Source: a virus. From it: a stretch of 32,443 bases of DNA. Under the pieces are notes generated by a model that was not told the origin of the DNA, did not search any database, and saw only the letters and a list, made by a program, of their open reading frames with translations. This document shows, piece by piece, positions 1 to 32,443 of the stretch; position 1 is the stretch's first letter, and each line of letters opens with the position of its first letter. The stretch is from positions 1 through 32,443 of the IMG/VR virus record IMGVR_UViG_3300008735_000056; one strand, 5' to 3'. Made by a program: the position numbers and the translations under genes.

Positions 1-1
1 T

Positions 2-1372
2 GATGCAGAATGGTACGAAATAGATCTACAAGAATTTGGGCAAACACAAGTAGATGAATGGTATGGTACTGATGTTTCTTTTAATGATGATGGCTGGATA
101 GAGTGGGATAGTTCTCCATTAGAAACTTGGGAAGAATTAGAAGTACAAATGGAAATTTATGATGAATTTGTAGAAACCTATGAATATATAGAAGAAGTTT
201 ATTTAGTTTCTTATGATGAATTTGAACCAAATCCACTGCCTTTTGATACCAGTGAAGAATTAATAGAGGAGTTTGTCTTTCACGAAACTGTTTTAGTAGA
301 GGATTATGAAGACTTAGAAACTTATATAGAATTTGAAACTATAGAAGAACTGGATGAGTGGTATGAAGAAGAACTCGCACAATTAGAAGAAGAAATCTTT
401 GAAGAAGAATTAGTAGCCGAAATTGAAGAAATGTTAGAAGAACCTGAAGAAGAATTTATAGAAGAAGTATTTGAAGAAGAAGTGGTGGAAGAAATCTTTG
501 AAGAAATAGAAGAAGAACGATTAGCAGAAGCAGAAGAAGAAACCTTAGAAGAAAGACTAGCTGAAGAAGAGGAAGAAAAGAAAGGAGGAATCACTACTGC
601 CCAATTAAACGTAGTAGCCAGCACTATTCAATCTGCTACTAATAGTGTTTCAGGAACTACCGCAGGCACTACAGCTCGCACAGGTGGTTGGGGCTCTACA
701 AGTTCAGGAGGAAGTGCCTCTAACTACGGTGGTTCTTCAAGTGGAAGTGGTTCAGCAGGCAACACAACTACAACGGCAGTAGCTAGTTCGGCTTCTGGTG
801 GTGGTGTTTCTACCAGTAGTTCTCCTAGTATTTCAGACCAGATACAAACTGCACAAGTACAAACAAACACAGTATTAAGTTTAAATCAGGATATGGGATC
901 AACGAGTGGTATGGGTGGCAGCACACAAACTGTAAGTAATGTAACCACAGTGATAACTGCGTTACCTACATTTGATTCTACTCCCCAAGTGGTTATGGCA
1001 GATGTGCAAGTAACCGATATGCAAGGTCAAATAGATACCGCAGTATCAGGTGTAATGACCGCATCGGAAGCGGATCAAATAGCTGACCAAATTGTTGCTA
1101 ATAATATAAAAGAACAACAAGAACAAGGACAAACAACACAAGAAGAAACTGGAAAGTATGGAGATGAATCTACTTTAGTTGCCTTCTTAGGCTATGTTCC
1201 AGGATTTGATGCGTATCGAGAAGCCACTATTCCTCAAGCCACTACTTGGTATGAACCCAGAGCTATCTATGCGGATGCTTCAATCTCAGACAATATTAGT
1301 GCATTTTATGGTCTAGCAAGTAGTAATATAAATAAAATGCAAAGTATAATAAGTTCACAACCTAATTTATAG
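2..1372 (+). CDS. Acidic then Ser/Thr/Gly-rich probable virion protein, 5' end cut off
   Basis: The frame is open to the left edge, so this is the 3' part of a longer gene; about 456 codons are visible. An internal ATG at 149 is not the start, because the preceding 49 codons read as the same kind of acidic sequence (DAEWYEIDLQEF). The first half is dominated by Glu/Asp runs, probably helical or coiled coil. A Ser/Thr/Gly/Ala-rich low-complexity linker follows, then a more ordered C-terminus with a YVPGFDAY motif and an aromatic stretch ending in QPNL. I do not recognise a named family. Its place just before other structural-looking genes, and its composition, suggest a tail or capsid-associated protein of a marine phage. 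Function is unknown. Confidence 0.7.
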   Translation, partial: DAEWYEIDLQEFGQTQVDEWYGTDVSFNDDGWIEWDSSPLETWEELEVQMEIYDEFVETYEYIEEVYLVSYDEFEPNPLPFDTSEELIEEFVFHETVLVEDYEDLETYIEFETIEELDEWYEEELAQLEEEIFEEELVAEIEEMLEEPEEEFIEEVFEEEVVEEIFEEIEEERLAEAEEETLEERLAEEEEEKKGGITTAQLNVVASTIQSATNSVSGTTAGTTARTGGWGSTSSGGSASNYGGSSSGSGSAGNTTTTAVASSASGGGVSTSSSPSISDQIQTAQVQTNTVLSLNQDMGSTSGMGGSTQTVSNVTTVITALPTFDSTPQVVMADVQVTDMQGQIDTAVSGVMTASEADQIADQIVANNIKEQQEQGQTTQEETGKYGDESTLVAFLGYVPGFDAYREATIPQATTWYEPRAIYADASISDNISAFYGLASSNINKMQSIISSQPNL

Positions 1373-1381
1373 GAGAAGAAT

Positions 1382-1738
1382 ATGGAATGGTTTAAATCAA
1401 AAGCAGGACAGCTAATAGCTTTAGCAACTATTGTAAGCACACTAGCTGGTTTTGGTTACGCAGGTGCAGGTTATGTTAATAGACTAGAAAACTTAGAAAA
1501 GAAAATAGGTGGACTAGGCGAGACCGAAGATGCTCAACAATTAATTGAACAAAGGTTTGCAAGTATAGAAACTTCAGTAGAGTATTTAGAAAAAGAAATA
1601 GATGGTATAGAGATACCAGATAACAGTGATAAAATCTCTGATAACAAAGCATCAATTGTTGGTCTAACCAATGATGTAGAAAGAATCTGGATTGAACTGG
1701 ATAAATTAGATGATAATACAAACCCATTAGCCGATTGA
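1382..1738 (+). CDS. Small membrane-anchored coiled-coil protein
   Basis: The 118-residue protein has one clear hydrophobic segment at about residues 8-32 (AGQLIALATIVSTLAGFGYA) and then a charged heptad-like region (about 33-110) likely to form a coiled coil. The start has a good ribosome site, with AGGAG a few bases before the ATG. It follows the acidic protein by 9 bp. This N-in membrane anchor plus periplasmic coiled coil is seen in phage spanin-like, holin-like or internal virion proteins, but nothing here decides between them. No lysin is visible nearby in the window. I call it an unknown membrane protein. Confidence 0.7.
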   Translation: MEWFKSKAGQLIALATIVSTLAGFGYAGAGYVNRLENLEKKIGGLGETEDAQQLIEQRFASIETSVEYLEKEIDGIEIPDNSDKISDNKASIVGLTNDVERIWIELDKLDDNTNPLAD

Positions 1739-1836
1739 AAAAAGAAAAAACACTAAACTTTATGTTCTATGGAATTTTTGTAATACTGTTGTTTACAGTA
1801 TTATTATTTGATATGTTAACTAGAGATTATGGCTAA
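1735..1836 (+). CDS. 33-residue single-span membrane peptide, TTG start
   Basis: A short frame begins with TTG overlapping the TGA of the upstream gene and ends inside the ATGGCTAA that starts the next gene, so it fills the only gap in the operon exactly. The product begins with KKEK and has one hydrophobic helix (FMFYGIFVILLFTVLLF), a typical tiny phage membrane protein. No strong Shine-Dalgarno is seen, so it would depend on translational coupling. An alternative start is the ATG at 1762, which gives a shorter peptide with the same helix. Function is unknown; holin-like activity is possible but unsupported. Confidence 0.5.
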   Translation: MKKEKTLNFMFYGIFVILLFTVLLFDMLTRDYG

Positions 1837-2932
1837 TCCTACACAACCACCTTTAGATTACAGTAGGTTCAACCCACGTGCCTCTGGTCTTCCTCAATAC
1901 GGGAGTAGGGAAGAAGCACAAGAAGCTTTAAAGTGGGCAGCAATAGAGGCAGCACTTATGGCGTTTCCTTACGGAAGAGCCTATCAATACGGTAAAGGTG
2001 CTTATCAAGCAGGAATTCCTGGACTGGCTGCAAAATGGGCTTCCCGCAAAGGTAGTGCACCTATTCCAACTAGAGCACCCTACAGCGAGATGCCAGGACA
2101 TGAACTTAGTTATCGTTCAGGAGCGTTAGGACACAGAAGTTTAGGGAAAACTGTAGACGAAAACTTTGTAAAAAATCCTGGATACCATGGAACTGAATAC
2201 CCTAACTTTTTTGAAAGAGTCCCAGGAGGAGTTGCAAAAGGAGTAGAAATACCTGCGGAAGCACAAATATTACACAAAATGAAGGCTCCTACCTTTTCTA
2301 TTTCTGCTTCTAAAAAATTTGCTGACAGATTTGCAGGAAAAGGGGATGACACTGTGCTAAGTAGAGGGGATATTAGACGTACTATCCCTGTACTTATAGA
2401 TAAAAAAGCTACTAAACACATTCTAGACTTTAGAAACCCTAAGCATAAAGAGTACATAAAAAGTGAATACAAAAAACACAGAAAAGATTTACGAAAAGAA
2501 CTGGAAGAAAGAACAGTTCCAAACACTAAAATGTACAAAAAATCTCTTAAAACATTTGATGAAAGTACAGCGGAAGATTTAGCCCTACTAGATACATGGG
2601 ACAAAACTAATTGGCATATTATGGAAAAGATTATACCACAACTTAAAGAAAGAGGATGGAAAGCTTTTACCGCCAATGAAGCAGGTACTTTAAACCTACA
2701 AATCATAGATCCTAAAATAATTAGGTCTTATCGAGATGAAGCAGGCGATATAGTTAATGCAATGAATAAAGGGGGAAAAGTTCCAGGAGGAGGCATCGGT
2801 GATTTTGTTGCAGAAAACCTACGCAAGAAGCAGGTCACAGTTCATAAACCTTCTAAGTCTTTAGTCAAGCAAGGGTATAGCCCAGAAGCTAGACTCAAGG
2901 CTCGTTATAGAAACACCTCGTACTTTGGCTAA
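1829..2932 (+). CDS. Virion-region protein with an ADP-ribosyltransferase-like pattern
   Basis: 367 residues. The N-terminal 80 residues are Tyr/Ala/Gly rich. From about 118 the sequence has YHGT (119-122), FF at 127-128, FSISASKKFADRFA (156-169), a strand IPVLIDKKA (186-194) and, at the end, GWKAFTAN followed by IIDPKIIRS (292-300). HGT, then F-S-x-S with A and FA, then a closing DP-x-I-R-S is how I know the ART folds carried in phage polyvalent and virion proteins; E284 could be the catalytic Glu. The match is by eye and remote. A charged helical insert (205-260) separates the halves. The start overlaps the upstream peptide, and the stop TAA overlaps the next ATG. It could be an injected effector, or a structural protein with no catalysis. 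Confidence 0.55.
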   Translation: MANPTQPPLDYSRFNPRASGLPQYGSREEAQEALKWAAIEAALMAFPYGRAYQYGKGAYQAGIPGLAAKWASRKGSAPIPTRAPYSEMPGHELSYRSGALGHRSLGKTVDENFVKNPGYHGTEYPNFFERVPGGVAKGVEIPAEAQILHKMKAPTFSISASKKFADRFAGKGDDTVLSRGDIRRTIPVLIDKKATKHILDFRNPKHKEYIKSEYKKHRKDLRKELEERTVPNTKMYKKSLKTFDESTAEDLALLDTWDKTNWHIMEKIIPQLKERGWKAFTANEAGTLNLQIIDPKIIRSYRDEAGDIVNAMNKGGKVPGGGIGDFVAENLRKKQVTVHKPSKSLVKQGYSPEARLKARYRNTSYFG

Positions 2933-4356
2933 TGGCAGAAACTACTCACGAACTCTGGGCTGGGCACACTGGACAAAAGAGCTGGCGAGACAGACTCAGA
3001 AACTTAATGCAATTAAAATATGGAGAACGTGGTTCACGCACCGCAGAAAATTTACTGGGAGCTTCAGAAGAAGAACAGTACATGCGTTACCTGCAAAAAA
3101 AGTACGGTACTGAAATACCTGAAGACGTAGAAACCAGTAGACCTGTTTCCCAAGCTCTTCTTAATCCTTCAGATATTGGGGGAATGGATTTAGCTTTAAT
3201 GGCTTTATCTGGTGGTCGTGCTCCTTTCCTCAGTAGTGCAGCAGCAGGTACAGAAACCACTGCCCTATTGGGAGATGCACTGGGAGAATATCAAGAAGGA
3301 AACATAGCTGGTGCTGGTATAATGGGGGGACTAGCTACTCTTCCTTATGGACTCAGAATTGCTTCTCCTCTTTTAAAACAAAAAGGAATAACTTCATTAA
3401 AAGCAGTTGATAAACGTCCTCCACCCACAGGAGACCCAGGACAAAGCTTTAGATTTGGATCCGAAAGAAAATTTGAATGGGATAATGAAACACCTTTTGA
3501 TATTTACACAAGACCAGAAGAAATTGAAGGAAGATGGGTTAAATATGACGACTATGATCCATTTTTCGAACACCCTTCTGTTGGAAGACACAGCCCTGTA
3601 CACCAGATGTTGAAGAATTATTTAGACCCACAAAGAACTGTGGGTCTTAGTTTTAGGGTTACAGATGCCATGAGAGATGCATTAAAGCTTTCTTACCCAA
3701 CTGCTAAAGAAACTGCAGGAGTTTTAAAAACAAATAAACCGTTCTTAAATGAAACCAAAGAAATAATAGATGAAGTGGAAATAGATTTAAAATTTAAAAA
3801 CGACTATCTTAAAAAAATCAACAGTCAAGAATTTAAAGATTTATTCACTGAGGCAGCAAACATAAACAGACAAATATTGGCTAAAGGTCTAGACGATACA
3901 GAATATATTATCAATAAAAACGCCACCAATGCTAAAGAATTAAGAGATAGTTTTCAAATAACCCCTAGAACAGCTGACGAAAAATTTAGTGTATTAGTGA
4001 AAAGAGAAATTGCTGGAGAAGGTAATCCTTTTGTAGAAAGTGGTTTAACTGTACCATCAGTGCCTTCGAATAATTTTTTTACTCCATACTATAACAGTGT
4101 AAATGTAGGACCAGAAGCCTATGTTGCTATAGCTAAAGGACCACAGTACAAACTTCCTAATTATGAAAACCCTTTAACCGAAAAAGAATTATACGATCTA
4201 GTTCCTAATCGAGACAACGTGAAATATGGAAATACGGCTGCGGAAGGAAATCCTTTTGTCACTGAAGATGGACACACCAAACGTATGTTTTTAGATGTAT
4301 TAAAACAACGTATGGGTAGAAGCAAAGATCTTTCTCCTTTAAGGCTAATAGATTAA
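2932..4356 (+). CDS. Large unknown virion-associated protein
   Basis: 474 residues, starting on the ATG that shares the A of the upstream stop. The first 75 residues are charged and helical; a Gly/Ala-rich, weakly hydrophobic zone lies at about 84-150, similar in place and style to the N-terminus of the preceding protein. The rest is charged with no motif I recognise. Two GNPFV segments (TAAEGNPFV and GEGNPFV) recur in the C-terminal third. Position at the end of the structural operon suggests an internal or ejected virion protein. Its TAA stop overlaps the stop codon of the opposing helicase gene, leaving no room for a terminator between the two operons. Confidence 0.6.
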   Translation: MAETTHELWAGHTGQKSWRDRLRNLMQLKYGERGSRTAENLLGASEEEQYMRYLQKKYGTEIPEDVETSRPVSQALLNPSDIGGMDLALMALSGGRAPFLSSAAAGTETTALLGDALGEYQEGNIAGAGIMGGLATLPYGLRIASPLLKQKGITSLKAVDKRPPPTGDPGQSFRFGSERKFEWDNETPFDIYTRPEEIEGRWVKYDDYDPFFEHPSVGRHSPVHQMLKNYLDPQRTVGLSFRVTDAMRDALKLSYPTAKETAGVLKTNKPFLNETKEIIDEVEIDLKFKNDYLKKINSQEFKDLFTEAANINRQILAKGLDDTEYIINKNATNAKELRDSFQITPRTADEKFSVLVKREIAGEGNPFVESGLTVPSVPSNNFFTPYYNSVNVGPEAYVAIAKGPQYKLPNYENPLTEKELYDLVPNRDNVKYGNTAAEGNPFVTEDGHTKRMFLDVLKQRMGRSKDLSPLRLID

Positions 4357-5801
4357 ACTATCCAATCTTGCCAAGTCTTTTCTTCACCCAGTACTTTAGA
4401 CGCAATATTCTGTTTAGCTTTTAAAGACTTTACTATCTTTTCATCTACTGTATTTTTACAAATAATATCAATATAGGTAACTTTATTGGATTGCCCTATT
4501 CGATGTGCTCTGTCTTCCGACTGTAAACGCTTCTCAAGATCAAAATTATTAGAATAATAGACCACCGTATGAGCAGCAGTTAAATTGATCCCGTATCCTC
4601 CTGTTTGAGTGTTCCCCACAATGTACTGTAACTTACTTTCTTTATCTTGAAAGTCATGAAGTATTCGACGCCTTTCCTCATCAGAAGTGTCTCCATAATA
4701 CGCTCCTACTGATTCAGGTCCATACTTATCAGTAATAGTTTTTAGAATACGTTTAATATCAAACCGATAATTCGCCCAGATAATAACCTTTCCTTCAGTT
4801 TCCTCTAAGATATTCATTAATTCTTCTAACCTTTGAGATTTAAGTTCTACGTCTTTATCTAAATCACTACGAGTAAACCCACAAGATATTTGATGTAGTC
4901 TAAGCAGTTGAGTAATAACTGAAGTAACAGATACTCTTTCACTATTAGACAATTCAGTAATAGCATAACGCTTAATTTCATCATAAGCTTTCTTTTGTTC
5001 TGGAGTCATGTCTATTTTACGAGTAATGTATATCTTATCAGGTAAGTCTAAACAATCCTTTTTCAAAACTCTATAACTAAAGGGTTGTAATAATTCATTT
5101 AATTCTTCTAGGTTTTTGTAGCCTATTACTTGTTTAAAGGTACGCCCACCAGCACTGCGGTCAACCATCTCAGCATACCTTGCCCTAAAACTATAGTAAC
5201 TACTGTAGCCTAATAAAGCAGGGTCTAAAAACTCACACTGGGTGTATAGGTCTAAAGGACTACGAGTAACAGGTGACCCTGTCAATATTCTTTTATGGGT
5301 AGCGTACTTGGCTATTCTTAAAGTGTTTTTAGTACGAGCAGCAGAAGGAGATTTAATTGAAGTGCTCTCATCTACTGCAAATAAAGCACGTTTGTTAAGT
5401 AAAAACTTAACCGCAAAGTCTGTACCTTTTTTAGTGCTTAACGCCTCTACATTCATAACTACAAAATCTAAGTCATGAGAAAACCGTAAAATCTCTTCTC
5501 TTTGTTTTTTATTCTTTTGTGTTTCGGCAGGTGACCACCGATAAATTCTTCTTTTAATATAGTCAGGTAGGTGTATAGGTATTTCCCCTTCTATCCAGTT
5601 GTCGTACACTCCTTTAGGAGCCACAATTAGAGTAGCATTAATGTCTCCTTTTGCATATAGTATGGCTATGTTATCTAACAGCACTTTAGATTTACCACAC
5701 CCCATCTCCATAAACAAAGCGTACTCAGTTTTATCCCAACATGTATTTAAAGCATCCTCTTGGTGCTTATATGGTTCTGTCTTATATTTATACTGTAACA
5801 T
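4353..5801 (-). CDS. SNF2-family (superfamily 2) DNA helicase/ATPase
   Basis: ATP-driven DNA translocase of the SNF2 type. Visible motifs, numbered from the ATG at 5801: Q-like YKHQ near 11, Walker A MGCGKSK (33-39), motif Ia APKG, motif II DEST (144-147) in place of DEAH, motif III GSPVT (175-179), and in the C-terminal RecA domain IIWANYR, QTGGYGINLT and the motif VI signature RAHRIGQ. At 482 residues it is a minimal SNF2 core with no added domains. A TTG start at 5831 would add ten residues; I prefer the ATG at 5801, which follows an AGAAAGAGA stretch. It is the only gene of its strand here, between the virion genes and the early operon. Similar stand-alone helicases are common in marine phages; the role (replication, recombination or packaging support) is not shown. 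Confidence 0.9.
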   Translation of the reverse strand: MLQYKYKTEPYKHQEDALNTCWDKTEYALFMEMGCGKSKVLLDNIAILYAKGDINATLIVAPKGVYDNWIEGEIPIHLPDYIKRRIYRWSPAETQKNKKQREEILRFSHDLDFVVMNVEALSTKKGTDFAVKFLLNKRALFAVDESTSIKSPSAARTKNTLRIAKYATHKRILTGSPVTRSPLDLYTQCEFLDPALLGYSSYYSFRARYAEMVDRSAGGRTFKQVIGYKNLEELNELLQPFSYRVLKKDCLDLPDKIYITRKIDMTPEQKKAYDEIKRYAITELSNSERVSVTSVITQLLRLHQISCGFTRSDLDKDVELKSQRLEELMNILEETEGKVIIWANYRFDIKRILKTITDKYGPESVGAYYGDTSDEERRRILHDFQDKESKLQYIVGNTQTGGYGINLTAAHTVVYYSNNFDLEKRLQSEDRAHRIGQSNKVTYIDIICKNTVDEKIVKSLKAKQNIASKVLGEEKTWQDWIV

Positions 5802-5831
5802 GTCTCTTTCTTCTAGTGACAGCTGAGGCAA

Positions 5832-6184
5832 ACATGAAAGATGTTTAACTAATGGAGGGAAACCTCAACTGTCTGTCTAAAGGATATAATAGGTAAAGTA
5901 ATAAGTAAAGCCATTTAAAAATGAAATGTAATGCACGTAATCAAGAGCTATTGAGTAAAACAGGTAATTTTGAGACAATAGTCTGACTCAATACCCTTGA
6001 AACCCTTCATATTTAAACAAAAACAGCAAAAAGCTATTGAGCTATTGAGTATTTTCTTCCTAAATTAGTTTTTTATTTTTTAAAAATTTAATTCCATATA
6101 ATAGCTAATAATACATTTGTAATTTTATCACTTTACTTATGTCCATTATCAGTTATACTCAAGCCAAGATAAAAGAGAGGAGAT
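5832..6184. other. AT-rich divergent intergenic region with GCTATTGA repeats
   Basis: No convincing gene. It separates the divergent helicase and early operons. It holds GCTATTGAGT at 5947-5956, an exact tandem pair of GCTATTGA (6033-6040 and 6041-6048), and opposite-strand relatives near 5974-5993 (ACAATAG, CTCAATA). A long AT-rich run follows (6050-6130). This build, short repeats beside an AT-rich stretch upstream of replication genes, is what one expects of an origin or a regulator binding zone, but neither is proven. On the reverse strand a TTTACT box followed by TATTATATC may serve the helicase. Confidence 0.5.
6132..6159 (+). promoter_or_regulatory. Sigma70-like promoter of the early replication operon
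   Basis: TTTACT (6132-6137), a 16-bp spacer, and TATACT (6154-6159). The start of transcription would fall near 6166, 19 bp before the first ATG, which has a strong AGAGAGGAG ribosome site. The TTTAC(A/T) box and 16-bp spacing match the other promoters of this window. Confidence 0.6.
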
Positions 6185-6490
6185 ATGACAGTCTTTGTTG
6201 TACAAAAACCTGACAAAAAGAAAAACATCTTATCCGCCACTGAATACGGTGAGTTAGATTTCATTCTTTCTGAAACAGAAAACATTATGTACACACCTGT
6301 TTCAACTATCTCTCGAATCAAACACACCCTACGCAATTTTAGTGAAGAAGACTATTTACTTTTAATAGGCGATCCTGTGGCAATAGGAGTTGCTGTACAT
6401 TTCGCTTTACTTTTAAATGGAAATAAGGCAAAAATATTAAAGTGGGATAATAGGGAGTATAAATATTACTCGATGAAATTGGAGACATAA
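6185..6490 (+). CDS. Hypothetical early protein
   Basis: 101 residues, first gene of the main early operon, preceded by AGAGAGGAGAT and a promoter. Content is mixed alpha/beta with a hydrophobic stretch DPVAIGVAVHFALLLNG near 63-79 that looks like a buried helix, not a membrane span, and a strand YLLLIG before it. I do not recognise the family. The last base of its stop is shared with the next gene's ATG, so the two are translationally coupled. First-transcribed phage genes often act on the host, but nothing in the sequence shows this. Confidence 0.65.
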   Translation: MTVFVVQKPDKKKNILSATEYGELDFILSETENIMYTPVSTISRIKHTLRNFSEEDYLLLIGDPVAIGVAVHFALLLNGNKAKILKWDNREYKYYSMKLET

Positions 6491-7056
6491 TGGCAATAAT
6501 AGATCAAATACAAAGAGACAGCAAGGACGAACATAAAGTTAAGGTTAAGGACAATGATTTAAACAACATAGCACTTTTAGCAGAAAAGCAAACTTTCCTA
6601 GAAGAAAAGATAAAGGCTAAAGAAAAACAACTTAAAGCTTTTAAAGAAGAACTTAAAGAAGTGGCGGAAGTACAACTTCCTGATGCTTTAAAAGAAGCAG
6701 GAGTTTCTGAGTTTAGCTTAGTGGATGGAACTAAGGTAAGTGTTTCTGCTTTCTATAGTGCTAGAATAACAACGGAAAATAAAGAAAAAGCTTTTGATTG
6801 GCTCCGTAAGAACGGACATGCGGATCTAATTAAAAATACAGTTTCAGTAAGCTTTGGTAGAGCTGAAGATGAAACTGCAAACTCTCTTTTAATGGAACTA
6901 GATGGGCAGGGTTTTCACCCTGAACAGAAGGAGTGGGTTGAACCCATGACTTTAAAAGGTTTTGTTAGGGAGCAGGTGGAAAAAGGTAACGACCTCCCTT
7001 TTGACACTTTAAATATATATGTAGGTCAAAAAACCAAAATAACAAATAGTAAATAA
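6490..7056 (+). CDS. Coiled-coil early protein (Gam-like helical N-terminus)
   Basis: 188 residues. Residues about 20-62 form a Lys/Glu-rich coiled coil (LLAEKQTFLEEKIKAKEKQL) followed by a compact domain with GVSEFSLVDGTKVSVSAFYSARI and a conserved-looking W (FDWLRKNGHADLIKNTVSVSF). The coiled coil plus small domain recalls phage host-nuclease-inhibitor (Gam-like) proteins, but I cannot confirm that family. It overlaps both neighbours by one base (TAATG) and lies just before a probable ssDNA-binding-type protein, so a role in DNA replication or in protecting DNA ends is a reasonable inference. Confidence 0.6.
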   Translation: MAIIDQIQRDSKDEHKVKVKDNDLNNIALLAEKQTFLEEKIKAKEKQLKAFKEELKEVAEVQLPDALKEAGVSEFSLVDGTKVSVSAFYSARITTENKEKAFDWLRKNGHADLIKNTVSVSFGRAEDETANSLLMELDGQGFHPEQKEWVEPMTLKGFVREQVEKGNDLPFDTLNIYVGQKTKITNSK

Positions 7057-7799
7057 TGACTGAAGAAAAAGTAGAAAAGAAAAATGGTTCTGTGCCTAGC
7101 GTGGTTGATTTCACAGCAGACGCTGGTGCAGGTCTTGAGAATGTAACCCAAGAGGATCTTATTATTCCTCGTTTAAAACTTGTACAGGCGTTAAGCCCAC
7201 AGGTTCAAAAGCACGATGGTGCATACATTGAAGGAATCAGTGTAGGGGATATTTTTAACACGGTCTCCAATGAATTTTGGAGCGGTGAAAAAGGTATCAC
7301 TGTTGTGCCTGTTTCATACAGGCGTGTGTTTTTGGAGTGGGGTCCAGAAAGAGGTGGTGGATTAATCGCTACCTATGAAGACCCAGCAATACTTCAACAG
7401 TGCACGAAGAACGAGAGGTATCAAGATATACTACCTAATGGTAATCAAATACAGACCACAGCTAATCATTACGTTATGCACATAACGGATGCTGGCTATA
7501 ACCCTGTAATGCTTGCCATGACTGGTACGCAACTTAAAAAGTCTAAGCGATGGAATTCCATGATGGCTAGTCTTAAGGTTAAAGGAGCAGAAGGTAAACT
7601 ATTTACCCCTGCAACCTTTAGTCATAAATATAAGTTGACTGCCGTTCCTGAGTCTAACGATTCAGGTAGTTGGTTTGGATGGAACGTGACTAATCTTGGG
7701 ATGTTAGAGGACAAGGAAGTGGATGTCTATAACTCTGCTAAAGAGTTTGGATCAACAGTTAATGCTTTAACATACACTTCTCAAGAAGAAGTAGCGTAG
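7056..7799 (+). CDS. Conserved phage protein, possible ssDNA-binding protein
   Basis: 247 residues. The start is short and charged; then DLIIPRLKLVQALSPQV, GDIFNTVSNEFW and repeated beta-rich segments (ITVVPVSYRR, ANHYVMHIT, FSHKYKLTAVPE) that look like an all-beta core. Proteins of this appearance sit in many phage replication modules just ahead of primase and helicase, and some are annotated as single-stranded DNA binding; I recognise the general family but no diagnostic residues. It lacks the acidic C-terminal tail of classical SSBs. It is coupled to the upstream gene by a one-base overlap and followed by a hairpin. Confidence 0.5.
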   Translation: MTEEKVEKKNGSVPSVVDFTADAGAGLENVTQEDLIIPRLKLVQALSPQVQKHDGAYIEGISVGDIFNTVSNEFWSGEKGITVVPVSYRRVFLEWGPERGGGLIATYEDPAILQQCTKNERYQDILPNGNQIQTTANHYVMHITDAGYNPVMLAMTGTQLKKSKRWNSMMASLKVKGAEGKLFTPATFSHKYKLTAVPESNDSGSWFGWNVTNLGMLEDKEVDVYNSAKEFGSTVNALTYTSQEEVA

Positions 7800-7811
7800 A
7801 CGTTACGGAGA

Positions 7812-7840
7812 AGGGGGAGTATCTCGAGTCTCCCCTGACT
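7812..7840 (+). terminator. GC-rich hairpin, possible intrinsic terminator
   Basis: GGGGAG and CTCCCC pair around a loop of about ten bases, followed by TGACTCTTTT, a weak T-run. It lies in the 57-bp gap between the ssDNA-binding-like gene and the primase. It may give partial termination, lowering primase expression relative to the gene before it. Confidence 0.5.
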
Positions 7841-7856
7841 CTTTTGAAGAGAATAG

Positions 7857-9362
7857 ATGACAGAAACTGCCCAAAAATTTTACGAACTTTTTAAAGGCTC
7901 AAGTCGAGCTCATGGAACGTTTGAAGTTAACAACACTAACGACATTAAACAAAAAGGAGTTGGCAAAACTATTCGCAGTGGTGGGGCAGAAATTAAACAC
8001 TGGATTAGTCATTTAGAGGGAGATTATGGGTTAGGGGTTATCCCTATAAATGAAGACAATAAAGTATGTTGGGGGTGTATAGACGTAGATGTCTACCCTT
8101 TAGAATTTAAACACTTAGTCGGATTAGTAGAAAACTTAAAGTTCCCGTTAGTTGTTTGTCGTAGTAAAAGTGGTGGTGCTCATATCTTTTTATTCACTAA
8201 AGATTTTGTACCTGCAGGAGAAATGCAAGACGTATTAAGAGAACTTTCTGCTGCGTTAGGGTACGGTGGTGTAGAAATCTTTCCTAAACAACGTGAAATA
8301 CTTGTTGATAGAAGTGATGTAGGATCATGGTTAAACATGCCATACTTTGGGGGAAATGATTCAACACGTTATGGTTATGACAACAATGGAATGCATTTAA
8401 ACTCTGAAGCATTTTTAGAGTTCGTAGAGAAAAGGAAAATAACGAGAGAAAAATTATTAAGTATAGAAACACCTAAAGCAGAAGAACTTATGGAAGGTCC
8501 ACCTTGCTTAAAAGTTTTATTAAAACAAGGCTTTCCCGAAGGAACAAGAAATAATGGACTATTTAATATAGGGGTTTATTTAAAGAAAGCCCACCCTGAC
8601 GAATGGAATAAAAAGATAGAAGATTATAATAGAAAGTATGTACACCCTCCATTGCCTGCATCAGAAGTCTTAACCTTAATTAAAACACTAGAAAAGAAAG
8701 ACTATAACTATAAGTGTGGGGATGAACCTATACGTTCTTATTGTAATAGAAATAAATGTTTAACCTGTAAACATGGGGTAGGAGATAATCACGGTGCTCC
8801 TACTTTCTCTAGTCTTGCTAAATTAGGAACCACCCCACCACTATGGTTTATGTCTATAGACGATAGACGTATTGAACTAACTACTGAACAACTACAAAAT
8901 CAAATTAAGTTTCAACGAGTATGTATGGAACAACTTAATATAATGCCTCCTCGTATGAATGAAAGAGGGTGGCAAAACTTAGTTCAACATCTCATGGATA
9001 GTGGGATGGAAATTATAGAGGTTAGTCAAGACGCTTCTATAGAAGGACAGTTTATGGAACACCTAGAATCCTTTTGCACTGACTTGGCTCAAGCCCAAGC
9101 TAAAGATGAACTATTATTAGGAAAGCCATGGACAGAAGAAGGTAAAACATTCTTTAGGCTTAGTGACCTACGAGAATATTTAATGAAACATAGATTTACA
9201 GACATGCCTTTAAACAGTATGGCTTCTAAGCTAAAAGAACTGGGAGCAGAGCACGAGTTCTGGAACATTAAAAAGAAAGGTGTAAACGTATGGAGAATAG
9301 ATGCTTTTGAATACGATGAGGAAGGTTTAGATACTCCTGACATGGAAGAGGATCCGTTCTAA
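7857..9362 (+). CDS. Archaeo-eukaryotic-type primase (primase-polymerase)
   Basis: Likely makes primers for phage DNA replication. 501 residues. The AEP catalytic pattern is visible: CIDVDVYPLE with D76 and D78 as the metal-binding DxD, SKSGGAHIF with H109 as the sxH motif, then EIFPKQ (140-145) as the hhE-type segment. This resembles the AEP branch of TOTE-type elements and phage primases. A PriCT-like helical part follows (GTRNNGLFNIGVYLK, 229-243), then four cysteines (C287, C296, C301, C304) that could bind zinc or an Fe-S cluster. The C-terminal 170 residues hold a possible winged-helix region (SMASKLKELGAEHEFW). A replicative ring helicase is not seen next to it; the SNF2 and UvrD-like proteins are the only helicases in the window. 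Confidence 0.85.
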   Translation: MTETAQKFYELFKGSSRAHGTFEVNNTNDIKQKGVGKTIRSGGAEIKHWISHLEGDYGLGVIPINEDNKVCWGCIDVDVYPLEFKHLVGLVENLKFPLVVCRSKSGGAHIFLFTKDFVPAGEMQDVLRELSAALGYGGVEIFPKQREILVDRSDVGSWLNMPYFGGNDSTRYGYDNNGMHLNSEAFLEFVEKRKITREKLLSIETPKAEELMEGPPCLKVLLKQGFPEGTRNNGLFNIGVYLKKAHPDEWNKKIEDYNRKYVHPPLPASEVLTLIKTLEKKDYNYKCGDEPIRSYCNRNKCLTCKHGVGDNHGAPTFSSLAKLGTTPPLWFMSIDDRRIELTTEQLQNQIKFQRVCMEQLNIMPPRMNERGWQNLVQHLMDSGMEIIEVSQDASIEGQFMEHLESFCTDLAQAQAKDELLLGKPWTEEGKTFFRLSDLREYLMKHRFTDMPLNSMASKLKELGAEHEFWNIKKKGVNVWRIDAFEYDEEGLDTPDMEEDPF

Positions 9363-9493
9363 TGCATAATTGTTATAAAGGGTGGTTCTGGGACAGTGAA
9401 ACAAAAACATTTAAGAGATGGAAAGAATATGTGGAACATAGTGGTGGGTCCACCAGGAACAGGAAAGACGACCTTTCTTCTAAACAAGACTGA
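9362..9493 (+). CDS. Possible overlapping 43-residue protein
   Basis: An ATG shares its first base with the primase stop (TAATG), the coupling used throughout this operon. The frame reads MHNCYKGWFWDSETKTFKRW and continues to a TGA at 9491-9493, running about 65 bp into the helicase gene in another frame. The Trp-rich start looks like real protein, whereas the end, inside the helicase, is biased. It may be a true coupled small gene that carries ribosomes to the helicase start, or chance. Compare orthologues for conservation of the frame. Confidence 0.3.
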   Translation: MHNCYKGWFWDSETKTFKRWKEYVEHSGGSTRNRKDDLSSKQD

Positions 9494-10928
9494 AGAACTT
9501 TTAGAAAAAGGTTTTGCACCTAATAAGATTGGGTACTTAGCTTTCACTCGTAAAGCAGCAAATGAAGCTTTGTCTAGAGCAGTAGAGAAATTTAATTTAG
9601 ATCCTGACGACATACCTTATTTTCGTACGATACATTCTTTATGCTACCATTCTTTAAATCTTTCTAAAGCTGACGTAATGGGGGGAAGTAACTACAAAGA
9701 GTTGGGGGAATTTCTAGGAGAAAAATTAAACCAGAGCTGGAACATGCTAGAAGGTTCTATTAGAGTCACGACCACTGCAGATAAAATGCTGTTTTTAGAA
9801 AACACAGGACGTAATCAGTGTTTAAACCATAAGATACAATATAATAAAGCTAACCCTGATTTTTCTTGGCGTCATTTTGACTGGTTTTGTCGCTCTTACA
9901 AAAAATATAAAGAAACTCGATTCTTAGTGGATTATACCGATATGCTTGAAAAGTTTATTGCCAATAAGAATGTACCTAACTTAGATGTACTTATAGTAGA
10001 TGAAGCACAGGACTTATCCTCACTACAGTGGCAATGTGTTATTAAATTAGCGGAAGACGTTGAACATGTTTATATAGCAGGGGATGATGACCAAGCTATT
10101 TTTAGATGGGCAGGAGCAGATGTAGAGAAGTTTATAAACTTAAAAGGAAACATCATAGAACTAAAGCAATCCTATAGAATACCTAAGTCAGTCCACAAAA
10201 TAGCAGAGGATGTAATAAAAAGGGTTAAGGAAAGAAGAGATAAAGAATGGATACCTAGAGAAGAGGAAGGATCTATTCAATACCATAGGTCGTATGAACA
10301 TATTGATTTTAGTGAAGGAGAGTGGCTAGTTTTAGCTAGAAACAACTACCTATTAAATAATGTACAGAACCATTTACGTGCACTAGGATATTTATATCAA
10401 AGACAAAACAATCTTTCTGTTAGTGAAAAATTATTACTAGCTATTAAAGGGTGGGAGATGCTACGCAAAGGGGAAGCTGTTTCCTTTGACCGAGTTAAAA
10501 CAATATATTCTTATATGTCAGCTGGTAAAGGTATTGAAAGGGGAAAGAAGCGTTTAACCCACGCTGATGTAGAATCTTTTTATACTATGGAAAATCTTAA
10601 AAAGAATCATGGACTTTTAGTAGAAACAATATGGCATGAAGCTTTTGATAGATTAGGGGTGAAAGAAAGAGAATACCTTATCTCCTGTTTAAGAAGAAAC
10701 GAAAACACTAACACACCTAGAATTAAACTAACCACAATACATGCCTCTAAAGGAGGAGAGTCTGACAACGTGGTTTTATTAACCGATTTAGCAGGTAGTA
10801 CACACGAAGAACTTATCCGTAGACCTGATACTGAGAACAGAACCTTTTATGTAGGGATAACTAGAACAAAACAAAACTTAAATATTGTTCAGTCCTCTAC
10901 CAATAAATATTTTAGAATTGCATATTAA
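9429..10928 (+). CDS. UvrD/Rep-type superfamily 1 DNA helicase
   Basis: 499 residues from the ATG at 9429, which begins right at the first strand (MWNIVVGPPGTGKTT) as in related proteins; a GTG at 9396 would add eleven residues. Motifs in order: Walker A GPPGTGKTT (7-15), Ia LAFTRKAA, Ib TIHSL, motif II VDEAQD (190-195), motif III AGDDDQAIFRWAG, motif IV QSYR, motif V TTIHASKGGESDNVVLL and motif VI YVGITRTKQNL. This is a 3'-5' UvrD-like helicase fold. It follows the primase and probably unwinds DNA in replication or recombination. It overlaps the possible 43-residue gene. Confidence 0.92.
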   Translation: MWNIVVGPPGTGKTTFLLNKTEELLEKGFAPNKIGYLAFTRKAANEALSRAVEKFNLDPDDIPYFRTIHSLCYHSLNLSKADVMGGSNYKELGEFLGEKLNQSWNMLEGSIRVTTTADKMLFLENTGRNQCLNHKIQYNKANPDFSWRHFDWFCRSYKKYKETRFLVDYTDMLEKFIANKNVPNLDVLIVDEAQDLSSLQWQCVIKLAEDVEHVYIAGDDDQAIFRWAGADVEKFINLKGNIIELKQSYRIPKSVHKIAEDVIKRVKERRDKEWIPREEEGSIQYHRSYEHIDFSEGEWLVLARNNYLLNNVQNHLRALGYLYQRQNNLSVSEKLLLAIKGWEMLRKGEAVSFDRVKTIYSYMSAGKGIERGKKRLTHADVESFYTMENLKKNHGLLVETIWHEAFDRLGVKEREYLISCLRRNENTNTPRIKLTTIHASKGGESDNVVLLTDLAGSTHEELIRRPDTENRTFYVGITRTKQNLNIVQSSTNKYFRIAY

Positions 10929-10931
10929 TGC

Positions 10932-10956
10932 CTTTACATAGTAAAGTAGTTATAAT
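10932..10956 (+). promoter_or_regulatory. Operator-like inverted repeat with TATAAT before the modification genes
   Basis: CTTTAC and GTAAAG form a perfect inverted repeat around ATA (10932-10946), followed at once by TATAAT (10951-10956), 11 bp before the next ATG. No -35 sits at the usual spacing, so if TATAAT is used the mRNA would be nearly leaderless. The gene has only a weak ribosome site. A relative of this repeat is at 31854-31874. Confidence 0.4.
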
Positions 10957-10967
10957 AAAGTGGTACC

Positions 10968-11828
10968 ATGGAACTAGACGAAGCACAAAGACATAAAGCC
11001 TTTTTTAATTTTATTAACGAAAGACATGCTATTTATGTTAATAAAGAAGCGGGAGCAGACTTTCCTTGGACAGAAGATGAAATCTTAAGGAAGTATAGTT
11101 TTTGTAATGTATTTAGAGAACTAGACACCGTTACTAAATGGATACGAAGTAATTGGTGTGAACCATACATGGAACACCCTAACGTACCTTTTGCTATGGC
11201 GGTAGCTAGACAAATCAATTGGCCAGGAACACTAGAAGAAATAGGCTTTCCTGATAAATGGGAACCTGAACGTGTTAAGGAAATAATGCAGGCTAGAAAA
11301 GATGCAAAAAAGAAGGTTTACACTGGTGCTTATATGTTAACGGGAACTTTAGGTGGTTCTAAGATAGAACAAACAATAGATAAAATTTTAACACCTTTAT
11401 ATAATAACCCCCCTGAACTTCACATGGACTCTTTAGAAAAGACATGGGAAGGTTATCTTCCTTATGCAGGATTTAGTGGTTTTATGTCTTATGAAGTAGT
11501 AACTGATTTACGACACACTAAATACCTTAAGAACGCAGATGATATTAATACTTGGGCTAATGCTGGTCCAGGAGCAGTAAGGGGATTAAATAGGATACAT
11601 AATAGAGATATTAAAAAGTCTTTAACTAAGAAAGCTTCTTGCAGTGAGATGTATGATCTATTAATGGTATCCGATAGATATTTAGAAGATCATGTTCCTG
11701 TTCTAGAAATGAGAGACATAGAACATTGTCTTTGTGAATTCGATAAATATGAACGCACTAGATTAAATGAAGGAAAACCTAGAGCACAATATAAACCAAA
11801 CAGAAAAAAGGAGGAGTGGGAAACATGA
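10968..11828 (+). CDS. HMUDK-helical / aGPT-Pplase-type DNA base-modification protein
   Basis: 286 residues. The N-terminus carries FFNFINERH (12-20), then PWTEDEIL (33-40), KYSFCNVFRELD (42-53) and TKWIR. That order, an ERH-type start, P-W-T-x-D-x-I-L, then F-x-N-x-x-R-E-x-D, is the signature I know from the helical domain of 5-hydroxymethyl-dU DNA kinases and the related alpha-glutamyl/putrescinyl-thymine pyrophosphorylase (amino-acid:DNA transferase) families of phages with hypermodified thymine. No P-loop kinase is fused. It is therefore expected to act on 5-hydroxymethyluracil in phage DNA. The next two genes, a glycosyltransferase and a TS-type hydroxymethylase, fit the same pathway. 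The exact reaction (phosphorylation, amino-acid transfer or neither) cannot be told from sequence. Confidence 0.75.
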   Translation: MELDEAQRHKAFFNFINERHAIYVNKEAGADFPWTEDEILRKYSFCNVFRELDTVTKWIRSNWCEPYMEHPNVPFAMAVARQINWPGTLEEIGFPDKWEPERVKEIMQARKDAKKKVYTGAYMLTGTLGGSKIEQTIDKILTPLYNNPPELHMDSLEKTWEGYLPYAGFSGFMSYEVVTDLRHTKYLKNADDINTWANAGPGAVRGLNRIHNRDIKKSLTKKASCSEMYDLLMVSDRYLEDHVPVLEMRDIEHCLCEFDKYERTRLNEGKPRAQYKPNRKKEEWET

Positions 11829-12589
11829 GAATATTTATACCGAGTAAAAGTAGGCAAAGAGAACAAACTACGTTATCTTTTATGCCTGATGATATAAAGG
11901 CTAACACTACTTTAGTTGTGGATGCCTCTGAAGAAGAGGATTATGCTAAAGTACATGATAACCTTTTAATTGTCCCCGAAGAAATTAAAGGTATTTCAGG
12001 GGTTAGGCAATATATCTGGGATAATTCAGATGATCCACGAATTGTTATGTTAGACGATGATCTAAGGTTTTATGTAAGAAAAAGCCCAACTGATTGGCAC
12101 TTACGATATTTAGAACCAGAAGAGTATCATGGAGTTTTTGGACTATTAGATGAATGGATGGATCAGGGTTATGGACACTGTGGTATTAGTGCTAGGGAAG
12201 GTAATAACCGAGTAAAAGATTTATCAGCTGAGAACACTAGGTACATAAGAGCACTAGCCTATGACCTAGATATTTGTAGGGATAAAGTTGAACACGGCAG
12301 GGTAACTGTTATGGAAGACTTTGATGTAGCACTTCAATTACTAAGGGCAGGTGTTCCTAATAAGGTTAGCTTCTTTTATGCTCAGGGACAAAAGCAATCT
12401 AATGCTGCTGGAGGTTGCTCTACTTATAGAAGCCCAGAGGTACAGGCAGAATCTGCATTAAAAATGAAAGAGTTACACGAAGATTTTGTGCGTGTTGTAG
12501 AAAAAGAAACTAAGACTGCTTGGGGTTGGGGTAAAAGGCAGGACGTAGTAATAAGTTGGAAGAAAGCATATGCAAGTTATCAAAGCTAG
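11825..12589 (+). CDS. GT-A glycosyltransferase, TAGT-like, probable DNA base glycosyltransferase
   Basis: 254 residues. The ATG overlaps the upstream TGA (ATGA) and has AAGGAGGAG ahead of it; a GTG at 11816 is too close to that site. It opens with MRIFIPSKSR (1-10), has a strand LVVDASEEEDY, the metal-binding MLDDDL (75-80) and MEDFDVALQLLRAG (163-176), the arrangement of GT-A glycosyltransferases of the TET-associated (TAGT) kind that put sugars on hydroxymethylated pyrimidines in phage DNA. No TET/JBP oxygenase is adjacent; here the hydroxymethyl group would come from the nucleotide-level hydroxymethylase downstream. The sugar donor is unknown. A role in surface glycan transfer is a weaker alternative. 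Confidence 0.72.
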   Translation: MRIFIPSKSRQREQTTLSFMPDDIKANTTLVVDASEEEDYAKVHDNLLIVPEEIKGISGVRQYIWDNSDDPRIVMLDDDLRFYVRKSPTDWHLRYLEPEEYHGVFGLLDEWMDQGYGHCGISAREGNNRVKDLSAENTRYIRALAYDLDICRDKVEHGRVTVMEDFDVALQLLRAGVPNKVSFFYAQGQKQSNAAGGCSTYRSPEVQAESALKMKELHEDFVRVVEKETKTAWGWGKRQDVVISWKKAYASYQS

Positions 12590-13652
12590 AAATGTGAATG
12601 AAGCCCTTCTTTTAGGGTTAGACCACTTAGCTATTGAAGGTGAGTGGCGAGAGAGTCGGGCAGGTAAAGTTATAGAATCAGTTTCTCCTGTCACTACCAC
12701 CTATACCCACCCTAATGAAAGAGTTTTATTCTCAAAACCAAGAGACGCTAACCCTTTCTTTCATTTTCTTGAAGGTTTATGGATGTTAAATGGACAAAAT
12801 GATGTAGAAACAGTAGCTTTTTATGTTAAACGAATGGCTGAGTTTAGTGATGATGGAGAAACTTTGTGGGGTGCTTATGGTTATCGCTGGCTTAACCATT
12901 TTGGTTATAGCGTAGGTCATGATAGAAATCAAATAAAAAAGATAATCAATATACTAAGAGAAAACCCCGACGATAGACGTTGTGTCCTACAGATGTGGGA
13001 TGCTTTACAAGATTTAAATAAAGAAGGTAATGATATACCTTGCAACACTAACATTTACTTTAAGGTTAGAGACAATAAACTTCAGATGACTGTTTGTTGC
13101 CGTAGTAATGATATGATATGGGGAGCATATGGAGCAAATGCCGTACATATGTCAATGCTTCATGAAGTTATAGCTAGTGCTGTTGGCGTTGAGTTAGGGG
13201 AGTATCACCAGATAAGCGATAGCTTTCATGCTTATGAAAAAGTCTATAAACCTTTGCAAGAGGAAATAGGTCTTTTGGACTATTATGCTATTCAGTATCC
13301 TCTTACAGGAATCTCCAATGTTTATGAATTAAATGATGTTAATCCGTACCCTATGGTGTCTACTCCCTATGAAGAATGGGTGGTGGATCTTGATACATTT
13401 ATGTATGACCTAAAGAGGTGGAAACACAAAGCAAGAAAACTAGAAGGTGGTCATTGTAAGGATGCTTTCTTTAATGAGGTAGCATACCCCATAGCAAGAA
13501 GTTATGCATTCTATAAAGATGCTGCTATAGATATGGCTATAAAAACAACAGAACAAATTAAAGCAGAGGACTGGTCATTGGCTTGTAAGCAATGGCTAGA
13601 ACGTAGAACAGTTAAAGAAGAGTCTCATAAGGACATAGAAGCAGTTTTATGA
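12570..13652 (+). CDS. Thymidylate synthase-family pyrimidine hydroxymethylase
   Basis: 360 residues. Core TS residues are present: catalytic C158 in DIPCNT, the paired arginines R136/R137 in DDRRCVLQMW, RSND (178-181) and DSFHAY (217-222). In the helix that contacts the base, an ungapped alignment from RSND puts Ala at the place of the Asn that selects dUMP in true thymidylate synthases, with Asn one residue later (GAYGAN, 185-190). That pattern fits the deoxynucleotide or nucleotide hydroxymethylase branch better than ThyA, so dUMP (or dCMP) to 5-hydroxymethyl-dUMP is likely. The partner genes favour the uracil product. It overlaps the glycosyltransferase by 20 bp, so the two are co-translated. 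Plain dTMP synthesis cannot be excluded. Confidence 0.8.
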   Translation: MQVIKARNVNEALLLGLDHLAIEGEWRESRAGKVIESVSPVTTTYTHPNERVLFSKPRDANPFFHFLEGLWMLNGQNDVETVAFYVKRMAEFSDDGETLWGAYGYRWLNHFGYSVGHDRNQIKKIINILRENPDDRRCVLQMWDALQDLNKEGNDIPCNTNIYFKVRDNKLQMTVCCRSNDMIWGAYGANAVHMSMLHEVIASAVGVELGEYHQISDSFHAYEKVYKPLQEEIGLLDYYAIQYPLTGISNVYELNDVNPYPMVSTPYEEWVVDLDTFMYDLKRWKHKARKLEGGHCKDAFFNEVAYPIARSYAFYKDAAIDMAIKTTEQIKAEDWSLACKQWLERRTVKEESHKDIEAVL

Positions 13653-14320
13653 CAAACATAACACGATGGTCTTATAGCCGATTAGGTACTTATGAAAGTT
13701 GTCCTAAAAAAGCATACTATAGGTACATAGAACAATTACCCGAGACCCAACACCCTGCTGCTGCACGTGGTACACATATTCATGGTTTAGCGGAAGACTA
13801 CATAGTAGGGACTATAAAAGAATTACCAAAGGAACTTAGATTATTCAGTGACGGTTTTGAAAAACTAAGGGAAGACTATTTAGCGGAAAAAGTATTTGTA
13901 GAACAGGACTGGGCTTTTGATGAGTCTTGGGAAAGTGCCCCATGGACTGGGGAAAATACATGGGGAAGATATAAGATAGATGCGTTTTTTAAAGACGGTG
14001 ATTACGGTAAAGTGATAGACTTTAAGACAGGTAAATACTGGTCTAATGAGGTAGGGTATAGGGACCAGTGTTCTCTTTACGCCTGTGGGGTTTTTAGTCG
14101 GTTTCCAGACCTAGAAAACGTAGAGACGGAGCTATGGTATTTGGACCATCAAAAAATAAGCCGACACGCCTTTTCCAAAGAAGAAATTCAGGAGGTTCAA
14201 GATAATTTTACTTCTAGAGCATCCGCTATGACTAATGACACCAAGTTTATAGCTACACCTTCGGAAAATTCATGTAGATGGTGTCCATTTAAAGAAATAT
14301 GTCCAGATTATGAAAGATAA
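13649..14320 (+). CDS. Cas4/RecB-like PD-(D/E)XK exonuclease with cysteine cluster
   Basis: 223 residues. The fold is shown by SYSRLGTYESCPKK (8-21), GTHIHGLAED (41-50), D111 in YKIDAF, the catalytic VIDFKTGK (122-129, D124 and K126) and the Q140-x3-Y144 motif. C18 with C209, C212 and C218 form the four-cysteine set that holds a 4Fe-4S cluster in Cas4 and AddB-type nucleases. No cas1 or cas2 is present, so this is the phage form, probably a 5'-3' ssDNA or dsDNA exonuclease for recombination or host DNA breakdown. It overlaps the hydroxymethylase by 4 bp (ATGA) and the next gene by 11 bp. Confidence 0.88.
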   Translation: MTNITRWSYSRLGTYESCPKKAYYRYIEQLPETQHPAAARGTHIHGLAEDYIVGTIKELPKELRLFSDGFEKLREDYLAEKVFVEQDWAFDESWESAPWTGENTWGRYKIDAFFKDGDYGKVIDFKTGKYWSNEVGYRDQCSLYACGVFSRFPDLENVETELWYLDHQKISRHAFSKEEIQEVQDNFTSRASAMTNDTKFIATPSENSCRWCPFKEICPDYER

Positions 14321-14606
14321 ACCAAAAACATTTTTAAGAATAAACAAAATAGCAAAGAACGATGTATCAAAATTAATACAAGCAGAAAAATCCTACGGCA
14401 TTTCATGGCGTAAACGAGGAGGGGTGGGAGCCTTCATGATGTTAGCGAGAAAATGGGATCGTATAGAGCAACAGGTAGAATCTCAAAACTATGATGTCTT
14501 TGAAGCATATACTAAAGACTCACGTGAAGAGGGTATCTTGGACGATATACAAGACCTACGTCGCTATTTATTGTTAGTAGAAGAACATATTACCAAAGGA
14601 GGTTAA
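14310..14606 (+). CDS. Small phage protein resembling nucleotide-modification-associated domain 1
   Basis: 98 residues, all-alpha. The segment SYGISWRKRGGVGAFMMLARKWDRIEQQV, given here in parts as SYGISWRKRGG and GAFMMLARKWDRIE, followed by a C-terminal IQDLRRYLLLVEEH helix, recalls the small helical proteins annotated as Nmad1/DUF1599 in phages and linked by gene context to modified-base synthesis. The resemblance is by eye. Its place straight after the hydroxymethylase and nuclease supports that reading but also fits a general NTP-pyrophosphohydrolase-like helper. The start lies inside the upstream gene, with a poor ribosome site, so translation is probably coupled. Confidence 0.55.
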   Translation: MKDKPKTFLRINKIAKNDVSKLIQAEKSYGISWRKRGGVGAFMMLARKWDRIEQQVESQNYDVFEAYTKDSREEGILDDIQDLRRYLLLVEEHITKGG

Positions 14607-14609
14607 ATT

Positions 14610-15014
14610 ATGTCATTTCTAAGTTTATGGAAGAGGATTTTTGGTAGAGATTCCAAAAGTCCTAGAGAGCAATTTAAAGAGTCTTATAGTAGAGGAGCTG
14701 TAAGGAAAATAAATCCTGAATCTTTTCAAGAAGGAAGACACGACCAAGAAGATAAAGTGGTTATTTCAGATGGGAGAGAAGGTGAAATTAAACTGGAAAA
14801 ATATAATCCAGCTGAACACATCCCCGATAGCCTAGAAATAGAACCTAAAGAGGTTAAAAAGGCTAAAAAGAAAGCTGTAGAAATAACTAAACCTAAACGT
14901 GCCAGAACAGCTAAAGGACGTTATAAAGGAGACGATAAGTCTACCCCCGACGTTAACGAAGCATGGGAAGGTGGGAAGGCTCCAAAGAAAAAGAGCAAAG
15001 CTAAAAAGAAATAA
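14610..15014 (+). CDS. Lysine-rich basic protein
   Basis: 134 residues, preceded by one of the best ribosome sites in the window (AAAGGAGGT, 8 bp before ATG), so probably made in quantity. The N-terminus is short and hydrophobic (MSFLSLWKRIFGR), the middle acidic and the C-terminal 50 residues very rich in Lys/Ala/Arg (EVKKAKKKAVEITKPKRA, then KKKSKAKKK), a disordered DNA-binding-like tail reminiscent of histone H1-type tails. No family is recognised. Binding to DNA or to the polymerase that follows is a guess from charge alone. The last base of its stop is the first base of the next ATG. Confidence 0.65.
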   Translation: MSFLSLWKRIFGRDSKSPREQFKESYSRGAVRKINPESFQEGRHDQEDKVVISDGREGEIKLEKYNPAEHIPDSLEIEPKEVKKAKKKAVEITKPKRARTAKGRYKGDDKSTPDVNEAWEGGKAPKKKSKAKKK

Positions 15015-15460
15015 TGACTGAAAGAAGAAAACAAGCATGTATATTGTTAGGAATAGCAATACCCTTACTTGCATTTGGCATAGCTAAGTTTGAATTTCAA
15101 GGTGGAAATAGTTCAGCTATGGCTATAATTATATCAATATCAATAACAATGGGTTTAGTCTGTGCCTTGAGTGGCTTAGTGATGCTTTTTACGAAAGTCC
15201 CTTTAGGTATATTTGATGAAAAACCCTCTAAACCAACAACCAAAAAGGAGAAAAAGATGCCTAAAACTAAAGAAGAAAAGCCTGTGCAAAAGTCTGGTTC
15301 TGAAAGCATTGAACTAATGCAACGAGAAAAAGAACTGGTAAAAAGAGCAGATGAACTTAATGCTTTAGTCAATGAAGTTGAAACTGAACTAAGTCAAGTT
15401 AGACAAGATTTAGAAACTAAAGGGTGGGTTAATTCAGAGAACGGCTGGGTTATAGGGTAA
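15014..15460 (+). CDS. Two-span membrane protein with coiled-coil tail; internal start likely
   Basis: 148 residues. Two hydrophobic helices (about 7-26 and 36-59), a Lys-rich linker and a coiled coil (about 100-137, MQREKELVKRADELNALVNE). Inside the gene, AAAAAGGAG stands 6 bp before an in-frame ATG at 15257, the strongest ribosome site of the pair, so a soluble 67-residue product with only the linker and coiled coil is probably also made. The C-terminus WVNSENGWVIG is compact and aromatic. The family is unknown. It sits between the basic protein and the polymerase and touches both. Confidence 0.65.
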   Translation: MTERRKQACILLGIAIPLLAFGIAKFEFQGGNSSAMAIIISISITMGLVCALSGLVMLFTKVPLGIFDEKPSKPTTKKEKKMPKTKEEKPVQKSGSESIELMQREKELVKRADELNALVNEVETELSQVRQDLETKGWVNSENGWVIG

Positions 15461-17353
15461 ATGTCACAGCAAATGCCATTATTTGCCCCAGAAAGTTCAT
15501 GGGCACCTCCACAGGTGCTTCCTGATCTAAGTAGTGCTAAAGAAATAGCTATAGACTTAGAGACGCGTGATCCCGATCTTATTATTAAAGGTCCAGGATG
15601 GGCAACAAACACAGGGGAAGTGGTTGGCGTGGCGATAGCGACTGCTGATTGGTCAGGGTATTTACCCTTTAAACATCAAGGAGGAGGAAACTTAGAAAAA
15701 GACTTTGTGGTTAGTTGGCTTAAAAAACAGTTAGCTACCCCCAGTGATAAAGTTTTTCATAATGCTTTGTACGATGTAGGCTGGTTAAGACGTATGGGCT
15801 TAGAAGTGTCTGGTAAGATACAAGATACCATGATTGCTGCACCTTTAATTAATGAAAACCGAAATAGATATTCATTAGATTCTTTAGGATCAGAGTATTG
15901 TGGTGAACGTAAAGATGAAGCGTTGCTTAAAGAAGCAGCCAATTCTTTTGGAGTTGACCCAAAAGCTGAAATGTGGAAGCTACCAGCTAATTATGTTGGA
16001 CCTTACGCAGAGCAGGATGCTGTACTGACATTAAAGCTGTGGTATAAGCTAAGAGACCTATTAGAAAAAGAGGAGGTAGACCAAATATACTCCTTAGAAA
16101 GAGAGTTATTACCTCTACTATTAGATATGCGTTGGAAAGGTGTGAGGGTAGATGAAAAAGCAGCAGAACAAAAGGCTACTTTCTTACTAAAAGAGGAACA
16201 AAGGCTACTTTCTGAAATCAAAAAAGATTACGGAGTACCGATTGAAGTTTGGAATGCTAAGTCAATAGCTAGAGCATTTGATAAAGCTGACCTCACTTAC
16301 CCTAGAACAGCTAAGATTAATGCACCTAGCTTTACTGCTCAATGGTTAGAAAGCCATAGTCACCCTTTACCACAATCTATTGTAAAAGCACGTAAATATA
16401 ATAAGATGCGTACTACTTTTATAGATAAGATGATCTTTGAGCACTCTCATAACGGTAGGATACACGGTCAAATGCATCCTTTACGTTCTGATGATGGGGG
16501 TACGGTGACAGGTCGGTTTAGTTATAGCACACCAAACCTACAACAAGTTCCCGCAAGGGATCCAGAACTTGGACCTTTAATACGTGGGTTGTTTATTCCA
16601 GAGGAGGGATGTCTTTGGGGAGCCTTTGACTATAGCCAACAGGAACCTCGCTTAACTGTTCATTATGCTGCTCTTACTAATCAACCAGGAGCACAGAATG
16701 CAGTAGAACAGTATACAGATCAAAACGCAGATTTTCATCAAATAGTGGCAGACATGGCTAATATACCTAGAAAACAGGCAAAAGATATCAACCTTGCTTT
16801 GTCTTATGGTATGGGAAAAAAGAAGTTAATCTCAATGCTGGGTATTTCAGATACGGAAGCAGAAGACTTAATTTCTAAGTACCATAAACGAGTACCTTTT
16901 GTTAAGGCTTTAGCTGACTCCTGTATGCGTAATGCTAGTAATCGTGGGTTTATTACCACCTTACTGGGTAGAAAGTGCAGGTTTAACCTATTTGAACCGA
17001 GACAAGTTAGAAACGTGCCTATCCCCTATGAGGAAGCTTCAGAAAAATGGGGGGAGGAGAATATAATTCGAGCCTTCACCTATAAAGCATTAAACCGCTT
17101 GATACAAGGTTCCGCAGCAGATATGACAAAGAAAGCGATGGTTGAGTTATACAAAGAAGGATACGTACCACATATACAAGTACACGATGAACTAGATATA
17201 TCAATAGAAACAAAACAACAAGCAAAAGAAATAAAAGAAATAATGGAAAATTGTGTGCAACTAGAAGTCCCCAACTCAGTAGATGCAGAAGCAGGTGTCA
17301 ACTGGGGTAAGGCAACAACACCCTATGAGGAGGCTTTTAATGAAAGGGATTAG
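15461..17353 (+). CDS. polA: DNA polymerase I, family A, with 3'-5' exonuclease
   Basis: Replicative polymerase, 630 residues, without the 5'-3' exonuclease domain. The proofreading exonuclease is intact: exo I AIDLET (D32, E34), exo II HNALYDVGWL (N101, D105), exo III Y182-x3-D186. The polymerase domain has TGRFSYSTPNLQQVP (350-364), motif A FDYSQQEPR (D390), the O-helix RKQAKDINLALSYG (R437, K441, Y449, G450) and motif C VHDE (574-577). At the place of E. coli F762 there is Leu (L445), a form common among marine viral polymerases. If the phage makes modified dNTPs, this enzyme must take them in. The gene starts right after the upstream stop. Confidence 0.96.
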   Translation: MSQQMPLFAPESSWAPPQVLPDLSSAKEIAIDLETRDPDLIIKGPGWATNTGEVVGVAIATADWSGYLPFKHQGGGNLEKDFVVSWLKKQLATPSDKVFHNALYDVGWLRRMGLEVSGKIQDTMIAAPLINENRNRYSLDSLGSEYCGERKDEALLKEAANSFGVDPKAEMWKLPANYVGPYAEQDAVLTLKLWYKLRDLLEKEEVDQIYSLERELLPLLLDMRWKGVRVDEKAAEQKATFLLKEEQRLLSEIKKDYGVPIEVWNAKSIARAFDKADLTYPRTAKINAPSFTAQWLESHSHPLPQSIVKARKYNKMRTTFIDKMIFEHSHNGRIHGQMHPLRSDDGGTVTGRFSYSTPNLQQVPARDPELGPLIRGLFIPEEGCLWGAFDYSQQEPRLTVHYAALTNQPGAQNAVEQYTDQNADFHQIVADMANIPRKQAKDINLALSYGMGKKKLISMLGISDTEAEDLISKYHKRVPFVKALADSCMRNASNRGFITTLLGRKCRFNLFEPRQVRNVPIPYEEASEKWGEENIIRAFTYKALNRLIQGSAADMTKKAMVELYKEGYVPHIQVHDELDISIETKQQAKEIKEIMENCVQLEVPNSVDAEAGVNWGKATTPYEEAFNERD

Positions 17354-17657
17354 TGAAGAAAACCAAAAGATACAGTTTGATAGAAATAGTGTCATTTATA
17401 AACAGTATAAGGATACTGATATTACAATGGACGGATTAGCTGACGAGTATAACTTAACCAAGCAACGTGTTTGGCAGATTATTAGACGTTGCCAATTAGG
17501 AAACGGTGACTACTATCACGGTTATGTAAGGTATAAAGAAAAAGAGGATTCCCTCAAAGATCTTGGAGTAACAGGCAACCGCCTTCATGCACTTATGCGT
17601 AAGTGGATGACCGATCAAGGTGCAAAAATGATCAAGCTTCGAGATGAAAGAGAGTAA
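17340..17657 (+). CDS. Small helix-turn-helix protein
   Basis: 105 residues from the ATG at 17340, chosen because GAGGAGG stands 6 bp ahead; an upstream in-frame start at 17283 lies deep in the polymerase gene. Residues about 31-52 read MDGLADEYNLTKQRVWQIIRR, a clear helix-turn-helix of the sigma region 4 or resolvase kind (LA-x-x-Y-x-L-T-x-x-R-V-x-Q-I). The C-terminal part is basic and helical. It could be a transcription regulator of the phage's own promoters or a DNA-binding accessory of the polymerase. It overlaps the polymerase end by 14 bp and the next gene by 14 bp. Confidence 0.7.
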   Translation: MKGISEENQKIQFDRNSVIYKQYKDTDITMDGLADEYNLTKQRVWQIIRRCQLGNGDYYHGYVRYKEKEDSLKDLGVTGNRLHALMRKWMTDQGAKMIKLRDERE

Positions 17658-18024
17658 TCTCTGGAATAATTTACGCAAAAAGCTTTCTGAAGTTCTCTGG
17701 CAACGAATTGAAACAGGGGGAACTGGCAGAGGGATTGCGGATGTTTTTGGGGTTTACAGTTCCAACTGCTGCTGGGTAGAGCTTAAAGTCACGAACACTA
17801 ACGCAGTTAAACTACGACCTGAACAAATAGCTTGGCTTATTAAATTTGGTGAGGCAGGTGTGCCAACATACATTCTCGTGGGAACTGATAAAAGAAAATT
17901 ATATCTTTTTTCTGGGCTTGATGCACGCGAGGTAAGGGATCAAGGGTTAAAGCATCCTAGCCTATTAGAACTAAGTGCTCCTTACGACTGGAACGCTTTA
18001 AGAAACATTTTATTTAGTAAATAA
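17644..18024 (+). CDS. VRR-NUC-like / Holliday-junction-resolvase-type nuclease
   Basis: 126 residues, the usual length of stand-alone VRR-NUC domains. Visible PD-(D/E)XK pattern: an early Glu (LWNNLRKKLSEVLWQRIETG), the Asp of GIADVFGV, the E-x-K of CWVELKVTN, and the closing PEQIAWLIKFGEAGVPTYILV with its Gln. Such proteins cut branched or flap DNA; in phages they resolve recombination or replication junctions before packaging. It is the last gene of the long early operon and overlaps the HTH gene. A promoter for the next unit begins only 5 bp after its stop. Confidence 0.8.
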   Translation: MKESNLWNNLRKKLSEVLWQRIETGGTGRGIADVFGVYSSNCCWVELKVTNTNAVKLRPEQIAWLIKFGEAGVPTYILVGTDKRKLYLFSGLDAREVRDQGLKHPSLLELSAPYDWNALRNILFSK

Positions 18025-18029
18025 ATCCT

Positions 18030-18057
18030 TTTACATTCAAACTATCCTACTTAAAAT
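18030..18057 (+). promoter_or_regulatory. Promoter of the structured RNA, TTTACATTCAAA type
   Basis: TTTACA (18030-18035), 16-bp spacer, TAAAAT (18052-18057). The first twelve bases, TTTACATTCAAA, are identical in the promoters at 21858 and 23656. An inverted repeat TAGGT-N6-ACCTA (18075-18090) follows just after the expected start. Confidence 0.7.
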
Positions 18058-18063
18058 ATAGGT

Positions 18064-18423
18064 AAGTAAGTAAATAGGTTGATTGACCTAGTGGGCAACA
18101 TAATGGAGCCTTTTGTCCAGAGTTATGAATAAGGCATTAGATATTTCAAGTGTTTATTTACTAGGCTAGAGGACACCGTGCATACAGCTCGAGCAAATGT
18201 GATATACAACAAGCAATGCCGTCACCGTTGTCCTTTAGCTGACTGAGTTTTATGAATTGATACCCCAGCAGGCGGTGGGGAAATAATAACACCTGCAACG
18301 GAAGCTGTTCAATATCTCCCATGCGGGAAATAGCATTTTCCGACAGAGCTTTTTAATTATCGTTTGAGGCTCTGTTGAACGGTGATTTCGAGGGTGAACT
18401 GGAAACAGTTCACCCGATTTTTT
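18064..18423 (+). ncRNA. Putative structured noncoding RNA, about 360 nt
   Basis: The 545-bp gap between the nuclease and the DUF932 gene has no reading frame worth calling, but holds its own promoter, dense base pairing and an intrinsic terminator. Visible elements: TAGGT/ACCTA (18075-18090); a long hairpin 18170-18234 closed by AGGACA/TGTCCT with inner CG and GCAT/ATGC pairs; an H-type pseudoknot 18263-18296 in which CCCCA pairs with TGGGG and the loop GCAGG pairs with CCTGC; a stacked hairpin 18299-18342 with CGGAA/TTCCG, GCT/AGC and TCCC/GGGA; ACAGAGC/GCTCTGT (18343-18375); then the terminator. This is more structure than chance spacing should give. I do not recognise it as tmRNA, RNase P RNA, 6S RNA or a group I intron. 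Function is unknown. Confidence 0.65.
18392..18423 (+). terminator. Intrinsic terminator of the structured RNA
   Basis: A perfect 10-bp stem, GGGTGAACTG with CAGTTCACCC, capped by a GAAA tetraloop, then GA and six T residues. It ends the noncoding RNA before the next promoter. Confidence 0.9.
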
Positions 18424-18463
18424 ACAAATCTTCGCAATTCACTAGCCATTCTTTACAACTCCC

Positions 18464-18509
18464 TTTACAATGGGGTAGTCATAACTAAACTATCCTTACC
18501 TAATAGGTA
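18464..18509 (+). promoter_or_regulatory. Promoter and TACCTA palindrome before the DUF932 gene
   Basis: TTTACA (18464-18469), 16-bp spacer, TAAACT (18486-18491). A perfect palindrome, TACCTA-A-TAGGTA (18497-18509), covers the expected start of transcription and looks like an operator. A 60-bp leader then leads to a strong AAGGAG site before the ATG at 18570. Confidence 0.55.
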
Positions 18510-18569
18510 GTGCTTTATGTATTGTCTATATAGGTGGGTTATTTAACAATAATAATATAAGGAGACTAT

Positions 18570-19604
18570 ATGGCACATATGGTAGAAACCATGGCTTATG
18601 CTGGTGAAGTCCCTTGGCACGGATTAGGAGTCCAAGTTGATGACAACTTATCTCCTGAAGAAATGCTAAAGGTGGCTGGTTTGGATTGGACTGTTAGTAG
18701 ACGACACATGTTTACGCATACCACTCCAGAATTTAACGAAGCCGATCCCGAGTTCATGCCTGTTGATGGTTATCACGTACTCGTACGAGATAGTGATCAA
18801 AAGACACTTGGACCTTGTGGACCTGACTTCATTCCTACCCAAAACCGTGAAGCGTTTACCTTCTTTAAAAAGTTCACCGATGCAGGAGACATGAAAATGG
18901 AAACTGCTGGTTCTTTAAAAGACGGTAGACAAGTCTGGGGATTAGCGAAACTAAATGATAGCTTCGTTCTTCCAGGAGACGACAAGGTTGAAGGTTATTT
19001 GCTAGTGGCGGTGGCTCATCAATGGGGTAAAGCTAATGAAATTAGATTTACACCAATACGTGTAGTGTGTAATAACACGCTCAGTATGGCGATGAGCAAA
19101 GAGGGTAAAAGAGGTGTATTTAAAATGCCTCACCTTAGAGCATTTGATAATGAGATCATTATTGCTGCAGAGGAAGCCCTCGGAATTGCTTCTAATAAAA
19201 TGCAAAACTATAAAGAACAAGCAGAGTTTTTGACTACTAAAAAGTACAAAAAAGATTCTGTAGTTACTTTTATAGCTGATCTTTTACAACCTGACTTACT
19301 AATAGAGCAAAATGAGCTTGAAAAAGAGTCAGACGTTAGAAAGATTGCTGCACGTCAAACCATGCTAGATGAGTTTAAGAAAACTCCTAGCTTAGTGTAT
19401 GACGCTTTAGAACAACAGCCAGGAGCAAACCTAGTATCTTCTAAAGGTACATGGTGGGGAGCATACAACGCTGTAACTTTTATAGTAGACCACAAATGGG
19501 GATACGATAGAGATTCAGCAATTCACAACGCTTGGTTCGGAACTCGTAGTAAACTAAAGGAAAGAGCATTAGACAAGGCGATTGAGTATGCCAAAGCAGC
19601 ATGA
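18570..19604 (+). CDS. DUF932 / phage-plasmid-like protein
   Basis: 344 residues with the family hallmarks: a start HMVETMAYAGEVPWHGLG, the segment DWTVSRR, the long beta-rich middle ending in FTPIRVVCNNTLSMA, and a C-terminal helical part with WGAYNAVTFIVDH. Known members lie on phages and plasmids; their biochemical role is not settled. A strong ribosome site (TAAGGAGA) and an own promoter after the structured RNA point to high expression. It opens a new transcription unit with the small gene that overlaps its 3' end. Confidence 0.85.
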   Translation: MAHMVETMAYAGEVPWHGLGVQVDDNLSPEEMLKVAGLDWTVSRRHMFTHTTPEFNEADPEFMPVDGYHVLVRDSDQKTLGPCGPDFIPTQNREAFTFFKKFTDAGDMKMETAGSLKDGRQVWGLAKLNDSFVLPGDDKVEGYLLVAVAHQWGKANEIRFTPIRVVCNNTLSMAMSKEGKRGVFKMPHLRAFDNEIIIAAEEALGIASNKMQNYKEQAEFLTTKKYKKDSVVTFIADLLQPDLLIEQNELEKESDVRKIAARQTMLDEFKKTPSLVYDALEQQPGANLVSSKGTWWGAYNAVTFIVDHKWGYDRDSAIHNAWFGTRSKLKERALDKAIEYAKAA

Positions 19605-19884
19605 TAACATGGTAGTTACAGATTCTCTTGAAGAAATTGAAGAGAAAACGATGGAAGTTGCACAAAAACTTTCAGCCTTTGCTGAAGAACTTGCACAGAC
19701 TGGGGATTATCACCCCAGTCTCCTCGTTTCAGGGTTTTTATGGGCAGCAGTCTACATGGCGATAACGCCTGAAGACTCAAATGACCCATTTTTACTTACG
19801 GACGATGAATTACGAGAAGTGATGATACAAGCGATCAGTGACGGTTTTGAAAAGTTTCGTGGTGTAACTAACACATATCACTAA
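19588..19884 (+). CDS. Hypothetical small helical protein
   Basis: 98 residues from the ATG at 19588, which has AAGG nine bases upstream and overlaps the end of the DUF932 gene; a TTG at 19582 and an ATG at 19609 are alternatives. The product is acidic and mostly helical (LEEIEEKTMEVAQKLSAFAE; LVSGFLWAAVYMAITPED; DDELREVMIQAISDGFEKF). No family recognised. The gene contains a perfect 8-bp hairpin, GACTGGGG with CCCCAGTC (19698-19720), which is unusual inside coding sequence. Confidence 0.6.
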   Translation: MPKQHDNMVVTDSLEEIEEKTMEVAQKLSAFAEELAQTGDYHPSLLVSGFLWAAVYMAITPEDSNDPFLLTDDELREVMIQAISDGFEKFRGVTNTYH

Positions 19885-19888
19885 TCAC

Positions 19889-19917
19889 TTTACTTTTAAA
19901 TTAAAATAAAGTAGAGT
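19889..19917 (+). promoter_or_regulatory. Weak promoter candidate
   Basis: TTTACT (19889-19894), a 17-bp AT-only spacer, TAGAGT (19912-19917). A partial inverted repeat of CTTTA/TAAAG type covers it. The next ATG at 19941 has TAGGAGAG ahead. The -10 is poor, so confidence is low. Confidence 0.4.
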
Positions 19918-19940
19918 AAGACAAAAGATAGGAGAGACGT

Positions 19941-20468
19941 ATGTCAAAACAAGACCCAAGTGTCGAGTACGCTATAGGTGTACTTTCTGATGGTACTGTT
20001 GTAAAAACAGATGATGTAGCTAAAATGCCCATGGGCATTAAATATGCAGTAAACCCAAGCGGTATGTCCAGCTGGCAAACTGCCTTCATCACCCAGCTTT
20101 ACAACAAATATGCCGATAAACCAGTGAAAAAGTTTAAAGATAAAGATACTGCTGCAAAGCGAACCTTTGAACTTTTATCTGAAAAAGCAGAGGAATATGT
20201 TCCTGCTCCGTTACCTAAAAGTGTAAAAGCAAAAGTGACGGCAGCACCCTCGAAAACTAAAAGAAATCGCAGCAAACTGGACCCAACTAGAAAGGTACGA
20301 ATCGTTGAAGAACGTACCGCTAAAGTTCAGTCAGGTGTGATTAAAAATAGATTGGAACATTACAAGGGAAATCCTAGAGTTCAAGCTATTCTTGATAAGA
20401 ATATCGAAGACTTAGGACCACGTGATATAGCTTATGATGCAAAACAAGGCTATATTGAATTATATTAA
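19941..20468 (+). CDS. Hypothetical protein with basic linker
   Basis: 175 residues. A folded N-terminal part (YAIGVLSDGTVVKTDDVAKM; SSWQTAFITQLYNKY), a Pro/Lys/Ala-rich linker (about 85-115) and a charged C-terminus with RKVRIVEERTAK and NPRVQAILDKNIEDLGPRDI. The linker with KTKRNRSKLDPTRK suggests nucleic-acid contact. No family recognised. The gene has its own ribosome site (TAGGAGAG) and is closed by a perfect terminator, so it may be transcribed alone or with the DUF932 unit. Confidence 0.65.
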   Translation: MSKQDPSVEYAIGVLSDGTVVKTDDVAKMPMGIKYAVNPSGMSSWQTAFITQLYNKYADKPVKKFKDKDTAAKRTFELLSEKAEEYVPAPLPKSVKAKVTAAPSKTKRNRSKLDPTRKVRIVEERTAKVQSGVIKNRLEHYKGNPRVQAILDKNIEDLGPRDIAYDAKQGYIELY

Positions 20469-20475
20469 TCTAATT

Positions 20476-20503
20476 GGGAGAGCTTCGGCTCTCCCCTTTT
20501 TTT
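20476..20503 (+). terminator. Intrinsic terminator with TTCG loop
   Basis: GGGAGAGC pairs perfectly with GCTCTCCC across a TTCG tetraloop, followed by C and seven T residues. This is the clearest terminator of the window. The ribosome site of the next gene begins two bases after it. Confidence 0.95.
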
Positions 20504-20513
20504 AGGAGAAATT

Positions 20514-20654
20514 ATGGCAAAACAGTTTAGAACATTTTCCAGTCTTCTTCTCAAACATGTTAAGAAAACTTCTATAGGAAGAAATCCTGGAACTTCTACC
20601 ATGAATAAACACAAGAAAAGAAGTCTTAAAAAATACAGAGGACAAGGAAAATGA
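20514..20654 (+). CDS. Small basic phage protein ending in KKYRGQGK
   Basis: 46 residues with a strong TAGGAGAAATT ribosome site. The product, beginning MAKQFRTFSSLLLKHVKK and ending in RSLKKYRGQGK, is very basic. The closing K-K-Y-R-G-Q-G motif is one I have met in many small phage proteins, so it is likely a real conserved family without known role. It follows the terminator directly, so it depends on readthrough or an unseen start. Its TGA overlaps the ATG of the next tiny gene. Confidence 0.7.
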   Translation: MAKQFRTFSSLLLKHVKKTSIGRNPGTSTMNKHKKRSLKKYRGQGK

Positions 20655-20716
20655 TGCGATATGACTATATAATAATAGCATTGGTTGTTATACTTATTGT
20701 GGGGGTAGCTGTATAA
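20651..20716 (+). CDS. 21-residue membrane peptide
   Basis: ATGATGCGATATG starts on the ATGA overlap with the upstream gene and ends on a TAATG overlap with the next, filling the gap without a spare base. The product MMRYDYIIIALVVILIVGVAV is one hydrophobic helix. The exact coupling on both sides argues that it is translated. Role unknown. Confidence 0.5.
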   Translation: MMRYDYIIIALVVILIVGVAV

Positions 20717-21198
20717 TGAGTGTTGTAGTAAGTGGTGGATTTGACCCTATCCATATAGGGCATTTAAGAATGTTTAATGAAGCTAAAGCTTTAGCTTCAG
20801 AATTTACAGGAAAATTGATCGTTATTGTAAATAATGACGAGTTCCTGTTAGAAAAGAAAGGTTATGTTTTTATGCCTTTTGAACAACGGATGGAAATTAT
20901 AGGGGGATTTAAACCTGTGGATATAGTAGTTCCTTCTATTGACACTGACCAAACGGTTTGTGAGACTTTAAAAGAATTATGCGAGGTTCCCTCTAACAAT
21001 ATACGCACATTTGCTAACGGAGGCGATAGAAAAAGCAAAGAACACATCCCCGAAGCTGGAATTTGTGAGCATTACGGTGTACGCCTGATGTTTAACATAG
21101 GTGGAGGAAAGGCTCAAGCGAGTTCTGATTTAGTGGAAAAAGTGTGGAAAACAAGATATGAACAACTATCTAATCAAAAACTTCCCTCTAGCCGTTAG
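20716..21198 (+). CDS. Cytidylyltransferase-like nucleotidyltransferase
   Basis: 160 residues with the HxGH signature GGFDPIHIGH (7-16), the nucleotide-binding FANGGDRKS (about 98-106) and a late SSDLVEK that stands for the ISSTxI-type motif. The length and order are those of small CTP/ATP transferases such as glycerol-3-phosphate cytidylyltransferase, the RfaE N-terminal-type heptose-phosphate adenylyltransferases or FMN adenylyltransferase. The substrate cannot be told. With the isomerase-type cupin 1.3 kb on, a role in sugar-nucleotide or glycan metabolism is plausible. It overlaps the next gene by 41 bp. Confidence 0.85.
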   Translation: MSVVVSGGFDPIHIGHLRMFNEAKALASEFTGKLIVIVNNDEFLLEKKGYVFMPFEQRMEIIGGFKPVDIVVPSIDTDQTVCETLKELCEVPSNNIRTFANGGDRKSKEHIPEAGICEHYGVRLMFNIGGGKAQASSDLVEKVWKTRYEQLSNQKLPSSR

Positions 21199-21853
21199 AT
21201 CAGAATGGATGATCGATGAGCAGGTAGCTGATCTAATTAAAACTGCTCTCCCCGAAATACTAAAGTTCGGTAAGTCATTAGGGAAAAATGACTTAAAAGA
21301 AACTGTTTTGCGTAGTCAAATTAAAGAACCTGTTAAAGAGGTCTACACAACACCTCTTTTTAAACCTGATTTTTGTGAAATGCTATTAGATGAAGTAGAG
21401 AATATGAAGCTCTATTTTAATTTTGAACCTAACCCTGAAGAAGATGAACTCAGGCAAATACCCGAAATTATATTAGAACAGTTTGCTCCTGATATATTTT
21501 TATCTATGATGAGTGTGGTTTATTCTGTTATGAACCCTATTTTTATGGTACTGTGGCAACGCTATATAGAAACAGCCTACAGTATTCAAATAGCTAATTA
21601 CAATTTAAAGAACAAACAACAAGGTGCATGGCACCATGATCAAACTGCCGATATCAGCGTAGTAGTTCCCTTAAATACTGGTGACTATAAGGGCGGAGGC
21701 ACAGAATTTCTTGGCAGAGGGGTAGTTGATCCCTTACCTAGTGGTCATGCGTTGATTTTTCCTAGCTTTACCCACATGCATCGTGGTTTAGCAGTAGACA
21801 AAGGAGACCGTTACCTTCTGGTCTTCTGGCTTAAAACCGCAATTCCCGTTTAA
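21158..21853 (+). CDS. 2-oxoglutarate/Fe(II)-dependent oxygenase, prolyl-hydroxylase type
   Basis: 231 residues. The C-terminal double-stranded beta-helix carries the metal triad H159-x-D161 (AWHHDQTADISVVVPLN) and H206 or H208 (FTHMHRG), with R218 (KGDRYLLVFW) for 2-oxoglutarate. GGGTEFLGRGVVDPLPSGHALIFPS is the expected middle strand. The N-terminal 110 residues are helical and phage-specific. Substrate unknown: protein side chains are usual for this branch, but a base or sugar is possible given the neighbouring modification genes. The start overlaps the nucleotidyltransferase; a later ATG at 21206 would cut the N-terminus. The promoter of the next unit follows the stop. Confidence 0.85.
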   Translation: MNNYLIKNFPLAVRSEWMIDEQVADLIKTALPEILKFGKSLGKNDLKETVLRSQIKEPVKEVYTTPLFKPDFCEMLLDEVENMKLYFNFEPNPEEDELRQIPEIILEQFAPDIFLSMMSVVYSVMNPIFMVLWQRYIETAYSIQIANYNLKNKQQGAWHHDQTADISVVVPLNTGDYKGGGTEFLGRGVVDPLPSGHALIFPSFTHMHRGLAVDKGDRYLLVFWLKTAIPV

Positions 21854-21857
21854 CCCC

Positions 21858-21907
21858 TTTACATTCAAAACGTCAGGGGTATAATGTCCTTATAGGTATA
21901 AACCTAT
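21858..21907 (+). promoter_or_regulatory. Promoter TTTACA-N16-TATAAT with TAGGT inverted repeat
   Basis: TTTACA (21858-21863), 16-bp spacer, consensus TATAAT (21880-21885). The run from CCTTTACATTCAAAACGTC is shared with the promoter at 23656. A perfect repeat ATAGGT-N4-ACCTAT (21892-21907) lies at the expected transcript start and would form a 5' hairpin or operator. The next gene has AAAGGAG. Confidence 0.85.
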
Positions 21908-21931
21908 TTTGTAAACAAAAAAGGAGTAGAC

Positions 21932-22345
21932 ATGGGTGTATATAAATGTTTAAGTTACCCACAGCTCAAAAAAGCTGCAAAGCAAAGTGTCACTAATAAT
22001 TACAACCGACAAATTGATCCTGAAGAAATAACGGAAGAAATTTGTGGGTTAGAAAAGTCAGACACTGTGTTATTTCCTATAGATATGTATATGATACATA
22101 GGCATAGGGAGGGAAAGCCCTGTAAAGCCCACATTCGAGCTTTTGTGATAAGCCCTCATAGTAAATTATGTATAGATTTTAATAAGGAACTCTTCGATAC
22201 ACTACAAACTGTCGATATGGACAACTTACGTGGTTCAATTGAGTTACCTGAAGACCAACCTACCTTTACCGTTGTTAATTCTGACCCTTTAAGTGAGGAA
22301 GACACGACTGGTGAAGCGACAGGAGCCTATGTGGATCAAGATTAA
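21932..22345 (+). CDS. Hypothetical acidic protein
   Basis: 137 residues with a strong AAAAGGAG ribosome site under a consensus promoter, so probably well expressed. The N-terminal part (YPQLKKAAKQSVTNNYNR) is helical; the centre has beta strands (CKAHIRAFVISPHSKLCIDF); the last 35 residues are acidic and disordered (PLSEEDTTGEATGAYVDQD). I recognise no family. It heads the unit containing a membrane peptide, the cupin and the zinc-ribbon protein. Confidence 0.65.
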   Translation: MGVYKCLSYPQLKKAAKQSVTNNYNRQIDPEEITEEICGLEKSDTVLFPIDMYMIHRHREGKPCKAHIRAFVISPHSKLCIDFNKELFDTLQTVDMDNLRGSIELPEDQPTFTVVNSDPLSEEDTTGEATGAYVDQD

Positions 22346-22356
22346 CAAGGAAGTTT

Positions 22357-22452
22357 ATGTTAGGTGCGATATTAGAAATACTGTTTTGGATCTTTTACGT
22401 TGTTATGGGAGCGGTTGTCTTTTTTCATTGGGTAGGAATACTGTTTTTCTAA
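22357..22452 (+). CDS. 31-residue single-span membrane peptide
   Basis: ATG at 22357 with CAAGGAAG ahead. The product is nearly all hydrophobic (LGAILEILFWIFYVVMGAVV, then FFHWVGILFF), one long helix. It fits between its neighbours with a 1-bp gap to the next ATG. A phage inner-membrane peptide of unknown role. Confidence 0.55.
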   Translation: MLGAILEILFWIFYVVMGAVVFFHWVGILFF

Positions 22453-22453
22453 G

Positions 22454-22822
22454 ATGTTAATTCAAAAACCATGGGGAAACTATAAAGTTCTACTTGAAAG
22501 TGACCATTATGTCGTAAAAGAACTACGACTTTTCCCTGAACAACAGTTTAGTTTGCAAAAACACGAACATCGCATTGAAGAATGGACAATTTTAGAAGGA
22601 ACAGGGTTAATAACTCTTGGTGAATCCCCACAACAGACATCTACGTTCGTTTCTGGAGAAAGATCAAGGGTAATGGTTCCGCAAGGATACATACATCGTC
22701 TTAAAAATACGAGTAAAAACAATGACTTAGTGGTTTTAGAGATTTGGTGGTCTAAGAAAGAAAACGGTCTATCAGAGGAAGATATTATCAGATATGAGGA
22801 CGATTACGACAGGATTTGTTAA
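22454..22822 (+). CDS. Cupin, mannose-6-phosphate isomerase type II-like
   Basis: 122 residues, matching only the C-terminal isomerase domain of bifunctional GDP-mannose pyrophosphorylase/mannose-6-phosphate isomerase. Hallmarks: KPWGNYKVLL at the start, LFPEQQFSLQKHEHRIEEWTILEG (metal-binding His/Glu), the second cupin motif VPQGYIHRLKN, and a closing EEDIIRYEDDYDRI, which is the usual end of the family. It would interconvert mannose-6-P and fructose-6-P or act on a related sugar. In a phage with a putative DNA glycosyltransferase and a nucleotidyltransferase it may help to supply an activated sugar; capsule or LPS change is the alternative. Confidence 0.82.
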   Translation: MLIQKPWGNYKVLLESDHYVVKELRLFPEQQFSLQKHEHRIEEWTILEGTGLITLGESPQQTSTFVSGERSRVMVPQGYIHRLKNTSKNNDLVVLEIWWSKKENGLSEEDIIRYEDDYDRIC

Positions 22823-23636
22823 GTTTTTAGAACTGCTGCCTGTTCTTAAGGTAGTAGAAGAAACCCCTCGTCGTAAAGAATATAAATCAAAGAAAATATC
22901 AAAACCACAACCTTGTGCGTTTTGCAAAAAAGAATTTAACAATCCCCGAAAGCGTAAATACTGCTCTGCGGTGTGCAGAGTAGAAGCTCATTCTCTTAGA
23001 CATCAAGTTAACGATTACGATAAAGAAAGAAACTGTGTTCGTTGTGGGAACACTCTGCCTTATGGGGCAACAACCTATTGTTCAGAAGACTGTAGAAAAG
23101 AGCAACAGTACGAAAATAATAGAAACCCACTTAGCACTTACGGAACAGGGGAAAGGGCTTCTTTAATCCCTTATGAACCCAACGTAATGCCTACGCATTC
23201 AGTAGACCCTGATGTGCTAGCACAAGCGGAACTACATGTAGAGTGTCACGGGAGCGGAATAAAAGAAGACATAGATGAACTCAATCGTATTATTATGGAA
23301 GAAAACTGGGTACGACCTGCAAGATATAAGAAAACTTTTCGTTCTCCTAAAGAAAGCGGTAAGTTGTATTGGACAGTAAAACAAAACGAAAACAGACGCA
23401 GGGAAGACGCAGGATTACCCAAGATAACAAGCATGAGAAAGTCTAACTTAGAACAGCAACTTATAGACCATCACAAGAAAAAAGATAAAAACCCAGTGAC
23501 AGCTATAAGAGAAAAGAACTATCAAGTACAAAAACATACGAAGGGGTTTGCCACCATTGGGTACAACCCACGCACAGAGAGTGGAATGTTAAAGTCAGAA
23601 CTACTTCAGAAGGTTCATGCAAAAAACAAATCCTAA
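22794..23636 (+). CDS. Double zinc-ribbon protein with basic C-terminus
   Basis: 280 residues. Two similar four-cysteine modules: C41, C44, C57, C61 (PCAFCKKEF, KYCSAVC) and C81, C84, C96, C100 (CVRCGNTL, YCSEDC), each C-x2-C-x11/12-C-x3-C, probably binding one zinc each. After a linker comes a charged helical C-terminal region with MRKSNLEQQLIDHHKKKDK and a Gly/Tyr end (ATIGYNPRTESG). HNH cores are not seen, so nuclease activity is unsupported. It may bind DNA, RNA or host polymerase. The start overlaps the cupin by 29 bp with a distant AGAGGAAG site, so it is not certain. Confidence 0.6.
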   Translation: MRTITTGFVKFLELLPVLKVVEETPRRKEYKSKKISKPQPCAFCKKEFNNPRKRKYCSAVCRVEAHSLRHQVNDYDKERNCVRCGNTLPYGATTYCSEDCRKEQQYENNRNPLSTYGTGERASLIPYEPNVMPTHSVDPDVLAQAELHVECHGSGIKEDIDELNRIIMEENWVRPARYKKTFRSPKESGKLYWTVKQNENRRREDAGLPKITSMRKSNLEQQLIDHHKKKDKNPVTAIREKNYQVQKHTKGFATIGYNPRTESGMLKSELLQKVHAKNKS

Positions 23637-23655
23637 ACAACTCGGGTACAACTCC

Positions 23656-23707
23656 TTTACATTCAAAACGTCGGGCGTATAATGTATATACTAGGTTAAA
23701 ACCCTAG
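23656..23707 (+). promoter_or_regulatory. Promoter TTTACA-N16-TATAAT with CTAGG inverted repeat
   Basis: TTTACA (23656-23661), 16-bp spacer, TATAAT (23678-23683), near identical to the promoter at 21858. CTAGG (23691-23695) pairs with CCTAG (23703-23707) just after the expected start. The first gene lies 42 bp on, with TAGGAGAAA. Confidence 0.85.
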
Positions 23708-23748
23708 ATGGAAAAATTTATAACAATAGACTAAGATAGGAGAAACAT

Positions 23749-23985
23749 ATGTCAGAGTCAACAGAACTGGTGGTCGATTTATCAGATCACATCCGAGATG
23801 CAGGTATCATAAGTAAAAACAAATGGAACGTGGAATACGCCATTGAAAAATGTCACGAAGCCTTGTGCTCTTTAGATGAAGAGCAATTAGACAGAGTGGG
23901 AGAAGCATTTTCTGCTGTTATCGCAGTGGCTAATATCTACGCAGACCACACTCCAGGAAAGCGTCGTTTTAAAATAGATGGTTAA
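23749..23985 (+). CDS. Hypothetical small protein
   Basis: 78 residues, first gene of the last rightward unit, with promoter and TAGGAGAAAC ribosome site. Helical and acidic: ELVVDLSDHIRDAGI, YAIEKCHEALCSLDEEQLDR, FSAVIAVANIYADH, then a basic end GKRRFKI. No family recognised. It overlaps the next gene by 8 bp. Confidence 0.6.
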   Translation: MSESTELVVDLSDHIRDAGIISKNKWNVEYAIEKCHEALCSLDEEQLDRVGEAFSAVIAVANIYADHTPGKRRFKIDG

Positions 23986-24193
23986 AGACGAAAGTATGTT
24001 GGACGTCGTGCTCTTAGGAGCACACGTTCAAGAAAAGCTAAAGAAAGCCAGTAGGAAACTAGGGCAAATTCGAGCGTGGTCAGAGGAAGCTACACCAGAT
24101 CAAAAAGAAGATCCAGATAACGTGTGTAATATGCTGATCGCTATTGAAGATACCGAAAGGCTGATCAATAAATTACTGGAGGACACAGTATGA
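23978..24193 (+). CDS. Hypothetical small helical protein
   Basis: 71 residues, helical throughout (LLGAHVQEKLKKASRKLGQI; NMLIAIEDTERLINKLLED). An ATG at 23996 is an alternative start and gives a product without the first six residues. It overlaps both neighbours, by 8 and 4 bp. No family recognised; the small paired helices could form a dimer, which is inference. Confidence 0.5.
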   Translation: MVKDESMLDVVLLGAHVQEKLKKASRKLGQIRAWSEEATPDQKEDPDNVCNMLIAIEDTERLINKLLEDTV

Positions 24194-24384
24194 AGAAAGA
24201 CAGACTGTTCCGTGCTACTTTTGTAGATGCGGCAAACATGGATTGTCAAATAACTATTGAGTTCAAAGCACCTTTTCCTATTGATGAGGAAGTGGACTAT
24301 GCAAAAGTAGCTCAAGTTAAATTCAATCATTTAATTAGTCTTGGACATATTAAAGTTCGGGACGTAGAACCTGTGGAGGTGTAA
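24190..24384 (+). CDS. Hypothetical small beta-rich protein
   Basis: 64 residues, preceded by GGAGGA and overlapping the upstream stop (ATGA). Reads as alternating strands and one helix: RLFRATFVDAANMDCQITIEF, DYAKVAQVKFNHLISLG, HIKVRDVEPVEV. Such short alpha/beta products near dUTPase genes are common in phages. Function unknown. The TAA stop overlaps the next ATG. Confidence 0.55.
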   Translation: MKKDRLFRATFVDAANMDCQITIEFKAPFPIDEEVDYAKVAQVKFNHLISLGHIKVRDVEPVEV

Positions 24385-24854
24385 TGGGAACAAGAAGTAA
24401 TATCATTTATGAAGAACCGACTGGAGAGGTTTTATCTATGTACTGTCACTATGACGGTTATCCTAGCCATAACGGAAGGATACTGTTTGACCAGTATAAT
24501 AGTGCAGAAAAAGCCAAAGCACTGGTAGAAGTAGGTTACGCCAGAGTTTTAGACAAAGAAGGTGTAGGTGTAGATCCTGAAAGACCTAACGAAATGGAAC
24601 GGCACAGAAACCTAAACAGTTATATGTGGAGCGTTGATGAGGTCATGATTGAGTACATTTACCGCTTTGCTAGAGGTCAATGGTGGATGTCTAAAATTGA
24701 ATCAGTTAAGCCAAAGGACTCTTACATGGTTAGTATCACCTACCACTCAAAGTTTAAACTGCTATCAGAAGTGCTTGAGGAATTGAATAAAGAAAGAGAT
24801 ATTGTAGAAGACATACTAGATAAGCGATCAGAAGTGTGGCTTAGAGGCGGTTGA
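24384..24854 (+). CDS. Conserved phage protein of the MGTRSNI type
   Basis: 156 residues. The opening MGTRSNIIYEE, then MYCHYDGYPSHNGRILFDQY and AKALVEVGYARVL, match a family I know from many phages (start M-G-T-R-S, then a W/Y-D-G-Y-P motif); its function is not known to me. The second half is helical with LLSEVLEELNKERDIVEDIL. A GGAGGTG ribosome site lies just ahead, and the stop TGA overlaps the dUTPase start. Confidence 0.7.
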   Translation: MGTRSNIIYEEPTGEVLSMYCHYDGYPSHNGRILFDQYNSAEKAKALVEVGYARVLDKEGVGVDPERPNEMERHRNLNSYMWSVDEVMIEYIYRFARGQWWMSKIESVKPKDSYMVSITYHSKFKLLSEVLEELNKERDIVEDILDKRSEVWLRGG

Positions 24855-25276
24855 TGCAAATTAGAATACTAAATAGAACGCCCATGCCAGACTATGCTAC
24901 TTCAGGATCAGGGGGAATGGACATCTATTCTCCTAGAGTGGTTAGAATACCGTCTAAACAAACTATCGTAATTGAAACAGGTTTTGCTATATGGATTAAG
25001 GATCCTAAGTTTTGTGGTGTGTTACTCTCTCGCTCTGGGCTTGCGAGCAAAGGCATTGTCTTAGCGAACTCAATTGGTCTGATCGACTCCGATTATCAGG
25101 GCGAATTGAAAGTCTGCCTTTATAACAGGAGTAACACACCCTACATAATAGAGCTAGGAGATAGAATAGCCCAGTTGGCTATTATGAAGGTTGAACAAAT
25201 AAAACCAGTAGTGGTTGACCAGTTTGAGCATGAAACAGAACGTGGTACAGGAGGCTTTGGTAGCACAGGAGAGTAG
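24854..25276 (+). CDS. dut: dUTPase (deoxyuridine 5'-triphosphate nucleotidohydrolase)
   Basis: 140 residues, hydrolysing dUTP to dUMP and pyrophosphate as a trimer. All family motifs are present: I SGSGGMDIYS (17-26), II SRSGLASKG, III GLIDSDYQGEL with the catalytic Asp, IV GDRIAQLAI, V RGTGGFGSTG. I start at the ATG at 24854, which overlaps the upstream TGA; a TTG one codon earlier is possible. In this phage it both keeps uracil out of DNA and supplies dUMP, the likely substrate of the hydroxymethylase at 12570. Immediately followed by the next ATG. Confidence 0.95.
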   Translation: MQIRILNRTPMPDYATSGSGGMDIYSPRVVRIPSKQTIVIETGFAIWIKDPKFCGVLLSRSGLASKGIVLANSIGLIDSDYQGELKVCLYNRSNTPYIIELGDRIAQLAIMKVEQIKPVVVDQFEHETERGTGGFGSTGE

Positions 25277-25534
25277 ATGAACAAACGGTACAAAGGCACA
25301 GTTGATTGGTTTAAAGAGAGAGGACCCACAGGTAAAAGAAACAGAAGAAAAGGAACATCTGCTGGTTTTTCTAGTTTTTCAGCATGGCGTGTTATTGTAA
25401 GGGATACTGAAACTAACACCATAGTCGAAGAAGCTGTTGTTAAAACAAAAGATATCGACAGTGCTGTAACCGTAGCAAAAAAGATGGCAAAGGAGTGGGA
25501 AAATAAATGCTCAAATACATTAGAGATACAGTAA
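25277..25534 (+). CDS. Hypothetical basic protein
   Basis: 85 residues, ATG directly after the dUTPase stop. N-terminal half basic (YKGTVDWFKERGPTGKRNRR), then FSSFSAWRVIVRDTETNTIVEEAVVKTKDID, a beta pair, and a helix at the end. The layout resembles small phage proteins with one strand-strand-helix unit. No family recognised. It overlaps the following oxygenase gene by 28 bp, whose GGAG site lies in its coding sequence. Confidence 0.55.
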   Translation: MNKRYKGTVDWFKERGPTGKRNRRKGTSAGFSSFSAWRVIVRDTETNTIVEEAVVKTKDIDSAVTVAKKMAKEWENKCSNTLEIQ

Positions 25535-26088
25535 CACTAACACCTGAATTTGAATATTGGGATGAACCTGAAACAAGAGAATATAATGGGGTACAAGTGA
25601 TAGGCAGACCCACGCGAGGATTTGGCGACAGCCCTTTTGAATACGCAGGTAAGTTCATGGCTCCTGAACCTTGGGACACCGACAATATGAATTTTTACAA
25701 GGATATAGCAGAGGAACTTGCGTCCCATGCTACAGGTAGGAAAGTTAAATTCACCTTTTGTTTATGTGGTCTGTATAAATCAGGCTACGTCACTATCCCA
25801 CACCATTCAGATACGGTGCCCACGTTAGATGATATAGTGTTATCCTTTTCTTTTGGTGCTCCTAGACTATTTGAATGGAACACGTATGTGGAGGACATTA
25901 AAAAAGAGAGTAACACTAGTGAAATAAGCACCTGTTATCACAACAGAGACGAAACAACAAGATACTTGTTAAGTCATGGGGATGCATTGATTTTTGATGG
26001 GCATTCTCAGATGAGGAGTACTCACGCAGTACCTAAGTTAGAAAATGTTGGGGAAAGAATTAACCTGACATTTCGAAGTGGTCTTTAA
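25507..26088 (+). CDS. AlkB-like 2-oxoglutarate/Fe(II) dioxygenase
   Basis: 193 residues. The AlkB pattern is clear: H100-x-D102 (IPHHSDTVP), FSFGAPRLFEW as the next strand, the second metal His H173 (MRSTHAVPK), and RINLTFR with R184 and R190 for 2-oxoglutarate and substrate. GDALIFDGHSQ precedes H173 as usual. Known relatives remove alkyl groups from DNA or RNA bases by oxidation, so this may repair phage nucleic acid; action on its own modified bases is speculative. It is the second oxygenase of the window. Its end overlaps a convergent small gene by 29 bp and no terminator is seen. Confidence 0.85.
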   Translation: MLKYIRDTVTLTPEFEYWDEPETREYNGVQVIGRPTRGFGDSPFEYAGKFMAPEPWDTDNMNFYKDIAEELASHATGRKVKFTFCLCGLYKSGYVTIPHHSDTVPTLDDIVLSFSFGAPRLFEWNTYVEDIKKESNTSEISTCYHNRDETTRYLLSHGDALIFDGHSQMRSTHAVPKLENVGERINLTFRSGL

Positions 26089-26212
26089 TTTTATTCTTTA
26101 AGTAAACACACAACAAGACTGGGCTTATTATGATTCCTATAAGCACCACCAGTAATCCTAAGCCTACAAATAGTGCTCCTTCCCAATACTTAGTAAAAAC
26201 AGGTGGCACCAT
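26060..26212 (-). CDS. 50-residue single-span membrane protein
   Basis: Last gene of the leftward operon. The product starts MVPPVFTKYWEGALFVGLGL and has one long hydrophobic helix (about 12-37) and a basic end (LKNKIKDHFEMSG). GGAG stands 9 bp before the ATG. Its 3' end runs 29 bp into the convergent AlkB-like gene. Together with the next gene it makes a pair of small membrane proteins; function unknown. Confidence 0.5.
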   Translation of the reverse strand: MVPPVFTKYWEGALFVGLGLLVVLIGIIISPVLLCVYLKNKIKDHFEMSG

Positions 26213-26214
26213 AA

Positions 26215-26322
26215 TTATGTCTCCGCATTATCATCATCAAAGTACACCAGTGCATAGGCTGGTAAGCCAATGCAAACAAGTATGCCTATAAAGTAGGCAA
26301 AGTCTATTAAGAATTCAGTCAT
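26215..26322 (-). CDS. 35-residue single-span membrane peptide
   Basis: The ATG overlaps the stop of the upstream gene (TAATG), with GAGGAG ahead. The product MTEFLIDFAYFIGILVCIGL continues to a short acidic tail (YFDDDNAET). One transmembrane helix. Exact coupling on this side and a 2-bp gap to the next gene support it as real. Function unknown. Confidence 0.55.
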   Translation of the reverse strand: MTEFLIDFAYFIGILVCIGLPAYALVYFDDDNAET

Positions 26323-26696
26323 TACTCCTCCCTCACACTTCCATAAACTACACGATAAGCTCTCTTTAAGAACTGGAGCTTGGTTAGTGTAGAAGCATTA
26401 GTCATTAAACCGATATGGTCTTTAACCTCTTGCGCACTAATTGGAACGGTGTACCCCCCATTTTCATCTTTGCGTAAAAGACTGCGGTCTTTACCCATTA
26501 TCTTCATGCGAGTATAAAAATCTTTCCAGTTATCCTCGGTGATTTCGCTCATACCTACTGACGAACATGCCCAGATAAGTTTGTCTAACACATCTGTCAT
26601 ATAGCCCAGTGGGTTCCCTTCATCGTCAAAAGTGCCGTCGGGTTCAAAAACCTTAGTGCTTTCTTTTACTTTGCTGTAATCGTAATTTAATGGCAT
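26322..26696 (-). CDS. Hypothetical helical protein
   Basis: 124 residues, start coupled to the upstream stop (GAGGAGTAATG). The product reads DVLDKLIWACSSVGMSEITE, DNWKDFYTRMKIMGKDRSLL, PISAQEVKDHIGLMTNASTL and TKLQFLKRAYRVVYG, all helical and soluble. It looks like a conserved phage protein of marine type, but I cannot name a family or role. Confidence 0.6.
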   Translation of the reverse strand: MPLNYDYSKVKESTKVFEPDGTFDDEGNPLGYMTDVLDKLIWACSSVGMSEITEDNWKDFYTRMKIMGKDRSLLRKDENGGYTVPISAQEVKDHIGLMTNASTLTKLQFLKRAYRVVYGSVREE

Positions 26697-26857
26697 TACT
26701 CCTCCTCAGTTAAACAGTGTAGATGATATTTATCTTTCGTCACAGGTTCCCAGTATATAGGGACACCTGCGGGAAAATAGCAGGCACAGTAGCTACACTT
26801 TCCACTGTACTTTGCCTTAATAATCTTATGTTTGGGACGTGTGTATATTTTATTCAT
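26696..26857 (-). CDS. Small zinc-binding protein
   Basis: 53 residues from the ATG at 26857, preceded by GGGAG; upstream in-frame starts lie inside the neighbour and give a poor sequence. C21-x2-C24 with H46 and C48 near the end (GKCSYC; YHLHCL), and a W between them (VPIYWEPV), form a single-zinc ribbon. The protein at 27498 has the same plan, so the two are paralogues. DNA or protein binding is possible; no function known. Confidence 0.6.
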   Translation of the reverse strand: MNKIYTRPKHKIIKAKYSGKCSYCACYFPAGVPIYWEPVTKDKYHLHCLTEEE

Positions 26858-27176
26858 CAATCTCCCACTTATTGTCCATGGTGTAATAATAACTCTCAAA
26901 GAGTTCTTTACCATATTGCTCACCGAATGGACCACCGCTAGCAAATAGGTCACCACCTTCCCAAAAACGAATAGGTGTAGCAACACTAGGTATTCGCAGG
27001 TCAAATAGTTTGTCTCGATCATATACTGGGTCTTCTGCCCATTTTACAAACTGCTCGTTCATATTTTCTATTATAGCTATACCATCTTCCAGAGTACCTG
27101 CTCCAATAACATAGAAGCGAGGTTTATCAGGATCATAACCGCTGGGGTGTAGAGTAAACTCGTATATTTTATTCAT
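26850..27176 (-). CDS. Unknown protein, paralogue of the next upstream gene
   Basis: 108 residues from the ATG at 27176, which overlaps the upstream TGA by 4 bp (ATGA). It begins MNKIYEFTLHPSG and has FYVIGAGTLEDGIAIIENMN, IRFWEGGDL and an aromatic end. The gene at 27173 shows the same order (KVYEF, FAFGKGTLKEGADLITKM, SVFEGGD), so the two come from a duplication. The family is not known to me. It overlaps the small zinc protein by 8 bp. Confidence 0.55.
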   Translation of the reverse strand: MNKIYEFTLHPSGYDPDKPRFYVIGAGTLEDGIAIIENMNEQFVKWAEDPVYDRDKLFDLRIPSVATPIRFWEGGDLFASGGPFGEQYGKELFESYYYTMDNKWEIDE

Positions 27177-27514
27177 GGTGTCCATTTTCCTTCAATTGCG
27201 GTGGGGTCGGGTTCCCCATCTATTGTTGCAGCTTCCATATATTCTACTTTCCCGTTTAATTCAGCAGTTATATCTCCCCCTTCAAACACGCTCATAGGCA
27301 CTTTGTCGTAAGGTTTGGGCAGAGTGAAATAAGGTTCGTCTTGACGTATTTTGCCGTCCTTGTCAGGTTTATACCAGTCCTGATACCTTGTTTCTAGCTC
27401 TTTGTCCATTTTGGTAATTAAATCAGCTCCCTCTTTTAATGTACCTTTACCAAACGCAAATACATTCTTTTGCGTATAGACTTTAAACTCGTAGACCTTA
27501 GTAGGAGTCTTCAT
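27173..27514 (-). CDS. Unknown protein, paralogue of the next downstream gene
   Basis: 113 residues from the ATG at 27514 (MKTPTKVYEFKVYTQ), chosen by match with its paralogue; a start at 27559 is possible but adds a basic stretch read in the overlap with another gene. Shared features are listed under the gene at 26850. It alternates strands and helices and ends in IEGKWTP. Its start lies within the zinc protein gene, so the two are coupled. Confidence 0.55.
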   Translation of the reverse strand: MKTPTKVYEFKVYTQKNVFAFGKGTLKEGADLITKMDKELETRYQDWYKPDKDGKIRQDEPYFTLPKPYDKVPMSVFEGGDITAELNGKVEYMEAATIDGEPDPTAIEGKWTP

Positions 27515-27803
27515 TGAACTCTTTTTGCATTTGTATCGCCTCTGCGTAGTCGCTGCCAAAGGTGTCCCTATTAAACTGATAGTCCTTTGTGTCTTGTACT
27601 CCTCTAGCGTACTCGGGATCTTGCATTAACCTCTCGTGCTGAGATGATTGAATAGCCCCACCACCTTCACGTTCCGACTCTGCTTTACACACACCTTTGT
27701 GGATTACTCCAGTTCCAGCTTCCCACCAGACCTCTTCATTGCGCTCGGTTTTACCGCCACAATGCTGGCATTTGCCAGGATATCTTGCGTAAATTAATTT
27801 CAT
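27498..27803 (-). CDS. Zinc-ribbon protein with acidic tail
   Basis: 101 residues, ATG overlapping the upstream TGA. The first 40 residues, MKLIYARYPGKCQHCGG and then EEVWWEAGTGVIHKGVC, form a ribbon with C12, C15, H35 and C39, like the 53-residue zinc protein downstream. Residues 45-101 are a soluble tail with LMQDPEYARGVQDTKDY. The family resembles small phage zinc proteins with a C-x2-C ... W ... H-x3-C pattern. Function unknown. Confidence 0.6.
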   Translation of the reverse strand: MKLIYARYPGKCQHCGGKTERNEEVWWEAGTGVIHKGVCKAESEREGGGAIQSSQHERLMQDPEYARGVQDTKDYQFNRDTFGSDYAEAIQMQKEFNEDSY

Positions 27804-27994
27804 TGTTCTACTCTCTCGGTATAGTTTGGGTGTAGAGTTGTCTCTATCACAAGTAATCTACTTATTGTTTTCCACGTATCAAGACTAACAGTAGATGATA
27901 ATCTTGTTAGCTCATCTGGGTCACAATTAAGTAGGGTTGTCCTCATGGCTTTATTAAGCCTTCTAGTGAGGTTATCTACTTTCTTTATGCACAT
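27800..27994 (-). CDS. Hypothetical small helical protein
   Basis: 64 residues from the ATG at 27994, which has TAAGGAGAATT ahead; an earlier in-frame ATG at 28045 lies inside the neighbour and lacks such a site. The product MCIKKVDNLTRRLNKAMRTT is basic, followed by DPDELTRLSSTVSLDTWKTI, all helical. No family recognised. Coupled by ATGA to the zinc-ribbon gene that follows. Confidence 0.55.
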   Translation of the reverse strand: MCIKKVDNLTRRLNKAMRTTLLNCDPDELTRLSSTVSLDTWKTISRLLVIETTLHPNYTERVEQ

Positions 27995-28002
27995 AATTCT
28001 CC

Positions 28003-28188
28003 TTACATTTTCCTTTTTAGTTGTTGATAAATAGCTCTGCCGCACTTAGGATCCAGGAATATGGTGGGGTGGCGTTTTTCCACCCCATCCTTATCCTTGA
28101 CCATCCTTTGTACATGCTTAGCTTCCGTACAGTCCACTCCCCCTTTACGCAGGGAGCGTCTGAGTTCTTTTGCTTTCTTAGCGTTCAT
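28003..28188 (-). CDS. Small basic protein
   Basis: 61 residues, ATG overlapping the upstream TGA. Very basic at both ends (MNAKKAKELRRSLRKGG; YQQLKRKM), with two Cys and a central DGVEKRHPTIFLDPKCGRAI. The basic start is typical of nucleic-acid-binding phage peptides, but no family is recognised. Confidence 0.55.
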   Translation of the reverse strand: MNAKKAKELRRSLRKGGVDCTEAKHVQRMVKDKDGVEKRHPTIFLDPKCGRAIYQQLKRKM

Positions 28189-28637
28189 GAGTCATCATTC
28201 CTTATACGCACATACTCGGTTAACGCACTTTGAAAGCTACAGCCACGAAGACTGATCGCATAGTAAGTGAACTCTTTTGAGCGGTGAACTGAGATATGAT
28301 GATACTCACCAGCTTGATAGTAATAAGACAAAGGAGTATCGTAGACCGTTGACCAGATCTTTTCTTCCTTCTTCTCATCATTCTCGTCCCACTGTGTGGG
28401 TAGGTCTGATGGCTCATCTGTTTCATGAGTTTCACTGAAGTAATAGCCATACACTGGAGCTTGAGTTCTTATAAACATCTCAAGTATTGAGTAGATGACT
28501 TTCATTTCTTGGTAAACTAAAGGAGACTCTTCTTTCATAGTCTCATAGTCCCACATCTCAGGCATAAACAGTCCATCGTCATCCGAGCTTTTATACACAT
28601 ACCAACCATCTGAGTTGGCAACCTTTGAATTTTCCAT
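28185..28637 (-). CDS. Hypothetical protein, first gene of the second leftward operon
   Basis: 150 residues from the ATG at 28637, which has GCGGAG seven bases upstream; the ATG two codons earlier is too close to that site. Acidic and aromatic: MWDYETMKEESPLVYQEMKV, YGYYFSETHETDEPSDLPTQ, YYYQAGEYHHISVHRS, YYAISLRGCSF. No family recognised. The promoter with a perfect inverted repeat lies just upstream. It may be a host-takeover type protein, but only position suggests so. Confidence 0.6.
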   Translation of the reverse strand: MENSKVANSDGWYVYKSSDDDGLFMPEMWDYETMKEESPLVYQEMKVIYSILEMFIRTQAPVYGYYFSETHETDEPSDLPTQWDENDEKKEEKIWSTVYDTPLSYYYQAGEYHHISVHRSKEFTYYAISLRGCSFQSALTEYVRIRNDDS

Positions 28638-28663
28638 AAGCATTCTCCGCTTAATTAAACAAT

Positions 28664-28718
28664 GTATAGGTTATTCAACCTATACTACCTATTATACTAA
28701 CGATTAAACGACTCTAAA
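28664..28718 (-). promoter_or_regulatory. Leftward promoter with perfect 9-bp inverted repeat
   Basis: On the reverse strand TTTAGA (28718-28713), 16 bp, TATAAT (28696-28691). GTATAGGTT and AACCTATAC (28664-28685) flank a 4-base loop just after the start. The run TTAATCGTTAG before the -10 is shared with the promoter at 29662. The -35 lies inside a hairpin (AACAACTC with GAGTCGTT) that may end the upstream operon. Confidence 0.8.
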
Positions 28719-28727
28719 GCGAGTTGT

Positions 28728-29060
28728 TTAAGCATTTTTAACATACCAAACGGGAAGATCTTCGCCGTCGATTTGAATAACTTTTTCGTCTTCCACCGTT
28801 GTTATGACTATAATCTCATGATTACTGAGTTTGATAGGCTCTTCTTCCGTACCCTCAGCCAAGAGGTCGAACTCCCATTCGCTATACTCCTCCCAAAACC
28901 TATCTTCAGCCTCAATATCATTTTCATTGATTTCGTGGCTCCCAGTACATAGCACTTCGCCATACATATCATCGACATCTAGTAATTCCCTAACCTTTTG
29001 AGTCAGCTCTTCGCTACCGTCGAGAGATTCTTTTTCTAGTGATACTTTAAACCAGATCAT
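28728..29060 (-). CDS. Hypothetical acidic protein
   Basis: 110 residues from the ATG at 29060 with GGGAGGATGT ahead and an ATGA overlap with the upstream stop. Acidic, alternating helices and strands: MIWFKVSLEKESLDGSEELT, VRELLDVDDMYGEVLCTG, EDRFWEEYSEWEFDLL, HEIIVITTVEDEKVIQIDGE. The strong negative charge is like DNA-mimic inhibitors, but that is a guess. Second and last gene of its operon. Confidence 0.55.
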   Translation of the reverse strand: MIWFKVSLEKESLDGSEELTQKVRELLDVDDMYGEVLCTGSHEINENDIEAEDRFWEEYSEWEFDLLAEGTEEEPIKLSNHEIIVITTVEDEKVIQIDGEDLPVWYVKNA

Positions 29061-29581
29061 ACATCCTCCCAATCTATTAACATATATTCTGTACGACTAT
29101 ACGGAAAATCTATAGTAAGATAGTTAAGACCCAAACTCTTAGCCAGAAAGTCAATCGCATTATGCACCCCACCGTTAGTTGGATCAATCTGTTCAGTGAC
29201 CGTAAAACCACTACACGTTTGATAATACTCATGATCCATAAGTAAATAAACTACGCCATTTTCCCATAGTTTATAGTCTTCACCCAGTAGAATAGCAGCC
29301 ACTTCGGAACTTAATAGTTGACGCTGTTCAGCGGACAATTCTAGGACTATACTAGCCCCAGTCTCTTCTCCCCAGTTAGCAACAACTAACGGTATAGCAC
29401 CATTGAAGTGTTTGGGATCATACTTATCTTCTGTCATGAATTCTATTAAGAAGCCCTCTTCGACAAATAGATTTTCAGCATTGACGCTGAAGTATTCAAG
29501 ACGGTGAAATTCGTTATGATTTTCCCTTACCGCTTTGACGACTGGCTGAGCATAATTCACAAATCTTTGAAGATTGTTCAT
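29057..29581 (-). CDS. Hypothetical acidic protein, first of the leftward operon
   Basis: 174 residues, with GGAGGAATATA before the ATG and a consensus promoter. The product has NNLQRFVNYAQPVVKAVREN, EYFSVNAENLFVEEGFLIEF, SIVLELSAEQRQLLSSEVAA and a Tyr-rich end. Likely one compact domain; no family recognised. Being the first leftward gene, next to a palindrome-rich control region and beside the packaging genes, it is a candidate for an early host-directed function, but no motif supports one. Confidence 0.6.
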   Translation of the reverse strand: MNNLQRFVNYAQPVVKAVRENHNEFHRLEYFSVNAENLFVEEGFLIEFMTEDKYDPKHFNGAIPLVVANWGEETGASIVLELSAEQRQLLSSEVAAILLGEDYKLWENGVVYLLMDHEYYQTCSGFTVTEQIDPTNGGVHNAIDFLAKSLGLNYLTIDFPYSRTEYMLIDWEDV

Positions 29582-29607
29582 TATATTCCTCCGATTAATT
29601 AAACAAT

Positions 29608-29662
29608 GTTAATAAACTATTTATTAACCATACTATTATACTAACGATTAAGTGAGTGTAAA
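29608..29662 (-). promoter_or_regulatory. Leftward consensus promoter with perfect inverted repeat
   Basis: On the reverse strand TTTACA (29662-29657), 16 bp, TATAAT (29640-29635). GTTAATAAA and TTTATTAAC (29608-29628) form a perfect 9-bp repeat around 3 bases, just after the start. Same build as the promoter at 28718. Confidence 0.85.
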
Positions 29663-30011
29663 GGAGTTGTAACTACTTTACAAAGTTAGTAAGTACTTAC
29701 TTACTTGACTGTTTTAGTGGGCACTCAATATTTAGTTAGTGATCACTTACTTGCTAGATCGACTAAACTCGTTCATAAGTAAAGAGGAATGGGCTATTGG
29801 TATATAGGGTTGCATAAAAGAAAAAATAAAAATGTAAAAAAGGGACAGTTTAGCCAATAGCCCAATAGCTTTTGATTAGAAATGTAGTAAACAAAAGGAG
29901 TAGGGATATATTGAGCTGGGTTATTAGCCGAGTATTGGTGGAATTGGGGTAATAAGTGAGTAATGCATTGGTAATAATGCATGATGATGACGTGTGTTGT
30001 AAAATAGAGTG
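29663..30011. other. Noncoding control region with palindromes and GCTATTGG repeats
   Basis: No gene seen. It holds a perfect 14-bp palindrome AGTAAGTACTTACT (29688-29701) and a perfect 10-bp one, AGTGATCACT (29738-29747), each preceded by TT and followed by TACTTG; an inverted repeat TGGGCTATTGG (29790-29800) with CCAATAGCCCA (29854-29864); and a tandem CCAATAGC pair (29854-29869). The last is the reverse complement of the GCTATTGA pair of the 6030 region apart from one base per unit. This could be an origin, a switch between leftward and rightward transcription, or both. Confidence 0.55.
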
Positions 30012-30085
30012 TTTACTTTTAAACAGTGGTCCATATATAATAGAACTCTGGTATTCAACTAGGTTTTCCTTGTTTCGGAGGAAAA
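30012..30085 (+). promoter_or_regulatory. TerS promoter and leader hairpin
   Basis: TTTACT (30012-30017), about 18 bp, TATAAT (30036-30041). In the leader GTTTTCC pairs with GGAAAAC around a ten-base loop (about 30063-30086). The ribosome site for TerS is AAAAGG just before the ATG at 30102. Confidence 0.6.
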
Positions 30086-30101
30086 CAGGGAAAAGGTACA
30101 G

Positions 30102-30587
30102 ATGTCGAGAACAAAAGGATCAGGAACTCTCACCCCTCAACAAGAGAAATTTGCACAGAACGTTGCCAAAGGCATGAATAAAACACAGGCTGCCATTGCA
30201 GCTGGGTACTCGGAGAAGAATGCTCAACGTGCTGGTACTATGCTTGCCAGTAAGAACAATCCTAAGGTCTTGGACCGTATCACTGTTCTTCAAGAGCGTG
30301 GGGCTTACCGAGCAGGACTGGAGCTCGGAACTCATTTAACAGATTTGAAGGACATTCGTGATGGGGCAGTGCGCAATGGGGCTTGGTCTGCTGCGGTAAC
30401 GGCAGAGGTCAGTCGTGGAAAGGCAGCAGGTCTGTATGTGAACAGGTCGGAGCTCACAGTTAACAAGGTAGAGACCATGAATAAGGAAGACATTCTTGCC
30501 AGAATGCAACAACTATATCATGAGACAGGAGGAATATTGCCTCCTGGAACTGTAATAGAGGGAGAGAGCAAGACGCTCGACGAATAG
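30102..30587 (+). CDS. terS: Terminase small subunit
   Basis: 161 residues. It recognises the packaging site in phage DNA and guides the large subunit. The N-terminal DNA-binding part carries LTPQQEKFAQNVAKG (10-24), NKTQAAIAAGYS (26-37) and AGTMLASKNNPKVLDRI, the standard pattern of the terminase small-subunit family with its helix-turn-helix. A central helical oligomerisation part and a short C-terminal tail (ILPPGTVIEGESKTLDE) follow. Base composition is somewhat more GC-rich than neighbours. The large subunit is not adjacent but 1.5 kb on, beyond two reverse-strand genes. Confidence 0.9.
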   Translation: MSRTKGSGTLTPQQEKFAQNVAKGMNKTQAAIAAGYSEKNAQRAGTMLASKNNPKVLDRITVLQERGAYRAGLELGTHLTDLKDIRDGAVRNGAWSAAVTAEVSRGKAAGLYVNRSELTVNKVETMNKEDILARMQQLYHETGGILPPGTVIEGESKTLDE

Positions 30588-30634
30588 ACATAGGACTCCC
30601 CTTGGTACACAACTTTCGCAGAACCAATTATCGG

Positions 30635-30666
30635 AGAGTTAGGGAGGTCTAGGACCTCCCGACTCT
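30635..30666. terminator. Symmetric hairpin between TerS and the convergent gene
   Basis: GGGAGGTC and GACCTCCC pair perfectly around TAG (30642-30660), extended by AGAGT/ACTCT (30635-30639 and 30662-30666). No T-run follows on either strand. Lying between convergent genes, it could stop transcription in both directions, or be part of the packaging site beside TerS. Confidence 0.6.
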
Positions 30667-30671
30667 AAACT

Positions 30672-31049
30672 CTAGCCCTCAGGATCGAAGTTAGGACCAT
30701 CAACAATCACTAGGTAGCGACAGGTGACGATGTCATACTTCAGATCCGCCCAGTCAAAGTATTGAGACTCAACACATTCGCGTAGAGTTTTGCCGTCGGC
30801 AAACTCCGCACGCTCGTGGTGTTTTCTCGCTTGAGCTTTGACAAGACGCGACTCGTTTATCGCAAGGATTGAGTCCATATATTCAGACATTTGAGTCTGA
30901 AATTGAGACCCACGACCTTGAGATTTGCGAGTAGCTTGAGCGACTAGAACTTCAAGAGCAGACTCTAGATCAGGGTCACCAGCGATGGCAACTCCGACCA
31001 GTTCTTGAGCATCTTGAAGACTTGGCGTTTTAGCTTGATCTTCTTTCAT
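30672..31049 (-). CDS. Hypothetical protein, paralogue of the gene at 31398
   Basis: 125 residues from the ATG at 31049 with AAGGAAAATGT ahead. The product begins MKEDQAKTPSLQDAQELVGV and has DLESALEVLVAQATRKSQGR and ADGKTLRECVESQYFDWADL, then KYDIVTCRYLVI. The reverse-strand gene at 31398 has ADGKTVAEAM and a similar D-x-x-YDI-x-x-YLL ending, so they are related. It is soluble and helical; no known family. Its opposite direction to both terminase genes suggests a later insertion or a separately timed control gene. Confidence 0.6.
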   Translation of the reverse strand: MKEDQAKTPSLQDAQELVGVAIAGDPDLESALEVLVAQATRKSQGRGSQFQTQMSEYMDSILAINESRLVKAQARKHHERAEFADGKTLRECVESQYFDWADLKYDIVTCRYLVIVDGPNFDPEG

Positions 31050-31127
31050 TACATTTTCCTTATAATGAATTAAACACACCCCAGCAGCCAGGACTGGGAA
31101 TTAAGAAACTCATTTACTTAACCTAAT

Positions 31128-31155
31128 ATGATATACGAGAATATGTGAAAGTAAA
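31128..31155 (-). promoter_or_regulatory. Leftward promoter of the gene at 30672
   Basis: On the reverse strand TTTACT (31155-31150), 16 bp, TATCAT (31133-31128), followed by TTAGGTT. Further down the leader CCCAG and CTGGG (about 31080-31098) can pair. Confidence 0.65.
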
Positions 31156-31186
31156 GGGCTTTGTTAAGATTGCCAAATGTTTCTAT

Positions 31187-31271
31187 AAGGCTTGCCATTG
31201 CGTGCAATTGGTATCGCTTGCCATTGCCAAAAACGCAATACTACACTACAATATACCAATGCCCAATGCCC
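31187..31271. repeat. TGCCATTGC-type short repeats
   Basis: CTTGCCATTGC occurs twice (31191-31201, 31217-31227), 26 bp apart; TTGCCAAA stands near 31170 and again after the second copy; CCAATGC is in tandem at 31256-31269. No gene is present from 31050 to 31397 apart from promoter elements. The repeats may be binding sites for TerS or a repressor. Confidence 0.45.
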
Positions 31272-31397
31272 TTATAACTATATACTATTACATTCTAGAT
31301 TCGGGCTAAAGGGTAGTGAGAGAATCTCGATTTTTAGACGATCTCTCCCCTCGGGTTGTTTTCACCCCGATTAATCAGCGGTTACTGATTCTACTCT

Positions 31398-31751
31398 TTA
31401 GCTTCTAGGATCTAGTAGGTAGCCTCTAGCTATATCATAGAGAATGTCAGCAATACGGTAACTACCGTGTACTTGATTCACTACTTTAGCCATGGCTTCT
31501 GCTACTGTTTTCCCATCAGCTTGATCAACTCTTTCCGCAATATAAACAGATTGAGGATCTTTAGAACCACGCATGAGTACCATGCTGTCTTCAAGACCTT
31601 TTCTGTTTACGGCTTTGGTGTTGACTTTAGTGAATACATTTAAGCATTCACCTAGTTCAGCATCGTCGCCTATTGCTTTTAAGAGTCTAGCCTTGGCTTC
31701 ATCTCTGGTAAGAGATTGGGCTTTGGCGTTAGCTTTTTGAGTCTTACTCAT
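31398..31751 (-). CDS. Hypothetical protein, paralogue of the gene at 30672
   Basis: 117 residues from the ATG at 31751, seven bases after GAGGAA; an ATG two codons earlier is too close. It starts MSKTQKANAKAQSLTRDEAK, then ARLLKAIGDDAELGECLNVF, and ends HGSYRIADILYDIARGYLL. The ADGKT motif and the ending match the gene at 30672. Lys/Ala-rich start suggests nucleic-acid binding. It reads away from TerL with its own leader of perfect repeats. Function unknown. Confidence 0.6.
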   Translation of the reverse strand: MSKTQKANAKAQSLTRDEAKARLLKAIGDDAELGECLNVFTKVNTKAVNRKGLEDSMVLMRGSKDPQSVYIAERVDQADGKTVAEAMAKVVNQVHGSYRIADILYDIARGYLLDPRS

Positions 31752-32090
31752 TAGCATTTTCCTCGCTTAAAGCGTTAAACACACACGCCTAAAAAGGCGT
31801 AACCTAATACTTTTAAAAAACCCACCTTTTAAAAAGGTATATATAGGTTACTACTTTACTTTATTAAAGTAAAGGGGTTTTATTAACTTATTTAATATAA
31901 GGGTTAATTAAGGGTTAATTTAGGGTATATAAAGGTTAAAAAGGTAGTAGCGGTTTACTACGCTTAGTTATTAACCCCCCTACCCCCCCTATATATAGGT
32001 AGCTTTTAGGCACGTATCCGCCTGAGTTTTTCAGACTAATATTCCATGGAATTTTTATACAGCTTTACAGTTCCTTTATTCAAGGTTATC
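31752..32090. other. Repeat-rich noncoding spacer upstream of TerL
   Basis: No gene seen. From left: ACCTTTT-A-AAAAGGT (31824-31838), a perfect repeat; CTTTACTTT with its complement around ATT (31854-31874); tandem AAGGGTTAATT (31899-31909, 31910-31920); GTAGTA/TACTAC (31944-31961); two C-runs of six and seven split by TA (31975-31989). On the reverse strand TTTAAT-N17-TATATA (31868-31840) may be the promoter of the gene at 31398. On the forward strand TTTACA at 32063 with TATCAT near 32086 may serve TerL. A packaging or end site here is possible. Confidence 0.5.
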
Positions 32091-32443
32091 ATGTTAAAAA
32101 ATTGCTGCAAAATTTTTATGGAAATTGACAAAGAGCTTTGGGAACAGCTACCAAAAGACGTACTTAAAGAGTACCTCGAACTCACGGAAAGACTTAAAGA
32201 ACTCAATGAGGTTGAGCAATGTGAACAGAGCTTTTTAGCTTTCGTCAAATCTCAATGGCCACAGTTTATTGAGGGCAGTCATCACAGGATTATGGCTAAT
32301 GCCTTTGAACGGATCGCGAACGGTAAATTAAAACGTCTCATTATCAACATGCCTCCTAGACACACCAAGTCGGAGTTTGCTAGTCATATGTTGCCTGCGT
32401 GGTTAGTCGGGAAACGACCTGGACTCAAAATCATTCAAGCCAC
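32091..32443 (+). CDS. terL: Terminase large subunit, 3' end cut off
   Basis: ATP-driven packaging motor and nuclease; only the first 117 codons are in the window. The segment ERIANGKLKRLIINMPPRHTKSE holds the Walker A variant PPRHTKS that is typical of phage large terminases, followed by LPAWLVGKRPGLKIIQA as the next strand. Upstream part helical with EQSFLAFVKSQWPQFIEGSHH, also standard. I start at the ATG at 32091, which has AAGG six bases ahead; an ATG at 32118 starts MEIDKELW and is equally protein-like, and would be required if the promoter candidate at 32063 is used. Confidence 0.9.
   Translation, partial: MLKNCCKIFMEIDKELWEQLPKDVLKEYLELTERLKELNEVEQCEQSFLAFVKSQWPQFIEGSHHRIMANAFERIANGKLKRLIINMPPRHTKSEFASHMLPAWLVGKRPGLKIIQA

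Follow-up and report, generated by a model that had tools for sequence, protein, structure and literature searches.

Which DNA modification would be made by a virus that carries a thymidylate-synthase relative, a glycosyltransferase and an all-helical protein side by side? We address this question in a 32,443-base IMG/VR virus fragment (the window, meaning the whole stretch analyzed), in which positions 10968–13652 hold three overlapping genes on the plus strand. A sequence-only reading had taken them for a distinct route, in which hmdUMP is made, built into DNA, and then glycosylated or amino-acylated. The genes lie exactly where that reading placed them, and profile searches uphold its family assignments.

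Gene layout and phage setting

The first gene (10968..11828, +) encodes a 286-aa protein of the HMUDK_hel (aGPT-Pplase1) family, referred to as hel, with a predicted HhH DNA-glycosylase-like fold. It matches PF18723, the Pfam entry for the helical domain of 5-hmdU DNA kinase, over residues 9–268 with an E-value of 4.8e-46 (157.8 bits, curated cut-off 25). The second (11825..12589, +) encodes a 254-aa GT-A protein of the TAGT (TET-associated glycosyltransferase) family (PF20691, 1.2e-20, 74.8 bits, cut-off 27.5; PHROG 842, 1.3e-47). The third (12570..13652, +) encodes a 360-aa protein of the thymidylate synthase (TS) family, a predicted dUMP 5-hydroxymethylase (PF00303, 2.6e-25; PHROG 5131, 2e-122). 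The start of the TAGT gene is most likely the ATG at 11825, because GGAGGAG stands upstream of it and the hel stop falls within the 4-base overlap, ATGA, that it opens. The earlier GTG, at 11816, is simply the first start codon after the preceding stop codon. Residue numbers of TAGT (DDD 80–82) are counted from this GTG.

In 148 of the 152 loci having all three genes (a redundant set), these stand on one strand in the order hel, TAGT, TS, which argues that the cassette is not a chance arrangement. Around it, the window carries a primase, a UvrD-type helicase, a PD-(D/E)XK nuclease, and PolA. Relatives of its primase, helicase and PolA occur in HTVC023P and 023Pt_psg01, with 51–55% identity for PolA, and dozens of phages of about 60 kb, all of the same type as pelagiphage HTVC023P, carry the cassette as well. 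A near-complete sister record of 63.6 kb (G001) retains the gene order of the window, and its hel, TAGT and TS are 87%, 97% and 71% identical to those of the window. A megablast search of the whole window against phages gave no match. In HTVC023P and 023Pt_psg01 themselves, hel and TS are absent between helicase and PolA, the region examined, where these two phages look like natural cassette-free relatives.

Partner exchange around the helical protein

The AlphaFold model of hel (pLDDT 94.5) is all-helical. Its best match by VIA-align is PaMx11 gp46/PUGT (8z2n; Z 11.8, 220 residues, rmsd 3.7), a score that calls for caution, as it lies within the range where all-helical proteins may match by arrangement. 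The next matches are 8-oxoguanine, 3-methyladenine, EndoIII and MutY DNA glycosylases, with Z from 10 to 6. Because every one of the 33 rows above Z 5 belongs to a single kind, one coherent glycosylase superfamily, the predicted structure of hel may well represent a base-flipping, HhH DNA-glycosylase-like DNA-binding fold. Foldseek with the same model returned no match at E <0.001. Sequence searches of the PDB with the window hel and TAGT, and with the M6 kinase and M6 hel, found nothing significant. Thirteen residues of hel are invariant (R19, D37, F45, R50, D53, F172, Y175, D180, G200, G202, C256, E257, and K260), and they stay constant across hels partnered with TAGT, with the kinase or with GT-B proteins and across cellular hels.

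The TAGT model (pLDDT 88.7) has GT-A/GT2 glycosyltransferases as its structural matches, and the DDD at 80–82 and D168 are invariant across 17 diverse members. TAGTs of T-even phages act on phage DNA, and solitary TAGTs, whose function is not known, occur in 288 of 753 phage genomes (PMC13216743). We propose that the TAGT of the window may be an hmdU-DNA glycosyltransferase.

Whole-record profile searches covered 77 records, many of them fragments and several near 60 kb. TAGT is present in 51 of these and the kinase PF18748 in 16, and no record has both. The chance of such zero overlap is about 0.008 with hand-set counts, and would be about 0.005 on a recount of the table, a rough guide obtained at cluster level with phylogeny ignored. 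PF18748 is absent from the window hel protein, from G001 and from every one of the 51 TAGT records, in agreement with the earlier view that the cassette works without a P-loop 5-hmdU kinase. The suggestion of amino-acylation fared worse. The window hel does not match PF18724, the ADDT family, which as a positive control recognizes M6 gp51 (1.4e-46); HMUDK_hel and ADDT are separate Pfam families with a predicted fold common to both. Among the first 50 records, TAGT was found in 37 and PF18724 in 13, again with no overlap.

The hel tree (63 rows) requires at least 4 switches between TAGT and kinase. The hels of L058, a TAGT locus, and L261, which has kinase and ADDT, are sisters with support 100/99. 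Those of Brevibacterium phage LuckyBarnes and of L258, both with TAGT, sit in a separate, mainly cellular clade. Meanwhile, in six phage-type loci with hel and TS that lack both kinase and TAGT, the immediate neighbor of hel is a GT-B-like gene. Four of these genes form one Glycos_transf_1-like family (L164, L167, L171, and L184; 35–58% identical) and two form another (L159 and L169; 36% identical), of which L169 matches Glyco_trans_1_2; L159 and L184, which fall below Pfam cut-offs when taken alone, are assigned through their resemblance to L169 and L171. One further locus (L156) has a GT61 in addition to TAGT. This distribution of genes suggests that in hel phages a glycosyltransferase replaces the 5-hmdU kinase and the amino-acid transferase. 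Two loci, L222 and L248, encode a fusion of hel with a P-loop domain of the Thymidylate_kin type, followed by TS; this kinase might act on the nucleotide rather than on DNA. No fusion of hel with TAGT was found.

We therefore favor, as probable but well short of certain, a post-replicative thymine-glycosylation cassette, in which hmdU first enters DNA and there receives an O-linked sugar while hel presents the base. The TS-family enzyme would turn dUMP, supplied by dUTPase, into 5-hydroxymethyl-dUMP, a step that its residues strongly support. Kinases of the cell or the phage would raise this to hmdUTP, and the phage PolA would incorporate hmdU into DNA. SPO1- and M6-type pathways are understood to incorporate hmdU by way of hmdUTP. 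The hel protein would bind hmdU in DNA and probably flip the base in the manner of HhH DNA glycosylases, a role we infer because of its predicted fold and its partner-independent conservation. With an NDP-sugar as donor, TAGT would then glycosylate the hydroxymethyl oxygen to yield 5-(glycosyloxymethyl)-deoxyuridine, and the sugar-modified thymine may shield phage DNA against host nucleases. On this account hel would be an exchangeable module, which supports phosphorylation and amino-acid transfer with a P-loop kinase as partner (M6, PaMx11), and glycosylation with a GT-A or GT-B partner. The glycosylating branch of the sequence-only reading is thus the one that gains support.

Several observations sit uneasily with this pathway. 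The circular 40-kb phage ctUhy936 encodes a uracil-type hydroxymethylase and a TAGT with 43% identity to that of the window but no hel, which means that TAGT does not strictly depend on hel. The Hyphomicrobium-type chromosomal islands L177–L180 and L188 have hel and TS, and neither a glycosyltransferase nor a kinase was found in them. T-even TAGTs put a second sugar on glucosyl-hmC, not a first one on hmU. The TET-type kinase and ADDT system of Tonitrus has been described without naming aGPT-Pplase1 (PMC11955845).

The first two observations also fit the strongest rival, unlikely but to be taken seriously, that hel is an independent enzyme and TAGT glycosylates hmdU alone. Under this explanation hel would be an ADDT-like transferase or would process hmdU, for example by returning leftover hmdU towards T. 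The many invariant polar residues it retains would suit such a role, as would the predicted fold it has in common with the 5-PmdU glycinyltransferase PUGT. However, transfer by PUGT requires a phosphorylated base, yet the kinase is found in none of the 51 TAGT records. That hel pairs in some phages with a kinase and in others with glycosyltransferases of unrelated kinds fits a partner role better than one fixed additional reaction.

A broader form of the glycosylation pathway can be put forward tentatively, as a possibility we would not yet back. HMUDK_hel may be a general base-presenting subunit for hmdU in DNA, joined in evolution to unrelated catalytic partners, namely the P-loop kinase, TAGT and the two GT-B families. 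Its pairs with glycosyltransferases would form a modular, two-component class of DNA-thymine glycosyltransferases, biochemically undescribed, which could place several sugars on thymine.

Predicted substrate of the hydroxymethylase

Asn or Asp at the position of E. coli TS 177, T4 179 and MilA 186 distinguishes uracil from cytosine users, and Ser and Arg at the MilA A176 and K133 positions distinguish deoxy from ribo users (PMC5175136). An Asp three residues ahead of the catalytic Cys marks hydroxymethylation (PMC6400193). In the window TS, N190 aligns with MilA D186, T4 D179 and E. coli TS N177; S179 and R136/R137 are the deoxy signatures; and D155 stands three residues before the Cys nucleophile C158. 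Across all the fetched loci, D155, S179 and N190 are kept in 145 of 145 TS proteins of TAGT loci and in 17 of 17 of kinase loci; among the latter is M6, a phage with modified thymine in its DNA (PMC6449724). Since uracil, deoxy and hydroxymethylase signatures are all present, a dUMP rather than a dCMP hydroxymethylase is strongly supported by the residues, as the sequence-only reading had supposed for an enzyme directed towards thymine.

Another signature, T4 Ser94 (a Ser shortly before the catalytic Tyr), is replaced by Ala102 on inspection of the alignment. M6 and most relatives likewise have Ala at this position, so the Ser is not diagnostic for dUMP enzymes. The TS of the T-even-type phage PKO111 has the cytosine-type motif RNDYAW, a control that was read by eye because the aligner places Tyr, not Asp, in the switch column.

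These residues bear directly on a cytosine pathway in T-even style, with hydroxymethyl-dCMP and glycosyl-hmC, which we regard as very improbable. It draws on the annotation of T-even TAGT relatives and PHROG 842 as glucosyl-HMC transferases, on the CMP hydroxymethylase MilA as the nearest solved relative of the window TS, and on LuckyBarnes, annotated with a dCMP hydroxymethylase (PMC6588365). The Asp of T4 gp42-type dCMP hydroxymethylases is nevertheless replaced by N190 in the alignment to MilA, and this Asn and the other signatures are common to the thymine-modifying M6. The neighbors include dUTPase and dNMP-nucleotidase genes, and HMUDK_hel, which goes with hmdU systems, is absent from PKO111. 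We rejected the cytosine pathway on the TS residues.

Least probable of all is that hypermodification is of the M6 type (amino acid or polyamine), that its kinase and transferase are encoded elsewhere, and that the glycosyltransferase is an extra decoration: the window is a fragment, beyond which genes could lie, and PMC9599517 describes the gene set in this way, but PF18748 and PF18724 are absent from the ~60-kb sister records G001–G008 and TAGT and the kinase exclude each other completely. This reading is strongly disfavored, although it would regain weight if these genomes had a kinase so divergent that PF18748 misses it; a kinase lying outside the fragment was rejected by whole-record searches of the sister records.

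Relation to known systems and neighboring genes

The proposed thymine-glycosylation cassette shares parts with several known systems. In M6, YuA and PaMx11 too, HMUDK_hel and a uracil-type TS-family hydroxymethylase lie side by side a short way upstream of PolA, and the window proteins are 41% (hel) and 46% (TS, against M6 thymidylate synthase gp58) identical to those of M6. The M6 order is ADDT gp51, PLP gp52, radical SAM gp53, P-loop kinase gp54, hel gp55, Nmad5 gp56, and TS gp58. In contrast to M6, with its P-loop kinase, ADDT, and PLP and radical-SAM enzymes, the window cassette has TAGT instead, and TAGT-type phages fall outside the M6-type pathway as marked by kinase, ADDT and tailoring enzymes. 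The T-even TAGT (beta-glucosyl-HMC-alpha-glucosyltransferase, T2/T6) also belongs to PF20691, has a GT-A fold and stands beside a TS-family hydroxymethylase. However, it extends glucosyl-hmC, and its neighbors are a cytosine-type hydroxymethylase and no hel (PKO111). Base J and other TET/JBP systems with a glycosyltransferase would resemble the cassette in their end product, an O-glycosylated hydroxymethyl-uracil in DNA. There T is oxidized in DNA, whereas here hmU would arise at the nucleotide level through the TS-family enzyme.

A cultured counterpart is LuckyBarnes, in which gp38–gp41 form an operon of TS, TAGT, TAGT and HMUDK_hel with uracil-type TS residues. It differs from the window in having two TAGTs, the reversed order, a hel of the separate clade, and a TS annotated as dCMP-type (PMC6588365). 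DNA modification has been suggested for this phage (PMC6588365).

The cluster of TS and aG/PT-PPlase1 in HTVC023P-type pelagiphages, published in 2022 (PMC9599517), has the same families, the same PolA-side place and the same phage type, but there it is read as M6-like, with the glycosyltransferase as an occasional 'additional' gene. With this cluster and the separate annotations in LuckyBarnes, the claim of a distinct route has to be tempered: the gene set had already been seen in ocean phages, and the swap of kinase for glycosyltransferase looks new. In the literature searched we found no earlier report that kinase and glycosyltransferase exclude each other, that hel swaps partners or that GT-B variants exist; some of this may already appear in Lee 2018, Lee 2022 and Iyer 2013, which fell outside the search.

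If the proposed pathway is true, many marine phages would glycosylate thymine, in parallel to T4 cytosine glucosylation and with parts of the M6 hypermodification toolkit. The helical protein of the M6 toolkit, so far enigmatic, would prove to be a base-presenting module open to reuse, with a directly testable function, and LuckyBarnes would be an immediate test case. The enzymes could serve as new DNA-glycosylating tools for hmU labeling, and the encounter of defence nucleases and glycosylases with sugar-modified thymine in nature would have an explanation.

The downstream dUTPase, named earlier as supplier of dUMP, is a real gene (24851..25276, +; PF00692, 1.8e-30) and a likely accessory supplier, but lies ~11 kb from the cassette. 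Sister phages have a dUTPase or an HD 5'-nucleotidase inside the cassette, between hel and TAGT, and dUTPase homologues occur within the cassettes of L017, L064, L072, L074, L078, L084, and L088. A cytidylyltransferase-like gene (20716) and a mannose-phosphate-isomerase-type cupin gene (22454) are shared with the closest kin only among the fetched loci, which often stop short of the matching position, so we claim no sugar-donor gene. The window also has two 2OG-Fe(II)-type genes, at 21158–21853 and 25507–26088, the latter AlkB-like; neither adjoins the cassette. The window further encodes a conserved 98-aa protein (14310..14606, +; AEKSYGxSWRKRGG...ARKWDRIE), which many sister phages carry in the space separating hel from TAGT, and tblastn locates it at 154 places among the fetched loci.

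Candidate tailoring genes around the glycosyltransferase

Between the window and L263, the locus of its near-complete sister phage G001, identity is 97% for the TAGT glycosyltransferase (11825-12589), compared with 87% for HMUDK_hel and 71% for the thymidylate-synthase-family hydroxymethylase (TS). Either TAGT is under strong constraint, or the TAGT gene alone was recently swapped.

Among the other fetched loci, some hel-TAGT cassettes contain candidates for additional tailoring. An FkbM methyltransferase candidate locates at 8897-9628 of L187 (Pfam match) and at 7898-8584 of L008 (recognised by eye), and a radical-SAM/SPASM protein is encoded inside the cassettes of L058 (8315-9328) and L170 (9965-10999). 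These genes hint that the sugar or the base is decorated further.

The window carries a cytidylyltransferase-like gene (20716-21198) and a mannose-6-phosphate-isomerase-type cupin gene (22454-22822), which among the fetched loci are present only in its closest kin; sugar-nucleotide supply is a possible role for both. Two 2OG-Fe(II)-type oxygenase genes, one OGFOD2-like (21158-21853) and one AlkB-like (25507-26088), are broadly retained across related phages, and Pfam assigns neither to TET/JBP.

Fused, duplicated and solitary HMUDK_hel genes

In L222 (7266-8978) and L248 (7311-8990), HMUDK_hel is naturally fused to a Thymidylate_kin-type P-loop domain, and in each case a TS gene comes directly after the fusion gene. 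L161, a single phage contig, has two HMUDK_hel genes, at 7974-8861 (+) and 11835-13106 (-), and a profile search of the whole record located a PF18748 kinase elsewhere. The 463-kb jumbo IMG/VR contig L175 also encodes HMUDK_hel; profile searches of this whole record found neither a PF18748 kinase nor TAGT.

HMUDK_hel in cellular genomes

HMUDK_hel is broadly distributed among bacterial and archaeal genomes (L190-L256), including Clostridia, Bacilli, Planctomycetes, cyanobacteria and Haloferax, and in most of them TS, kinase and glycosyltransferase are absent nearby. On Hyphomicrobium and related chromosomes (L177-L180, L188), hel is paired with TS, and the ~100-aa phage protein is also present there as a duplicate, with no kinase or glycosyltransferase found; the L177 pair lies near recA.

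A validated anti-phage unit is reported to include a '5-hmdU DNA kinase' domain (PMC13092281). In the cellular locus L200, a ThsB-type TIR gene, Nmad1 and Nmad2 adjoin hel, a neighbourhood that is likely a defence island.

Follow-up and report, generated by a model that had tools for sequence, protein, structure and literature searches.

The antisense RNAs OOP of phage lambda and sar of phage P22 are encoded in cis and have long matches to the gene that they overlap. Both lower the expression of a phage gene, and sar hinders translation initiation (PMC12197685). The same article describes VpdS of phage VP882 and PreS of lambda, which are Hfq-dependent phage sRNAs of approximately 50 and 88 nt, respectively, that base-pair with mRNAs. 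GOLLD and ROOL are structured noncoding phage RNAs of unknown function that range from approximately 660 to more than 800 nt and often lie near tRNA islands (PMC12286853), and the manA and wcaG motifs are structured RNAs of marine phages (cyanophages), presumed to be regulators and located with metabolic genes (PMC2864571). Large structured phage RNAs are known, and those in the literature consulted have no established target. No description of the RNA reported here was found in the consulted sections of the literature searched, which included PMC12286853, PMC2864571, PMC12197685, and PMC2704228.

The sequence analyzed was that of IMG/VR virus record IMGVR_UViG_3300008735_000056, positions 1-32,443, and this whole stretch of 32,443 nucleotides is called the window. 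It represents a tailed phage carrying a terminase gene, and the nearest DNA polymerase A sequences in GenBank (51-55% identity) were those of phage 023Pt_psg01 (sea water), phage DSL-LC04, and Pelagibacter phages. The locus follows genes for DNA polymerase A and a resolvase-like protein and lies in a gap of 545 bases between the gene at 17644-18024, the product of which is a Hjc/VRR-NUC-like resolvase, and a DUF932 gene at 18570-19604. What is new here is a previously unnamed RNA gene of marine phages, together with a conserved and easily opened segment (18329-18341) that is predicted to complement three genes of the minus strand in their ribosome-binding regions. Like GOLLD and ROOL it is a structured noncoding phage RNA, but it measures approximately 360 nt from promoter to terminator, outside the length range of those RNAs, and it has neither a tRNA in the window nor a match in Rfam. 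It resembles VpdS and PreS in being encoded by a phage and in the base pairing with mRNAs that is proposed below, but differs from them in its length, its pseudoknot, its several domains, and its proposed targets, which are phage genes. An antisense action that lowers phage gene expression, as in OOP and sar, is likewise proposed, but the match is only 8-11 nt long and involves genes 10-13 kb away. With manA and wcaG it has in common that it is a structured RNA from marine phages, whereas those motifs adjoin metabolic genes in cyanophages and the present RNA matches no Rfam model.

An earlier note on this DNA had been unable to match the RNA to any class, and this was borne out by a search of the window against Rfam 15 (including GOLLD, ROOL, riboswitches, and tmRNA), in which no family reached its gathering cut-off. 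At E-values up to 5, the only match was to the snoRNA snoR121 (18.6 bits versus a cut-off of 50, E = 0.89), which is at the level of chance. ARAGORN found no tRNA or tmRNA genes in the window, and thereby no tRNA domain that would mark the RNA as tmRNA-like or tRNA-like.

Relatives of the DUF932 gene were collected from IMG/VR, where 80 were kept from the 314 found. Within these 80, BLASTN of the region gave matches only to L002, L003, L005, and L004, which are the nearest kin of the window, and the match in L004 comprised only the 3' end of the RNA, where the contig starts. L002 and L003 are identical over the region, so that three alleles were available counting that of the window (window, L002/L003, and L005). 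In every carrier, the RNA shares its strand with DUF932 and lies directly upstream of it. The features of the locus are as follows:

18030-18057, plus strand: RNA promoter TTTACA-16-TAAAAT, from the sequence; spacing kept in L002 and L005, with hexamers TTTACA/TAAACT
18064-18423, plus strand: predicted transcript of approximately 360 nt, its start placed 7 nt past the -10 box; from the fold, alignment A3, and lack of a conserved frame
18065-18162, plus strand: P1 arm, closed at its base by a helix of 18065-18076 and 18151-18162; interior the same as in L002, cassette of L005 different and shorter
18164-18240, plus strand: P2 hairpin, 18164-18175 with 18229-18240; L002/L005 have a rewritten stem that still pairs
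18241-18262, plus strand: unpaired, near-invariant linker GACTGAGTTTTATGAATTGATA
18263-18296, plus strand: H-type pseudoknot, 5 bp + 5 bp, loops of 0, 3, and 11; invariant pairs
18299-18390, plus strand: P4 three-way-junction domain with a bulge of 2 nt at 18384-18385 and a hairpin, P4d, that pairs 18343-18349 with 18369-18375; compensated pairs
18329-18341, plus strand: candidate antisense seed AATAGCATTTTCC, a conserved part of the P4 junction, from its complementarity to gene starts
18392-18415, T-rich through 18423, plus strand: intrinsic terminator, 10-bp stem with GAAA loop, from the sequence
18464-18491, plus strand: separate DUF932 promoter TTTACA-16-TAAACT, approximately 40 bases 3' of the RNA terminator
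18570-19604, plus strand: DUF932 gene, downstream neighbor of the RNA (PF06067, E = 3e-42)

A 16-bp-spaced promoter, several hairpins, an H-type pseudoknot, and a GAAA-capped terminator in a stretch with no usable frame had all been claimed in the earlier note, and each was located at the positions given above. No ORF of at least 60 codons lies inside 18030-18423, where the longest plus-strand frame has 22 codons, and no frame is conserved across all three alleles. The RNA promoter, a copy of which is retained in L002, L003, and L005, is one of five copies of TTTACA-N16-TANANT in the window, versus 0.31 expected (at least five copies in 0 of 100 shuffles). The promoter family described in the earlier note therefore stands, but the phage control of the RNA that had been derived from it does not follow: the pattern is near the sigma-70 consensus, and host RNA polymerase is for that reason the likelier reader. 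In L002 and L005 the terminator is a different hairpin from that of the window, and the DUF932 promoter reads TTTACA-16-TATGCT, with its spacing unchanged, in L002, L004, and L005. Positions 18064-18423 very probably constitute a stand-alone gene for a noncoding RNA, which has a sigma-70-like promoter and a terminator of its own.

The predicted fold of the RNA was more stable than expected (z = -3.96, with 0 of 100 shuffles equally stable), and the corresponding z values were -5.03 in L002 and -5.47 in L005. Alignment A3 was built from sequence alone, and the structure tested on it consisted of six helices. Of its 140 cells, a single one was unpaired (99.3% paired), and seven pairs were double-compensated, whereas slid controls paired 31-49% and had no more than two such pairs. 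When P2 stems of equal length were paired from the base, 12 of 12 pairs were kept, six of the 12 had changed on both sides, and none was broken; four further double changes in the inner part of P2 were paired by hand, and P4 contained five double-compensated pairs. Covariation among homologues, which the earlier note had proposed as a check, was in this way found, and it amounts in essence to a single contrast, that of the window with L002/L005, as L002 and L005 hardly differ between P2 and the terminator. Each allele has five to seven G-U pairs versus zero or one C-A pair, an excess which indicates that the plus strand is the RNA.

Conservation is unevenly distributed along the RNA. Between the window and L002, the flanking genes show 60-63% identity at fourfold sites, and identity amounts to 56 of 58 positions in the linker and pseudoknot, 105 of 106 in the P1 arm, 32 of 74 in P2, and 43 of 109 in P4. 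L002 and L005 agree at only 46 of 106 positions of the P1 arm, and L005 combines another P1-arm cassette with an RNA that otherwise resembles that of L002; the arms therefore behave as exchangeable modules around a constant linker-pseudoknot core. The comparison shows selection to keep the predicted fold of the P1 arm, P2, the linker and pseudoknot, and P4. A direct repeat of P4d at 32225 lies inside the terminase reading frame and was taken as chance. The motif GAGTT(TT)ATGAAT occurs both in the P1 arm (18120-18130) and in the linker (18245-18257), and the P1 copy is missing from L005.

One helix of the pseudoknot joins CCCCA (18263-18267) to TGGGG (18276-18280), and the second, interlocking helix joins GCAGG (18268-18272) to CCTGC (18292-18296). 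When the RNA was shuffled 500 times, no shuffle contained a pseudoknot as strong. A count over the entire window and both of its strands, however, gives three stronger pseudoknot-like patterns, all on the minus strand, so that by sequence alone the putative pseudoknot is only moderately unusual, and its near-invariance is the better evidence. Because its helices do not vary, covariation is silent on them, and their pairing rests on conservation and on the shuffles.

The RNA has a narrow distribution. In the next seven relatives (L006-L012, 66-69% protein identity), the two flanking genes are 72-87 bases apart, and the RNA is absent from the corresponding place in relatives with the same replication genes. 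Scans of IMG/VR with patterns for the pseudoknot, the linker, the loop-3/stem, and P4 returned the same three contigs and unrelated matches. The latter included pseudoknot-pattern matches in L086, L088, and L089, which were taken as chance, a linker 16-mer in 23 other contigs, where the matches look like coding coincidences, and three contigs with the loop motif (L114-L116). Both P1-arm cassettes were confined to their own carriers in these scans, and pattern scans of prokaryote genomes gave no match. A search of 45 other sources with covariance model R1 gave no convincing match; among 26 whole records, the model picked out the three carriers and, weakly, G026 (E = 0.09), and the 22 records without a match include L004, the carrier that is cut at the contig end. 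GenBank phages yielded a single weak match (E = 0.6). As far as the collections searched show, this is a narrow, genus-level accessory RNA.

Complementarity between the RNA and the phage's gene starts was screened using 13-base windows at every second position of the RNA. The windows starting at 18332 and 18330 were the two best of 174 when compared with 49 gene starts of the window phage, and they fall in segment AATAGCATTTTCC, one of four conserved segments tested against gene starts of the window, for which 0 of 100 permutations were as good. Shuffled sequences were as complementary to the phage gene starts as the linker in 28 of 100 cases and as loop 3 of the pseudoknot in 34 of 100. A P1-arm segment that seemed to match the polymerase gene start (3 of 100) was rejected, the best matches in L002 not being at the homologous start, and complementarity to E. 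coli rRNA was not notable. The three starts of the 49 that paired best with the seed are all on the minus strand:

31752-31762, minus strand: candidate target, ribosome-binding region of gene 31398-31757, a perfect 11-nt complement of 18331-18341
28639-28649, minus strand: candidate target, ribosome-binding region of gene 28185-28643, complementary with one G-U
31052-31059, minus strand: candidate target, ribosome-binding region of the gene starting at 31049, eight Watson-Crick pairs and then a G-U

The Shine-Dalgarno/start region of gene 31398-31757 reads AGGAAAATGCTAATG. An 11-nt match to some gene start was reached by 17 of 200 shuffled RNAs, and the match in the window phage is weak evidence when taken alone. 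The leaders are not independent of one another, because they are Shine-Dalgarno-like and two of the genes are weak paralogues, 31757 and 31049 being weakly similar to each other. Opening the seed, some of which is base-paired in the P4 fold predicted for the window allele, would cost approximately 2 kcal/mol in both full RNAs (window and L005). A weak chimallin-family match of the 31757 protein was below the Pfam cut-off and was discarded, and the shared sequence GTAAGTAAGTAA at 29693 (two matches) was dropped since two were reached by 11 of 100 shuffles.

A second lineage for the seed was available in L005 alone. Its segment has one U fewer than that of the window, and the orthologous leaders AGGAAATGCTTATG and AAGGAAATGCTATG have one A fewer, so that UUUU faces four purines in the targets of the window RNA and UUU faces AAA in the two leaders of L005. 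The first of these orthologous genes shares 58% protein identity with its counterpart, and the second ORF is truncated where the contig ends. The segment ranked second of 318 RNA windows against 40 starts in L005, having ranked 21st before one open-ended start was knowingly added and an ORF antisense to the RNA was masked, changes that favor the antisense reading. The first-ranked L005 window lay elsewhere, in an anti-Shine-Dalgarno-like segment of the P1 arm, and the seed segment also showed good pairing with a further gene start of L005. All five leaders paired better with the RNA of their own phage, and summed energies over the four orthologous leaders were -53.1 kcal/mol for cognate versus -39.5 kcal/mol for swapped combinations. 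The leaders of distant homologues (n = 4) in relatives that lack the RNA gave pairing of only -3.9 to -7.0. An antisense mechanism is the best-supported function suggested by these two lineages and computed energies.

It is quite possible, if short of probable, that the RNA is a trans-acting antisense regulator carried on a structured scaffold, and this reading can be tested. The RNA would act in trans on the phage's own genes, and the P4-junction segment AAUAGCAUUUUCC would pair with the Shine-Dalgarno/start regions of minus-strand genes 31757, 28643, and 31049, block ribosome binding, and so switch these genes down, while the pseudoknot and linker would provide a scaffold, a stabilizer, or a protein-binding core. 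Its own promoter and Rho-independent terminator, both predicted from sequence and conserved in other alleles, are as expected of a trans-acting antisense sRNA. A different account, which deserves serious weight although we doubt it, is that of a stand-alone structured RNA that binds a protein or forms a particle (a decoy, an anti-defense RNA, or an ornate-RNA-like assembly) through the linker and pseudoknot, in which case the match to the leaders would be due to chance. The most conserved part common to all alleles is indeed the linker and pseudoknot rather than the seed alone, the P1 arm is swapped as a cassette, and an 11-nt match is not rare among shuffled RNAs; against this, the seed is the best start-pairing window in one phage and the second best in the other, with matched run lengths.

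Riboswitches commonly contain pseudoknots, and the constant position of the RNA directly before DUF932 would also suit a long 5' leader that controls this gene by attenuation at the terminator in a riboswitch-like manner. This is unlikely, since the separate promoter between the terminator and DUF932 is conserved with the same spacing, the terminator hairpin differs between the window and L002, and no Rfam riboswitch was matched. A competing antiterminator, as an attenuator would have, was not apparent either, the 5' arm of the terminator pairing more weakly with upstream RNA than within its hairpin (-8.4 versus -19.2; -17.9 versus -25.7). A role as a replication primer or DNA-packaging RNA would fit a locus behind DNA polymerase A and resolvase-like genes in a terminase-encoding phage, and is nevertheless very improbable given the relatives that have the same replication genes and lack the RNA at this place, the 22 of 26 whole records without a match to R1 (the truncated carrier L004 included), and the GC skew of the window, which has no turn near 18 kb. 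That there is no functional RNA, and only inverted repeats and chance, is hardly credible: the pseudoknot by itself is not extreme at the scale of the window, but the double-compensated helices exceed the slid controls, the fold reaches z values of -4 to -5.5 in three alleles, and the covariation already contradicts this explanation.

On the antisense reading, the allele comparison behind the fold also points to three target leaders, with pairing predicted to be specific to each allele. This opens a large phage RNA to a direct test of its function. The arms, in addition, show an RNA gene evolving by the exchange of whole structural domains. A broader proposal, which we consider rather unlikely, is that the RNA represents a new kind of modular phage riboregulator, in which the linker-pseudoknot core would be constant, the arms would be swapped like cassettes, and the junction seed would coevolve with the ribosome-binding sites of a few of the phage's own genes.

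Several repeats and hairpins were observed elsewhere in the window. The promoter and leader of minus-strand genes 28643 and 29581 are duplicated (28629-28719 and 29573-29663, 78-87% identity), and the long intergenic stretch at 29581-30102, which precedes the terminase small-subunit gene, contains several near-repeats of TTACTTAC. A promoter block of 48 bases with TTTACATTCAAA at 21840-21887 is repeated at 23638-23685 (83% identity) and has its -35 region in common with the RNA promoter. The DUF932 leader (18480-18569) has a hairpin of its own, formed by CTTACCTA with TAGGTGGG in the window and by CTCACCTA with TAGGTGAG in L002 and L005, where it is kept with one-sided wobble changes.
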